The notes beneath the pieces are model-generated. The model did not search any database, was not told the DNA's origin, and was given only the letters and a program-made list of their open reading frames with translations. From positions 1 through 48,267 of the forward strand of contig JALSLC010000023.1 in NCBI GenBank assembly GCA_026988525.1: a stretch of 48,267 nt of DNA, read 5' to 3'. This stretch comes from Archaeoglobaceae archaeon (lineage in GTDB: Archaea; Halobacteriota; Archaeoglobi; Archaeoglobales; Archaeoglobaceae). Shown one piece after another: positions 1 through 48,267 of this stretch (position 1 is the first letter of the stretch; each line of letters opens with the position of its first letter). The translations under genes and the position numbers were made by a program.

Positions 1-582
1 AGAAACGATTACCAGTGGAGGGTTGTAGCCGGACACTGCACCGCCATGCACAGCTACGACAACGCATACGCCTTCAAGCTTATGAAGATATTGAAGAGGG
101 CGGGAATAACGATAGTTGCGAATCCGTTGATAAACATCCACTTACAGGGGAGATTCGACAGCTATCCGAAGAGGAGAGGGCTTACGAGGATAAAGGAGTT
201 GATGAGGGAAGGGATCAACGTATGCTTGGGGCACGACTGCATAATGGATCCCTGGTATCCCCTCGGCGTTGGAGACATGCTTCAGGCTTTGTTCATGGCC
301 GTTCACGTGGGGCACATGATGGGATACGGGGAATTAATAGAGTCCTTCGACTTAATAACCACCAACGCCGCGAAGGCTTTGAGGTTGAAGGATTACGGAG
401 TAGATGTGGGATGCAGAGCGGATTTTCTCGTTCTGAACGCTTACAACGAAATAGACGCCCTCAGGTTGCTCGGGCCACCACTTTATGTGATCAGAAATGG
501 AAAGATCGTTGCAAAAAACGTCGGAGGTGAAAGCTGGGTGAGGTTTAGGGGCAGATGGGGGAGAGTCGAATTCTTTGAGTAA
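1..582 (+). CDS. codA: Cytosine deaminase, 3' part (5' end outside window)
   Basis: The frame is open from the first base and ends at TAA 580-582, giving the last 193 residues of an amidohydrolase-superfamily cytosine deaminase. Recognisable family blocks are GHCTAMHSYDNAY near the start (metal-ligand His and substrate region), ANPLINIHLQGRFDSYPKRRG, and GHDCIMDPWYPLG, whose Asp is the metal ligand. The alignment I recall to E. coli CodA is close along the whole stretch. The residue just after the metal Asp is Cys, where E. coli CodA has Asp314. The role is cytosine (or a related base) to uracil plus ammonia in the cytosol, feeding upp and the uracil-catabolic operon downstream. Codon use is GC-rich like the rest of the 1-8763 island. 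The family call is firm; the exact base specificity is open. Confidence 0.9.
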   Translation, partial: RNDYQWRVVAGHCTAMHSYDNAYAFKLMKILKRAGITIVANPLINIHLQGRFDSYPKRRGLTRIKELMREGINVCLGHDCIMDPWYPLGVGDMLQALFMAVHVGHMMGYGELIESFDLITTNAAKALRLKDYGVDVGCRADFLVLNAYNEIDALRLLGPPLYVIRNGKIVAKNVGGESWVRFRGRWGRVEFFE

Positions 583-584
583 CG

Positions 585-603
585 TTTTTTAATCCTATTT
601 TTT
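585..603 (+). terminator. Oligo-T terminator after codA
   Basis: Two T-runs (585-590 and 598-603) directly follow the codA stop. This is the usual archaeal intrinsic termination signal. upp starts 40 bp downstream, so partial read-through into upp is possible. Confidence 0.4.
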
Positions 604-622
604 ACGGGTCAAGGGTGTCTTC

Positions 623-1291
623 ATGATAAGGGATGAAAGATGGAAGGGTGTTTACACTTTTGAGGATTCCCCGTATCTGATGGAAGTGCTGACGGAGTTG
701 AGAAACAAAAACACGGACAGCATCTCATTTCGTAAGGGACTCGTTAAGCTCGGAAGATACATGGGATACGAGCTTACGAAAACCATGGAGTTCGAAGAAG
801 TCGAAGTAGAAACCCCCTTAGAGAGAACTACTGGAACGATAGCCAAGGACAGAAAGAACGTGGTAATAATAACTGTTCTCAGAGCTAGCATTCCTATGAT
901 GGAGGGACTGATAAAGACTTTCGAGCACGCGAGGGTCGGAATAATATCCGCGTCGAGAGGTAAACCGCCCGAATTCAAGGTGGACATAGACTACATAAGG
1001 ATTCCCGACATAAAGCCGGAGGACACGGTCATAATAACGGATCCCATGATAGCCACAGGCTCCACTCTCTTAAGCGTTTTGAAAGAGCTCGAAAACCATC
1101 CTAAACCGAAGAGGATAATAGTTTTAGGAGTTTTGGCCGCACCGGAGGGAATAGACAGGATAAAGAAGGCTTATCCAGATGTGGAAATTTTCGTTACAAA
1201 AATAGATCGTGAGCTTAACTCTAAGGGATATATATTACCGGGGTTGGGGGATGCCGGAGATAGGGCTTTTGGCTCACCAAATCTAATTTAA
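623..1291 (+). CDS. upp: Uracil phosphoribosyltransferase
   Basis: 222-residue type I phosphoribosyltransferase converting uracil plus PRPP to UMP. The PRPP-binding loop is visible as [13 protein letters not shown] at about residues 139-151, and the uracil-binding C-terminal signature as [11 protein letters not shown] at about 208-218. Length matches the UPRT family. It lies 41 bp after codA, so the pair forms a cytosine-to-UMP salvage route and competes with the catabolic operon downstream for uracil. The ATG at 623 follows an AAGGGTG ribosome site. The start of the protein ([20 protein letters not shown]) resembles other archaeal UPRTs. Function is well supported. Confidence 0.93.
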
Positions 1292-1369
1292 TTATATTTT
1301 ACGATATGTTTAATTTTTTATCGATATCTTTATGAAATCTTTAGATATTATGAATTTTTATTAAAAAAA

Positions 1370-1376
1370 TTTAAAT
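1370..1376 (+). promoter_or_regulatory. TATA box for the NCS1 permease gene
   Basis: TTTAAAT preceded by an A-run resembling a BRE lies about 29 bp before the ATG at 1402. Archaeal transcription starts about 25 bp after the TATA centre, so the mRNA would be leaderless, consistent with no ribosome-binding site before 1402. Confidence 0.45.
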
Positions 1377-1401
1377 AAATCGCCTACTTTTGCATGAGCC
1401 T

Positions 1402-2820
1402 ATGACTTCGAATGTGTTGGTAGAACCGAAAAACTATAATGAAAATCCAGATTTGCTACCGGTTCCACCAAATCAGAGAAGATACAATGCCCTGACGTTT
1501 ACCTTCATGATGTTCAGCATGAACACGTGCATACCGATGTTCTTCTTGGGCCCCATCGCCAAATCGCTGGGCTTGAACATAGTCCAAGCGGTAATCGGAG
1601 CGTTAATCGGGAATTTAGCTGCGGTAACGGTAATGTATCTGAACGGAGTGGTAGGAGTAAAATACGGAATTCCCTACCCAGTCCAGCTGAGAGAGCCGTT
1701 CGGATTTAAGGGTGCGAAGGTTCCCGTAATTCTCAGAGGTCTTGCCGGGCTGATGTGGTTCGGAATAGAAGCTTACGCTGGATCTCTGGCTCTGGTCATG
1801 ATAGCACTCTACTTGGCGGGAGTCCCTCCCGACCAGCTTACGGACAAGGCCATAAGGCTTATTCCGATAGCACTCCTGTTCTACTTGGGTAGCTTCATCT
1901 TCGTGATGAGGAAGGGACTCGAGGGAATAGGAAAGATGGCCGATTACGCCGGCCCAATACTCCTGCTGTACTTCGTATGGCTGACCTACTTCCTGGCAAC
2001 TCAACCCCAGTTCGCGAGCAAGATGCCGGAGGTGTTCAAGGGGACTGCTGGATGGTTTAGCATGAGCTTTCTGACTTACTTGGCAGTGCAGACGAACTGG
2101 TGGGCGACAGTGGCTCTGAACATCTCGGATCTTACGAGGGGTTTGAAGAGCACAAAAGCCTTAATTATAGGACTGTTCGTCGGAATAGTTCTCTGCCAGA
2201 TAGTCGGAACCGCATTGGGCTTTTACTTGGCCGTGATGACTGGAAAGGTGTTACCTCAGACGATAATAGCGGAATACGCTCCGGGCATAGTGGCCGTTAT
2301 AATAGGGCTACTATTTGCATTCTTGGCACCTTGGTCGACGGACATAACCGCCAACGCTCCCCCGCTCATAGACATCCTTATGTCGGTCTTCAGAATGAGG
2401 TGGAAGCTTGCGGTAGTGGTTTCGGCGGTGATAGTATTCTTCGTCGCTCCGTGGTGGGCGGTTAAGAGCGGACCGGCCTACGTGAACTACATAACCAAGT
2501 GGGCGGCAAATTACGGAATACTCCTCGGCCCCATAGCCGGGCCAATGATCGCGAACTACTGGATAGTGAGGAAGAGAAAGTACGACCTCCAGAAGCTTTA
2601 CACCTATGGAGAGGGAGGGTGCTGGTATAGGAACGGATGGAGCTTGGCAGGATTCGCATCTCTGATAACTACGATAGCCCTGTCCTACGTAGTAGCAGCG
2701 TTAACGGGGCAGATGGCATACGTCAGCGGAGTTCCGTTCCCGGGAGGAGTGATATGGTATTTTGCTTTGGTAGTATCCTTTGTAACTTATATAGTGTTTG
2801 TAAAAATTTTCAATGAATAA
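1402..2820 (+). CDS. NCS1-family nucleobase permease (cytosine/uracil type)
   Basis: About 472 residues with roughly twelve hydrophobic membrane segments. It has the NCS1 (nucleobase:cation symporter-1) layout: the N-terminal NQRRYNALTFTFMMFSMNTC segment, GIPYPVQLREPFGFKGAKVP after TM2, and GPIAGPMIANYWIVRKRKYDL near TM10. The family imports cytosine, uracil, thiamine, hydantoins or allantoin; between codA/upp and the uracil-degradation operon, cytosine or uracil is the best guess. ATG 1402 was chosen over an upstream TTG (1390) because the TATA spacing predicts a leaderless transcript there. The interior is GC-rich, while the first ~100 and last ~60 bases are AT-rich. Confidence 0.85.
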   Translation: MTSNVLVEPKNYNENPDLLPVPPNQRRYNALTFTFMMFSMNTCIPMFFLGPIAKSLGLNIVQAVIGALIGNLAAVTVMYLNGVVGVKYGIPYPVQLREPFGFKGAKVPVILRGLAGLMWFGIEAYAGSLALVMIALYLAGVPPDQLTDKAIRLIPIALLFYLGSFIFVMRKGLEGIGKMADYAGPILLLYFVWLTYFLATQPQFASKMPEVFKGTAGWFSMSFLTYLAVQTNWWATVALNISDLTRGLKSTKALIIGLFVGIVLCQIVGTALGFYLAVMTGKVLPQTIIAEYAPGIVAVIIGLLFAFLAPWSTDITANAPPLIDILMSVFRMRWKLAVVVSAVIVFFVAPWWAVKSGPAYVNYITKWAANYGILLGPIAGPMIANYWIVRKRKYDLQKLYTYGEGGCWYRNGWSLAGFASLITTIALSYVVAALTGQMAYVSGVPFPGGVIWYFALVVSFVTYIVFVKIFNE

Positions 2821-2991
2821 TTTTTTTGTTTTCTACCTAATGTTTTATTATAATAATTCTTTAAATTAACAAAAATAATCGTTGATTTATTATTTTATTA
2901 ATTATATTGATTATTAAATTTTATGAATAAATCTTAAAAATATTTAAGTTAAAAATATCGTATCATTTATTCTATTACGGAGGTGGTTGAA

Positions 2992-3825
2992 ATGAGGAAG
3001 GTGAGGTGCGCTCTGATACAGACGAAAGGAGAGAAGGACAAGGAAGTAATGATCGAGAAGCACGAGGACTTCATAAGAAAAGCGGCAAAGAGGGGTGCAA
3101 AGATAATATGCCTTCAGGAGTTGTTCTACAGCATATACTTCCCGGCAGAGCAGGATTTGAAGTGGTTCGACCTCGCCGAACCCATCCCGGACGGGCCGAC
3201 GGTTAAGAGGATGCAGGAGCTCGCAAAGGAGCTCAACGTCGTTCTTATAGTTCCGATATTCGAGGTGGAAAAGCCGGGATTCTACTACAACACCGCAGCG
3301 GTAATAGATGCGGACGGAAGATATCTGGGCAAATACAGGAAGACGCACATACCCCACGTCAAGGGGTTCTGGGAGAAGTTCTACTTCAGACCGGGCAACT
3401 TGGGATATCCCGTTTTCGACACCGCATACGCTAAGATAGGGATATTCATATGCTACGACAGGCACTTCCCCGAACCCGCAAGAATACTGGCTTTGAAGGG
3501 AGCGGAAATTCTGTTCAACCCCTCCGCAACCACTGCCGGGCTGTCGGAATACCTGTGGAAGCTCGAACAGAGGGCTCATGCGGTAGCTAACGGAGTTTTT
3601 GTGGGAGCTATAAACAGGGTTGGCGTGGAAATAACCGGAGATCCGTTTTACGGAACTTCCTACTTCTGCGATCCATACGGCAACATAATCGCAGAAGGTA
3701 GCAGGGACAAGGAGGAGGTAATAGTTGCGGATCTCGACCTCGATCTGATATGGGAAGTTAGGAAGCTCTGGCAGTTCTTCAGAGACAGGAGACCCGAGAC
3801 TTACGAGGAGATAACGAAGCTGTGA
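2992..3825 (+). CDS. N-carbamoyl-beta-alanine amidohydrolase (beta-ureidopropionase), nitrilase superfamily
   Basis: 277-residue carbon-nitrogen hydrolase. The Glu-Lys-Cys triad is visible: Glu in CLQELFYS, Lys in KYRKTHIPH and Cys in FICYDRHFPE. A Glu also follows in the LWKLEQRAHAVANGVFV block. It hydrolyses N-carbamoyl-beta-alanine to beta-alanine, CO2 and ammonia, the third step of reductive pyrimidine breakdown. Other nitrilase-family amidases (N-carbamoyl-D-amino acid or putrescine hydrolases) look similar, but dihydropyrimidinase lies 9 bp downstream and PreA further on. The ATG at 2992 is preceded by GGAGGTGG with good spacing, so it is preferred to GTG 2983. First gene of the 2992-8763 operon, with a TATA-like ATTTAAGTT near 2942. 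Confidence 0.88.
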   Translation: MRKVRCALIQTKGEKDKEVMIEKHEDFIRKAAKRGAKIICLQELFYSIYFPAEQDLKWFDLAEPIPDGPTVKRMQELAKELNVVLIVPIFEVEKPGFYYNTAAVIDADGRYLGKYRKTHIPHVKGFWEKFYFRPGNLGYPVFDTAYAKIGIFICYDRHFPEPARILALKGAEILFNPSATTAGLSEYLWKLEQRAHAVANGVFVGAINRVGVEITGDPFYGTSYFCDPYGNIIAEGSRDKEEVIVADLDLDLIWEVRKLWQFFRDRRPETYEEITKL

Positions 3826-3834
3826 GGTGAGAGC

Positions 3835-5205
3835 ATGCTCGTGATAAAGAACGGAAAGATAGCTACGGCAAGTGAAATCTTCGAGGCGGACATAGGGATA
3901 GAGGACGGAAAGATAGTTGCGATAGCCAGAGATCTGAAAGGGGAGGAGGTGATAGATGCCGGCGGTAAGATAGTGATGCCGGGGATGATCGACGGGCACA
4001 CTCACATGGCAATGCCCTTCATGGGAACCTTTTCGAGCGACGACTTCGAAACTGGAACTAAAGCTGCAGCCTTCGGCGGAGTTACGACGATAATCAACTT
4101 CGCCATTCAGGAGAAGGGGAAGGGATTGAAGGATGCGATAGAGGTGGAGGATTCGAAGGCCAAGGGTAAGGCGTTCATCGACTACGCTTTCCACGTCGCT
4201 ATCACGGACATGAGAGAGGACGTTTTGGCCGAGATTCCCGAGGTTATGAAGAACGGTGTGACGAGCTTCAAGCTCTTCATGACTTACGAGGGGTTGATGG
4301 TAACCGACGACGTTCTTTTAGAGGTTCTGGATGTAGTTACGAAAAATGGTGGGCTGGTTGGAGTTCACGCGGAGAACTACTACATCATCAAGTTTTTGAC
4401 TAAGAGGTTGCTCGCGGAAGGAAAGACCGATCCGATATACCACGCATACAGCAGACCGAACTGCTGCGAGGAAGAGGCGGTAAACAGAGCTTGCATAATA
4501 ACTCAAATCGTAAACGGAAGGCTATACGTAGTCCATCTCTCAACGGCGGAGGGGCTTGAAAGGATAGAGGAGTTTCAGAAGAGAGGTGTGAGGGTTTACG
4601 CCGAAACCTGTCCCCAGTATCTGCTGCTCGACGAAGAGCTGTATAAGGAGCCGGACTTCGGAGGGGCGAAATACGTGATGTCTCCTCCGCTCAGAAGGGA
4701 GAAGGACAGAAGGGCTTTGTGGGACGGAATAAGGAGGGGAACGATACAGCTTATCGGATCGGATCACTGTCCCTTCTTCATGGAGCAAAAGGAGATGGGA
4801 AAGGACGATTTCACGAAAATTCCGAACGGCGCTCCGGGAGTTGAAACGACCCTCCCATTACTGTTCTCCGAAGGTGTGGTTAAGGGAAGGATCACGCTCA
4901 ACAGACTCGTAGAAGTGTTCTCAACGAACCCGGCAAAGCTCTACGGGATGTATCCGAAGAAGGGGACGATAGCGATTGGGAGTGATGCGGACATAGTAAT
5001 CCTCGATCCCAAGAAGGAGGTGACGCTCAGCGTCGATATGCTCCACCAGAACGTCGATTACACGCCTTACGAGGGATGGAAGGTGAAGGGGTATCCGGTC
5101 GTTACGATCGTAAGGGGAAAGGTTGTGTGTGAGGAAGGGGAGTTTTACGGGGAGAAGGGTTACGGAGAGTTCGTTCCGAGGAAGGAGGCAATAGATCTAT
5201 GGTAA
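3835..5205 (+). CDS. hydA: Dihydropyrimidinase (D-hydantoinase family)
   Basis: 456-residue cyclic amidohydrolase. The binuclear metal site is complete: GHTHM near residue 57, the lysine expected to be carbamylated in TSFKLFMTYEG near 146-150, VHAEN near 180, VHLSTAEG near 235 and GSDHCPF near 315. It opens 5,6-dihydrouracil (or dihydrothymine) to N-carbamoyl-beta-alanine, the substrate of the preceding gene. Length fits dihydropyrimidinases and hydantoinases; allantoinase or dihydroorotase are less likely because of the neighbours. The ATG follows GAGGTGAGAGC. It overlaps the next gene by 7 bp, indicating one operon. Confidence 0.92.
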   Translation: MLVIKNGKIATASEIFEADIGIEDGKIVAIARDLKGEEVIDAGGKIVMPGMIDGHTHMAMPFMGTFSSDDFETGTKAAAFGGVTTIINFAIQEKGKGLKDAIEVEDSKAKGKAFIDYAFHVAITDMREDVLAEIPEVMKNGVTSFKLFMTYEGLMVTDDVLLEVLDVVTKNGGLVGVHAENYYIIKFLTKRLLAEGKTDPIYHAYSRPNCCEEEAVNRACIITQIVNGRLYVVHLSTAEGLERIEEFQKRGVRVYAETCPQYLLLDEELYKEPDFGGAKYVMSPPLRREKDRRALWDGIRRGTIQLIGSDHCPFFMEQKEMGKDDFTKIPNGAPGVETTLPLLFSEGVVKGRITLNRLVEVFSTNPAKLYGMYPKKGTIAIGSDADIVILDPKKEVTLSVDMLHQNVDYTPYEGWKVKGYPVVTIVRGKVVCEEGEFYGEKGYGEFVPRKEAIDLW

Positions 5206-6296
5206 ACTTCTCAATCTACACTCCAACGCGAATACACTTCGGATACGACAGCTTTGAAAGAATAGAGTCCGCCAAGGAGTTCGGCGAGAAAGCTCTGATT
5301 GTGATAGGTAAGGGATCCGCTAAAAAATTCGGATACCTCGGAATGCTCGAAAAAAAGCTGGGCGAAATCGGCGTGGAATACGAGGTGCTGGAGGGAATTC
5401 CGGAAAATCCGGATGAGGAAATCGTAGAGATGGGAGCGGAATTTGCGGAGATGTCCAAGCCGGATTTCTTCATCGCGTTGGGTGGAGGTAGCGTTATAGA
5501 CGCCATGAAGGCTATAAATGCCGTTTACAGCAACGGTATCAGTGTTAAGGAGTGTTACGGAAAGCCGATATGCAGAGCTCTGCCCTCGATAGCAATTCCA
5601 ACTACATCCGGGACTGGGAGTGAAGTTACGAGGTATTCTATCGTTACCGACAAGAAAGCTGGAACGAAGAGGGTTATATCCGATTACAAGCTGTGTCCGA
5701 GCGTTGCCATAGTCGATCCCCAATTCACTTTAAAGCTTCCGAAATCCGTTACGATCTCATCCGGCTTAGACGCACTGAGCCATTGCATCGAGGCTCTCAT
5801 CGGATACTACTCGAATCCGGTAATAGATGCCATAGCCTTGGAAGGGATAAGGATAGGGTTTGAAAACCTTCCGAAAGTTGCGGAGAATCCCGACAGGGAA
5901 AGCAGAGAGAAGATGATGCTCTGCTCCCTCATGGGTGGTATTGCTATAAACTCCGTTCCAACCGGTTTGGCTCACGCTATGAGCTATCCTCTAACCGTAA
6001 ACTTCGGTATCCCTCACGGAATGGCAGTTGCAATCGTTCTCCCTCACGTTTTGCGATTGATGAATTACGAAGAGAAGTTGAGGAGGATGTCGGAGGTTTT
6101 GGGAGGGGATGCGATAAAGAAGCTTGAGGAGTTGTTCGAAATTTTGGGAGTTCCGGAGAAGGTCGAAGGGCTGAGTAAAGAGCAGTGCGAGGCTTTTGCG
6201 AGGGATGTAATGGCCAACAAGGAGAAGCTGAGGAACAACGTCAGAATTCCGACTTTTGAGGAGGTTAGGGAGATTTACATGACTTTGAGGGGGTGA
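5199..6296 (+). CDS. Iron-containing alcohol dehydrogenase, probable malonate-semialdehyde reductase
   Basis: 365-residue group III (Fe) alcohol dehydrogenase. It shows the NAD(P)-binding GGGSVIDAMKAI, IPTTSGTGSEVTRYS, GLDALSHCIEAL and LAHAMSYPLTVNFGIPHGMA blocks; the His residues of the last two are metal ligands, with an Asp in the SVAIVDPQFT segment. The family reduces short aldehydes reversibly. No known specificity is diagnostic here. Its place between dihydropyrimidinase and PreA, with a beta-alanine-type aminotransferase at the operon end, suggests malonate semialdehyde to 3-hydroxypropionate. It overlaps hydA by 7 bp and its stop lies in the ribosome site of preA. Family certain, substrate inferred. 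Confidence 0.87.
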   Translation: MVNFSIYTPTRIHFGYDSFERIESAKEFGEKALIVIGKGSAKKFGYLGMLEKKLGEIGVEYEVLEGIPENPDEEIVEMGAEFAEMSKPDFFIALGGGSVIDAMKAINAVYSNGISVKECYGKPICRALPSIAIPTTSGTGSEVTRYSIVTDKKAGTKRVISDYKLCPSVAIVDPQFTLKLPKSVTISSGLDALSHCIEALIGYYSNPVIDAIALEGIRIGFENLPKVAENPDRESREKMMLCSLMGGIAINSVPTGLAHAMSYPLTVNFGIPHGMAVAIVLPHVLRLMNYEEKLRRMSEVLGGDAIKKLEELFEILGVPEKVEGLSKEQCEAFARDVMANKEKLRNNVRIPTFEEVREIYMTLRG

Positions 6297-6300
6297 TTCT

Positions 6301-7473
6301 TTGAGAGTTAGCATGTGCGGTGTGGAATTTCCGAATCCCTTCCTACTCGCATCCGGCCCGCCGACGGCGAACGCGGAGCTTATCTCGAAGGGATTCGAAA
6401 GGGGATGGGGTGGAGCCGTCACGAAAACCATAGTGGGTAGGGGTGTTAAGATAGAGAACGTCTCTCCCCGTTTGGCGGTGCTGAAGTGCGGAAGTAAAGT
6501 GGTCGCCATGCAGAACATCGAACTCGTTACGACGAGGACTTTAGACGAATGGATAAAGGACATCAGGAGCCTAAAGAATACCTGGCCGGACAGGGTTCTG
6601 ATAGGAAGCGTGATGGCAACTTACGACGAAAAGGAGTGGCAGAGCGTGGTGGATGAGGTTCAATCCGCCGGGGTGGACATGCTCGAACTGAACCTCTCGT
6701 GCCCCCACGGAATGCCTGAAAGAGGGGCGGGAGCGGCGATAGGACAGAATCCGGAGATGGTTAGGGATGTGGTTTCTTGGGTCAAGGATGTGGCATACGT
6801 TCCGGTTCTCGCCAAGCTGACTCCGAACGTTACCGACATCTCAGCAATAGCGAGAGCGGCGGAGGAAGGAGGAGCAGACGGAATTTCGGCGATAAATACC
6901 GTTTTGGGATTCGTGGGCATCGATTTGGACGGCATGAATCCGATTCTGAACGTGTCGGGAAAAACATCTTTCGGAGGTATCTCCGGAATGGCGATAAAGC
7001 CCATAGGCTTAAGATGCGTTGCGGAGGTAGCCAAAGCCACGAACTTACCGATTTCCGGCATAGGCGGGATTTCAAGCTGGAGGGATGCTTTGGAATACAT
7101 GCTTTTGGGAGCTAACACCGTTCAGGTTTGCACCGCAGTAATGCTCAGAGGATTCGGAATAATAGAAGATATGATCTATGGGCTGAGGAAATTCATGGAG
7201 GAAAAGGGATACGGAGAAGTTTCGGAGTTCGTCGGACTGGCTCTCAAGAGCATCGTTAGCTTCGAGGAGCTACCCAAGGAGAAGAAGATTGCAAAGATCG
7301 ATGCAGAGAACTGCTCGAAATGTTACTCATGCGTTAAGTCATGCTCCGACGGTGGATTCAACGCGATAACGGTTACTAACGGCTATCCCGAAGTCGATGC
7401 AACCAGATGCGACGGTTGCGGGCTCTGCGTTTGCGTATGTCCCAACGGGTGTATTAGGCTGGAGGTGGTTTGA
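6301..7473 (+). CDS. preA: Dihydropyrimidine dehydrogenase, PreA-type flavin/iron-sulfur subunit
   Basis: 390 residues: an FMN-binding dihydroorotate-dehydrogenase-like barrel (about 1-310) followed by two [4Fe-4S] ferredoxin motifs (CSKCYSCVKSC and CDGCGLCVCVCP, about 343-385). The catalytic loop LNLSCPHGMPERG carries the Cys and His characteristic of dihydropyrimidine dehydrogenase, separating it from PyrD. It reduces uracil or thymine to the dihydro base (or the reverse), the first catabolic step. The NAD(P)H/FAD partner PreT is absent next to it, so the electron donor may be ferredoxin or another carrier. The TTG start at 6301 is spaced from GGGGGTGAT; ATG 6313 is the alternative. Confidence 0.9.
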   Translation: MRVSMCGVEFPNPFLLASGPPTANAELISKGFERGWGGAVTKTIVGRGVKIENVSPRLAVLKCGSKVVAMQNIELVTTRTLDEWIKDIRSLKNTWPDRVLIGSVMATYDEKEWQSVVDEVQSAGVDMLELNLSCPHGMPERGAGAAIGQNPEMVRDVVSWVKDVAYVPVLAKLTPNVTDISAIARAAEEGGADGISAINTVLGFVGIDLDGMNPILNVSGKTSFGGISGMAIKPIGLRCVAEVAKATNLPISGIGGISSWRDALEYMLLGANTVQVCTAVMLRGFGIIEDMIYGLRKFMEEKGYGEVSEFVGLALKSIVSFEELPKEKKIAKIDAENCSKCYSCVKSCSDGGFNAITVTNGYPEVDATRCDGCGLCVCVCPNGCIRLEVV

Positions 7474-8763
7474 ATGCCCGTTTATCACACTTGGAGCAAG
7501 CAGAACGTTAAGAGTTTGAAGGTAGTTAAGGCGGAAGGCTGTTACTTCTACGATGAAAACGGCAAGAGATACTTCGACATGTCTTCCCAGCTGATGTGCT
7601 CGAACTTGGGTCACGGAAACAGAGCTGTAATAGAGGCGATAAAGAAGCAGGCGGAAAAGCTCGCATACATCGCTCCGGGTTTCGACTGCGAAATTAAGGA
7701 GAGGGCCGTGAAGGCCTTGCAAGAGGTAATGCCGCTAAACTGCTTCTTCTTCTCCACATCAGGAACGGAAGCGAACGAGGCAGCTATAAAGATTGCGAGA
7801 ATGTTCAAATTCCCTAAATACAAGATAATATCGCGTTACCACTCCTACCACGGATCTACTGCAGTATCCATAAGCCTTACGGGAGATCCGAGGAGGTATT
7901 TCGCCGAGAAGGTGAGGTGCACGATAGAGGGTGTAATCTTCGCTCCCGATCCATACTGCTACCGCTGTCCTTTTGGCAGAGAATATCCGGGATGCGATTT
8001 CGAGTGTGCGAGGTATTTGGAATACGTGTTGAAGAACGAGTGGCACGTTGCTGGATTCGTATTCGAGCCGGTGGTTGGAACGAACGGAGTCATAGTTCCC
8101 CCGAAGGAATACTACGAAATAATCGGAGAGATAGCCGAGAAATACGAAATCCTACTCATTGCAGATGAGGTCATGTCGGGCTGGGGAAGGACGGGAGAAT
8201 GGTTCGCCGTGAACCACTACAAGTTAAAGCCGGACATAATAACAACCGCAAAGGGGGCGACGGGAGCTTACATGCCACTGGGAATCACAGCTACAACCGA
8301 AGAGATATACGGGTTCTTCGAAGAGAACTTCTTCGCTCACGGGCACACATATTCTGACCATCCTATGTGCCTGGCTCCAGTTCCGGCGGTTGTAGAGGAG
8401 TTCAAGAGGCTGAATCTGCTCGATCACGTTAAGAGGATGGAGAAGTTCATGTCGAAGAGGTTGAACGAGATGAAGGAAGAGCACGTTTCGATAGGAGATG
8501 TAAGGGGAATAGGAATGTTCTGGACGATAGAGTTCGTCAGGAATAGGGAAACCAAGGAGCCTTTCGTAACGAGAAAGGACTTCATGGAGGGAAGACCGTC
8601 CATAATCAAGGAGATTTCGAAGGCTGCGATGGAGAGGGGGGTTTACGTTACCGGACCGGGATGGGGTAATCATCTGATGCTCGCCCCCCCGCTGATAGCG
8701 AAAAAGGAGGAGCTTGAGGAGGCTTTCGACGTCCTCGATGGAACTATATCTGCCTTAGATTAG
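7474..8763 (+). CDS. Class III PLP aminotransferase, probable beta-alanine transaminase
   Basis: 429-residue class III (omega) aminotransferase. The PLP lysine is in ITTAKGATGAYMPLG near residue 262, with SGTEANEAAIKIAR near 95 and the LIADEVMSGWGRTGEW block near 229. The Cys-rich segment PYCYRCPFGREYPGC is common in this branch. The family moves amino groups from beta-alanine, GABA or similar omega-amines to pyruvate or 2-oxoglutarate. As last gene of the pyrimidine operon it most likely turns beta-alanine into malonate semialdehyde for the Fe-dehydrogenase. The ATG directly follows the preA stop (TGAATG) with GGAGGTGG upstream. The GC-rich codon style ends exactly here. Confidence 0.85.
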   Translation: MPVYHTWSKQNVKSLKVVKAEGCYFYDENGKRYFDMSSQLMCSNLGHGNRAVIEAIKKQAEKLAYIAPGFDCEIKERAVKALQEVMPLNCFFFSTSGTEANEAAIKIARMFKFPKYKIISRYHSYHGSTAVSISLTGDPRRYFAEKVRCTIEGVIFAPDPYCYRCPFGREYPGCDFECARYLEYVLKNEWHVAGFVFEPVVGTNGVIVPPKEYYEIIGEIAEKYEILLIADEVMSGWGRTGEWFAVNHYKLKPDIITTAKGATGAYMPLGITATTEEIYGFFEENFFAHGHTYSDHPMCLAPVPAVVEEFKRLNLLDHVKRMEKFMSKRLNEMKEEHVSIGDVRGIGMFWTIEFVRNRETKEPFVTRKDFMEGRPSIIKEISKAAMERGVYVTGPGWGNHLMLAPPLIAKKEELEEAFDVLDGTISALD

Positions 8764-8979
8764 TATTTTGTTAGTGTGTAATTTGATTTTGCTATATTAT
8801 TTGTAAATATTATTTATATTTTTAATTTTTATATAGTGAAAAATTATTAGTATATAATATTTATTATACAATTTTTTTATATTTCTATATTTTAGATTAA
8901 ATATCCAATATCTTTGAAACAAAAGCTATTTCGCTAATTTTTTATAATTTAATTATGGCAAATTCTATGGGGAGCTAAG

Positions 8980-9552
8980 ATGACTGGCATGTTTGAACTT
9001 GATGAAAAAGATAAAATGATTTTAGAAATACTTGAAAAAAATCCTGAAATATCTCAAAATGAGATAGCAAAAATTGTAGGATTATCTCAACCATCTGTTG
9101 GTGCAAGAATAAAAAAGATGAAGGAGCTTGGGATTATAAATCATGCTTATGGAATAAACATAAAAAATCCCGGATTATATATTCTTAAAGTCGATATAAA
9201 ATGCAGACAGCCAAGAGAGTTACTTAAACTTTTTTCTGAATGTCCATTTTTTCTCAATGGATTTATTGTTGCAGGAAACAGAAACTTAATGATGTTTTTT
9301 ATTGGAGAAGATCTATCTACACTTGAGGCTATAGTTGATAGACATATAAGGCCAAGTCCAGATGTTTACGATATAGACGTTGGTATTGTTGTTAGAGCTG
9401 AGAGAGATACAATTATACCAATGAAGATCTATGTTGAAAGGAGTAAAATTCCATCTTGTGGATCAAACTGCAATGAATGTGACTATTGGTTGAACGAACT
9501 ATGTCTTGGTTGCCCTATAACTGGACATTACAGAGGCAAAATATGGAAATAA
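8980..9552 (+). CDS. Lrp/AsnC-type transcription regulator with Cys-rich C-terminus
   Basis: 190 residues. Residues about 5-60 form an AsnC-type winged helix-turn-helix (ILEILEKNPEISQNEIAKIV, then SQPSVGARIKKMKELGII). The middle resembles the Lrp ligand/dimer domain. The last 30 residues carry a cluster of five cysteines (CGSNCNECDYWLNELCLGC), likely a metal-binding or redox-sensing tail. Such tailed Lrp proteins occur in archaea, but I cannot name the effector. It is separated from the pyrimidine operon by 216 AT-rich bases and from the next operon by only 21 bp, so it could control either. The ATG follows GGGGAGCTAAG. Codon use is AT-rich, unlike the operon before it. Confidence 0.8.
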   Translation: MTGMFELDEKDKMILEILEKNPEISQNEIAKIVGLSQPSVGARIKKMKELGIINHAYGINIKNPGLYILKVDIKCRQPRELLKLFSECPFFLNGFIVAGNRNLMMFFIGEDLSTLEAIVDRHIRPSPDVYDIDVGIVVRAERDTIIPMKIYVERSKIPSCGSNCNECDYWLNELCLGCPITGHYRGKIWK

Positions 9553-9573
9553 GATGAGAATGTAAGTTGAGTT

Positions 9574-10134
9574 ATGTTAAGCAAGGTAAAAAAATACACG
9601 ACCAAAACACTAAATCCATTAACAAAAGTACTATGCTCTTTGGGTATAAAACCCAATCATCTTACTTTTGCTGGGTTGTTGTTTGGTCTTCTTTCAGCTT
9701 TATTAATAGCTTTATCTAAGCCTATTTATGGTTCTTTGCTTATTTTGATTAGTGGTTTTATGGATATGTTAGATGGTGCACTTGCAAGGAACTGTGGAGA
9801 AGTTTCGGCTTTTGGAGGTTTTCTTGATTCAGTATTTGATAGATATGTTGATATTGCAATATTTACAGCTCTCGGAGTATATACTGGTAGATGGCTTATA
9901 TCAATTCTTGCAATGAGTGGTGCTTTATTGGTTAGTTACACCAGAGCCAGGGCTGAGCATATAATAGATAGATGCGATGTTGGTATTTGTGAAAGGAGTG
10001 AAAGACTACTTCTTGTAGTATTGGGTTTATTGAGTGGATACGTTTATCAAGTTCTAATTTTAATTGCTGTTCTATCCCATATTACTGCAATACATAGAGT
10101 TGTGTATACATATTTAATTAGTAGGGGTGTTTGA
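9574..10134 (+). CDS. CDP-alcohol phosphatidyltransferase, probable archaetidylinositol phosphate synthase
   Basis: 186-residue membrane enzyme with about five hydrophobic helices. The CDP-alcohol signature is complete at about residues 67-91: DMLDGALAR, then eight residues to G, three to D, three to D (FGGFLDSVFDRYVD). The family condenses a CDP-lipid with an alcohol. In archaea the closest forms join CDP-archaeol to inositol-1-phosphate, giving the phosphorylated precursor of archaetidylinositol. Glycerol- or serine-type substrates cannot be excluded. It starts the operon that runs to 12960 and overlaps the spacer of the next gene. Confidence 0.8.
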   Translation: MLSKVKKYTTKTLNPLTKVLCSLGIKPNHLTFAGLLFGLLSALLIALSKPIYGSLLILISGFMDMLDGALARNCGEVSAFGGFLDSVFDRYVDIAIFTALGVYTGRWLISILAMSGALLVSYTRARAEHIIDRCDVGICERSERLLLVVLGLLSGYVYQVLILIAVLSHITAIHRVVYTYLISRGV

Positions 10135-10136
10135 GT

Positions 10137-11084
10137 ATGGAGATAGTAGTTCATCATTGGGATGCAGATGGAATATCTTCTGCTACAATAATTATGAAAG
10201 AAAAAGGTAGATTGCCAGCGTTTACACCACCTTTGGGTGAGTTTAGATTTGATCCAAGAGTGGAGAGTGGTATCTATTCATCTAATTTAGTTTACTTTGT
10301 TGATTTAAATATGCCAAAGGAAGTTGTGGATTTAGCAAATAGGGGTTTGATAGATAAAGCTATTTTTATAGATCACCACATTCAGGAACCAATAAAACAT
10401 GAAAAAATAATTTACCATAACAAACAGTATCCTTCTGCAAGCTTCTTAGTTTCAGAATTGTTTAACCACGAATCTTATTTAACTGTTCTTGGAGGTGTAG
10501 GGGACTTAGGTAAATCCTTATTTGAATTGGAAGGATTTGGTGAAAAAGCTGAAAAAATATTGGAAAGTGAAGGCATAAAAAAAGAAGAAATATTAAAAGC
10601 TGCTTTACTATTGGATTCGAACTACATAACTATGGACAGGTATGGTGTTGAGGAGGCTGTATTCTACCTTCTAAATGCAGAAATAGATGATATACTTAGC
10701 AGGGAGGAATGGTTAGACAAGCTAAGAGAAATTGAAAATGAAATAAGTAAAATAGTTAATTCAGCAAAAATTAAAGATAATATTGCTGAGGTTGAATTTT
10801 ACTCCCCTAATGCAATAATATCTAAAGTTGTTAGAGAGCTTGTTTGGAATAGAAAAGCAAAGGCATGTATCGCAGTAAATAGAGGTTTTAATGGTAAATA
10901 TCAGGTTTATCTAAGGTTGCTTAAAGGTAGTGAAGAAGTAATTAAACTAATAGATAGGTTAAGAAACTTAGGCATAAATGCTGGTGGAAAGCCTGAAGTA
11001 GTTGGGTGTGTTTTTGAGGCTGATGAATTTAAACTTAAGTCAGTTGTGAGTGAAATGAGATTGACGCTGGAGGCAATACTATGA
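10137..11084 (+). CDS. DHH-family phosphoesterase
   Basis: 315 residues. The N-terminal DHH domain shows HHWDADG at 5-11, a metal Asp in YFVDLNMPK and the name-giving IFIDHH near 80. A DHHA1-like domain ends with NAGGKPEVVG near 280. The family includes nanoRNases and 3'-phosphoadenosine-5'-phosphate (pAp) phosphatases, single-strand exonucleases and cyclic-dinucleotide hydrolases. Exact substrate is unknown. The APS kinase two genes downstream makes pAp removal attractive but unproven. ATG 10137 is preferred to TTG 10131 because of spacing from GGGGTG. It overlaps the next gene by 4 bp. Confidence 0.82.
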   Translation: MEIVVHHWDADGISSATIIMKEKGRLPAFTPPLGEFRFDPRVESGIYSSNLVYFVDLNMPKEVVDLANRGLIDKAIFIDHHIQEPIKHEKIIYHNKQYPSASFLVSELFNHESYLTVLGGVGDLGKSLFELEGFGEKAEKILESEGIKKEEILKAALLLDSNYITMDRYGVEEAVFYLLNAEIDDILSREEWLDKLREIENEISKIVNSAKIKDNIAEVEFYSPNAIISKVVRELVWNRKAKACIAVNRGFNGKYQVYLRLLKGSEEVIKLIDRLRNLGINAGGKPEVVGCVFEADEFKLKSVVSEMRLTLEAIL

Positions 11085-12442
11085 AAGTGTTTGTAATAGG
11101 TTTGGATTCCGCACCACCAGAGTTACTTTTTGGAAAGTTTTTAGATGAACTGCCAAACATAAAAAAAATCGTAGAGAACTCAATACACGGGCCTATGAAG
11201 AGTACAATTCCCGCAATAACTATTCCAGCTTGGATGTGTATGGCTACGGGTAAAACTCCGGGAGAATTAGGTTTGTATGGTTTTAGGCATAGAAAAGGTT
11301 TCTCTTATAAAGAAATATGGATAGCACACAGTTTAATGGTAAAGGAGAAGGCAATATGGGACTATATTTTTCCAAAAAAATCGGTTGTTATAGGTGTTCC
11401 ACCATCTTATCCACCTAAGAAGATTAATGGTTGGCTCGTTTCATGTTTCATAACCCCAGATAGTAGTGTTAATTACACTTATCCAAAAGAACTGAAAAAA
11501 GAGGTAGAAAAAGTTACTGGAGGATACATCTTTGATGTTGTATTTAGAAAAGAAGATAGAGATTCTGTTATACAAGACGTATGGGAAATGACTAAAAGAA
11601 GATTTGAATTGATAAGGTATATGATTGAAACTAAGGATTGGGATTACTTTGAATTCGTAGAAATAGGGTTAGATAGGATACATCATGCTTTTTGGAAGTA
11701 TTTTGATAGAACTCATCACTTGCATGTTGATAGCGATTATAAGAGAGTTATTCCTGATTACTATAAACTCTTAGATAAAGAAATTGGAAAGACTTTGAAA
11801 CTTTTGGATGAAGATACTGCTATAGCAATAGTTTCGGATCATGGTATAAAGAAAATGAAAGGTTGTTTTGCTATAAACCAGTGGTTAATTGAGGAAGGTT
11901 TGCTCAGAATAAGAAATCCAGAATTACTCGAAAAACCGGGTGTTAAGTTTGAGCAATTAGATGTTGATTGGAGTAAAACAGTAGCTTGGGCTTGGGGAGG
12001 TTACTATGCAAGAATATTTTTAAACGTAAAAGGCAGGGAAAAAGAGGGAGTAATTAAGCTATCAGAGTACGATAAAGTTAGAGATGACATTGCAGAAAAA
12101 ATTAAGTGTATAAGAGGTCCTAATGGTGAGAAATGGGATACAAAGGTATTTTATCCGGAGAAAATATACCCTGTTTGCAAGGGAGACAAACCAGATATGA
12201 TTGTTTATCTTGATGATCTTTTCTGGCGTTCAGCTGGTACACTTGGTTACGAGACTCCTTACCTACTTGAAAACGATACTGGCCCAGATGATGCAGTCCA
12301 CTCTGAATACGGTGTTTTTGCATTGAAAACTCCTGAAACCGAATGTAGGAACATAAATTGCAACATATATGATTTTGCCCCTACAATTCTTAAATTAATG
12401 GGTTTTGATAAGCATGGGCTGAGAGGTGAAACACTTCTATGA
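11081..12442 (+). CDS. Alkaline-phosphatase-superfamily hydrolase (type I phosphodiesterase/nucleotide pyrophosphatase-like)
   Basis: 453 residues. The N-terminus FVIGLDSAPPELL has the first metal Asp, STIPAITIPAWMCMATGK carries the Thr nucleophile region, VEIGLDRIHHAFWKYFD and IAIVSDHGIKKM supply further Asp/His metal ligands, and HSEYGVFALK near the C-terminus holds the last His. This is the nucleotide pyrophosphatase/phosphodiesterase or phosphoglycerate-mutase-like branch of the superfamily. No signal peptide is seen, so it is likely cytosolic. Substrate unknown: a phospho- or sulfo-ester, possibly a nucleotide. It overlaps the DHH gene and cysC by 4 bp each (ATGA), so the three are probably co-translated. 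Confidence 0.8.
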   Translation: MKVFVIGLDSAPPELLFGKFLDELPNIKKIVENSIHGPMKSTIPAITIPAWMCMATGKTPGELGLYGFRHRKGFSYKEIWIAHSLMVKEKAIWDYIFPKKSVVIGVPPSYPPKKINGWLVSCFITPDSSVNYTYPKELKKEVEKVTGGYIFDVVFRKEDRDSVIQDVWEMTKRRFELIRYMIETKDWDYFEFVEIGLDRIHHAFWKYFDRTHHLHVDSDYKRVIPDYYKLLDKEIGKTLKLLDEDTAIAIVSDHGIKKMKGCFAINQWLIEEGLLRIRNPELLEKPGVKFEQLDVDWSKTVAWAWGGYYARIFLNVKGREKEGVIKLSEYDKVRDDIAEKIKCIRGPNGEKWDTKVFYPEKIYPVCKGDKPDMIVYLDDLFWRSAGTLGYETPYLLENDTGPDDAVHSEYGVFALKTPETECRNINCNIYDFAPTILKLMGFDKHGLRGETLL

Positions 12443-12960
12443 GCTTTGTTATATGGATTACCGGGCCAAGCGGTGCTGGAAAGACGACTCTTGCTAATGC
12501 TTTGTGCAAAAAACTTGAAGAAATGGGATATCCAGTAGAAGTTTTGGATGGGGATGGCATCAGAAGTAAACTTTATCCAGACTTGGGGTTTAGTAAGGAG
12601 GAAAGAGAAATGCACAATAGAGTGGTAGTTCATATAGCAGAAACTCTATCAAAAAATGGTATAATAACAATTGTCTCAGTTATTTCCCCTTACAAATCTC
12701 TCAGGGAATATGCAAGAAAAGAAATAAAGAAGTTTATGGAAGTTTACTTAAGGTGTCCTCTGGAAGTTAGAATAAAAAGAGACCCAAAGGGATTGTATAA
12801 AAAAGCTTTGAAAGGTGAGATAAAAGAGTTAACTGGATTGGATGGTGTGTATGAAGAACCAGACAATCCAGAATTGATTTTAGATACTAGTTTGATGAGT
12901 GTGGATGAGGAAGTTAAAGCCGTTATAGAGAAAGCAAAAGAACTCAACTTGCTATTTTAG
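12439..12960 (+). CDS. cysC: Adenylylsulfate (APS) kinase
   Basis: 173 residues with Walker A GPSGAGKTT at 8-16, EVLDGDGIRSKLYPDLGFS (APS-binding region), REMHNRVVVHIAETL and an ITIVSVISPYKSLRE segment typical of CysC. It phosphorylates APS at the 3' position, giving PAPS. In an organism that reduces APS directly through AprBA, PAPS is not needed for respiration, so this enzyme points to sulfation of some product. It is last in an operon with lipid and phosphoesterase genes. It ends convergently, overlapping the stop of the next (reverse) gene by 9 bp. Confidence 0.88.
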   Translation: MSFVIWITGPSGAGKTTLANALCKKLEEMGYPVEVLDGDGIRSKLYPDLGFSKEEREMHNRVVVHIAETLSKNGIITIVSVISPYKSLREYARKEIKKFMEVYLRCPLEVRIKRDPKGLYKKALKGEIKELTGLDGVYEEPDNPELILDTSLMSVDEEVKAVIEKAKELNLLF

Positions 12961-13368
12961 TACATCCAATATTATTGCTGGACAGATTCTTTTAACGCCT
13001 TCGAATTTTTCTATATGCTTATGAATCTTAGATAATTCATCTACGGATTCTGCTACTATTTCAGTCATTATCATGTGATCTCCGGTACTTAACATAATTG
13101 ATTTTACTTCTTCAAGTTCTTTTAGTTTGTTTATTACATTCCATAACTTTTCTGGTTCAACATCGATACCAGTTAGTGATGCAGATAAACCAGTAGTTTT
13201 ATAATTGATAATTGCTTTATAACCAAGAATAATTTTGTTTTTCTCTAATTTTGAAATTCTTTTTCTTACTGCAGTTTCTGTTATCTTTAACTTCTCTGCT
13301 ATTTTTGTTTTTGGAATTCTAGCGTTTTTCATCAATATTTTTAGTATTGTTTTATCTCTATTGTCCAT
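12952..13368 (-). CDS. Lrp/AsnC-family transcription regulator
   Basis: 138 residues: N-terminal winged helix (DKTILKILMKNARIPKTKIA, then TAVRKRISKLEKNKII) and a C-terminal RAM/Lrp domain, full family length. It is divergent from the peroxiredoxin gene across about 100 bp that contain a perfect 12-bp palindrome, the usual layout for an autoregulated local regulator. I infer it controls the neighbouring oxidative-stress genes; amino-acid control is also possible. Its TAG stop overlaps the end of cysC. Confidence 0.85.
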   Translation of the reverse strand: MDNRDKTILKILMKNARIPKTKIAEKLKITETAVRKRISKLEKNKIILGYKAIINYKTTGLSASLTGIDVEPEKLWNVINKLKELEEVKSIMLSTGDHMIMTEIVAESVDELSKIHKHIEKFEGVKRICPAIILDVLK

Positions 13369-13412
13369 AATTCTAAGAATTTAGATTGTAATATATATAC
13401 TCTTTGTTCGAA

Positions 13413-13424
13413 TTTCGTACGAAA
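13413..13424. promoter_or_regulatory. 12-bp palindrome between divergent lrp-type and peroxiredoxin genes
   Basis: TTTCGTACGAAA is a perfect palindrome. A second, partly overlapping arm (GTTCG at 13406-13410 against CGAAAC at 13420-13425) extends the symmetry. It lies just before the T-rich TATA region (TTTTTATTTTATTA, 13426-13439) of the peroxiredoxin, where a bound regulator would block or recruit TBP/TFB. Probable operator of the adjacent Lrp protein. Confidence 0.5.
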
Positions 13425-13468
13425 CTTTTTTATTTTATTAGTTTTAAGTTTAGTACATGTGTGTGAAT

Positions 13469-14113
13469 ATGCCTTTAATTGGAGAAAAAGCGCCAGAATT
13501 TAAAGCCTTAACAACGAAAGGTGTTATAGAATTTCCAAAAGACTACGAAGGAAAATGGATAGTTCTATTTTCGCACCCTGCAGACTTCACTCCTGTCTGT
13601 ACAACTGAGTTTGTAGCTTTTGCAAAGAGGTACGATGAATTCAAGAAACTGAACTGTGAACTCATAGGATTGAGCATAGATCAGGTTTTCAGTCATATAA
13701 AGTGGACTGAATGGATAAAAGAAAAGCTTGGTGTTGAAATACCATTTCCAATAATAGCAGATGACAGAGGAAAAATAGCAGAATTGTATGGTATGATTCA
13801 TCCGGGAAAGGGAACGAATACAGTAAGAGCTGTTTTTATAATCGATCCAAAAGGTATTGTTAGAGCTATGCTCTACTATCCTCAGGAATTGGGTAGAAAC
13901 ATGGATGAAATATTAAGAATGGTTAAAGGTTTGCAAGTCAGCGATGAAAATGGAGTAGCTTTACCTGCAAACTGGCCCAACAACGAATTGATAGGAGATA
14001 AGGTCATAATTCCACCGGCGACCGATGAAAAAACCGCTAAGGAGAGGCTGGAGAAGGCGAAGGCGGGAGAGATAGAGTGTTACGATTGGTGGCTTTGTTT
14101 TAAGAAGCTTTAA
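13469..14113 (+). CDS. Peroxiredoxin (archaeal Prx6-type)
   Basis: 214 residues from ATG 13469. The peroxidatic cysteine lies in [14 protein letters not shown] near residue 47. The extended C-terminal arm contains the pair CYDWWLC, typical of archaeal Prx6-like decamers in which these cysteines help resolve the oxidised enzyme. It reduces hydrogen peroxide and alkyl peroxides. ATG 13457, twelve bases upstream in frame, is possible for a leaderless message. The first part is AT-rich in codon use, but roughly the last 30 codons switch to the GC-rich style of the rubrerythrin genes. It heads the 13.4-15.7 kb oxidative-defence group. Confidence 0.9.
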
Positions 14114-14165
14114 TACTTTAAATTTTTAAATTTTAATTTTAAAAAAAATTTTAGAGGTGCTAAAA

Positions 14166-14732
14166 TTGGAAACTCCAAAAAACCTTTTGAAAGGGTATAT
14201 AGGCGAAAGTGTCGCGATAAGCAGATATCTCATTTATTCCGATATCGCGGAAAAGGAGAAGCTGATTTACGTTTCCAAATTCTTTAAGGAGGTAGCGGAG
14301 AACGAGAAGAAACACGCCGAAATCTATGCCAGATTGATAAAGGAGTTGGGCGTCGAGCCTACGGAAGTAGATGTAAAAGCTCCGGTAAGGTTCGGAAATA
14401 CGGTGGAAAACCTCAGGTGTGCTGTGGAAGGGGAGAAGTTGGAGGCTGAAAAGCTTTACCCGGAAATTTCCGAAGTTGCTGAAGAAGAGGATTTTGGAGA
14501 GGTTGCGGAGAGAGTAAAGACGCTCGCGGAAGTTGAAGAGCAACATTACAGAAAGTTCGCGAAGCTTTTGGAGTTGCTCGAAACCGATAGTATGTTCAAG
14601 AGGGATGAGGAAGTGGAGTGGATGTGTTTGGTCTGCGGTTACGTGCACAAAGGGAGAGAACCTCCCAAAGCCTGCCCGAACTGCGGTGCTGAATTTTATT
14701 ATTTCGTTTCAAAAGACGTTTTGGCTCTGTGA
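14166..14732 (+). CDS. rbr: Rubrerythrin (first of tandem pair)
   Basis: 188 residues: a ferritin-like four-helix domain with ENEKKHAEIYARL and EVEEQHYRKFAKLL diiron Glu/His motifs, and a C-terminal rubredoxin-like iron site (CLVCGYVHKG, then CPNCG). NAD(P)H- or rubredoxin-fed peroxide reductase of anaerobes. The TTG at 14166 has GAGGTG six bases upstream and yields the shared N-terminus METPKNLLKGYIGES; GTG 14157 lies inside that ribosome site. The next gene, 9 bp downstream, is a diverged paralogue. Codon use is GC-rich relative to the flanks. Confidence 0.9.
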   Translation: METPKNLLKGYIGESVAISRYLIYSDIAEKEKLIYVSKFFKEVAENEKKHAEIYARLIKELGVEPTEVDVKAPVRFGNTVENLRCAVEGEKLEAEKLYPEISEVAEEEDFGEVAERVKTLAEVEEQHYRKFAKLLELLETDSMFKRDEEVEWMCLVCGYVHKGREPPKACPNCGAEFYYFVSKDVLAL

Positions 14733-14741
14733 GGTGGTGGT

Positions 14742-15314
14742 ATGAAGACTTTGGAGAATTTGGTTAAGGCGTTTATGGGAGAGAGCATGGCGAGAAACAG
14801 ATACACCTTTTACGCCAAAGTGGCGAAGGAGGAGGGATACGTTTTCGTCGCGAAGGTGTTTTTGGAAACGGCCGAGAACGAAAAGGAGCACGCTGAGACT
14901 CTGTTAGAACTGATTCAGAAGATAAGAGGGGATGTGAAGGCAGTGGAAACGAATGCTGAAGCTCCGATAGTTTTGGGAGATACGGTTCAAAATCTGAAGA
15001 CGGCAATAGAAGGTGAAACTTACGAGTTCGAGAGCATGTATCCGGAATTCGCTAAAATAGCTGAGGAGGAAGGTTTGAACGAGATAGCGGGAAGGTTAAG
15101 AGCCATAGCCAAAGCGGAGGAGCACCACAAGAGGAGGTTCGAGAAGTTGCTCGAAGCGATCGAGAGCGGTAAGATGTTCAAGAGGGATGAGGAGGTAGCT
15201 TGGGTGTGCTTGGAGTGCGGATACATACACTACGGAGAAGAACCGCCGGAGAAGTGCCCGAGTTGCGGACATTCCAAAGCCTACTACGTCGCGATGGACA
15301 TGCTGAGCCTTTGA
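14742..15314 (+). CDS. rbr: Rubrerythrin (second of tandem pair)
   Basis: 190 residues, same architecture as the preceding gene: diiron helices with NEKEHAETLLEL and KAEEHHKRRFEKLL, then a rubredoxin-like site (CLECGYIHYG, CPSCGHSKAYYV). The two copies are clearly homologous throughout but well diverged, so this is an old duplication. The ATG follows GAGGTGGTGGT. The superoxide reductase gene begins 9 bp later, so peroxide formed by that enzyme would be removed by its operon partners. Confidence 0.92.
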   Translation: MKTLENLVKAFMGESMARNRYTFYAKVAKEEGYVFVAKVFLETAENEKEHAETLLELIQKIRGDVKAVETNAEAPIVLGDTVQNLKTAIEGETYEFESMYPEFAKIAEEEGLNEIAGRLRAIAKAEEHHKRRFEKLLEAIESGKMFKRDEEVAWVCLECGYIHYGEEPPEKCPSCGHSKAYYVAMDMLSL

Positions 15315-15323
15315 GGTGATATT

Positions 15324-15662
15324 GTGGAGGTTTATTCGGAAGGAGAGAAGGCGAAGAATCACAAGCCGATAATAGAGTGTCCGGATTCCGTTAAGGCCGG
15401 AGAGGAGTTCGAAGTTAGAGTTTACGTGAGCGGACATCCTAACAAAGTTGAACACTCAATAAGATGGATTGAAGTTTACTTTGAAGAGGATGGCAGAGAT
15501 TTTAATCCGATAATGCTTTCAAGAAGTGCTTTTTCTGAGTACGTCAATCCTAACGTAACTCTTAAAGTGAAGCTTAATAGAAGTGGTAAAATAATTGCTT
15601 TAGCTTACTGTAATAAACACGGTTTGTGGGAAAATAAAAGAGAAATCTCAGTAACAGAATAA
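15324..15662 (+). CDS. sor: Superoxide reductase (neelaredoxin type)
   Basis: 112 residues with the single Fe(His)4Cys centre of class II superoxide reductases: KNHKPII near 13-18, GHPNKVEHSI near 38-47 and YCNKHGLW near 95-102. There is no N-terminal desulforedoxin domain. It reduces superoxide to hydrogen peroxide without releasing oxygen. The N-terminal EKHVP-like element is altered (EKAKNHKP), so the usual Lys near the iron should be checked. The GTG start is preceded by GAGGTGATATT. The first ~40 codons are GC-rich; the rest is AT-rich. Confidence 0.87.
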   Translation: MEVYSEGEKAKNHKPIIECPDSVKAGEEFEVRVYVSGHPNKVEHSIRWIEVYFEEDGRDFNPIMLSRSAFSEYVNPNVTLKVKLNRSGKIIALAYCNKHGLWENKREISVTE

Positions 15663-15664
15663 AA

Positions 15665-15679
15665 CTTTTTTATTTTTTA
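15665..15679 (+). terminator. Oligo-T terminator after superoxide reductase
   Basis: Two T-runs separated by a single A begin three bases after the stop codon, a typical archaeal intrinsic terminator closing the rubrerythrin/superoxide reductase unit. The remaining ~165 bases before amt hold no gene I can see. Confidence 0.45.
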
Positions 15680-15854
15680 GCTCTTCTTCTTTTTACTATT
15701 TTAAGTGGTTCTCTATATCATTACTTATCATCATCTACCAATGTGTTATAGAATTTCATAATTTTGACTTAATTTTATGAAAATTTATTAGATTTTATGC
15801 CATATAATTAAAAAATTTTTTAAACATGTGGCCAATTGTGCATCCGGTGGTGAG

Positions 15855-18401
<2,547 letters not shown>

Positions 18402-18438
18402 TAAAATTAAAATCCTCACTACTGTGAATAAGTTTTTC

Positions 18439-19086
18439 TCAAATTATGATCTCAACTTTAATCGATTTATTAACTTTAACCCTAATTTTTTTAGCATTTT
18501 TTCCAACAATTTTCCAGCAAACTCTCTCTGCAACTTCAATAAATTCAAGTTTTTCCTTTGTTATTTTACCTTCAATCCTCGTTGCAAGACATGAGTCGGA
18601 AGGTTTATCGTAAAAATCTAAACCTAAGCTTTTTGCAAGAGATCTAACTTCTTTTTTAGTTATTCCAAGTTCGACAAATGGGCTTACAACATTAAACTCT
18701 TTTAAAGCTTTTAATCCCGGCCTATCTTTAAGTAAATCGCTCGCGTTAGTTCCATCTACTATATTACAATTAAATTCTGAAATTTTAGAAAAAATTAATT
18801 TTTTACAATGGTAGCACCTATCTTTCCTATTTTCAAGCATTTCCTCTGTTGGTTTAACCTTAACTATTTTGAGATTAAAATTTAACTCTCTTGCAGTTTT
18901 TACACTCTCATATATTCTATCTGATGGTATGAATTCGTTTACTATCATTACCGCTGTAAAGTTCACTCCTGAAATCCTTAATAAGTATGCCAATAACGAG
19001 CTATCCACACCACCCGAAAAAGCTAAACAAACTTTTTTACTTCCAAATCTTTTTTTTAAATAGTTCAGTATTAAGCTTAGCTTCAC
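18439..19086 (-). CDS. LarE-like ATP-dependent sulfur transferase (PP-loop)
   Basis: 215 residues with the PP-loop AFSGGVDSSLLAYLL near 22-36, DRCYHCKKLIF near 88-98 and PSDSCLATRIEG near 161-172. These are family landmarks of LarE, which adenylates a pyridinium carboxylate and adds sulfur to build the nickel-pincer cofactor of lactate racemase-like enzymes. The three cysteines (two in CYHC, one in DSCLA) could hold an iron-sulfur cluster and so make the enzyme catalytic rather than sacrificial. No LarB or LarC neighbour is present in this window. It could act on another substrate. Confidence 0.8.
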   Translation of the reverse strand: MKLSLILNYLKKRFGSKKVCLAFSGGVDSSLLAYLLRISGVNFTAVMIVNEFIPSDRIYESVKTARELNFNLKIVKVKPTEEMLENRKDRCYHCKKLIFSKISEFNCNIVDGTNASDLLKDRPGLKALKEFNVVSPFVELGITKKEVRSLAKSLGLDFYDKPSDSCLATRIEGKITKEKLEFIEVAERVCWKIVGKNAKKIRVKVNKSIKVEIII

Positions 19087-19126
19087 GAGTAACAGTTATA
19101 TACTTTACAAATTTGTTTTTTACTGA

Positions 19127-19199
19127 GGGCCCGTAGTCTAGTGGTTATGACGTCGCCCTCACACGGCGAAGGTCCCCGGTTCGAATCCGGGCGGGCCCA
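19127..19199 (+). tRNA. tRNA-Val (anticodon CAC)
   Basis: 73 nt cloverleaf. The acceptor stem GGGCCCG pairs with CGGGCCC, followed by discriminator A. The anticodon stem TCGCC/GGCGA encloses loop CTCACAC with anticodon CAC at 19160-19162. The T arm is CCCGG-TTCGAAT-CCGGG. No intron; CCA is not encoded. It reads GUG valine codons. It sits on the plus strand just before a stretch of decayed genes, a common integration spot, though no duplicated 3' end of the tRNA was found. Confidence 0.96.
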
Positions 19200-19627
19200 T
19201 TAATCGTTATTGGTCTTTCAGCATTTTGGGTTATAGCCACGCTTAACAATAGACATACGACTTCGTTTCACTACGCTCAAATTGGCTCACTTAAAAGAAA
19301 ATAAAGAAGAAAAATATTAACTACTGGAAACATAAAAACTCAACTCTCAGAAAAGGTAAGAATAACGAGGTTATTTTAATCGTGAAAAGATAAAGAATAA
19401 AATTTAGAAACAATCAAAAATCATTAATCAAAAAATTATACGCTCATCGAAACTTTAGGAAATACGTAACTATACGGCAAACTCCGTTTGTCCAAATTCT
19501 TCCTTCGGCAAACTTCGCATAACCGCTAAAACGTTAATTGCAATTGGCGTGGTGTAAGGTTGGGTATTAAAATGAAATATTTCTTAAGCATGAAGACAAA
19601 GAATATTATTTGGGAAAACTTTTGTTA

Positions 19628-19873
19628 ATGGATAAATACAGAAGAACGAAGCATCCAGATATTTTTATAGAATGTTTAAATCAATTTGTAGAATTGTCAA
19701 ACAAAGAAAGAAAATCCATTAAAAAATGGGTATTAAGCAGATATTATGATGAAATTACAGAAGATGAGTAGAATACATGGAATATGCTTATTGAAAAAGT
19801 TTATTGCGGTTTAGGAAAGAAAAATCCAGAGATGTAGTGGGGTGAATATGTGATTTATCATTACGAAATATAA
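19628..19873 (+). pseudogene. Small gene remnant interrupted by two in-frame TAG codons
   Basis: The frame begins MDKYRRTKHPDIFIECLNQF and runs 47 codons to TAG at 19769. It then continues protein-like (NTWNMLIEKVYCGLGKKNPE) to a second TAG at 19835, and on to TAA at 19871. The frame is also open back to 19571. Family not recognised. TAG is an ordinary stop elsewhere in the window (12960, 8763), so nonsense decay is more likely than pyrrolysine. A free-standing 47-residue protein (19628-19771) remains possible. Confidence 0.35.
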
Positions 19874-19947
19874 TCATAGGTGTGAATGCTTCAATAGAGA
19901 TTCCAGTCAGGACATTGAAGAAAATTTTAAAAGATTAGACAAAATAG

Positions 19948-20333
19948 AAAAATAAAACTTCATTTATAGTTAAAAATTTATTAGAATTACATTTAGAAGA
20001 GGTTACAAGAAGAAATTTTAATGCTCTGTTTCCAGATCTTCAGATAATTGACTACGGCCAACATTATTATACAAAAGATGGGAATTACATAGACATTCTA
20101 TGTAAAAGCAAAAAAGATGATTTTTATGTAGTCATTGAATTGAAACGGGACCGTTCACCCTCTAGAGCTTTAATACAGTTATTAGATTATATGAATCAAA
20201 TCAATGGATGAATTTAAAACAAAAAATGTTAGGAATTTTAGTTTGTAAAAATCTTGATAGAAGAACTAAATCAGCTTTAAAAGTTATTAGGAGCAAATTA
20301 AAAAAGCCTGAAGATATCTCAATTATTATTTAA
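19948..20333 (+). pseudogene. Frameshifted NucS/DUF91-like nuclease domain
   Basis: Two adjacent frames together read like the C-terminal PD-(D/E)XK nuclease domain of the NucS/DUF91 group. The first has DGNYIDILCKSKKDDFYVVI, then ELKRDRSP and LIQLLDYMNQING to TGA at 20209. The second frame, entered near 20205, gives GILVCKNLDRRTKSALKVI and ends at TAA 20331. The catalytic Asp and Glu-x-Lys are visible. No start codon or N-terminal domain is found upstream (TAG at 19945), so this is a truncated and frameshifted copy. Confidence 0.6.
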
Positions 20334-20536
20334 TTTGAAAATAGGGGCACACAAAATTGAACCTTCACTCAAACCCTTCTCTAAGTTTATAACTATGAAC
20401 TTATTTAGTGATATAGTGAATAAAGAGATTCAGATACCCGAAACGTTATGTGAAATTGTGCGATGGATAGAAAATAAGCTTGATTTCAAGCTCACTAGGC
20501 CCCTGTAGTAAAAAATTAATGTGATTTGGTCCATTA

Positions 20537-21106
20537 TCAATGTATAACAAAGTACATAAATATTGATTGAAAAACGCCTATTAGAAAACCTAATACTGCA
20601 CCTGATATCTCTATAAATCTCAGCTCTTTCTTTGCAAATTTTTTAAAGAGTCTCTCTATTTCATCATCACTTATCTCTTCTGCCTTTTTAATAACGAACT
20701 CTTTTATATCTATGTTGTTGGCTATGTTTTTTACAATTATTTCTCTTACAGAATTAAGAATATAGTTTGTTATCGTGTCTGAGATATTACCAAGAAATTT
20801 ACCTATGACTCCATCTTTCTCAATTTTCAAATTTTCTAAGAAATTTAATAATTCGTTTTTGTTTATTGTTTTAGTTAGTGCATTGCCTATTACCAATTCA
20901 AAATCTTCCTTTGTTAGAACTTCACTTAAAGTATCAAGAAGCCTCTCTGTTATTTCTCTACTTCTTGCTGGTACTAATCCTTGAATTTTGAAACCAAGTA
21001 TATTTATCGGTTTTTTTGGATGAAAAAGCAATTCCACAGCTATTACATTTGTTATATACCCTATTAAAGCACCTAAGATCGGTGGTAGTATTAAAATGTA
21101 ATTCAT
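20537..21106 (-). CDS. DUF445-family membrane protein
   Basis: 189 residues. An N-terminal membrane segment with the family signature GALIGYITNVIAVELLFHP and IQGLVPARSREI is followed by a long helical cytosolic middle and a C-terminal membrane segment (EISGAVLGFLIGVFQSIFMYF). The function of DUF445 is not established. Its length is near the short archaeal form of the family. It is transcribed away from the H/ACA RNA and leuA genes on the opposite strand. Confidence 0.8.
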   Translation of the reverse strand: MNYILILPPILGALIGYITNVIAVELLFHPKKPINILGFKIQGLVPARSREITERLLDTLSEVLTKEDFELVIGNALTKTINKNELLNFLENLKIEKDGVIGKFLGNISDTITNYILNSVREIIVKNIANNIDIKEFVIKKAEEISDDEIERLFKKFAKKELRFIEISGAVLGFLIGVFQSIFMYFVIH

Positions 21107-21165
21107 GCTTAGTATTAGAGAGGGAAAAAGATAAGTTTTACTTTGTATATTACTATTTGGAACTT

Positions 21166-21382
21166 AGCCCCGTGCGGGGAGGGTGCTGAGTTAGCTGTAA
21201 GCTTGCGATGAAGCAACCCGCAAGCGCGGGGCAAAATCCGTGCCGCATAGGTCCCCTGGCGAGAGAGCTCTTGGCTTTCAATGACCCCGGGGCAACCCGG
21301 GCACGGAACAACCCGGCAGGGTCAGCCGCTCAGAGTCTGCATTAGCAGTCGAGGAAGAGCGGTGTTAGCTTGCCGGGTATAA
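21166..21382 (+). ncRNA. Three-hairpin H/ACA guide RNA
   Basis: A GC-rich island of about 217 nt in AT-rich DNA folds into three consecutive hairpins. Hairpin 2: lower stem 21237-21244/21300-21307, upper stem from CCCC 21253-21256/GGGG 21289-21292, then ACA at 21308. Hairpin 3: ACCCGGCA 21311-21318/21371-21378, upper stem 21325-21331/21357-21363, then ATA at 21379. In both, the upper stem is 15 nt from the box, the spacing expected for archaeal H/ACA guides. Hairpin 1 (lower stem 21167-21172/21227-21232) is followed by AAA, a weaker box. Apical K-turn-like GA/ATGA elements for L7Ae are present. Hairpin 3 can pair with helix 69 of 23S rRNA. Recalled A. fulgidus Afu-4 has three hairpins. Confidence 0.75.
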
Positions 21383-21415
21383 ACTTTTATAACAATATTT
21401 TATGAAGTTTACTTT

Positions 21416-22924
21416 ATGAGTAGAACTGTAACTATATTTGATACTACACTGAGAGATGGAGAACAGACACCAGGAGTAGTCTTTCCTCTCGAGGCTAAGA
21501 TAAAAATAGCTCAGCAGTTAGATAAACTTGGAGTTGATGTTATTGAAGCAGGCTTTCCCGCAGCATCACAGGGGGAATTTGAGGCTGTCAAAAAAATTTC
21601 GAACTTAGGTTTAGAATCAAAGATATGTGCTCTTGCCAGAATTGTTAAAAGAGATATAGACACAGCATTAGATAGTGATGCGGACATGGTTCATATCTTC
21701 ATTTCCACTTCTAAAATACAAATAGAACACACAATTAAGAAAAGCAGAGATGAAATAATCAAACTTGCTGTGGATGCAGTAGAGTACATTAAAGATCACG
21801 GTAGAATTTGCATGTTTTCAGCTATGGATGCTACCAGAACAGAGATAGATTTTCTTAAAAAGATATACAAGGCTGTAGAGGATGCGGGTGTGGATATAGT
21901 AAATGTTCCGGATACTGTTGGTATAGCTACTCCTTTTAAGTTTCACGATATGATTAAAGAATTAAGGGGGACATTAAACGTACCAATAGATGTTCATTGT
22001 CACAATGATTTTGGACTGGCTGTTGCAAACACTTATGCTGCAGTCTTAGCTGGAGCTAATGAGGTACAGGTAACAGTCAATGGAATTGGGGAGAGAGCAG
22101 GTAATGCAGCATTAGAAGAGGTGGTTATGATATTAGAAGGATTAGAAGGCATAAAAACGAATATAAGAACTAAAGAGTTAGTAAATACATCAAAGTTAGT
22201 AGAGAGGCTATCTGGTATAAGAATGCCACCCAACAAACCTATAGTAGGTGCAAATGCATTTAGTCATGAAAGTGGAATACATGCCCATGGAGTACTTGAA
22301 GATGCAAGAACGTTTGAACCGGGGGTAATAACTCCTGAAATGATAGGGCATAGAAGGAGAATTGTAATTGGAAAGCATGCTGGGAGACACCAAATAAAGA
22401 AAATTTTAGAAGAAGCTGGTTATCAAGTTGACGAAGAAAAGCTAACAAAGATAGTCAACAAAATAAAAGAACTTGGCGATAAAGGTAAAAAGGTAACAGA
22501 CCTTGATTTATTCACAATAGCAGAAGTTGTTCTTGGAGAATTAAAGAGAGAAGAAAAAGCAATAGTTGTTGATGAAGTTACAGTTTTAACGGGTAATAAA
22601 ATTACACCTACAGCAGTCATTAATGCGGAAGTTGAAGGCAAGAGAAAAGTTACTTCTGCAATCGGTCTTGGGCCAGTTGATGCAGCTTTAAAAGCTGTAA
22701 AAGAACTTGCTGGAGAAAGTATAAAGATTAATCTCACTGAATTTAGAATGGATGCTATAAGCGGTGGCAGCGATGCATTGGCGGAAGTTTACGTTACAGT
22801 AGAGGATGATGAAGGCCACTCATTTACGGCTAAGGGGGCTGGGGAAGACATAGTAATGGCGTCAATGGAGGCAATAATCCATGCAGTAAACTATTTAATG
22901 CTTATGAAAAAGAAGAAAAAGTAA
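21416..22924 (+). CDS. leuA: 2-isopropylmalate synthase family enzyme (IPMS or citramalate synthase)
   Basis: 502 residues. The HMGL-like catalytic barrel begins IFDTTLRDGEQTPGVVFP, with metal ligands in VHCHNDFGLAVANT and the glycine-rich VTVNGIGERAGNAALEEVV. The C-terminal LeuA dimer/regulatory domain (about 380-495) includes TAVINAEVEGKRKVTSAIGL and GPVDAALKAV. It condenses acetyl-CoA with a 2-oxo acid: 2-oxoisovalerate (leucine), pyruvate (isoleucine via citramalate) or 2-oxoglutarate. Archaeoglobales carry more than one copy, and I cannot separate these from sequence alone. It stands alone downstream of the H/ACA RNA. Confidence 0.82.
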   Translation: MSRTVTIFDTTLRDGEQTPGVVFPLEAKIKIAQQLDKLGVDVIEAGFPAASQGEFEAVKKISNLGLESKICALARIVKRDIDTALDSDADMVHIFISTSKIQIEHTIKKSRDEIIKLAVDAVEYIKDHGRICMFSAMDATRTEIDFLKKIYKAVEDAGVDIVNVPDTVGIATPFKFHDMIKELRGTLNVPIDVHCHNDFGLAVANTYAAVLAGANEVQVTVNGIGERAGNAALEEVVMILEGLEGIKTNIRTKELVNTSKLVERLSGIRMPPNKPIVGANAFSHESGIHAHGVLEDARTFEPGVITPEMIGHRRRIVIGKHAGRHQIKKILEEAGYQVDEEKLTKIVNKIKELGDKGKKVTDLDLFTIAEVVLGELKREEKAIVVDEVTVLTGNKITPTAVINAEVEGKRKVTSAIGLGPVDAALKAVKELAGESIKINLTEFRMDAISGGSDALAEVYVTVEDDEGHSFTAKGAGEDIVMASMEAIIHAVNYLMLMKKKKK

Positions 22925-22935
22925 AAGCAGAAAGA

Positions 22936-23826
22936 ATGACATCGGAATGGGATTATATAAAATTAGCAACTAAATTATTTTTTAGTAAATCTCCCGAAGT
23001 CTTAGTTGGTACTGGAGAAGATGATTGTGCAGTTGTTAAGTTAGCTAAGTATAATATTGTTATGACTGCTGACTCTCTTCATGAAAGCACTGACTTTCCG
23101 CCTCAAATGAAAGAGTGGGAAAAGGGGTATATGAGTATTGCAGTAAATCTCAGTGATATTGCTGCTATGGGGGCAAATCCAAAGTACTTTTTATATACTG
23201 TAACTCTTAAAGAGAATTATCCTTTAGATAAATTTAAGGAGTTTTGTTATGGAATTAAAAAATTAGCTGATATGTATAATGTTTTGATCATAGGTGGCGA
23301 CACAGATAGGGGAAATGAAATGTCCATCTCTGGATTTGCACTTGGATATGGTAACAGATTGTTGTTAAGAAAAAATGCAAAACCGGGAGAGAAGGTATTT
23401 TTGACGGGAGAGTTGGGTAAAGCGCAGCTAACCTTAGAGCAAGTAATGAATGGTGTTAGTAGAGAGGATTCAGCCTATCCAGAGAAGCTTTATACGCCCA
23501 CTCCAAGAGTGGAGGAAGGTTTAAAACTCTCTAAATTTGCAAGTGCTTGCACTGATATAAGCGATAGCCTTGCAATTTCTCTTCACAACATATCTTCTGC
23601 AAGTGGTGTTAAAATTGAACTGAAAATACCGGATTTATCATACTTAGAAGAATTTGTGAGTAGTGAAAAAGCTTTGGAATTGTTTTTGTACTCTGGAGGG
23701 GATTATGAGCTCGTATATACTTGTAAAGACGATGAACTCAATGGAATAGAGATTGGTATGGTTATAGAAGGTAGCGGTGTTTTTTTGAATAATAGAGCAG
23801 TACCTTTTAAAGGTTACACTCACTAA
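22936..23826 (+). CDS. thiL: Thiamine-monophosphate kinase
   Basis: 296 residues, PurM-like fold. Signatures: GEDDCAVVK near 22-30, MTADSLHESTDFP near 39-51, NLSDIAAMGANPKYFL near 71-86, GGDTDRG near 119-125, and the C-terminal CTDISDSLAISLHN and SGGDYELVYTC. It phosphorylates thiamine monophosphate to thiamine diphosphate. The start lies 11 bp after leuA and has only a weak ribosome site, so it is probably co-transcribed with leuA. The end overlaps the convergent trm1 by 20 bp. Confidence 0.9.
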   Translation: MTSEWDYIKLATKLFFSKSPEVLVGTGEDDCAVVKLAKYNIVMTADSLHESTDFPPQMKEWEKGYMSIAVNLSDIAAMGANPKYFLYTVTLKENYPLDKFKEFCYGIKKLADMYNVLIIGGDTDRGNEMSISGFALGYGNRLLLRKNAKPGEKVFLTGELGKAQLTLEQVMNGVSREDSAYPEKLYTPTPRVEEGLKLSKFASACTDISDSLAISLHNISSASGVKIELKIPDLSYLEEFVSSEKALELFLYSGGDYELVYTCKDDELNGIEIGMVIEGSGVFLNNRAVPFKGYTH

Positions 23827-24865
23827 GCAAGCTTTCTATAACTTTTATATCAGCATCAGTTTTGATTCCATGCCCAGATAACACAGTTCTTGAAGCTTTG
23901 AAGCCCATGTCTCTGAGTTTTTCAACGATAAGACTTACAGGTTTTGGTGATACTTTCAATTTTCTACTTACCTCGTGTATGTCGTAGTAAAAGGGCACAT
24001 CAACTTCTTCAGCTAATTGCAGAATAAATTTTTTCACATTTTTATCAACTTCTTTTTTATTAACTTCTTTTACTATATCTTTCATATTACCTTTAAGTTT
24101 TCCAAGCCACATCGGTCCATAAACTTTTAACTTCTCACCACATTTGCACTCTGAAATTTTACTTAATTCTTCTAATTTAATACACTCTCTATGTAGGCAC
24201 TTTTTACAGTAAGCTAAGTATCCGTAGTTTTCATAAATTTTACTTGACATCCGGGAACTCCTTCTTATTACAGCGTGAATTCTGTAGTAATGTTCCTTAG
24301 CCCAAGAAATGAAGAAATCTACTGCTTTATCGTACTTTGTAGCTTCAGCAACAATTTTGCCTGCTAAAACTCTAAGACCAACTTCTGGATAAAATTCAAC
24401 TTTTTCAACAAAGCAGGAATACTTTCTCAAGCAAGAGTTTTTAGCTGATCCACATAAAGCAGCGGTATCGGTTGCAGTTATACTTATGCTTTTTTTTGCA
24501 GAAAAACAGGCAGAATCTATGAATGGTGCGGGAGAACCGAATGGATCGATGTCTATATGATCAAACATTTTTTTCCTCATAAGGGAGCCAGCCTCCTCAC
24601 AGTAAATTTCTGCTTCAATTTTGTTTAGCTTTAAATTTTCTTTTATAACTTTTACAGCTCTTCTATTAAAATCATTGAAGTAAACTTCTTTTCCAGCTTC
24701 AAGTTTCGCTCTAATACCTCTAACACCTGATGCAGCAAGAGCATCTAAGTAAGTTTTTCCGGGCATGTGTTTAAAGCAAATCATATCTATATCTCTACAA
24801 AATTTCATTTTTGGATTGTAAAAAACTCCCTCTACCTTTATTTTTGCAGACCCCTCTACCAACAC
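23807..24865 (-). CDS. trm1: tRNA (guanine26-N2)-dimethyltransferase Trm1
   Basis: 352 residues from a GTG start. The SAM-binding region has YLDALAASGVRGIRAKLE, and the catalytic DIDPFGSPAPFIDSAC is characteristic of Trm1. The C-terminal part has a Cys cluster (CKKCLHREC, ECKCGEKL) that likely binds zinc, and a terminal winged-helix-like segment. It methylates G26 of tRNAs with SAM. Length is typical of the archaeal family. It overlaps the convergent thiL end by 20 bp and lies 22 bp downstream of the THEP1 NTPase gene on the same strand. Confidence 0.93.
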   Translation of the reverse strand: MLVEGSAKIKVEGVFYNPKMKFCRDIDMICFKHMPGKTYLDALAASGVRGIRAKLEAGKEVYFNDFNRRAVKVIKENLKLNKIEAEIYCEEAGSLMRKKMFDHIDIDPFGSPAPFIDSACFSAKKSISITATDTAALCGSAKNSCLRKYSCFVEKVEFYPEVGLRVLAGKIVAEATKYDKAVDFFISWAKEHYYRIHAVIRRSSRMSSKIYENYGYLAYCKKCLHRECIKLEELSKISECKCGEKLKVYGPMWLGKLKGNMKDIVKEVNKKEVDKNVKKFILQLAEEVDVPFYYDIHEVSRKLKVSPKPVSLIVEKLRDMGFKASRTVLSGHGIKTDADIKVIESLLSECNL

Positions 24866-24887
24866 ACACTTTGTAATTTCAAAAAGC

Positions 24888-25406
24888 TTATAAATTTTCT
24901 TTCAATAACTCCAAAACTTTTTCAGTTACTTGATTCCTGTTTCTTTCATCAATCGTGTATATTTTGAATGTTCTTCTTATTTTTTCAAGTAAAGGATGCT
25001 TAGATTTTGCATGGATTGTGAAAAGCTTAGGAGTTTCTGAATTCAATAACTCTTCAATTAATTCAACAAAAAAGTAACTCTTTAATTCCATAGGCCCTAT
25101 TTCGTCAATTATTATTAAATCGCATGCATCTCTAAGACTTGAATTTTTTAGATACTCTTCAAACTCTGTTATATGCACGCAGTACTTTCCAACCATTGTT
25201 TTACACTTTCCTACACTTGCAAGTTTAGTTTTTACTTCCTTTCTTAGGTCAAAAACTTCAAAACCAACTCTTCTGTTTTTTACTCTAATTTCAAGAGTTA
25301 TAAAACCAGAAATACTTAAATTTGGTTTTAACTTTTCCCAAATTTTTTTACATAGCGTAGTTTTTCCAACTCCCGGTTTACCAGTAATTGCTATATTCAT
25401 ACTCAA
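24888..25406 (-). CDS. THEP1-type nucleoside-triphosphatase
   Basis: 172 residues. The Walker A motif TGKPGVGKTTL is at the start, and the Walker B-like LIIDEIGPMELKS is near residue 99. This matches the THEP1/cancer-related NTPase family, which hydrolyses ATP, GTP and other NTPs slowly. The cellular role is unclear in all organisms. Probably co-transcribed with trm1 downstream. Confidence 0.85.
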   Translation of the reverse strand: MSMNIAITGKPGVGKTTLCKKIWEKLKPNLSISGFITLEIRVKNRRVGFEVFDLRKEVKTKLASVGKCKTMVGKYCVHITEFEEYLKNSSLRDACDLIIIDEIGPMELKSYFFVELIEELLNSETPKLFTIHAKSKHPLLEKIRRTFKIYTIDERNRNQVTEKVLELLKENL

Positions 25407-25445
25407 TGGTTACATTCATTAATTGTTTAAAATTAACTTAACTTT

Positions 25446-26558
25446 ATGTTTGATGTAATCGTTGTGGGAGGGGGACCAGCAGGTTCTGTGGTATCACTTT
25501 TACTCTCTGAAAAAGGTTATAAAGTAGCTATGTTTGAAGAACATCAAACTCCGGGATTTCCAATGCAATGTGGTGGATTAATTAGCAGAGATTGCTTGTC
25601 TATTCTAAAAAATTATATTGATATTGATAAAATTTTGTTGAATAAAATTGAAGGAGCATACTTTTTCTCTCCATCTGGTAAGTACGTTAAACTTAGAGGA
25701 AAAAGCAAAGCTGTAGTGATAGACAGGAAGATAATGGATTTTGAATTGTTTAAGCTCGCCTCTTCAAAAGTAAGGACTTTTGTTAAAACAAAAGTTAGTG
25801 GTGTATTAGATGTTGGTGGTGAATACATTGTAAAAGCTGGGAATAGCTTTAAATCAAACTATATTGTTGGTGCTGATGGGCCAAGCTCAATTGTAGCAAA
25901 AAGTCTCGGATTTGATAGGCCGGATTTTCTTTCAGCAGTACAAATAGAGTGTTGTTTTGATTCCTTAGACGAGAACTTTGTAGAATTGTACTTTGGATAT
26001 TCGGATTGTATGTTTGCTTATTCAATTCCCTGCGGGGATGGATTTTCGAGGATTGGGGTAATTTCGAGAAGTAATGCAATATTTTGGCTAAAAAAACTTT
26101 TAAAAGAACACCCACATGTATCAAATAGAGTTAAAGTTAAATCTTTCTGTGAGTTGAACTGTGGTGCTATACCCTCTAAGCTTGTTAATTTTGTTAAAGG
26201 AAATGCTGTGTTGATTGGTGATTCTGCTGGAATGGTTAAACCTTACACTGGAGGCGGGATATACTACCTATTAGTTGCAGCAAAAGAATTAGAAAAAAAC
26301 TTCCCCAATCTTGATCAATTTAAAAAAAGCTATTTAAGGACTTTAAAACTTGAATACTCTTTTGGAAGAAAAATAGCTAAGCTCTACGAAGTTTTGGGGG
26401 AGGAAGATTACGATTATTTAATAAGTGTTGCAAACAAAATAGATTCTGAAAAGCTACACATGGATAGACCGAGTAGTTTAGTTAAAGTGATTCCAAATAT
26501 TTTAAAATTAATCAAAAATCGTTCCCTATCTCTAAAATTAATCAAATGTCTGCTTTGA
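25446..26558 (+). CDS. Geranylgeranyl reductase family flavoprotein
   Basis: 370 residues. The N-terminal FAD-binding motif VVGGGPAGSVVSLLLSEKGY is followed by a conserved CGGLISRDCL segment and the second FAD motif VLIGDSAGMVKPYTGGGIYY near residue 260. The family reduces double bonds in archaeal lipid isoprenoid chains or quinone side chains. Archaeoglobus menaquinone and archaeol are both saturated, and I cannot choose between them. Less likely are other FAD hydroxylase-like roles. It is divergent from the THEP1 gene across 39 bp. Confidence 0.83.
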   Translation: MFDVIVVGGGPAGSVVSLLLSEKGYKVAMFEEHQTPGFPMQCGGLISRDCLSILKNYIDIDKILLNKIEGAYFFSPSGKYVKLRGKSKAVVIDRKIMDFELFKLASSKVRTFVKTKVSGVLDVGGEYIVKAGNSFKSNYIVGADGPSSIVAKSLGFDRPDFLSAVQIECCFDSLDENFVELYFGYSDCMFAYSIPCGDGFSRIGVISRSNAIFWLKKLLKEHPHVSNRVKVKSFCELNCGAIPSKLVNFVKGNAVLIGDSAGMVKPYTGGGIYYLLVAAKELEKNFPNLDQFKKSYLRTLKLEYSFGRKIAKLYEVLGEEDYDYLISVANKIDSEKLHMDRPSSLVKVIPNILKLIKNRSLSLKLIKCLL

Positions 26559-26596
26559 ACTAAAAATTTATATCAATCTTAGACTAACTCGCTTTT

Positions 26597-26839
26597 ATGA
26601 TAGTCGATGTTTACATAGAATTGAAGGAGGGTGTTGCTGATCCAGAAGGTGAAGCTACAAAAAAAGCCTTAAGATTGCTTGGATTTAGAAATGTTAAATC
26701 AGTATCTTCAAGGAAAGTCTTTAGAATAGAGATAGATGTAAAAACGAGAGAGGAGGCTGAAAAAGAAATTGAAATGATGTGTGAAAAACTACTTGTAAAT
26801 CCAGTAATCCAAAAGTATAAAATTCAGTGGGTTGAATGA
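26597..26839 (+). CDS. purS: Phosphoribosylformylglycinamidine synthase subunit PurS
   Basis: 80 residues, the normal PurS length, with EGVADPEGEATKKALRLLGF near 11-30 typical of the family. PurS bridges PurL and PurQ in the fourth step of purine synthesis (FGAR to FGAM). purL and purQ are not in this window, so the subunits are dispersed. It stands alone between the reductase and glyS with short promoter-sized gaps on both sides. Confidence 0.93.
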   Translation: MIVDVYIELKEGVADPEGEATKKALRLLGFRNVKSVSSRKVFRIEIDVKTREEAEKEIEMMCEKLLVNPVIQKYKIQWVE

Positions 26840-26884
26840 TTTACGACAAAATCATTATTAAGGTATTGCTTTTTTTCTGAAACT

Positions 26885-28588
26885 ATGAGTGAGATAATGG
26901 AAATGCTCATAAGAAGGGGTTTTCTCTGGCAATCATTTGAGATATATGGTGGTATAGCAGGATTTATTGATTATGGGCCTCTTGGAAACGGTTTGAGAAG
27001 AAGGATTGAGAATATATGGAGAGAATTTTTTGTAATTGGTGAGAGAGCTGTTGAAATTGATTGCCCAACCATTGGCATTGAGGAAGTATATATTGCATCT
27101 GGACATGCTACTTCTTTCACAGATGTTGCTATAGAGTGCAGTGAGTGTGGTAAAGTTTATAGAGCTGACCACTATATTAAGGAAAAACTTGGATTGGAAA
27201 TAGATGAAAGCGTTGAAGCTGTTAAATCCGTTTTAGAGGAATTTAATCTCAAGTGTGAGTGTGGTGGAAAATTCAAAGATCCAGAAAAATTTAATCTTAT
27301 GTTTGAAACTAAAATTGGTCCAGGAAAAGGAAAAAGAGGTTATTTGAGGCCAGAAACAGCTCAGGGAATATTCATTTCTTTTAGAAGGCTTAGTGATTAC
27401 TTTAGGGATAAATTACCTTTTGGAGTAGCTCAAATAGGTAGATCTTATAGGAATGAAATTAGCCCGAGACAGGGAGTTATAAGACTCAGAGAATTTAATC
27501 AGGCAGAATTGGAGTACTTTGTTCACCCAGAAGAAAAGACACATCCAGAATTTGAAAAATATAAATCCAAAATTGTGAAATTACTGGATAAAAACAATGT
27601 AGAACACGAGATAAGTCTAAAAGAAGCTGTAGAAAAAGATATAATAAAAAATGAGCTTATAGCTTACTTTATTGCTAAAACAGAAGAGTTCTTACTGAAT
27701 TTAGGTATAGACAAAAGTAAGCTTAGATTTAGACAGCATAAAGATGACGAAAGAGCACATTATGCGTGTGATTGCTGGGATGCTGAGGTTTTAACAAACT
27801 ATGGTTGGATAGAAATTGTAGGAATAGCTGATAGAGGCTGTTACGACTTATCTAAGCACTCCAAGCACAGTGGCGAGGATTTAACAGTATTTGTACCATA
27901 CAAAGAACCTATAAAAGTTAAAAAGAAAGTAATCGTTCCGGAGATGAGTAAATTAGGGCCCATATTCAAAAAGAAAGCAAAAAAGGTTGCGGAAGAACTT
28001 AAAAATATAGATCCTGAAAAAATTTCAGGAAAAATAAAGATTATAGTTGAAGGAGAAGAATTGGAAGTTCCAGATGAATGTTACAGTATTAAAGAAGTTG
28101 AAGAGATGGTTCATGGAGAAAAAATAATCCCTCATGTAATAGAACCATCTTTCGGACTTGACAGGATAACCTATGCTGTACTTGAGCACTCATTTGATAA
28201 AGATTTTGTAGATGGAGAAGAGAGAAAAGTTCTCAGATTAAAAAGGTGGGTGGCTCCAGTTCAAATTGCTGTTTTACCACTCCTATCAAAAGAACCTTTT
28301 GTAGGTAAGGCAAAGGAGATAACTCTTAAGCTTAAGAAAGCAGGATTTTTTACAGAATACGACGATTCTGGGAGTATTGGTAGGAGGTATAGGAGATACG
28401 ATGAAATAGGCACTCCATTCTGTATAACAATAGATCATCAAACTTTTGAAGATAACACTGTTACAATTAGAGATAGGGATACTACATCTCAAATAAGAGT
28501 TAAAATTGACGATTTGTTGATTGTACTCTCCCAGCTACTAAACTCTGATAAAGATATTAAAGAATTTGGAGAGATATTTAGAGAATAA
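26885..28588 (+). CDS. glyS: Glycyl-tRNA synthetase
   Basis: 567 residues, alpha2 (archaeal/eukaryotic) type class II synthetase. It has motif 1 near YGPLGNGLRRRIENIWR, motif 2 at GRSYRNEISPRQGVIRLREF and motif 3 at GLDRITYAVL near 430-440. The C-terminal anticodon-binding domain starts near 460 (VAPVQIAVLPLL). An insertion with CSECGKVYRAD and CECGGKF cysteines probably binds zinc. It charges tRNA-Gly. Length is normal. Confidence 0.96.
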   Translation: MSEIMEMLIRRGFLWQSFEIYGGIAGFIDYGPLGNGLRRRIENIWREFFVIGERAVEIDCPTIGIEEVYIASGHATSFTDVAIECSECGKVYRADHYIKEKLGLEIDESVEAVKSVLEEFNLKCECGGKFKDPEKFNLMFETKIGPGKGKRGYLRPETAQGIFISFRRLSDYFRDKLPFGVAQIGRSYRNEISPRQGVIRLREFNQAELEYFVHPEEKTHPEFEKYKSKIVKLLDKNNVEHEISLKEAVEKDIIKNELIAYFIAKTEEFLLNLGIDKSKLRFRQHKDDERAHYACDCWDAEVLTNYGWIEIVGIADRGCYDLSKHSKHSGEDLTVFVPYKEPIKVKKKVIVPEMSKLGPIFKKKAKKVAEELKNIDPEKISGKIKIIVEGEELEVPDECYSIKEVEEMVHGEKIIPHVIEPSFGLDRITYAVLEHSFDKDFVDGEERKVLRLKRWVAPVQIAVLPLLSKEPFVGKAKEITLKLKKAGFFTEYDDSGSIGRRYRRYDEIGTPFCITIDHQTFEDNTVTIRDRDTTSQIRVKIDDLLIVLSQLLNSDKDIKEFGEIFRE

Positions 28589-28632
28589 ATTTACCCAAAT
28601 CCTTTTATTTTTTGAAGATTAGAACTTGAGCT

Positions 28633-29835
28633 ATGAATGATTTTGATATGCGAGTAGGTGAAGCACTGATAGGCACTGGTAATGAGGTAGCACACGTAGA
28701 TTTGCTCATAGGCTATAAAACGGGGCCCGTCGGTCAGGCTTTTGCGAATGCACTATCACAACTATCAGCTGGACACACACCTCTTTTGGCTGTTTTGAGA
28801 CCAAATTTAATAACAAAACCCCCTGTAGTTCTTGTGCCTAAGGTAACTGTAAAAGATATGCATCAAGCTGAATTAATTTTTGGTCCCGCTCAAGCTGCAG
28901 TTGCAAAAGCAGTTGCAGATGCGGTAGAAGAGGGCATAATACCAAAAGACCTTGCAGAAGATTTGGTAATAATAGCGAGTGTCTTTATCCATCCAAAAGC
29001 AAAAAACGTTCATAAAATATACTACTACAATTATGGGGCTACTAAGTTAGCTCTTAAAAGAGCGATGAAAAAATTCCCAGATGTTGAAAAAGTTTTGTAT
29101 GAGAAGGATCGTAGCATACATCCATTTGTGGGTAGAAGAATGACCAAGCTTTGGGATCCACCTTATTTACAAGTGGCTATGGATTTGACTAACTTAAGTG
29201 AAGTGAAAAAAGTACTGGAGTTAGTTCCAGAAAGCGATCATGTAATATTTGAAATAGGAACTCCATTAGCTAAAAAATACGGTGTGGATGTAATATTAGA
29301 GTTAAGAGATGTTAGACCGGAGGCTTTTTTCGTTCTTGACATAAAAACGCTTGATACAGGTAATTTGGAGGCGAGAATGGCTGCTGATGCTACTGCAAAC
29401 GCAGTTGTTGTTTCTGGCTTGGCACCAAAAAGCACCATAGAGAAATTTATAAGAGAAGCCGATAAGACTGGTATTTACAGTGTAATAGATATGCTCAATG
29501 TTGAAGATCCAATAGCTCTTTTAGATAAGTTATCTGTAAAGCCAAACGTCGTTGAACTTCACAGAGCAATTGATGTTGAAGGTGTAGCTCCACCACCATG
29601 GACAAATGTAGGAAAAGTTAAAGAAAAGTTTGACATCCTTGTTGGTGTTGCAGGCGGATTAAAGCCTGAAAATGTTGGTGAAGCGATAAGAGCTGGAGCC
29701 GATATATTGGTTGTGGGTAGAGCTATAACGAGGGCAAGAGATATAGAAGGTGCAGCAAGAAGATTTCTGAATTCTATGGCTGAAGCTAAGGCTATACATG
29801 ATACAGATCAATTTAGAGTTATGACTGATTTTTAA
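28633..29835 (+). CDS. fae-hps: Fused formaldehyde-activating enzyme / 3-hexulose-6-phosphate synthase
   Basis: 400 residues. The N-terminal Fae domain (about 1-165) has [12 protein letters not shown] with the catalytic His, plus [20 protein letters not shown]. The C-terminal HPS domain (about 175-395) is a orotidine-decarboxylase-like barrel with [19 protein letters not shown] and [11 protein letters not shown]. Fae joins formaldehyde to tetrahydromethanopterin; HPS interconverts ribulose-5-phosphate plus formaldehyde and hexulose-6-phosphate. In archaea lacking the oxidative pentose phosphate path this fusion mainly makes ribulose-5-phosphate and captures the formaldehyde released. Call is firm from domain order. 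Confidence 0.95.
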
Positions 29836-29863
29836 AAATTTTTTAAATTTAATTAATTATCAA

Positions 29864-30835
29864 TTATACATTAGAAATTAATTTTGCAATCTCATATGAG
29901 TGGTATGTTATTATTAAATCTGTTCCTGCTCTTTTTATTGATGTTAGTATTTCATAAGCTAATGCCTTGCCATCCATCCAGCCCATTTTTTCTACCGCTT
30001 TAACCATAGAATATTCACCACTAACGTTGTAAGCGGCTATTGGAACGTAGAACCTTTCTTTAACATCTCTTATTACATCTAAGTATGCGAGGGCTGGTTT
30101 TACCATTACTATATCTGCCCCCTCTTTTATATCTAATTCAACTTCTCTTATAGCCTCTCTTCTATTGTGAAAGTCCATTTGATAGCTTCTTCTATCTCCA
30201 AAAGAATACCCACTTTCTGCAGCATCTCTGAATGGGCCATAGAAGTTTGAGGCGTATTTAGCTGAGTAACTCATTATTGCAGTGTCCTCAAAACCTTCTG
30301 AGTCTAAGGCTCCTCTTATAGCTGAAATCATTCCATCCATCATTCCAGATGGAGCTACAATGTCTGCCCCAGCCTCTGCATGACTAACTGCAACTCTTGC
30401 AATTATTGGTAGAGTTTCATCGTTCAATATTTTTCCATCCTTAACAACACCACAATGTCCGTGAGATGTGTATTCACACAAACACACGTCTGTTATCACA
30501 ACAGCATCAGGATATTCTTTTTTTATTGATTTAACCGATTTTTGAATAACACCATCTTTTTCAAAAGCGGAAGAACCTATTTCATCTTTTTTTGATGGTA
30601 ATCCAAACAGTATAAAAGCTTTCAATCCAAGCTCCATCGCTCTTCCAATTTCATCTGCAACTTTACTTAGAGGAAATCTAAAGTAGCCGGGCATGGATGG
30701 TATTTCTACTTTGGACTCAATTCTTTCATCTACGAAAACTGGTGTTATTAAATCTTTTAAGTTAATCTTACTCTCTTGAACGAGCTCTCTCAAGTTCTCT
30801 TTCCTCAATCTTCTCATCCTTACTACAGGAAACAA
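29864..30835 (-). CDS. hemB: Delta-aminolevulinic acid dehydratase (porphobilinogen synthase)
   Basis: 323 residues. The catalytic Schiff-base lysines lie in SYSAKYASNFYGPF and VMVKPALAYLD. The zinc site is of the Cys type (DVCLCEYTSHGHCG). It joins two ALA into porphobilinogen. I chose the TTG at 30835 because GGAGGTGA sits 5 bases upstream and the protein then begins FPVVRMRRLRK-like as in the family; an in-frame ATG at 30841 overlaps the ribosome site itself. The start lies inside the 3' end of hemA (about 68 bp overlap), so translation is coupled. It serves siroheme, heme and related tetrapyrrole synthesis needed for sulfite reductase and cytochromes. Confidence 0.93.
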   Translation of the reverse strand: MFPVVRMRRLRKENLRELVQESKINLKDLITPVFVDERIESKVEIPSMPGYFRFPLSKVADEIGRAMELGLKAFILFGLPSKKDEIGSSAFEKDGVIQKSVKSIKKEYPDAVVITDVCLCEYTSHGHCGVVKDGKILNDETLPIIARVAVSHAEAGADIVAPSGMMDGMISAIRGALDSEGFEDTAIMSYSAKYASNFYGPFRDAAESGYSFGDRRSYQMDFHNRREAIREVELDIKEGADIVMVKPALAYLDVIRDVKERFYVPIAAYNVSGEYSMVKAVEKMGWMDGKALAYEILTSIKRAGTDLIITYHSYEIAKLISNV

Positions 30836-32051
30836 AATCATCACCTCCAAAAACGTATTCAACAGCATTTAAAATGTGATCTTTACCATTTCTTGCAGCC
30901 TCTCTCAATCTTACTGTTGGCAATCTCAAAAATTTTTTGATTAAAGAGGATGCAAATTCTTCAAGAATAGGTAAGACTTTTTCATCTATATTGTATTTTG
31001 CTGAAAGTTTGTTGTATAATTCAAGTACTTCATCCTTTTTTATGTATTCAGCTCTTAGGTACATAGCAGATATAGCTGAATTTGCCTTTAAATCTTTAAG
31101 CATTTTTTCAAAGTGTTCAACTTCTGCTTTTATTATTTTTTCAGCTTTCTTAGCTTCTTCAATTCTTTTTTTAAGATTTTCTTCACTAATTTCTCTTAAA
31201 TCATCTATGGTATATAACTCATGCAATTCAGAAACTTCTGGATCTATATCTCTTGGCATAGCTATGTCTATGAAGAGCTTTCTTCCTTTAACGTTAGTTA
31301 AATCATTTTTATGGATTATGTAACCTTTTGCGGATGTAGCGGAAATTATAATATCGCATTTATCTATTAGTGAAATTAAATCTTCTAACGGATGAGCATA
31401 CCCACCCACATCTTTTGCCAATTTTTCTGCATTTTTTAAAGTTCTGTTGGCTATGTGTATTTCGCAATCTTTTGATGATAGATTTTTTGCAACAAGTCTT
31501 GCCATCTCTCCTGCACCAATTATTAATATTTTTAGACCTTTTAAGCTTCCAAACTTCTTTTCAGCTAACTCTACTGCAGCAGAACCTATGGAAACGGAAC
31601 CTTTGTTTATATTTGTCATTTTTCTAACTTTCACTCCAACGTGTATGGCTTTAGAAAAAACCAAGTCTAAGATCTTTCCTACTCCACCATACTTTTTGCA
31701 GAGTTTATAAAACTCCTTAACTTGTCCGAGTATTTGGTCTTCTCCAACAATCATCGATTCTAAACCTGATGCAACCCTGAATAGATGTTCTACACATTTG
31801 CTGTTTTTGTAGTAGTCCACAATTCTTTCAGAAACATGCATTCTACTCGCTATTTTTTTCAGAGTTATTTCAGTATTGTACCCCACAACGTAAACTTCAA
31901 CTCTGTTACAAGTCATTAAAATTGCACATTCATATATGTTAGGATAGCTAAGAATTGTATCTATTAAATCTTTTAAATCACCGTGCCATGCTGTTTCTAT
32001 TTCTTTTAAAGTTGCTTTTTTATGAGTTATCGCGAGAGAAGCAACTTCCAT
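30768..32051 (-). CDS. hemA: Glutamyl-tRNA reductase
   Basis: 427 residues. It has catalytic Cys in MTCNRVEVYV near 47-55, SGLESMIVGEDQILGQVK near 93-110, an NADPH-binding fold starting LKILIIGAGEMARLVAKNL near 172, and a C-terminal dimerisation helix region. It reduces glutamyl-tRNA to glutamate-1-semialdehyde, the first step of C5 tetrapyrrole synthesis; hemB follows and overlaps. hemL, hemC and hemD are not in the window. ATG preceded by GGTGAAC. Confidence 0.95.
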   Translation of the reverse strand: MEVASLAITHKKATLKEIETAWHGDLKDLIDTILSYPNIYECAILMTCNRVEVYVVGYNTEITLKKIASRMHVSERIVDYYKNSKCVEHLFRVASGLESMIVGEDQILGQVKEFYKLCKKYGGVGKILDLVFSKAIHVGVKVRKMTNINKGSVSIGSAAVELAEKKFGSLKGLKILIIGAGEMARLVAKNLSSKDCEIHIANRTLKNAEKLAKDVGGYAHPLEDLISLIDKCDIIISATSAKGYIIHKNDLTNVKGRKLFIDIAMPRDIDPEVSELHELYTIDDLREISEENLKKRIEEAKKAEKIIKAEVEHFEKMLKDLKANSAISAMYLRAEYIKKDEVLELYNKLSAKYNIDEKVLPILEEFASSLIKKFLRLPTVRLREAARNGKDHILNAVEYVFGGDDFVSCSKDEKIEERELERARSRE

Positions 32052-32120
32052 TATTGTTCACCTTCTGGTTGTTGTTGGCTTTTAACTCGTTTTTTAAAGC
32101 TTTTCTTTCTAAAATTTGCT

Positions 32121-32726
32121 TTAACCACTGGAGTTTTTACGTTTTTGGTCAAATATTATTTTTAGCATTAAATGAAAACAAAAAGTAATTAGTAAAGATG
32201 CTAAGCCTGTCATGTATATTGCATCCATCAATCCAGCGCCACCTATGGTTATGTACTTACTTTTTATTGCTGATAAATTAAGTAAATCGGCTCCAATAAA
32301 CATACCTAAGGTTGAGATAACGTAAGCCATAACTGCAGGCTTCTTTCTTTCAATAGCTAATGAGCAAATCACCGCTACAATAATAGGTACTTGGGGATAC
32401 AATATTCCAACTCCACCCGCTCCTGGGTTGGAAACTAAATGAGAAACTAAGGTCAAAATAAAAGTTCCTAAAATTGTCTTTTTTATTGATATACTACCGG
32501 AAACTATCTGTTTAATTGAAACTAAAAAAGGTATAAAAAACCCTGAAATGCTGAAGTACAGATTCACTCCATAAAAACTTCCAAGTTTTATTGGTGGTAG
32601 AATTTCCGCAATTGGTGGTAAAAGTGCAATAGCAATTGAATCTTCTTTTGAGAAACCAGAGTACTCGCATACTTTATAAATTGCTAAAAACAGTACTGAA
32701 ATTAGTACAAAAATTAAAACTATCAA
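32121..32726 (-). CDS. DUF1614-family membrane protein
   Basis: 201 residues with about six to seven hydrophobic segments. The block VSNPGAGGVGILYPQVPIIV and the C-terminal IGGAGLMDAIYMTGLASLLI resemble DUF1614 proteins of archaea and anaerobic bacteria. No function is established. It lies 69 bp upstream of hemA on the same strand and 4 bp downstream of the small basic protein gene. The family assignment is from memory of the motif and is moderately sure. Confidence 0.7.
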   Translation of the reverse strand: MIVLIFVLISVLFLAIYKVCEYSGFSKEDSIAIALLPPIAEILPPIKLGSFYGVNLYFSISGFFIPFLVSIKQIVSGSISIKKTILGTFILTLVSHLVSNPGAGGVGILYPQVPIIVAVICSLAIERKKPAVMAYVISTLGMFIGADLLNLSAIKSKYITIGGAGLMDAIYMTGLASLLITFCFHLMLKIIFDQKRKNSSG

Positions 32727-32730
32727 GTCA

Positions 32731-32910
32731 TCACTGCTTTACACCAAGTATCGACTTTGGAGATCTCTTAATTCTTCTTCTCTTACCATAAGAGGTGTAT
32801 CTCTGATTTGGTCCCGGTTTTTTATAGTGCTGGTATTTTCCCGGAACTAATCTTGTTTGACCTTTTCTCCCCTTTATTTTTATCCATGTAGTAGTTCCCG
32901 TCTTCCCCAT
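32731..32910 (-). CDS. Small basic conserved archaeal protein (DUF5350-like)
   Basis: 59 residues from ATG 32910; a TTG nine bases upstream is the alternative. Strongly basic and Gly/Lys/Arg/Tyr-rich, starting MGKTGTTTWIKIKGRKGQTR and containing KYQHYKKPGPNQRYTSYGKR. Homologues of this kind are conserved in several methanogens and Archaeoglobales; DUF5350 is my recollection of the family name. The composition suggests nucleic-acid or ribosome binding, but that is inference. A T-rich TATA-like stretch about 25 bp upstream points to a leaderless message. Confidence 0.7.
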   Translation of the reverse strand: MGKTGTTTWIKIKGRKGQTRLVPGKYQHYKKPGPNQRYTSYGKRRRIKRSPKSILGVKQ

Positions 32911-32964
32911 ATCAGCCAAAATTATGTAATGCTTTAAAAATGTTTTGAAGGTAAAGTGAGAGGA

Positions 32965-34047
32965 TTAGTAAAGGGTGTTTACGGCAATAAAATACACGAG
33001 CATCATTATAAATCCGAGAGGAACTCCAATTCTTGCCCATTCTTCACTCTTTATTCTTAACCTACCTGCTGAGACTATGTTAGGAATATTCCCCGGAATT
33101 AACATACCCCCAGATACAAGCAATCCAATTAAAGCACTTTTTATTTGTAATATAGACAATTCGGGAGCTATTTCTGCTGCTGTAAGTGTAGCATTATCCA
33201 ATATTGCGGATATCATGTTTACCCAGAACAAAACTTCGGGAGGAATCTTTGTGAAGTACCAAACAACGAGAGGTGTTAATCCATGTCCAAGAAGTACAAG
33301 AGCAGAAACAAAGGCATAAACTTTTAGGGCTCTTATTATTACTGTTCTTAGTGTTTCACCGTATTTGGGTACTTCTACTTTGGCACTCTCCATTTTTCCA
33401 ACCCAGTAAGCTCCTAAGAAAGCCATAGCTATTATACCCGGAATTATCAGATCTGCAAGTAACTTAAAAAGGAAAAAGAAATCTGCATGGTATGGGGGAC
33501 CTCTAAGCTTAGATATTGCTATTGTTGCCAGTGGTTCTCCAACCGGTGTTAAAGCAGCACCCAGCCCTACAGCAAAACAGGAAACTACCGTAATTTTTAT
33601 TTTTTTCTCTCTGCTTATTGGCATAGCTGCTATTATTTCTGAGAGTAAGACTGCTGCTACAATTACTGAAATCAGACTCGAAAAAAGGCCAAGAATGATT
33701 ATCATTCCAAAAACAAAGGCTTTTAATCCAACTTTGTTCATTAAATTTATAATCCATTTGTATATTTTTTCGTTGTAGTAGTGTATCACTAATCCTGCAA
33801 TTAAAACAACCTGAAAAATTCCTATTGGAGTACCACCGATACTAACGGGATCTTTTATGGCAGTTATAATTATTTCTTTACTCCACATTCCAGAAATTGT
33901 AACAGCAATTATGCCCATTAATAGAAAGAACAGTTCAAGGTTCTCTTCCACTACTCTAACTTTGAACGGTAAGATTAAGACTGCAAGGAATATTATTGAT
34001 AGACCTACTGCAATTGGCATGACTGGTGTTGGTGGTATAGTATGCAT
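32965..34047 (-). CDS. DUF1646-family membrane transporter-like protein
   Basis: 360 residues with about ten membrane segments. The central VVSCFAVGLGAALTPVGEPL and the GLLVSGGMLIPGNIPNIVSAG block resemble ion-transporter (IT) superfamily proteins of the ArsB/NhaD kind, and the whole fits DUF1646. Probable cation or anion antiporter; substrate unknown. It is flanked by promoter-size gaps and appears to be transcribed alone. Confidence 0.75.
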   Translation of the reverse strand: MHTIPPTPVMPIAVGLSIIFLAVLILPFKVRVVEENLELFFLLMGIIAVTISGMWSKEIIITAIKDPVSIGGTPIGIFQVVLIAGLVIHYYNEKIYKWIINLMNKVGLKAFVFGMIIILGLFSSLISVIVAAVLLSEIIAAMPISREKKIKITVVSCFAVGLGAALTPVGEPLATIAISKLRGPPYHADFFFLFKLLADLIIPGIIAMAFLGAYWVGKMESAKVEVPKYGETLRTVIIRALKVYAFVSALVLLGHGLTPLVVWYFTKIPPEVLFWVNMISAILDNATLTAAEIAPELSILQIKSALIGLLVSGGMLIPGNIPNIVSAGRLRIKSEEWARIGVPLGFIMMLVYFIAVNTLY

Positions 34048-34143
34048 GGGTACACAATAAAAAATCTATTAAAAAATTTTTCTCTGAAAGCAGTTAACTA
34101 ATGAAAAATTTTGAACAAATTTGAATTAAAAATAAATAATCAG

Positions 34144-35835
34144 CTAGTCCTCATCATTATTAAATTCTTTAAGTATTTCATAGTACTTTCTTACTGGTTC
34201 TTCCCAGCTCATTTCACATGCAAGAACGAAGGCAGTTGAACACATCATCTTATCTTTTGCTCTATCTCTTAAATAGGCATCTATTATTACGTGTAAACCG
34301 AAAGCATAATCTGTTATCACTTCTAAGTGTTTTTGATTTACATTATCTACCAATATTACTCCTCCAAATAGTCCCTTCTCTTTTTGAAGTTCCTTGACAG
34401 CACTACTAAATCCACAGGCTGAACTTATAACGACTGGGCAAGCCTCTTTGCAAGCTTCTAACGCTGTTAGAAGAAATGGCTCATATCTCGATGGGAAAAT
34501 TCCTGCTATGCAACCGGAGGCTATCTCTTCAATAGTCATACCAAAACCGCCATCATCCTTTCCAACCCATTGAGGATATGGCAAAGCACAGACGCATCTT
34601 TTTCCGATGTTTGATATATCTATATCTCTTTCTTCCACCATTTTTTTGAGCCTTAATTCATCTCCAATCAAAATTTCATCTGGAAGCTCAATTGGAAATC
34701 CTTCTGGTAAAGTGTCTTTATCTTTCCTGCCAAGAGCTGTTATAAGAATACAAACTACCTTAATATCATCTATTTCTCCATTGTTAATTCTATTTGCCAT
34801 AATCCTATCGAGTATAACTAAGGAATCTAACAAGTCAGGATAGCCTTTGTTTTCCAGTTCAAGTCTGGAAATCGTGTATATGGGGATTATACTTTCTTCA
34901 TCTAAGACATACCCATAAACTTTCCTTATTTTTTCAGTTATTGTATATCTTAATTTTCTTAGACACTCATCTTTAAATTCCCAATTAATCGCATCACATT
35001 CTACGTCAATTCCGTTTCTTATTACTATTCCATCAATTCCATAAAAAAGCTTAGCTTCAGCCCTTGTTTTATCGCTAACGAACGTTACAACATCCGCAAA
35101 TTTTGCAAGTTTTTCAAGTTCAACAAGTCCATGTTGTATTCCGGGAGGTATGCTTGGATCATTTCTTTTTATATGTTCAAAAACTTTAACTCCAAGAGCT
35201 CTTCCAATCTTAGTTGCGTGAAAAGTAACTACAGTTTTAACTGGAATCTTAAGTTTTTCAAGTCTAGCAGCAGAGTAGAATACTGGATATTCATGGCAGT
35301 GAATAGACGTGTTTCCAAATTCACTTAGGTATTTAGTAAATTCTGAAATGGCGTAGCTAAGATTTAAGTAATGTGTATATTCTCTCCCATAGTTTTGAGA
35401 TTCATACAACAGTGAATTAAGTCCCACGAACTTATACGCTTCAGCTTTAACTGCATCACTTAACCTCATCTTCTGTCCATCGTACTCTACAATTTTGGTG
35501 AGATTGTATTCAGCATTGAACAAAACATAGTTTATACCTAATTCTGACTTTCCAGCTAAGAATGGAATACCCACTTTTTTTGCAGCCTCATTTATATCTT
35601 CACAAACTTTATCTTTGAATTCTACCTTAGTAATTCTATTTTTTGGGCTCCAATCCTGACCTATTCTTTCAAAATAGGGGCCAACTACAATTATTTCATC
35701 TTTTTTGGCTATTTTTTTCATATGTTTCGCTTCAGCATCTATGACATTCCATACTCCACCTAATTTATTAGATGGGGGACCAGCTTCTTCCCCAGCAATT
35801 ATAATGTACATTGAATTATTTATTGAGTTCATCAT
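34144..35835 (-). CDS. Glycogen-synthase-like glycosyltransferase (GT3/GT5 group)
   Basis: 563 residues with a two-Rossmann GT-B fold. The N-terminal acceptor loop [16 protein letters not shown] resembles the GGIYTVL-type loop of animal/fungal glycogen synthase (GT3). The C-terminal nucleotide-sugar site has [20 protein letters not shown] and [18 protein letters not shown]. Probably transfers glucose to a growing alpha-1,4-glucan or a related acceptor. The donor (UDP- or ADP-glucose) is not clear. The ATG overlaps the pycA stop by 4 bp, so the two are translationally coupled despite unrelated functions. Confidence 0.78.
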
Positions 35836-37310
35836 TTTTTAATCTTTAGTTTTTCATAACACAATGCAGCTATTGTGGCTGCTACTAATTCCTCGTTTGT
35901 TAGCTCAGCAGTCCAGAAAACTTCAGCTAATTTCTTCTTAAGCGGAATGTAGTCTTCTGAGAAATGTTTAACTTTTTCTATTATATTTCTTTCTTCTATA
36001 AATTTCGTGTGAACATCTCCTCTAATAAAAGCTTCATCTCTAACGATAGTCATATGCAAAGGCAGATTTGTTTCAATCCCATCTATAACGTATCCACTTA
36101 AAGCTCTTTTAAGTCTATTAACTGCCTCCATTCTGTCATTTCCCCAGACTATTAATTTAGATATCATTGGATCGTAATAGGGGGTTATTTCGCAACCCAT
36201 AAATACACCGCTATCTACTCTTACCCCTATTCCTCCCGGACTTCTATAGTGTACGATTAGTCCAGTTTTAGGCATAAAATTTACTGGATCTTCCGCATAA
36301 ATCCTACATTCTATAGCGTGTCCTCTAAATGATATATCTTCTTGAGATAATCCAAGTTCCTCGCCATAAGCAATTCTTATTTGATGTTTAACAATATCTA
36401 TTCCTGTTATCATCTCAGTTACTGGATGTTCTACCTGAATTCTGGTGTTCATTTCGAGAAAGTAAAATTGTCCATCGTAGTATAAAAACTCCATTGTACC
36501 GGCATTTGTGTATTTTATATGTTTTGCACCTTTAACAACAATTTTTCCAATTTTTTCTCTTGTTTCCTCATCCACTACTGGTGATGGTGCCTCCTCTATT
36601 ACTTTCTGATGTCTTCTTTGTATGCTACAATCTCTTTCACCTAAGTGTACTGTGTTTCCATACCCATCTGCAAGTATCTGGAATTCTATGTGTCTTGGTT
36701 TTGGAAGATATTTCTCTATGTAAACAGATGAATCTTTGAAATATTTTTCACCCATAGTTTTACTTCTTGTATATGCTTTTTCGATCTCCTTCTCATTTTT
36801 TGCTATTGATATTCCTATTCCTCCTCCACCACCAGATGCTTTAATTGCTACAGGATATCCTATTTTTTCTGCCCATTCAATAGCTTCTTCAAGGCTATTT
36901 ATCTTAGGACTTCCGGGAACTATTGGTACTCCAGCCTCTTTCATTAATTTTCTTGCATTTAGCTTGGATCCCATTTCCTTTATTGTTTTGGGCTTTGGCC
37001 CTATGAAAACTATGCCTTCTTCTTCACATCTTTTTGCAAATTCAGGATTTTCTGCAAGAAAACCATATCCGGGGTGTATTGCTTCAGCTCCACTTTTTTT
37101 AGCAATATTCAAAATTTTTTCTATATTTAAATAACTATCTTTTGGTTCTGCTTTACCAATCAGATAAGCTTCATCAGCGTACACCCTATGAAAAGAACGT
37201 TTATCTGCAGAACTGTATATAGCTACAGTTTTTATATCGAGTTCTTTACAAGCTCTCATTACTCTTATAGCTATTTCACCTCTGTTTGCAATAAGGATTT
37301 TACTGAACAT
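35832..37310 (-). CDS. pycA: Biotin carboxylase subunit, pyruvate carboxylase subunit A type
   Basis: 492 residues of the ATP-grasp biotin carboxylase family. It has [20 protein letters not shown] at the start, [19 protein letters not shown], the glycine-rich ATP loop [17 protein letters not shown], and [26 protein letters not shown] with Glu/Asn/Arg catalytic residues. Carboxylates biotin on a carrier protein using bicarbonate and ATP. The partner (oxaloacetate-type transferase with biotin carrier, PycB) is not in the window. An acetyl-/propionyl-CoA carboxylase role cannot be excluded. Divergent from nob1 across only 40 bp. Confidence 0.9.
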
Positions 37311-37350
37311 CAGGCAGAGTGAATTAAATTAACATAAATGTTTTTCTACA

Positions 37351-37908
37351 ATGACATCAATAAATAATGTTGTGTATGTATTGGACTCATCAGCTATATT
37401 CCTGCGTAAAATTCCATATAATTCTGTGACAGTGCCGGAAGTAGTTGAGGAAATAATTGATGAAAATTCAAAACTGTATTTCCAAGTTATGAATGTAAAA
37501 GTTGAAGATGTTGGTAGAGAATACGTTTCAAAAGTAGTAAAAATAGCAGAACAAACAGGAGATATATATAAGTTATCTAATACTGACATAAAAGTACTTG
37601 CGAAAGCTGTAGAATTAAAAGATAAAGGTTATAATGTGCATATATTAACAGATGACTACTCTATACAAAATGTGGCAAAAAATATGAAAATAACTGTAGA
37701 GCCTGTAGTTCAGCAGGGTATTTCCAAAGTCTTTAAATGGGTTAAGGTTTGTAAAGGATGTGGGAGAAAAGTAGAAGGGGATGTTTGTCCTATTTGTGGT
37801 AGTGAAGTAGTTCTAAGGAGGGTTAGGTGTGAGGAAACTCGAAGATCTTGTTCAAAGAGCAAAAAAACTGAAAGAAAGAGGCTTAACGACAGGAGAAATA
37901 GCGGATGA
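37351..37908 (+). CDS. nob1: rRNA maturation endonuclease Nob1
   Basis: 185 residues. The N-terminal PIN domain has YVLDSSAIFL with the first acidic residue, a central Glu/Asp set (PEVVEEI, LSNTDIKVLA) and the last Asp in ILTDDYSIQNVA. The C-terminal zinc ribbon is CKGCGRKVEGDVCPICG. It cuts the 3' end of precursor 16S rRNA during small-subunit maturation. The last ~25 residues are Arg/Lys/Ser-rich and arise where the reading frame overlaps the next gene by 80 bp, so this tail may be poorly conserved. Confidence 0.92.
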   Translation: MTSINNVVYVLDSSAIFLRKIPYNSVTVPEVVEEIIDENSKLYFQVMNVKVEDVGREYVSKVVKIAEQTGDIYKLSNTDIKVLAKAVELKDKGYNVHILTDDYSIQNVAKNMKITVEPVVQQGISKVFKWVKVCKGCGRKVEGDVCPICGSEVVLRRVRCEETRRSCSKSKKTERKRLNDRRNSG

Positions 37909-38416
37909 GTTAAATGTATCAAGGGAAACAGCTTTATGGTTGCTTACTCAGGGAGATACATCTCCTGCTGACATATACGTTTCTTGGAATAGTGTAGCAA
38001 AAAATGCCGCAAGAATCAGACATATAGCATCAATAATGGTTGACATGGTTAAAGAAGTAGCAAATCCAGAAGTAGTTATAGGAATAGCTACAAGTGGAAT
38101 TCCATTAGCAACCCTCGTAGCAGAAGAATTGAATTGTTCTCTTGCAATATTCTATCCAAGAAAATTGAAGTGGGAGAAAGAAAAAGAATCAAGATTGGAA
38201 GGAGTTATGAGTGAGAACTTCGAAAAAATTGATGGTAAAAGGTGTATTGTTGTAGATGATGTTATCTCTACTGGTAGGACAATAGAAGATGTTGCAACTT
38301 ATGCTAAGAAAAGAAATGCAAAAATACAGTGTGCTTGTGTTATAGTCGACAAGGAAGGGAGAGATAAAATAGCGGGAATACCTGTGGTGAGTGTTTTTAG
38401 AATAATTAGACTATAA
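37829..38416 (+). CDS. gfcR: GfcR-type regulator (HTH plus orotate phosphoribosyltransferase-like domain)
   Basis: 195 residues from a GTG preceded by AAGGAGGGTTAG. The N-terminus (about 1-45) is a helix-turn-helix (GLTTGEIADELNVSRETALWL). The rest is a type I phosphoribosyltransferase fold with the PRPP loop CIVVDDVISTGRTIEDV near 150. Proteins of this layout were annotated as orotate phosphoribosyltransferases; the haloarchaeal GfcR is a sugar-metabolism regulator. Whether this one binds DNA, PRPP or both cannot be told here. It overlaps nob1 by 80 bp. Confidence 0.83.
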   Translation: MRKLEDLVQRAKKLKERGLTTGEIADELNVSRETALWLLTQGDTSPADIYVSWNSVAKNAARIRHIASIMVDMVKEVANPEVVIGIATSGIPLATLVAEELNCSLAIFYPRKLKWEKEKESRLEGVMSENFEKIDGKRCIVVDDVISTGRTIEDVATYAKKRNAKIQCACVIVDKEGRDKIAGIPVVSVFRIIRL

Positions 38417-38435
38417 TTTTTTGCGGGGTAAAATC

Positions 38436-39398
38436 TTGTCAAGAGAATTCACAAAGGACGACGTTTGCATAGTTATTCCAACTTTAAATGAAGAGGCAAG
38501 TATAGGCGAGGTTATTGAAGGTTTTTTGAAACAGGGATTTCACAATATCTTAGTTATAGATGGCAACAGCGTTGATAAAACGAGAGAGATAGCCGAGAGA
38601 ATGGGTGCAAAAGTAGTTATACAGAAAGGTAAAGGAAAGGGTAGGGCTATAAAGGAAGCTTTTGAAATTATCGATTATCCCATAGCCGTTCTTATAGATG
38701 GGGATGGAACTTACCTTCCAGAAGAAGTTCACTTGCTTTTACAACCAATAAAAGAGGATTTAGCGGATCATGTTGTGGGTAATAGACTTGAAAATTTTGA
38801 AAAAGGAGCTTTTACAAAATTAAACTTAATTGGAAATAAAATAATAAACTTTATGTTTAGAATTGCATATGGTGTTGATTTGAGAGATATACTTTCTGGA
38901 TATAGAGCTTTAACAAAAGAGCTATATAAGAGTGTTGAATTGGAAAAATCTGGTTTTGAAGTGGAAACTGAATTAACTGTGGAAACGATCTCTAAGGGGT
39001 TTAGAATAATTGAAGTACCGATTACATACAAAAAGAGAGGAGGAAAAACTAAGTTAAATCCTATAAAGGATGGTATGAAAATAGCCATAGCTATTTACGA
39101 TTTGCTTAAGAAGTATAGTCCTGGGAGGTATTTTTACTTTGTAGGCTTTTTTATGATTTTTTTAGGCATATTAATGGGGCTGTACATTGTAAAAGACTGG
39201 TTTAGGCATATAACTCACTATTTATTAGCAGTTTTAACGGCTCTTTTAATTATTTCTGGATTACAAATAATACTTTTCGGTACTATAACTGATTTGCTAT
39301 ATAGGAGTAACGTTGAATTGAGAAAGGAAATTAAAGAATTAAAGGAAGGGGGTATCTCAAGTGGAAATTCCAGAAAAATGGAGTGTAAGAGAAATTAA
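38436..39398 (+). CDS. Family 2 glycosyltransferase, AglJ/dolichol-phosphate-sugar-synthase-like
   Basis: 320 residues from TTG 38436, chosen because GGGGT lies six bases upstream; TTG 38421 would add five residues before the ribosome site. A GT-A domain shows VIPTLNEEASIGEVIEGFL, VIDGNSVDKT and the DGDGTYLPEE metal motif. SGYRALTKELYKSV follows. Two C-terminal membrane helices occur at about 240-262 and 270-293. The family transfers sugars onto dolichyl phosphate at the cytosolic face, often the first step of archaeal N-glycosylation. Overlaps mqnE by 38 bp. Confidence 0.83.
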   Translation: MSREFTKDDVCIVIPTLNEEASIGEVIEGFLKQGFHNILVIDGNSVDKTREIAERMGAKVVIQKGKGKGRAIKEAFEIIDYPIAVLIDGDGTYLPEEVHLLLQPIKEDLADHVVGNRLENFEKGAFTKLNLIGNKIINFMFRIAYGVDLRDILSGYRALTKELYKSVELEKSGFEVETELTVETISKGFRIIEVPITYKKRGGKTKLNPIKDGMKIAIAIYDLLKKYSPGRYFYFVGFFMIFLGILMGLYIVKDWFRHITHYLLAVLTALLIISGLQIILFGTITDLLYRSNVELRKEIKELKEGGISSGNSRKMECKRN

Positions 39399-40395
39399 GG
39401 AGTTGTTTAATTATTCTATTCACGATTTGGGAGAATTTGCCAACTCTTTAAATAGTAATATAGTTACATTTGTCGTTAATAGACACATCAACTACACAAA
39501 CGTTTGTGTTTCTAAATGTCCCCTCTGTGCCTTTCATAAAGATAAAAACGAAGGATACCTCATGAGTATTGAAGAAGTATTAAAAAAGGCTGAAGAAGCC
39601 GTGAGACTTGGAGCTACTGAGTTACATATAGTTGGAGGACACAATCCTGATGTTAGTATAGAATACTTTGAAGAGATGTTTAAAAGTATAAAGGAGAAAT
39701 TTCCAAAAGTTGTAATAAAAGCTCTAACAGCTACAGAAGTGCACTTTCTTAGTAAACTGGAAAATATGAGCATTAAAGAGATTTTATCTCGTTTGAAAGA
39801 TGCTGGTTTGCAAGCTATGCCGGGTGGAGGAGCAGAAATATTGGATGATACGATTAGGTCTAAAATATGTCCAAACAAAGCTAATTCAGATGAATGGTTG
39901 AAGGTAATGGAAACCGCCCATAACTTAGGTATAAAGAGTAATGCCACAATGCTTTTTGGGCATATTGAGAACTATGAACATAGAGCTAAGCATTTATACA
40001 AACTCTGGAAACTTCAAGAAAAAACGTCTGGTTTTCTTGCATTTATACCTCTGGTTTTTCATCCAAAAAATACGAGATTGGAGAAAATAGTTAAGGATAG
40101 AACAAATCCTATAGATATTTTAAAAACAATAGCTGTTTCGAGAATAGTACTTAGAAACTTTAAGAGTGTTAGGGCCTATTGGGTTATGTTGGGTGAAAGA
40201 TTGTCAAGTATGGCTTTGTGTTATGGAGCAAATGATGTTGATGGAACTTTGATAGAAGAGAAAGTTACTCATGCAGCTGGTGCTGAAACTCCGCTTTATA
40301 TGCCAGTCGAAAAATTAAAGAGAATTATAGAGGGGGCTGGAAAAGTTGCTGCAGAAAGAGATACTTTCTACAATATCCTTAGAATACTTAATTAG
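39361..40395 (+). CDS. mqnE: Aminofutalosine synthase (radical SAM), futalosine menaquinone pathway
   Basis: 344 residues. The radical SAM cluster motif is NVCVSKCPLCAFHKD near 47-60. Further MqnE-like blocks are NRHINYTN just before it, ATELHIVGGHNPD, MPGGGAEILDDTIRSKIC and LSSMALCYGANDVDGTLIEE. It joins 3-[(1-carboxyvinyl)oxy]benzoate to SAM-derived adenosine in menaquinone synthesis. Relatives MqnC, CofH and CofG share the fold, but the GGGAE and GANDLDGT-like blocks fit MqnE best. GTG start inside the preceding gene. A polyprenyl synthase follows, so this is probably a quinone locus supplying the Qmo complex. Confidence 0.88.
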   Translation: MEIPEKWSVREIKELFNYSIHDLGEFANSLNSNIVTFVVNRHINYTNVCVSKCPLCAFHKDKNEGYLMSIEEVLKKAEEAVRLGATELHIVGGHNPDVSIEYFEEMFKSIKEKFPKVVIKALTATEVHFLSKLENMSIKEILSRLKDAGLQAMPGGGAEILDDTIRSKICPNKANSDEWLKVMETAHNLGIKSNATMLFGHIENYEHRAKHLYKLWKLQEKTSGFLAFIPLVFHPKNTRLEKIVKDRTNPIDILKTIAVSRIVLRNFKSVRAYWVMLGERLSSMALCYGANDVDGTLIEEKVTHAAGAETPLYMPVEKLKRIIEGAGKVAAERDTFYNILRILN

Positions 40396-40485
40396 CACAA
40401 AATATTTATTTTTTATGTGTCGCCTTCCAAAAAGTTAAGCTTAATTCAGTAAACTGTTTAAACAATATAGGGTGAGGTAACTTAA

Positions 40486-41382
40486 ATGATTGAGAGTTGG
40501 GATGAATACTCTGCAATTAATAGAGCACTTAGTAATTTAATTAATAAAGTTAGTGCTATAAAGGAGATAAAAGTAGCCTTAGAGCATATAATTAGTGCAG
40601 GTGGGAAAAGAACAAGACCGATTATAGCCCTTCTTAGTGGAAAGTTGTGTGGTGGTTGTATAAATGATGTAATGAATCTTGCTCTTGCAGTTGAATTAAT
40701 TCATACTGCGAGCTTAGCTCACGATGATGTTATAGATAGGGGTGTTACTAGGAGAAATGTTGAAACTTTACACGTTAAATATGATGTTACAACTGCAATA
40801 CTTGTTGGTGATTGGTTAATTTCGAAATCGATAGAACTTGTTTCAAGTTATGGAGAGGATGTGATAAAAAATTTTGCTGAAGTAGGTATGTTAATGGCTG
40901 AAGGTGAAATACTTGACGTTTATAGCATCAAAAAACAGAATTTCGGGGAGAAAGATTATTTTAAGTGTATAAAATACAAGACGGCATCACTCTTTGCTTT
41001 TAGTGCTGAAAGTGCATGTAAGATAGTTGGGGGAAGTAAGAGTGAAGTAAAAAATATGTATGAGTATGGGAATAACTTGGGTATAGCCTATCAACTTGTT
41101 GATGATTTAAAGGAATTCTTAGAGTTGTATGATGATAAAAGTTCTGAGTTTGAATCGAAAACTTTACCAATGATTTATGAGGAGAAATATGGTTTTGAAG
41201 AAGCTGTAGCTAAAACATTGGAACACATCAAAAATTATAGTAAAAGAAGTGTGAAAGCATTGTCAAATTTTGAAGATTGTGAAAGTAAAAACAAATTGCT
41301 TAAAATGGTCGATTACATGACAAGGTTGCTTCTTGTGACGTGTAAAAAAGATACAGTAGCTAAGTTGCTCGAATCTTTCTAA
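40486..41382 (+). CDS. Polyprenyl diphosphate synthase
   Basis: 298-residue trans-prenyltransferase. The first Asp-rich motif is LAHDDVIDRG near 84-91, preceded by GGKRTRPIIALLSGKLC. The second is altered to YQLVDDLKEFLE, lacking the final Asp of the usual DDxxD. It extends allylic diphosphates with isopentenyl diphosphate. Chain length cannot be read securely; next to mqnE, a menaquinone side-chain (heptaprenyl-type) synthase is plausible, and a geranylgeranyl synthase is the alternative. A 90-bp gap with a TATA-like run precedes it, so it may be transcribed separately from mqnE. Confidence 0.85.
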   Translation: MIESWDEYSAINRALSNLINKVSAIKEIKVALEHIISAGGKRTRPIIALLSGKLCGGCINDVMNLALAVELIHTASLAHDDVIDRGVTRRNVETLHVKYDVTTAILVGDWLISKSIELVSSYGEDVIKNFAEVGMLMAEGEILDVYSIKKQNFGEKDYFKCIKYKTASLFAFSAESACKIVGGSKSEVKNMYEYGNNLGIAYQLVDDLKEFLELYDDKSSEFESKTLPMIYEEKYGFEEAVAKTLEHIKNYSKRSVKALSNFEDCESKNKLLKMVDYMTRLLLVTCKKDTVAKLLESF

Positions 41383-41459
41383 AAAAGTTGTTAATTTTTA
41401 TAATTTAGAATAGAAACAAATCATAAAATGTTAAAACTCCTCAGTTTTTGTACTATATT

Positions 41460-42500
41460 ATGCGAACAATATTTTGGGATGAAGATGAAAAATGCATTAA
41501 ACTAATAGACCAAACTAAGTTGCCAGATAAACTGGAAGTTTTGTGTTGTAAAAACGTTGAAACCCTTGCTGATGCCATTAAAAGACTTGCTATTAGAGGA
41601 GCACCAGCTTTAGAAGCTGCTGGGGCTTATGGTGTTGCTTTAGCTTGTTTTGAAAGAGACTTTTTGGATGTAGAAGACTTCAAAAAACACGTTGAAATTA
41701 GAGCTAAACAATTAGCTTCAACTAGGCCTACTGCTGTAAATTTGTTCTATGGAATAGATAGAGTGCTTAAAATAATTTTAAATGCGAAAGATGTTGATGA
41801 AGCTAAAAACTTAGCATTGAAGGAAGCTGAAAAAATAGCTGAGGAAGATATAATGAGAAACAAAGCTATGGGGAAGCATGGTGCCAGATTACTTAAGGAT
41901 GGGGATGTTGTATTGACTTACTGCAATACTGGTAGATTAGCTACTGTAGATTGGGGCACTGCGTTGGGAGTTATAAGAAGTGCAGTTGAGGAAGGAAAGA
42001 AAATCAGTGTAGTTGCATGTGAAACCCGCCCATTGAATCAGGGTTCCCGTCTTACGTGCTGGGAGCTAATGCAAGATAATATTGATGTAACTCTAATAAC
42101 AGATTCTATGGCAGGTTACGTTATGAGAAAGAAAAAAATAGACTGTGTGATTGTTGGGGCAGATAGAATAGTTAAAGATGCTGTATTTAATAAAATAGGC
42201 ACATATTCTATTGCAATTTTAGCAAAGGAGCATGGAATACCATTTTATGTTGCAGCTCCATCTACAACATTTGATTGGAATAAATGCGAAGAAGATGTAG
42301 TTGTTGAGGAGAGAAGTAGAGAAGAGTTAATATATTGTAACATAAAATGCATGAAGACACTAATAGCACCAGAAAATGTAAGAGTTTACAATCCTGCTTT
42401 CGACGCAACTCCATTAAAGTACGTTTCTGCTTTTATTACAGAAAAAGGCATTATTAGGCCGCCATATTCAGAGAATGTTAAAAAAATTTTAGAAATATAA
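41460..42500 (+). CDS. mtnA: S-methyl-5-thioribose-1-phosphate isomerase (MtnA/eIF2B-like)
   Basis: 346 residues from ATG 41460 (MRTIFWDEDEKCI). It has IRGAPALEAAGAYGVALA near 55-72, the catalytic Cys region LTYCNTGRLATVDWGTALG, ETRPLNQGSRLTCWEL and the metal/phosphate region GADRIVKDAVFNKIGTYSIA. It isomerises MTR-1-phosphate in methionine salvage. Archaeal ribose-1,5-bisphosphate isomerases and aIF2B are related, but the GADRI and FDATP elements favour MtnA. Convergent with the next gene, leaving 3 bp between stops. Confidence 0.88.
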   Translation: MRTIFWDEDEKCIKLIDQTKLPDKLEVLCCKNVETLADAIKRLAIRGAPALEAAGAYGVALACFERDFLDVEDFKKHVEIRAKQLASTRPTAVNLFYGIDRVLKIILNAKDVDEAKNLALKEAEKIAEEDIMRNKAMGKHGARLLKDGDVVLTYCNTGRLATVDWGTALGVIRSAVEEGKKISVVACETRPLNQGSRLTCWELMQDNIDVTLITDSMAGYVMRKKKIDCVIVGADRIVKDAVFNKIGTYSIAILAKEHGIPFYVAAPSTTFDWNKCEEDVVVEERSREELIYCNIKCMKTLIAPENVRVYNPAFDATPLKYVSAFITEKGIIRPPYSENVKKILEI

Positions 42501-42503
42501 AAA

Positions 42504-43193
42504 TTATTTCCAGGTATCCATACATTTATTTACTTTGCTTGATAATTCAAGGTCAAAAAGCGCTATAGTAGGTAATAACCAAGAAATCCAAAATCTTGGC
42601 TTTCTATCTTTATTCTCCCCAAAATAGGCTAATGCAATTCTACCAAATCCCGCATCTTTTTCTATACTCTTAGCTTTTCTAAGAAACTTTAGTACCTCTC
42701 CCGGTAGCTCCTCATATGGTAGCGGTTTACCTTCATCTCCTCTTTTTTTGATGAACTCTGTTGTAGTTCCGACATTTCTGATACTTTCAAGTAAATTGGA
42801 GTATCTGTTCTTTTTGAAGAGAGCTACAAGCAAAGAAGCTGCTGGAACTCTTAGAATTTCATTATTTCCTTCTTCCTCCCATAGTTCCGCAACTAAGTAT
42901 GCTCTGCCCTCCTCCATTTCTATGTTTGCGAATATTTTTTGCTTAGATGTTAATTTTGATACGACTTTTTCTACTTCGTACTCCACTCCATTCTCTACGT
43001 ACTTTTCTCCTACTTTTCTCGCTTTTTCTGAAGTAAAATACTTCTTTTCCCCACCCATTTTTCCGTAAAGTAAGTCAAATCCCCAACTCTTTAAAGACTT
43101 TAATTTGAATTCTCTAGCCTTTTCAGGTTGACCGTATGTTTCAAATACTAATGTATTCAAAGCTTGAATTTCTCTCAGCTCTCTTAGACTCAT
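42504..43193 (-). CDS. Conserved hypothetical protein
   Basis: 229 residues, soluble and charged, beginning [21 protein letters not shown] do not recognise the family. A C-terminal hydrophobic/aromatic stretch ([20 protein letters not shown]) is notable but too short for a clear membrane protein. The ATG at 43193 has GAGGTGAT seven bases upstream. The frame is open further upstream to about 43466, but that part is low-complexity and overlaps the sat promoter. It is divergent from sat across 256 bp and convergent with mtnA. Confidence 0.7.
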
Positions 43194-43396
43194 ATATATC
43201 ACCTCAATGGGAGAAAGGTATTTTATTGTTGGATGAATATAATAATTGCGGTAAAAAGTATCGAAGAGCTCGAAGATATTTCGAAAAAATAAAATTAAAG
43301 TTAAACTGTATTTTTGCTTTATTTTTTGAAGTAATTTAATAGATAAGCTTTTCAAATATTTTTCACTAATAATTATTAAAAAAATTATTTCGAAAT

Positions 43397-43405
43397 ACTT
43401 ATATA
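43397..43405 (+). promoter_or_regulatory. TATA box of the sat promoter
   Basis: ACTTATATA lies about 50 bp before the sat ATG; transcription would start near 43428. A small perfect inverted repeat (AGAAT-G-ATTCT, 43423-43433) sits at that predicted start. AAGGAGGTGA follows as ribosome site. Confidence 0.5.
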
Positions 43406-43449
43406 GATTCATGTCAGTATTAAGAATGATTCTGAAAGGAGGTGAATTA

Positions 43450-44820
43450 ATGCCGAAGTTAAACATTCCGCCACCACATGGTGGAGAGTTGGTTAATAGA
43501 GTTATAGAAAAGAGAGACTACGCTGAGAGCATGGCTGCTGGTGCAATAGAATTTGACTTAAAACCAACGACATTGCCTGATGGAACACCAATAAGGCATG
43601 TATATAGAGAGATTATGTCTGTTTGTTATGGTTTCTTTAGCCCTGTTGAAGGTTCAATGACTTCTGCAGATTTGGAAGGTGTGTTGAAAGAAAGAAGACT
43701 TGAAAATGGTTGGGTATTTCCGTATCCTATTCTGCTTGATGTGAGCGATGAAGATTTGAAAGCTTTAGATGTTAAAGAAGGGGACAGGCTCCTATTAAAA
43801 TTGAAAGGTCAACCCTTCGCAGTAATGGATGTTGAGGAGATATACAAGATAAACCCAGAAGAAGTTGCAACTAGGACTTTTGGTACTCCTGAAGACAACC
43901 CAGAAGTTGTTAGAGAACCATTTAACGAGAAACATCCGGGTTATATGATTTACAAGATGATGAACAGTAATGTAATTGCTGGAAAATGGACGATAATTAA
44001 CCCACCAAAGTTCAGGGAACCATACGACAGATTCTGGTTACCACCAGCTGAGTGCAGAACCGTTATAAAGTATGTTAAGAAATGGAGAACTTGCATCGCA
44101 CATCAGACGAGAAACGTTCCTCACACTGGACATGAAGCTCTTATGAAGAATGCTGCTTACACTGGAGACATTGAACCATGCCACGGAATCTTAGTTAACG
44201 CAATTATAGGTGCAAAGAGAAGAGGTGACTATCCAAACGAAGCTATACTTGAGGGTCATGAGGCTGTCAACAAGTATGGATATATTAAACCTTCAAGACA
44301 CATGGTAACTTTCACTCTCTGGGACATGAGATACGGTAACCCAATCGAATCACTGTTGCACGGAATAATCAGGCAGAACATGGGTTGCACCCACCACATG
44401 TTTGGTAGAGACCACGCTGCAGTAGGTGAATACTACGACAAGTACGCAACTCAGATACTCTGGAGCAAGGGAATTCCGAGCTTTGGATTTGAAGCTCCAC
44501 CAAACGAAGTAGAGAAAGGTCTTAAAATAATACCGCAGAACATGGCTGAGTTCTGGTATTGCCCAGTATGTGGAGAGATCGCTTACAGTGAGAACTGTGG
44601 ACACGTAGATAAGAAGCAGAAGTTCAGCGGTTCATTCTTAAGAGGTATGGTTGCAGAGGGAGTTATGCCACCAAAAGTTGTAATGAGGCCAGAAGTTTAC
44701 AAAGCAATAGTCAAATGGTGGAAAGTATTCAACTACCCATTCGTGAACAAGAAGTACTTGGAGAACCTAAATGCAAACTTGGAGGTTAACTTAGAACCAA
44801 TGGAAATTCCAAAGGCCTAA
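43450..44820 (+). CDS. sat: ATP sulfurylase (sulfate adenylyltransferase), dissimilatory
   Basis: 456 residues. The N-terminal PUA-like domain begins [15 protein letters not shown]. Catalytic motif [17 protein letters not shown] is near 225-241, [20 protein letters not shown] follows, and [17 protein letters not shown] is near 315-333. The Cys/His cluster [15 protein letters not shown] near the C-terminus probably binds zinc, as in other dissimilatory enzymes. It activates sulfate with ATP to APS and pyrophosphate in the cytosol, the first step of sulfate respiration. The ATG at 43450 has AGGAGGTGA upstream. Codons become strongly C-ended through the gene, fitting high expression. Confidence 0.97.
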
Positions 44821-44835
44821 GGGGAGGTGGTAAAA

Positions 44836-45183
44836 ATGGTTCATTACATTGGTGTTATATTGGATGAAAGCAGATATGAACAAATCAAGGGAACACCTAT
44901 CGAGGAGAAAGTACAGAGCATATTTGGTGGAGCTTTAAAGATGCTTGTAGTAGAAGTTCCTGAGGACAAGAGCGAGCAGATATTGAAAGCATTTGACAGA
45001 GCAAGAATTGACTCAAGAGGATTTATAGAAGATGTTCCAGTAGCATTTAGAAGGGCTGTTTTCGAGGAAATAGTGAAAAACAAGTCCTTAGACATAATAG
45101 ACAAAGTTCTTGAAAGATTGCCTGAAATTCAGGAGCTTGCAAAGAAGGAAGATGAATATATACCTCCACCGGAAATAGAGTAA
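44836..45183 (+). CDS. Small conserved protein between sat and aprBA
   Basis: 115 residues from ATG 44836, with GGGGAGGTGG upstream. It starts MVHYIGVILDESRYEQIKGT, is alpha/beta in character, acidic, with no cysteines and no membrane segments, and ends in a proline-rich tail. I recall an uncharacterised protein at the same place between sat and aprB in A. fulgidus (a DUF6955-type family, unsure of the number). The 15-bp spacing to sat indicates co-transcription. A role in Sat or AprBA function is inferred from position only. Confidence 0.85.
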   Translation: MVHYIGVILDESRYEQIKGTPIEEKVQSIFGGALKMLVVEVPEDKSEQILKAFDRARIDSRGFIEDVPVAFRRAVFEEIVKNKSLDIIDKVLERLPEIQELAKKEDEYIPPPEIE

Positions 45184-45201
45184 AGGTCAAAAAAGGTAAA
45201 G

Positions 45202-45210
45202 TTTTTAAAT
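45202..45210 (+). promoter_or_regulatory. TATA box of the aprBA promoter
   Basis: TTTTTAAAT preceded by AAAAGGTAAAG (BRE-like). Predicted start is near 45233, giving about a 90-nt leader before aprB that contains the CCCCAA/TTGGGG hairpin (45243-45262) and a small open frame. Confidence 0.45.
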
Positions 45211-45236
45211 TTTTTAGTTATTTTATCAGTTGGTGA

Positions 45237-45365
45237 ATGAGCCCCAAAGATCTAATTGGGGTTAGAAAGGTTGTAAATTGGTTGAAGAATAGTTTAAAAA
45301 ATTTGAATATATGGAGGTGGGTATATGCCGAGCTATGTAAATCCGGACAAGTGCGATGGTTGTAA
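45237..45365 (+). other. Possible 42-codon leader open frame ahead of aprB
   Basis: ATG at 45237, directly after GGTGA, opens a frame MSPKDLIGVRKVVNWLKNSL that stays open through the aprB ribosome site and ends at TAA 45363, overlapping the first 41 bases of aprB. It is basic and Trp-containing. It could be a leader peptide or chance; no homologue is known to me. Confidence 0.25.
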
Positions 45366-45771
45366 GGCTTTGGATAAGACTGCTTGCCAGTACATTTGTC
45401 CCAACGACTTGATGAAACTAAATGAGGAATTAAACAAAGCATACAACCAGGAACCAGACATGTGCTGGGAATGCTACAGCTGTGTTAAAATCTGCCCACA
45501 GGGCGCTATTGAAATGAGAGGTTACGCAGACTTCGTACCTCTTGGTGCTAGCTGTACACCAATGAGAGGTACAGATGCAATTATGTGGACTGTAAAATTC
45601 AGAAATGGTAAAATCTTGAGGTTCAAATTCCCGATAAGAACGACCCCATGGGGTTCAATACAGCCATTTGAGGGTATGCCTGAGCCAAGCACTGATGGGC
45701 TAAAAGACCAGCTTCTCTGTGGTGAACCTGCAATTCTTGAGGTAGATTCTCTGCCAACACTCAAGAAATAA
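45325..45771 (+). CDS. aprB: Adenylylsulfate reductase beta subunit
   Basis: 148 residues. Two [4Fe-4S] clusters are bound by KCDGCKALDKTACQYICP and MCWECYSCVKICPQG in the first 60 residues, with the longer Cys spacing of AprB in the first motif. A beta-sheet tail (about 85-148) wraps the alpha subunit. It transfers electrons to the FAD of AprA. The ATG follows GGAGGTGGGTAT and aprA begins 14 bp later. Length equals known AprB. Confidence 0.97.
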   Translation: MPSYVNPDKCDGCKALDKTACQYICPNDLMKLNEELNKAYNQEPDMCWECYSCVKICPQGAIEMRGYADFVPLGASCTPMRGTDAIMWTVKFRNGKILRFKFPIRTTPWGSIQPFEGMPEPSTDGLKDQLLCGEPAILEVDSLPTLKK

Positions 45772-45785
45772 AGGAGGTGTGTTAA

Positions 45786-47666
45786 ATGGTAGATGTTAAG
45801 ACGGTTGAAACAGACATTTTGATACTTGGTGGTGGTTTTTCTGGATGTGGTGCAGCTTATGAAGCTGCATATTGGGCTAAAGCTGCTGGCCTTAAAGTAA
45901 CTCTTGTAGAAAAAGCTGCAATTGAAAGAAGTGGAGCAGTAGCTCAGGGACTTTCTGCTATAAACACTTACATGGGAATGTCTGGTAAAGTAATCTTTGG
46001 TCAGCACACTCCTGAGGAGTTCGTTAAATATGTAACAAACGACATGATGGGTATTGCAAGAGAAGACTTGGTTTACGACATTGCAAGACACGTTGATGGA
46101 ACTGTTCACCTCTTCGAGAAATGGGGTCTTCCAATCTGGAAAGAAGGAGACAAGTACGTAAGAGAAGGTCCATGGCAGATAATGATCCATGGTGAATCAT
46201 ACAAACCAATCATTGCTGAAGCTACAAAAATGGCAATTGGAGAGGAGAACATCTATGAGAGAGTTTTCATAACCCACTTGCTCATGGACAAGAACAACCC
46301 GAAGAGAGTAGCTGGAGCTGTAGGTTTCAGTGTTAGAAAGGATGAGTTCTACGTATTCAAAGCTAAGGCTGTTATAATAGCTACCGGTGGAGCTACAATG
46401 CTCTTCAGACCAAGAAGCACCGGTGAAGGTCTTGGAAGAACTTGGTATGCTATATTCGACACTGGTAGTGGTTATGCGATGGCTATCTGGGCTGGTGCTG
46501 AGCTAACTCAGATGGAGCACAGATTCATACCGCTCAGATTCAAAGATGGTTATGGACCAGTCGGTGCTTGGTTCTTACTCTTCAAATCAACTGCAACTAA
46601 CTGCTATGGAGAAGAATACATAAAGAACAAAGAAACAATTGCTCAGTATGAGCCTTACGCTTCTGCAACTCCAACACCAACTCCACTCAGAAACCACCAG
46701 GCTCTTGAAGAGCTTGTGAACGGTAGAGGTCCAATATACATGAGAACTGACATTGCAATTAAGAAGTTGCAGGAAGAAGGTAAGGACCTCAAGAAGTTAA
46801 TCAACGAAGCTTGGGAAGACTTCCTTGACATGACTGTTTCTCAGGCTCTGCTCTGGGCTGCACAGAACATTGAGCCAGAAAAGAAGCCATCCGAAATATA
46901 CCCAGCAGAACCATACATCATGGGTTCACACTCCGGCTGTTCTGGTATCTGGGTAGCTGGACCTGAGGACATAATGCCAGATGAATACAAGCAGACATTC
47001 CCGTTCAACGGTGCTTACAACAGAATGACAACTATCGAAGGTTTATTTGCAATCGGTGACAACGCAGGAGCTTCAGCCCACAAGTTCTCAAGCGGTTCAT
47101 TCACTGAAGGTAGGCTTGCAGGTAAGGCTGCTGTAAGATATGTAGTCGAGCAGAACCCGAACCCAGAAATCGACGAGGCAAAAGTAGAAGAGCTCAAGGA
47201 ACTCGTGTACAAGCCATTCAAGATATACGAGGAGGGTAAGGGAGCTTCAACAAGAGATGACGTTAACCCGAACTACATACTACCAAAGCAGGGATTGTTC
47301 AGACTCCAGAAGATAATGGACGAATACGCTGCAGGTGCTACTACTTGGTATAGAACAAACGAGAAGATGCTCGAAAGAGGTCTCGAATTACTCCAGATGC
47401 TCAAAGAGGACTGCCAGAAGCTTGCTGCAAGAGACCTCCACGAGCTACTCAGAGCTTGGGAGTTAATCCACAGAATATGGACCGCTGAGGCACACATCAG
47501 ACACATGCTCTTCAGACAAGAGACAAGATGGCCTGGCTACTACTACAGAGTTGACTATCCGAAGATCGATGACGAAAACTGGAAGTGCTTCGTTAACAGC
47601 ACTTACGACGCTGAAAAGGGCGAGTGGAACATATTCAAGAGACCCTACATCCAGCTCGTGCAGTAA
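45786..47666 (+). CDS. aprA: Adenylylsulfate reductase alpha subunit
   Basis: 626 residues. It has the FAD-binding motif ILGGGFSGCGAAYEAAYWAK near 14-33, RSGAVAQGLSAINTYMG, VIIATGGATMLFRPRSTGEG, the substrate-site region MEHRFIPLRFKDGYGPVGAW and GSHSGCSGIWVAGPED with the conserved active-site His. It reduces APS to sulfite and AMP in the cytosol using electrons from AprB. Codon use is biased to C-ended Asn, Tyr and Phe codons, as expected for a very abundant protein. It is followed by T-rich sequence and then a separate qmo promoter. Confidence 0.98.
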   Translation: MVDVKTVETDILILGGGFSGCGAAYEAAYWAKAAGLKVTLVEKAAIERSGAVAQGLSAINTYMGMSGKVIFGQHTPEEFVKYVTNDMMGIAREDLVYDIARHVDGTVHLFEKWGLPIWKEGDKYVREGPWQIMIHGESYKPIIAEATKMAIGEENIYERVFITHLLMDKNNPKRVAGAVGFSVRKDEFYVFKAKAVIIATGGATMLFRPRSTGEGLGRTWYAIFDTGSGYAMAIWAGAELTQMEHRFIPLRFKDGYGPVGAWFLLFKSTATNCYGEEYIKNKETIAQYEPYASATPTPTPLRNHQALEELVNGRGPIYMRTDIAIKKLQEEGKDLKKLINEAWEDFLDMTVSQALLWAAQNIEPEKKPSEIYPAEPYIMGSHSGCSGIWVAGPEDIMPDEYKQTFPFNGAYNRMTTIEGLFAIGDNAGASAHKFSSGSFTEGRLAGKAAVRYVVEQNPNPEIDEAKVEELKELVYKPFKIYEEGKGASTRDDVNPNYILPKQGLFRLQKIMDEYAAGATTWYRTNEKMLERGLELLQMLKEDCQKLAARDLHELLRAWELIHRIWTAEAHIRHMLFRQETRWPGYYYRVDYPKIDDENWKCFVNSTYDAEKGEWNIFKRPYIQLVQ

Positions 47667-47833
47667 TTCTATTTTTAAATATTTTTTATTTATTCTTGTT
47701 AAAGAATTGCTATTTAAGTTGTTGCTTTTCTAATTTCGGAAAAGCTAAAATTTAACTTATTCTATTAGCATCCTTTGTTTGACCATACTATAACAATGAA
47801 GTATTATTTAGAAACTTGATAGGTTTCGATTGA

Positions 47834-47840
47834 TTTATAA
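47834..47840 (+). promoter_or_regulatory. TATA box of the qmoA promoter
   Basis: TTTATAA about 50 bp before the qmoA ATG; predicted start near 47864. A separate promoter means qmo can be expressed apart from aprBA. Confidence 0.45.
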
Positions 47841-47851
47841 ACAAATAGTAC

Positions 47852-47870
47852 AATTTCTTGCAAAGAAATT
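47852..47870. repeat. Perfect 8+3+8 inverted repeat at the qmoA start site
   Basis: AATTTCTT-GCA-AAGAAATT overlaps the predicted transcription start of qmoA and ends just before GGAGGTG (47874-47880). A likely operator, or a small mRNA hairpin next to the ribosome site. No regulator gene is nearby. Confidence 0.45.
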
Positions 47871-47884
47871 CATGGAGGTGTACT

Positions 47885-48267
47885 ATGACTGAGAAAGCTG
47901 GCGGATGCATTCTTGTAATCGGAGGAGGGATATCCGGGCTCACTGCTGCAATAGAAGCTGCAGAAGCAGGATACAACGTCTATTTGGTAGAGAAGAGGCC
48001 ATACCTTGGAGGTAGAGTTTCGCAACTTTGGAGGTATTTTCCAAAGCTTTGCCCACCTTACTGCGGATTGGAAATTTTGTTTAAGAGACTGAAAAACTTA
48101 CCCAACTTAAAGTATTTTGTTAATGCAGAAGTCGAGAAAGTATCTGGAGAACCCGGAAACTTCGACGTAACAGTAAAAATAAACCCAAGATACGTAACCG
48201 ACGCATGCACAGCATGCGGAGAGTGCGTTAAAGTATGCCCTTCTGAGAGGCCTGATGAATTCAACTA
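47885..48267 (+). CDS. qmoA: Quinone-interacting membrane-bound oxidoreductase subunit QmoA (3' end outside window)
   Basis: First 127 codons. HdrA-like flavoprotein: FAD motif VIGGGISGLTAAIEAAEAGY at 10-29, YLGGRVSQLWRYFPKLCPPY near 41-60, and a ferredoxin motif CTACGECVKVCP near 105-116. QmoABC passes electrons from menaquinol to AprBA. HdrA homologues share this start, but the position directly after aprBA makes QmoA the best reading. The ATG follows GGAGGTG. Confidence 0.92.
   Translation, partial: MTEKAGGCILVIGGGISGLTAAIEAAEAGYNVYLVEKRPYLGGRVSQLWRYFPKLCPPYCGLEILFKRLKNLPNLKYFVNAEVEKVSGEPGNFDVTVKINPRYVTDACTACGECVKVCPSERPDEFN

Follow-up and report, generated by a model that had tools for sequence, protein, structure and literature searches.

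Results

A CodA-type gene split between two contigs carries Cys at the Asp314 position

The window, by which we mean the whole 48,267-nucleotide stretch of Archaeoglobaceae DNA analysed here, corresponds to contig C23 of a genome of 1.43 Mb that is 99.8% complete, and its first base falls within a codA-type gene. Frame 1 is open over positions 1-579 of the forward strand, reads in part GINVCLGHDCIMDPWYPLGVG, and with its stop codon (1-582; 193 aa plus stop) forms the 3' part of a CodA-type cytosine deaminase gene, the 5' part of which lies at the end of contig C3 (71593-72282). Bases 223-261 on the same strand translate to CLGHDCIMDPWYP (motif GHDCIMDPWYP), with the Cys encoded by tgc at 238-240. 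In pairwise alignment the corresponding place in E. coli CodA reads FGHDDVFDPWYP, and the Cys stands opposite Asp314 in the mature numbering (residue 315 of the open reading frame). Translation and alignment thus bear out the first-pass annotation in its reading of a CodA-like motif with Cys in place of Asp. The likeness to CodA is not due to chance, since the 193-residue part alone matches the E. coli protein at a phmmer E-value of 1.4e-61.

The two contigs overlap by 274 bases with six differences, of which none touches the Cys codon and a single one alters an amino acid (Ser/Asn), and both copies remain open throughout the overlap. The join, which yields a CodA protein of 423 aa, most likely reflects strain variation where the assembly breaks. 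A sequencing error is an unlikely source of the Cys, because the C3 overlap preserves its codon and all 12 named archaeal orthologues have Cys at this place.

The surrounding genes fit uptake and use of pyrimidine bases

The gene order is NCS1-codA-upp-NCS1-hydrolase-dihydropyrimidinase-ADH-PreA-aminotransferase, the first NCS1 permease gene lying upstream of codA on C3 in divergent orientation and the genes within the window all on the forward strand. Curated cut-offs are passed by the uracil phosphoribosyltransferase gene upp (623-1291; TIGR01091, 248.9 bits against a cut-off of 208), the dihydropyrimidinase gene (3835-5205; TIGR02033, 599 against 393) and the gene for a PreA-type dihydropyrimidine dehydrogenase subunit comprising the FMN and ferredoxin part (6301-7473; NF006183, 481 against 335). 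The permeases, hydrolase, alcohol dehydrogenase and aminotransferase stay below such cut-offs, and gene order suggests their roles. The second NCS1 family nucleobase transporter (1390-2820; TIGR00800, 146.9 bits against 353) is placed by similarity. The carbon-nitrogen hydrolase (2983-3825), probably a beta-ureidopropionase, scores below cut-off in all 11 families matched, the best NCBIfam match being the N-carbamoylputrescine amidase family TIGR03381 (286 against 410 bits). The iron-containing alcohol dehydrogenase (Fe-ADH; 5199-6296), perhaps a malonate-semialdehyde reductase, matches below all cut-offs listed, as do all 25 family matches listed for the class III aminotransferase (7474-8763), probably a beta-alanine aminotransferase. 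An Lrp-type regulator follows the aminotransferase after a stretch of low GC content. Dihydropyrimidine dehydrogenase and dihydropyrimidinase occur together, with the Fe-ADH gene alone between them, as in a reductive pyrimidine cluster, and the neighbourhood as a whole fits the uptake and use of pyrimidine bases. None of the ten proteins scanned around the 390-residue PreA is an NAD(P)H-oxidising subunit, and by analogy with clostridial PydAc the PreA is possibly ferredoxin-dependent.

An NCS1 permease 60-71% identical to the upstream one adjoins codA at six of the 12 named archaeal loci; the other six lack such a close neighbour, one having a distant (23%) NCS1 and some lying on contigs that end nearby. 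A close NCS1 also stands beside codA in three of 23 further Thermoproteota regions, a set in which at least two regions already appear under the named loci and some contigs are short. One further Thermoproteota locus (L218) has a Cys-type codA near homologues of the dihydropyrimidinase (35%), the hydrolase (43%) and the aminotransferase (53%). At one archaeal and one pseudomonadotal Cys-type locus that we examined, genes for a BMP-type ABC importer adjoin codA, the archaeal ones scoring below curated cut-offs. Gene sizes near archaeal codA had suggested hydantoinase neighbours and hence a creatinine or hydantoin route, a candidate that we rejected when these genes proved, at the one locus examined, to be those of the importer. 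According to PMC11633122, Pseudomonas aeruginosa has its cytosine-associated transporter genes, PA0438 and PA0443, close together and in the vicinity of predicted pyrimidine-catabolism genes.

The cluster forms a GC-rich island of probable foreign origin

Taken across both contigs (window 1-8763 plus C3 69985-72282, that is L004 11985-14282), the pyrimidine-catabolism island spans 11,061 bases at 48.3% GC, against means of 34.8% and 36.0% on its two sides, and dips to about 36-40% in places. Its genes make up a nearly complete set for taking up and degrading pyrimidines. GC content alone does not prove an island, because values of 47-50% recur near 14.4-15 kb in two ORFs that look rubrerythrin-like on inspection. 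On its left, the island is bordered by a tRNA-Pro(ggg) gene (C3 69965-70039; L004 11965-12039), which the permease ORF overlaps. No direct repeat of the 3' end of this tRNA gene was found at the right edge, and elsewhere in the window its matches are short and scattered. A search of 35 further genomes of the family, some of them incomplete, found no full-length codA. A genome of another genus in the same family (G012) contains a 3.03-kb stretch (L270 9667-12691) that is 96.6% identical in DNA to window positions 5707-8738, and holds a shortened Fe-ADH gene beside a pair of ORFs that look IS607-like on inspection, together with a broken aminotransferase gene. The GC contrast, the tRNA-Pro edge, the failure to find codA in 35 relatives and the decayed piece in G012 together indicate a recent horizontal gain of the island, followed by decay in one recipient.

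A search for a donor in Thermoproteota identified none: relatives of PreA pass an E-value of 1e-80 in 14 of 398 genomes and reach only 42-50% identity. As to the recipient, the window also holds aprA, the best solved relatives of which are the adenylylsulfate reductases 2fja and 1jnr (the latter from Archaeoglobus fulgidus), and an ORF that resembles sat on inspection; these two genes make it probable that the organism reduces sulfate.

The deaminase keeps the CodA catalytic residues, and the model of an orthologue has the CodA-like fold

The joined protein shares 45.1% identity with E. coli CodA across 421 aligned residues and passes both NCBI cytosine-deaminase cut-offs (NF006685, 505.9 against 483 bits; NF005748, 494.6 against 438 bits). 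At 16 of 21 positions in the active-site region it is identical to the E. coli enzyme, including H61, H63, H214, E217, H246, D313, Q156 and W319, which in the CodA literature are the metal and catalytic residues; on the alignment, these are all kept. The five positions that differ are 82, 123, 186, 314 and 316. Residue 182 of the joined protein, in the C3 part, is Asn where E. coli CodA has Phe186. This Asn is found in 22 of 34 rows of the archaeal clade of the tree described below and in five of 79 Ser-type proteins, and may matter for the pocket as much as the Cys does.

The fold was examined on a 69%-identical Geocrenenecus orthologue in place of the split gene itself. The model (mean pLDDT 87.9) ranks E. 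coli CodA entries first by E-value, with 1k6w at the top, and the Klebsiella 5-methylcytosine deaminase next, with TM-scores of 0.90 and 0.89, respectively. Although E. coli CodA ranks first, the model superposes on the Klebsiella enzyme with the lower rmsd (2.2-2.5, against 5.6-5.7 for CodA), so that the modelled fold does not separate cytosine from 5-methylcytosine deaminases here. Just after the Cys, at residues 311-314, the pLDDT drops below 50 and the loop geometry is of low confidence. In sequence, the window part scores 210.9 bits against E. coli CodA and 168.9 against the Klebsiella enzyme. With Cys at the 314 position and a place outside the E. coli clade of the tree, the joined protein falls outside the E. 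coli-type subgroup, which is marked by an Asp314 that excludes 5-methylcytosine; the non-Asp residue that goes with 5-methylcytosine deaminases is present as Cys, but is common to most main-type proteins sampled.

Cys is an ordinary state of residue 314

A pattern-based search returned 167 relatives, and the best 80 had Ser in 65 cases, Cys in 14 and Asp in one, a tally biased by the inclusion of the Cys motif itself among the patterns. A DNA search of E. coli genomes gave two short, insignificant matches, one inside a codA gene. We place more weight on genome samples that were drawn evenly, in which the loci read were the best-scoring ones and of which those for Thermoproteota and Pseudomonadota each include their centre genome.

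In Thermoproteota, 34 of 398 genomes have a CodA match at an E-value of 1e-40, and 30 loci were returned. Every main-type (DPWY/F) protein that shows the motif has Cys (26/26), one fragment (L166) ending short of it, and the four second-type proteins among the 30 loci all have Asp. Thirty-two further matches, at no more than 44% identity, came without a locus; three of them are visible in flanks, with Asp, Asp and Asn at the site. Pseudomonadota gave a CodA match in 41 of 200 genomes, and 33 of these were read (30 loci and three fetched sequences; the remaining eight, at 29-42% identity, were left out), showing 17 Cys, 11 Ser and five Asp among 33 main-type proteins. In the window's own phylum, six of 294 genomes have a match, namely the present genome and five with Ser in the main copy, further copies having Cys (three) or Asp (one). 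At four archaeal loci (L140, L130, L132 and L134), a second CodA-like gene, 37-38% identical, lies next to the main one on the opposite strand; its motif is DADAYY-like in L140 (DDVADAYY) and DGFY in the other three.

A tree of 93 proteins, 56 with Cys, 25 with Ser and 12 with Asp, requires at least six changes at this residue, counted with the residue column kept in the alignment. It leaves out most close relatives from Marinomonas, Halomonas and Ktedonobacter as well as the Thermoproteota copies of five genomes already under named loci, and it is rooted at the midpoint, so that we make no claim as to the oldest state. Cys is present in every one of the 34 rows of the window protein's clade, and a second, bacterial Cys clade comprises 19 rows. 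The E. coli Asp clade has six rows and groups with Ser-bearing proteins; the remaining Asp rows are two outliers (L073 and L136) and the four second-type archaeal proteins. Within these samples, Cys is a usual residue at 314 in this family and only a minority of proteins have Asp314, which among main-type proteins is limited to a small E. coli-like clade and the two outliers. The view, implicit in the first-pass annotation, that a natural Cys is unusual is not supported by the counts from Thermoproteota and Pseudomonadota. Of the two observations that the annotation named as counting against it, equal or better kinetics on plain cytosine and wide occurrence of Cys in ordinary cytosine deaminases, the samples supply the wide occurrence (26/26 and 17/33), in enzymes that are called ordinary by their sequence.

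Discussion

Cytosine is the likeliest substrate, with 5-methylcytosine plausibly tolerated

In the CodA mechanism known from published work, a metal activates water, Glu and His shuttle protons and Gln holds the carbonyl of the base. Very probably, the gene described here encodes a cytosine deaminase of the CodA family (amidohydrolase superfamily), the uracil from which goes to Upp or to reductive breakdown, with Cys314 as the normal state of its archaeal clade. Such an enzyme would bind its metal through the aligned His and Asp residues and so activate water, move protons with the aligned Glu and His, and grip the base carbonyl with the Gln, converting cytosine, which the NCS1 permeases would bring in, to uracil. 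Upp would make UMP from this uracil; alternatively, the PreA-type enzyme would reduce it to dihydrouracil, which dihydropyrimidinase would open to N-carbamoyl-beta-alanine. On the evidence of gene order, the hydrolase would then release beta-alanine, the aminotransferase would convert it to malonate semialdehyde, and the Fe-ADH would probably reduce that to 3-hydroxypropionate. We consider cytosine the likeliest substrate because the gene adjoins two NCS1 permease genes, upp and the predicted enzymes of reductive uracil breakdown.

That residue 314 matters for substrate preference, as had been pointed out from the motif, is correct. To judge by PDB titles, structures exist for the E. coli variants D314A, D314G and D314S and for the Klebsiella 5-methylcytosine deaminase with 5-fluorocytosine and phosphonocytosine. 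In PMC6186785, CodA is described, with reference to Hitchcock 2014, as essentially unable to use 5-methylcytosine and as gaining that activity when the Asp is replaced by Ala, and Ser is reported in place of the Asp (numbered Asp315 there) in the Klebsiella enzyme; PMC4283509 states that codA works better as a negative marker with the D314A change. That 5-substituted cytosines are admitted when this residue is not Asp has thus already been published, and by analogy Cys adds one more small side chain to the group. Like the Ser and Ala enzymes, the Cys form should have space at ring C5, and 5-methylcytosine, a plausible tolerated substrate on the same analogy, may be turned over more slowly than cytosine or equally well. 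The further step, that the Cys signals a different base entering the pathway, fails on the wide distribution of Cys and on a gene neighbourhood that points to plain cytosine and uracil; probably, the Cys does no more than widen the enzyme's tolerance of modified cytosines. Among the modified bases proposed, 5-methylcytosine stands as a reasonable side substrate, and we found nothing in favour of isocytosine, isoguanine or an oxidised base in particular. Searches of open-licence literature, in terms other than Cys itself, returned text with no assay of a Cys-type enzyme. No enzyme of the archaeal CodA clade is known to us to have been assayed.

The genome encodes three RsmB-F-type m5C RNA methyltransferase homologues above the Pfam cut-off. 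A search for C5 DNA methyltransferases (PF00145) found none in this 99.8%-complete genome, the control search having detected the family in ten of 14 known genomes. The organism's own methylated DNA is consequently no obvious source of 5-methylcytosine, and methylated RNA is.

Other readings of the locus

A bolder form of the argument holds that a mobile island in archaea of hot environments salvages modified as well as plain pyrimidines: 5-methylcytosine from methylated thermophile RNA would become thymine and be burned reductively, and the Cys would be a clade-wide, thermostable, 5-methyl-tolerant state beside Ser. We regard this combination as unlikely.

Very unlikely is an enzyme that is chiefly a 5-methylcytosine deaminase, making thymine that the reductive enzymes would degrade to beta-aminoisobutyrate and on. 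Enzymes of the reductive pyrimidine pathway generally accept thymine too, which counts in favour of this reading; the Upp family, however, is uracil-specific, and upp adjoins codA. The lower rmsd of the orthologue model to the Klebsiella enzyme is on its side, and so are the three RNA methyltransferase homologues, given that RNA turnover can yield methylated cytosine, together with the Ser of the Klebsiella enzyme and the activity gained on replacing the E. coli Asp (PMC6186785). Against it stand the negative search for PF00145 with its positive control, the higher score of the window part to E. coli CodA, and a Cys too widespread to mark a special substrate.

That the enzyme deaminates a different ring (isocytosine, isoguanine, creatinine or an s-triazine, for example) is highly improbable. 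According to PMC12828455, AtzC and TrzC belong to the CodA cluster, and both clusters contain enzymes that accept isocytosine; yet sequence and fold clearly prefer CodA over AtzC, the neighbours of codA belong to uracil metabolism, and the suspected hydantoinase neighbours of a creatinine route were ABC importer genes at the one archaeal locus tested. Finally, that codA is a non-functional relic, split or decaying, is scarcely credible: the break across contigs with its six differences and the decayed fragment in G012 might suggest it, but the frame stays open across the overlap on either contig, a single difference changes an amino acid, and the metal and catalytic residues are kept.

Implications

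The residue shows that E. coli CodA, with an Asp314 that is a minority state in the samples read, represents its family poorly. Should 5-methylcytosine or 5-fluorocytosine prove to be substrates of Cys-type enzymes, the scope of many genes at present annotated simply as cytosine deaminase would be wider, and the versions from archaea of hot environments would be stable candidates for 5-fluorocytosine work. A wider tolerance of 5-substituted cytosines, plausible here, is an already known theme. The island, for its part, suggests that the archaeal genes for breaking down uracil can move together as one block.

Comparison with known systems

The closest well-studied counterpart, E. coli CodA (PDB 1k6w; mutants 1r9y D314A, 1r9x D314G and 1r9z D314S), is alike in fold (on the orthologue model), in metal and catalytic residues and in its permease neighbour, and differs in having Asp314 for Cys and Phe186 for Asn, in an overall identity of 45% and in the uracil-breakdown cluster that surrounds the archaeal gene. 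Klebsiella pneumoniae Kpn00632 (PDB 4r7w, 4r85 and 4r88) likewise has a small non-acidic residue at 314 and shares the fold (TM 0.89, orthologue model), but that residue is Ser, as PMC6186785 reports, where the archaeal protein has Cys, and the window part matches E. coli CodA with a higher score. Nearer relatives are the CodA orthologues of archaea from hot environments (for example Geocrenenecus, L035, and Desulfurococcales, L036, L037 and L039), which across the 12 named loci are 58-69% identical, invariably have Cys and have a close NCS1 gene beside them in half of the cases; the present locus differs in its breakdown genes, as the sole uracil-breakdown homologue detected in their flanks, several of which are short, is a distant Fe-ADH (30%, L041). 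For the reductive step, the ferredoxin-dependent PydAc of Clostridium, as described in PMC7332683, is also without an NAD(P)H part; the C. chromiireducens protein combines two ferredoxin domains, whereas the window PreA has one C-terminal ferredoxin part, as in the split form of C. pasteurianum.
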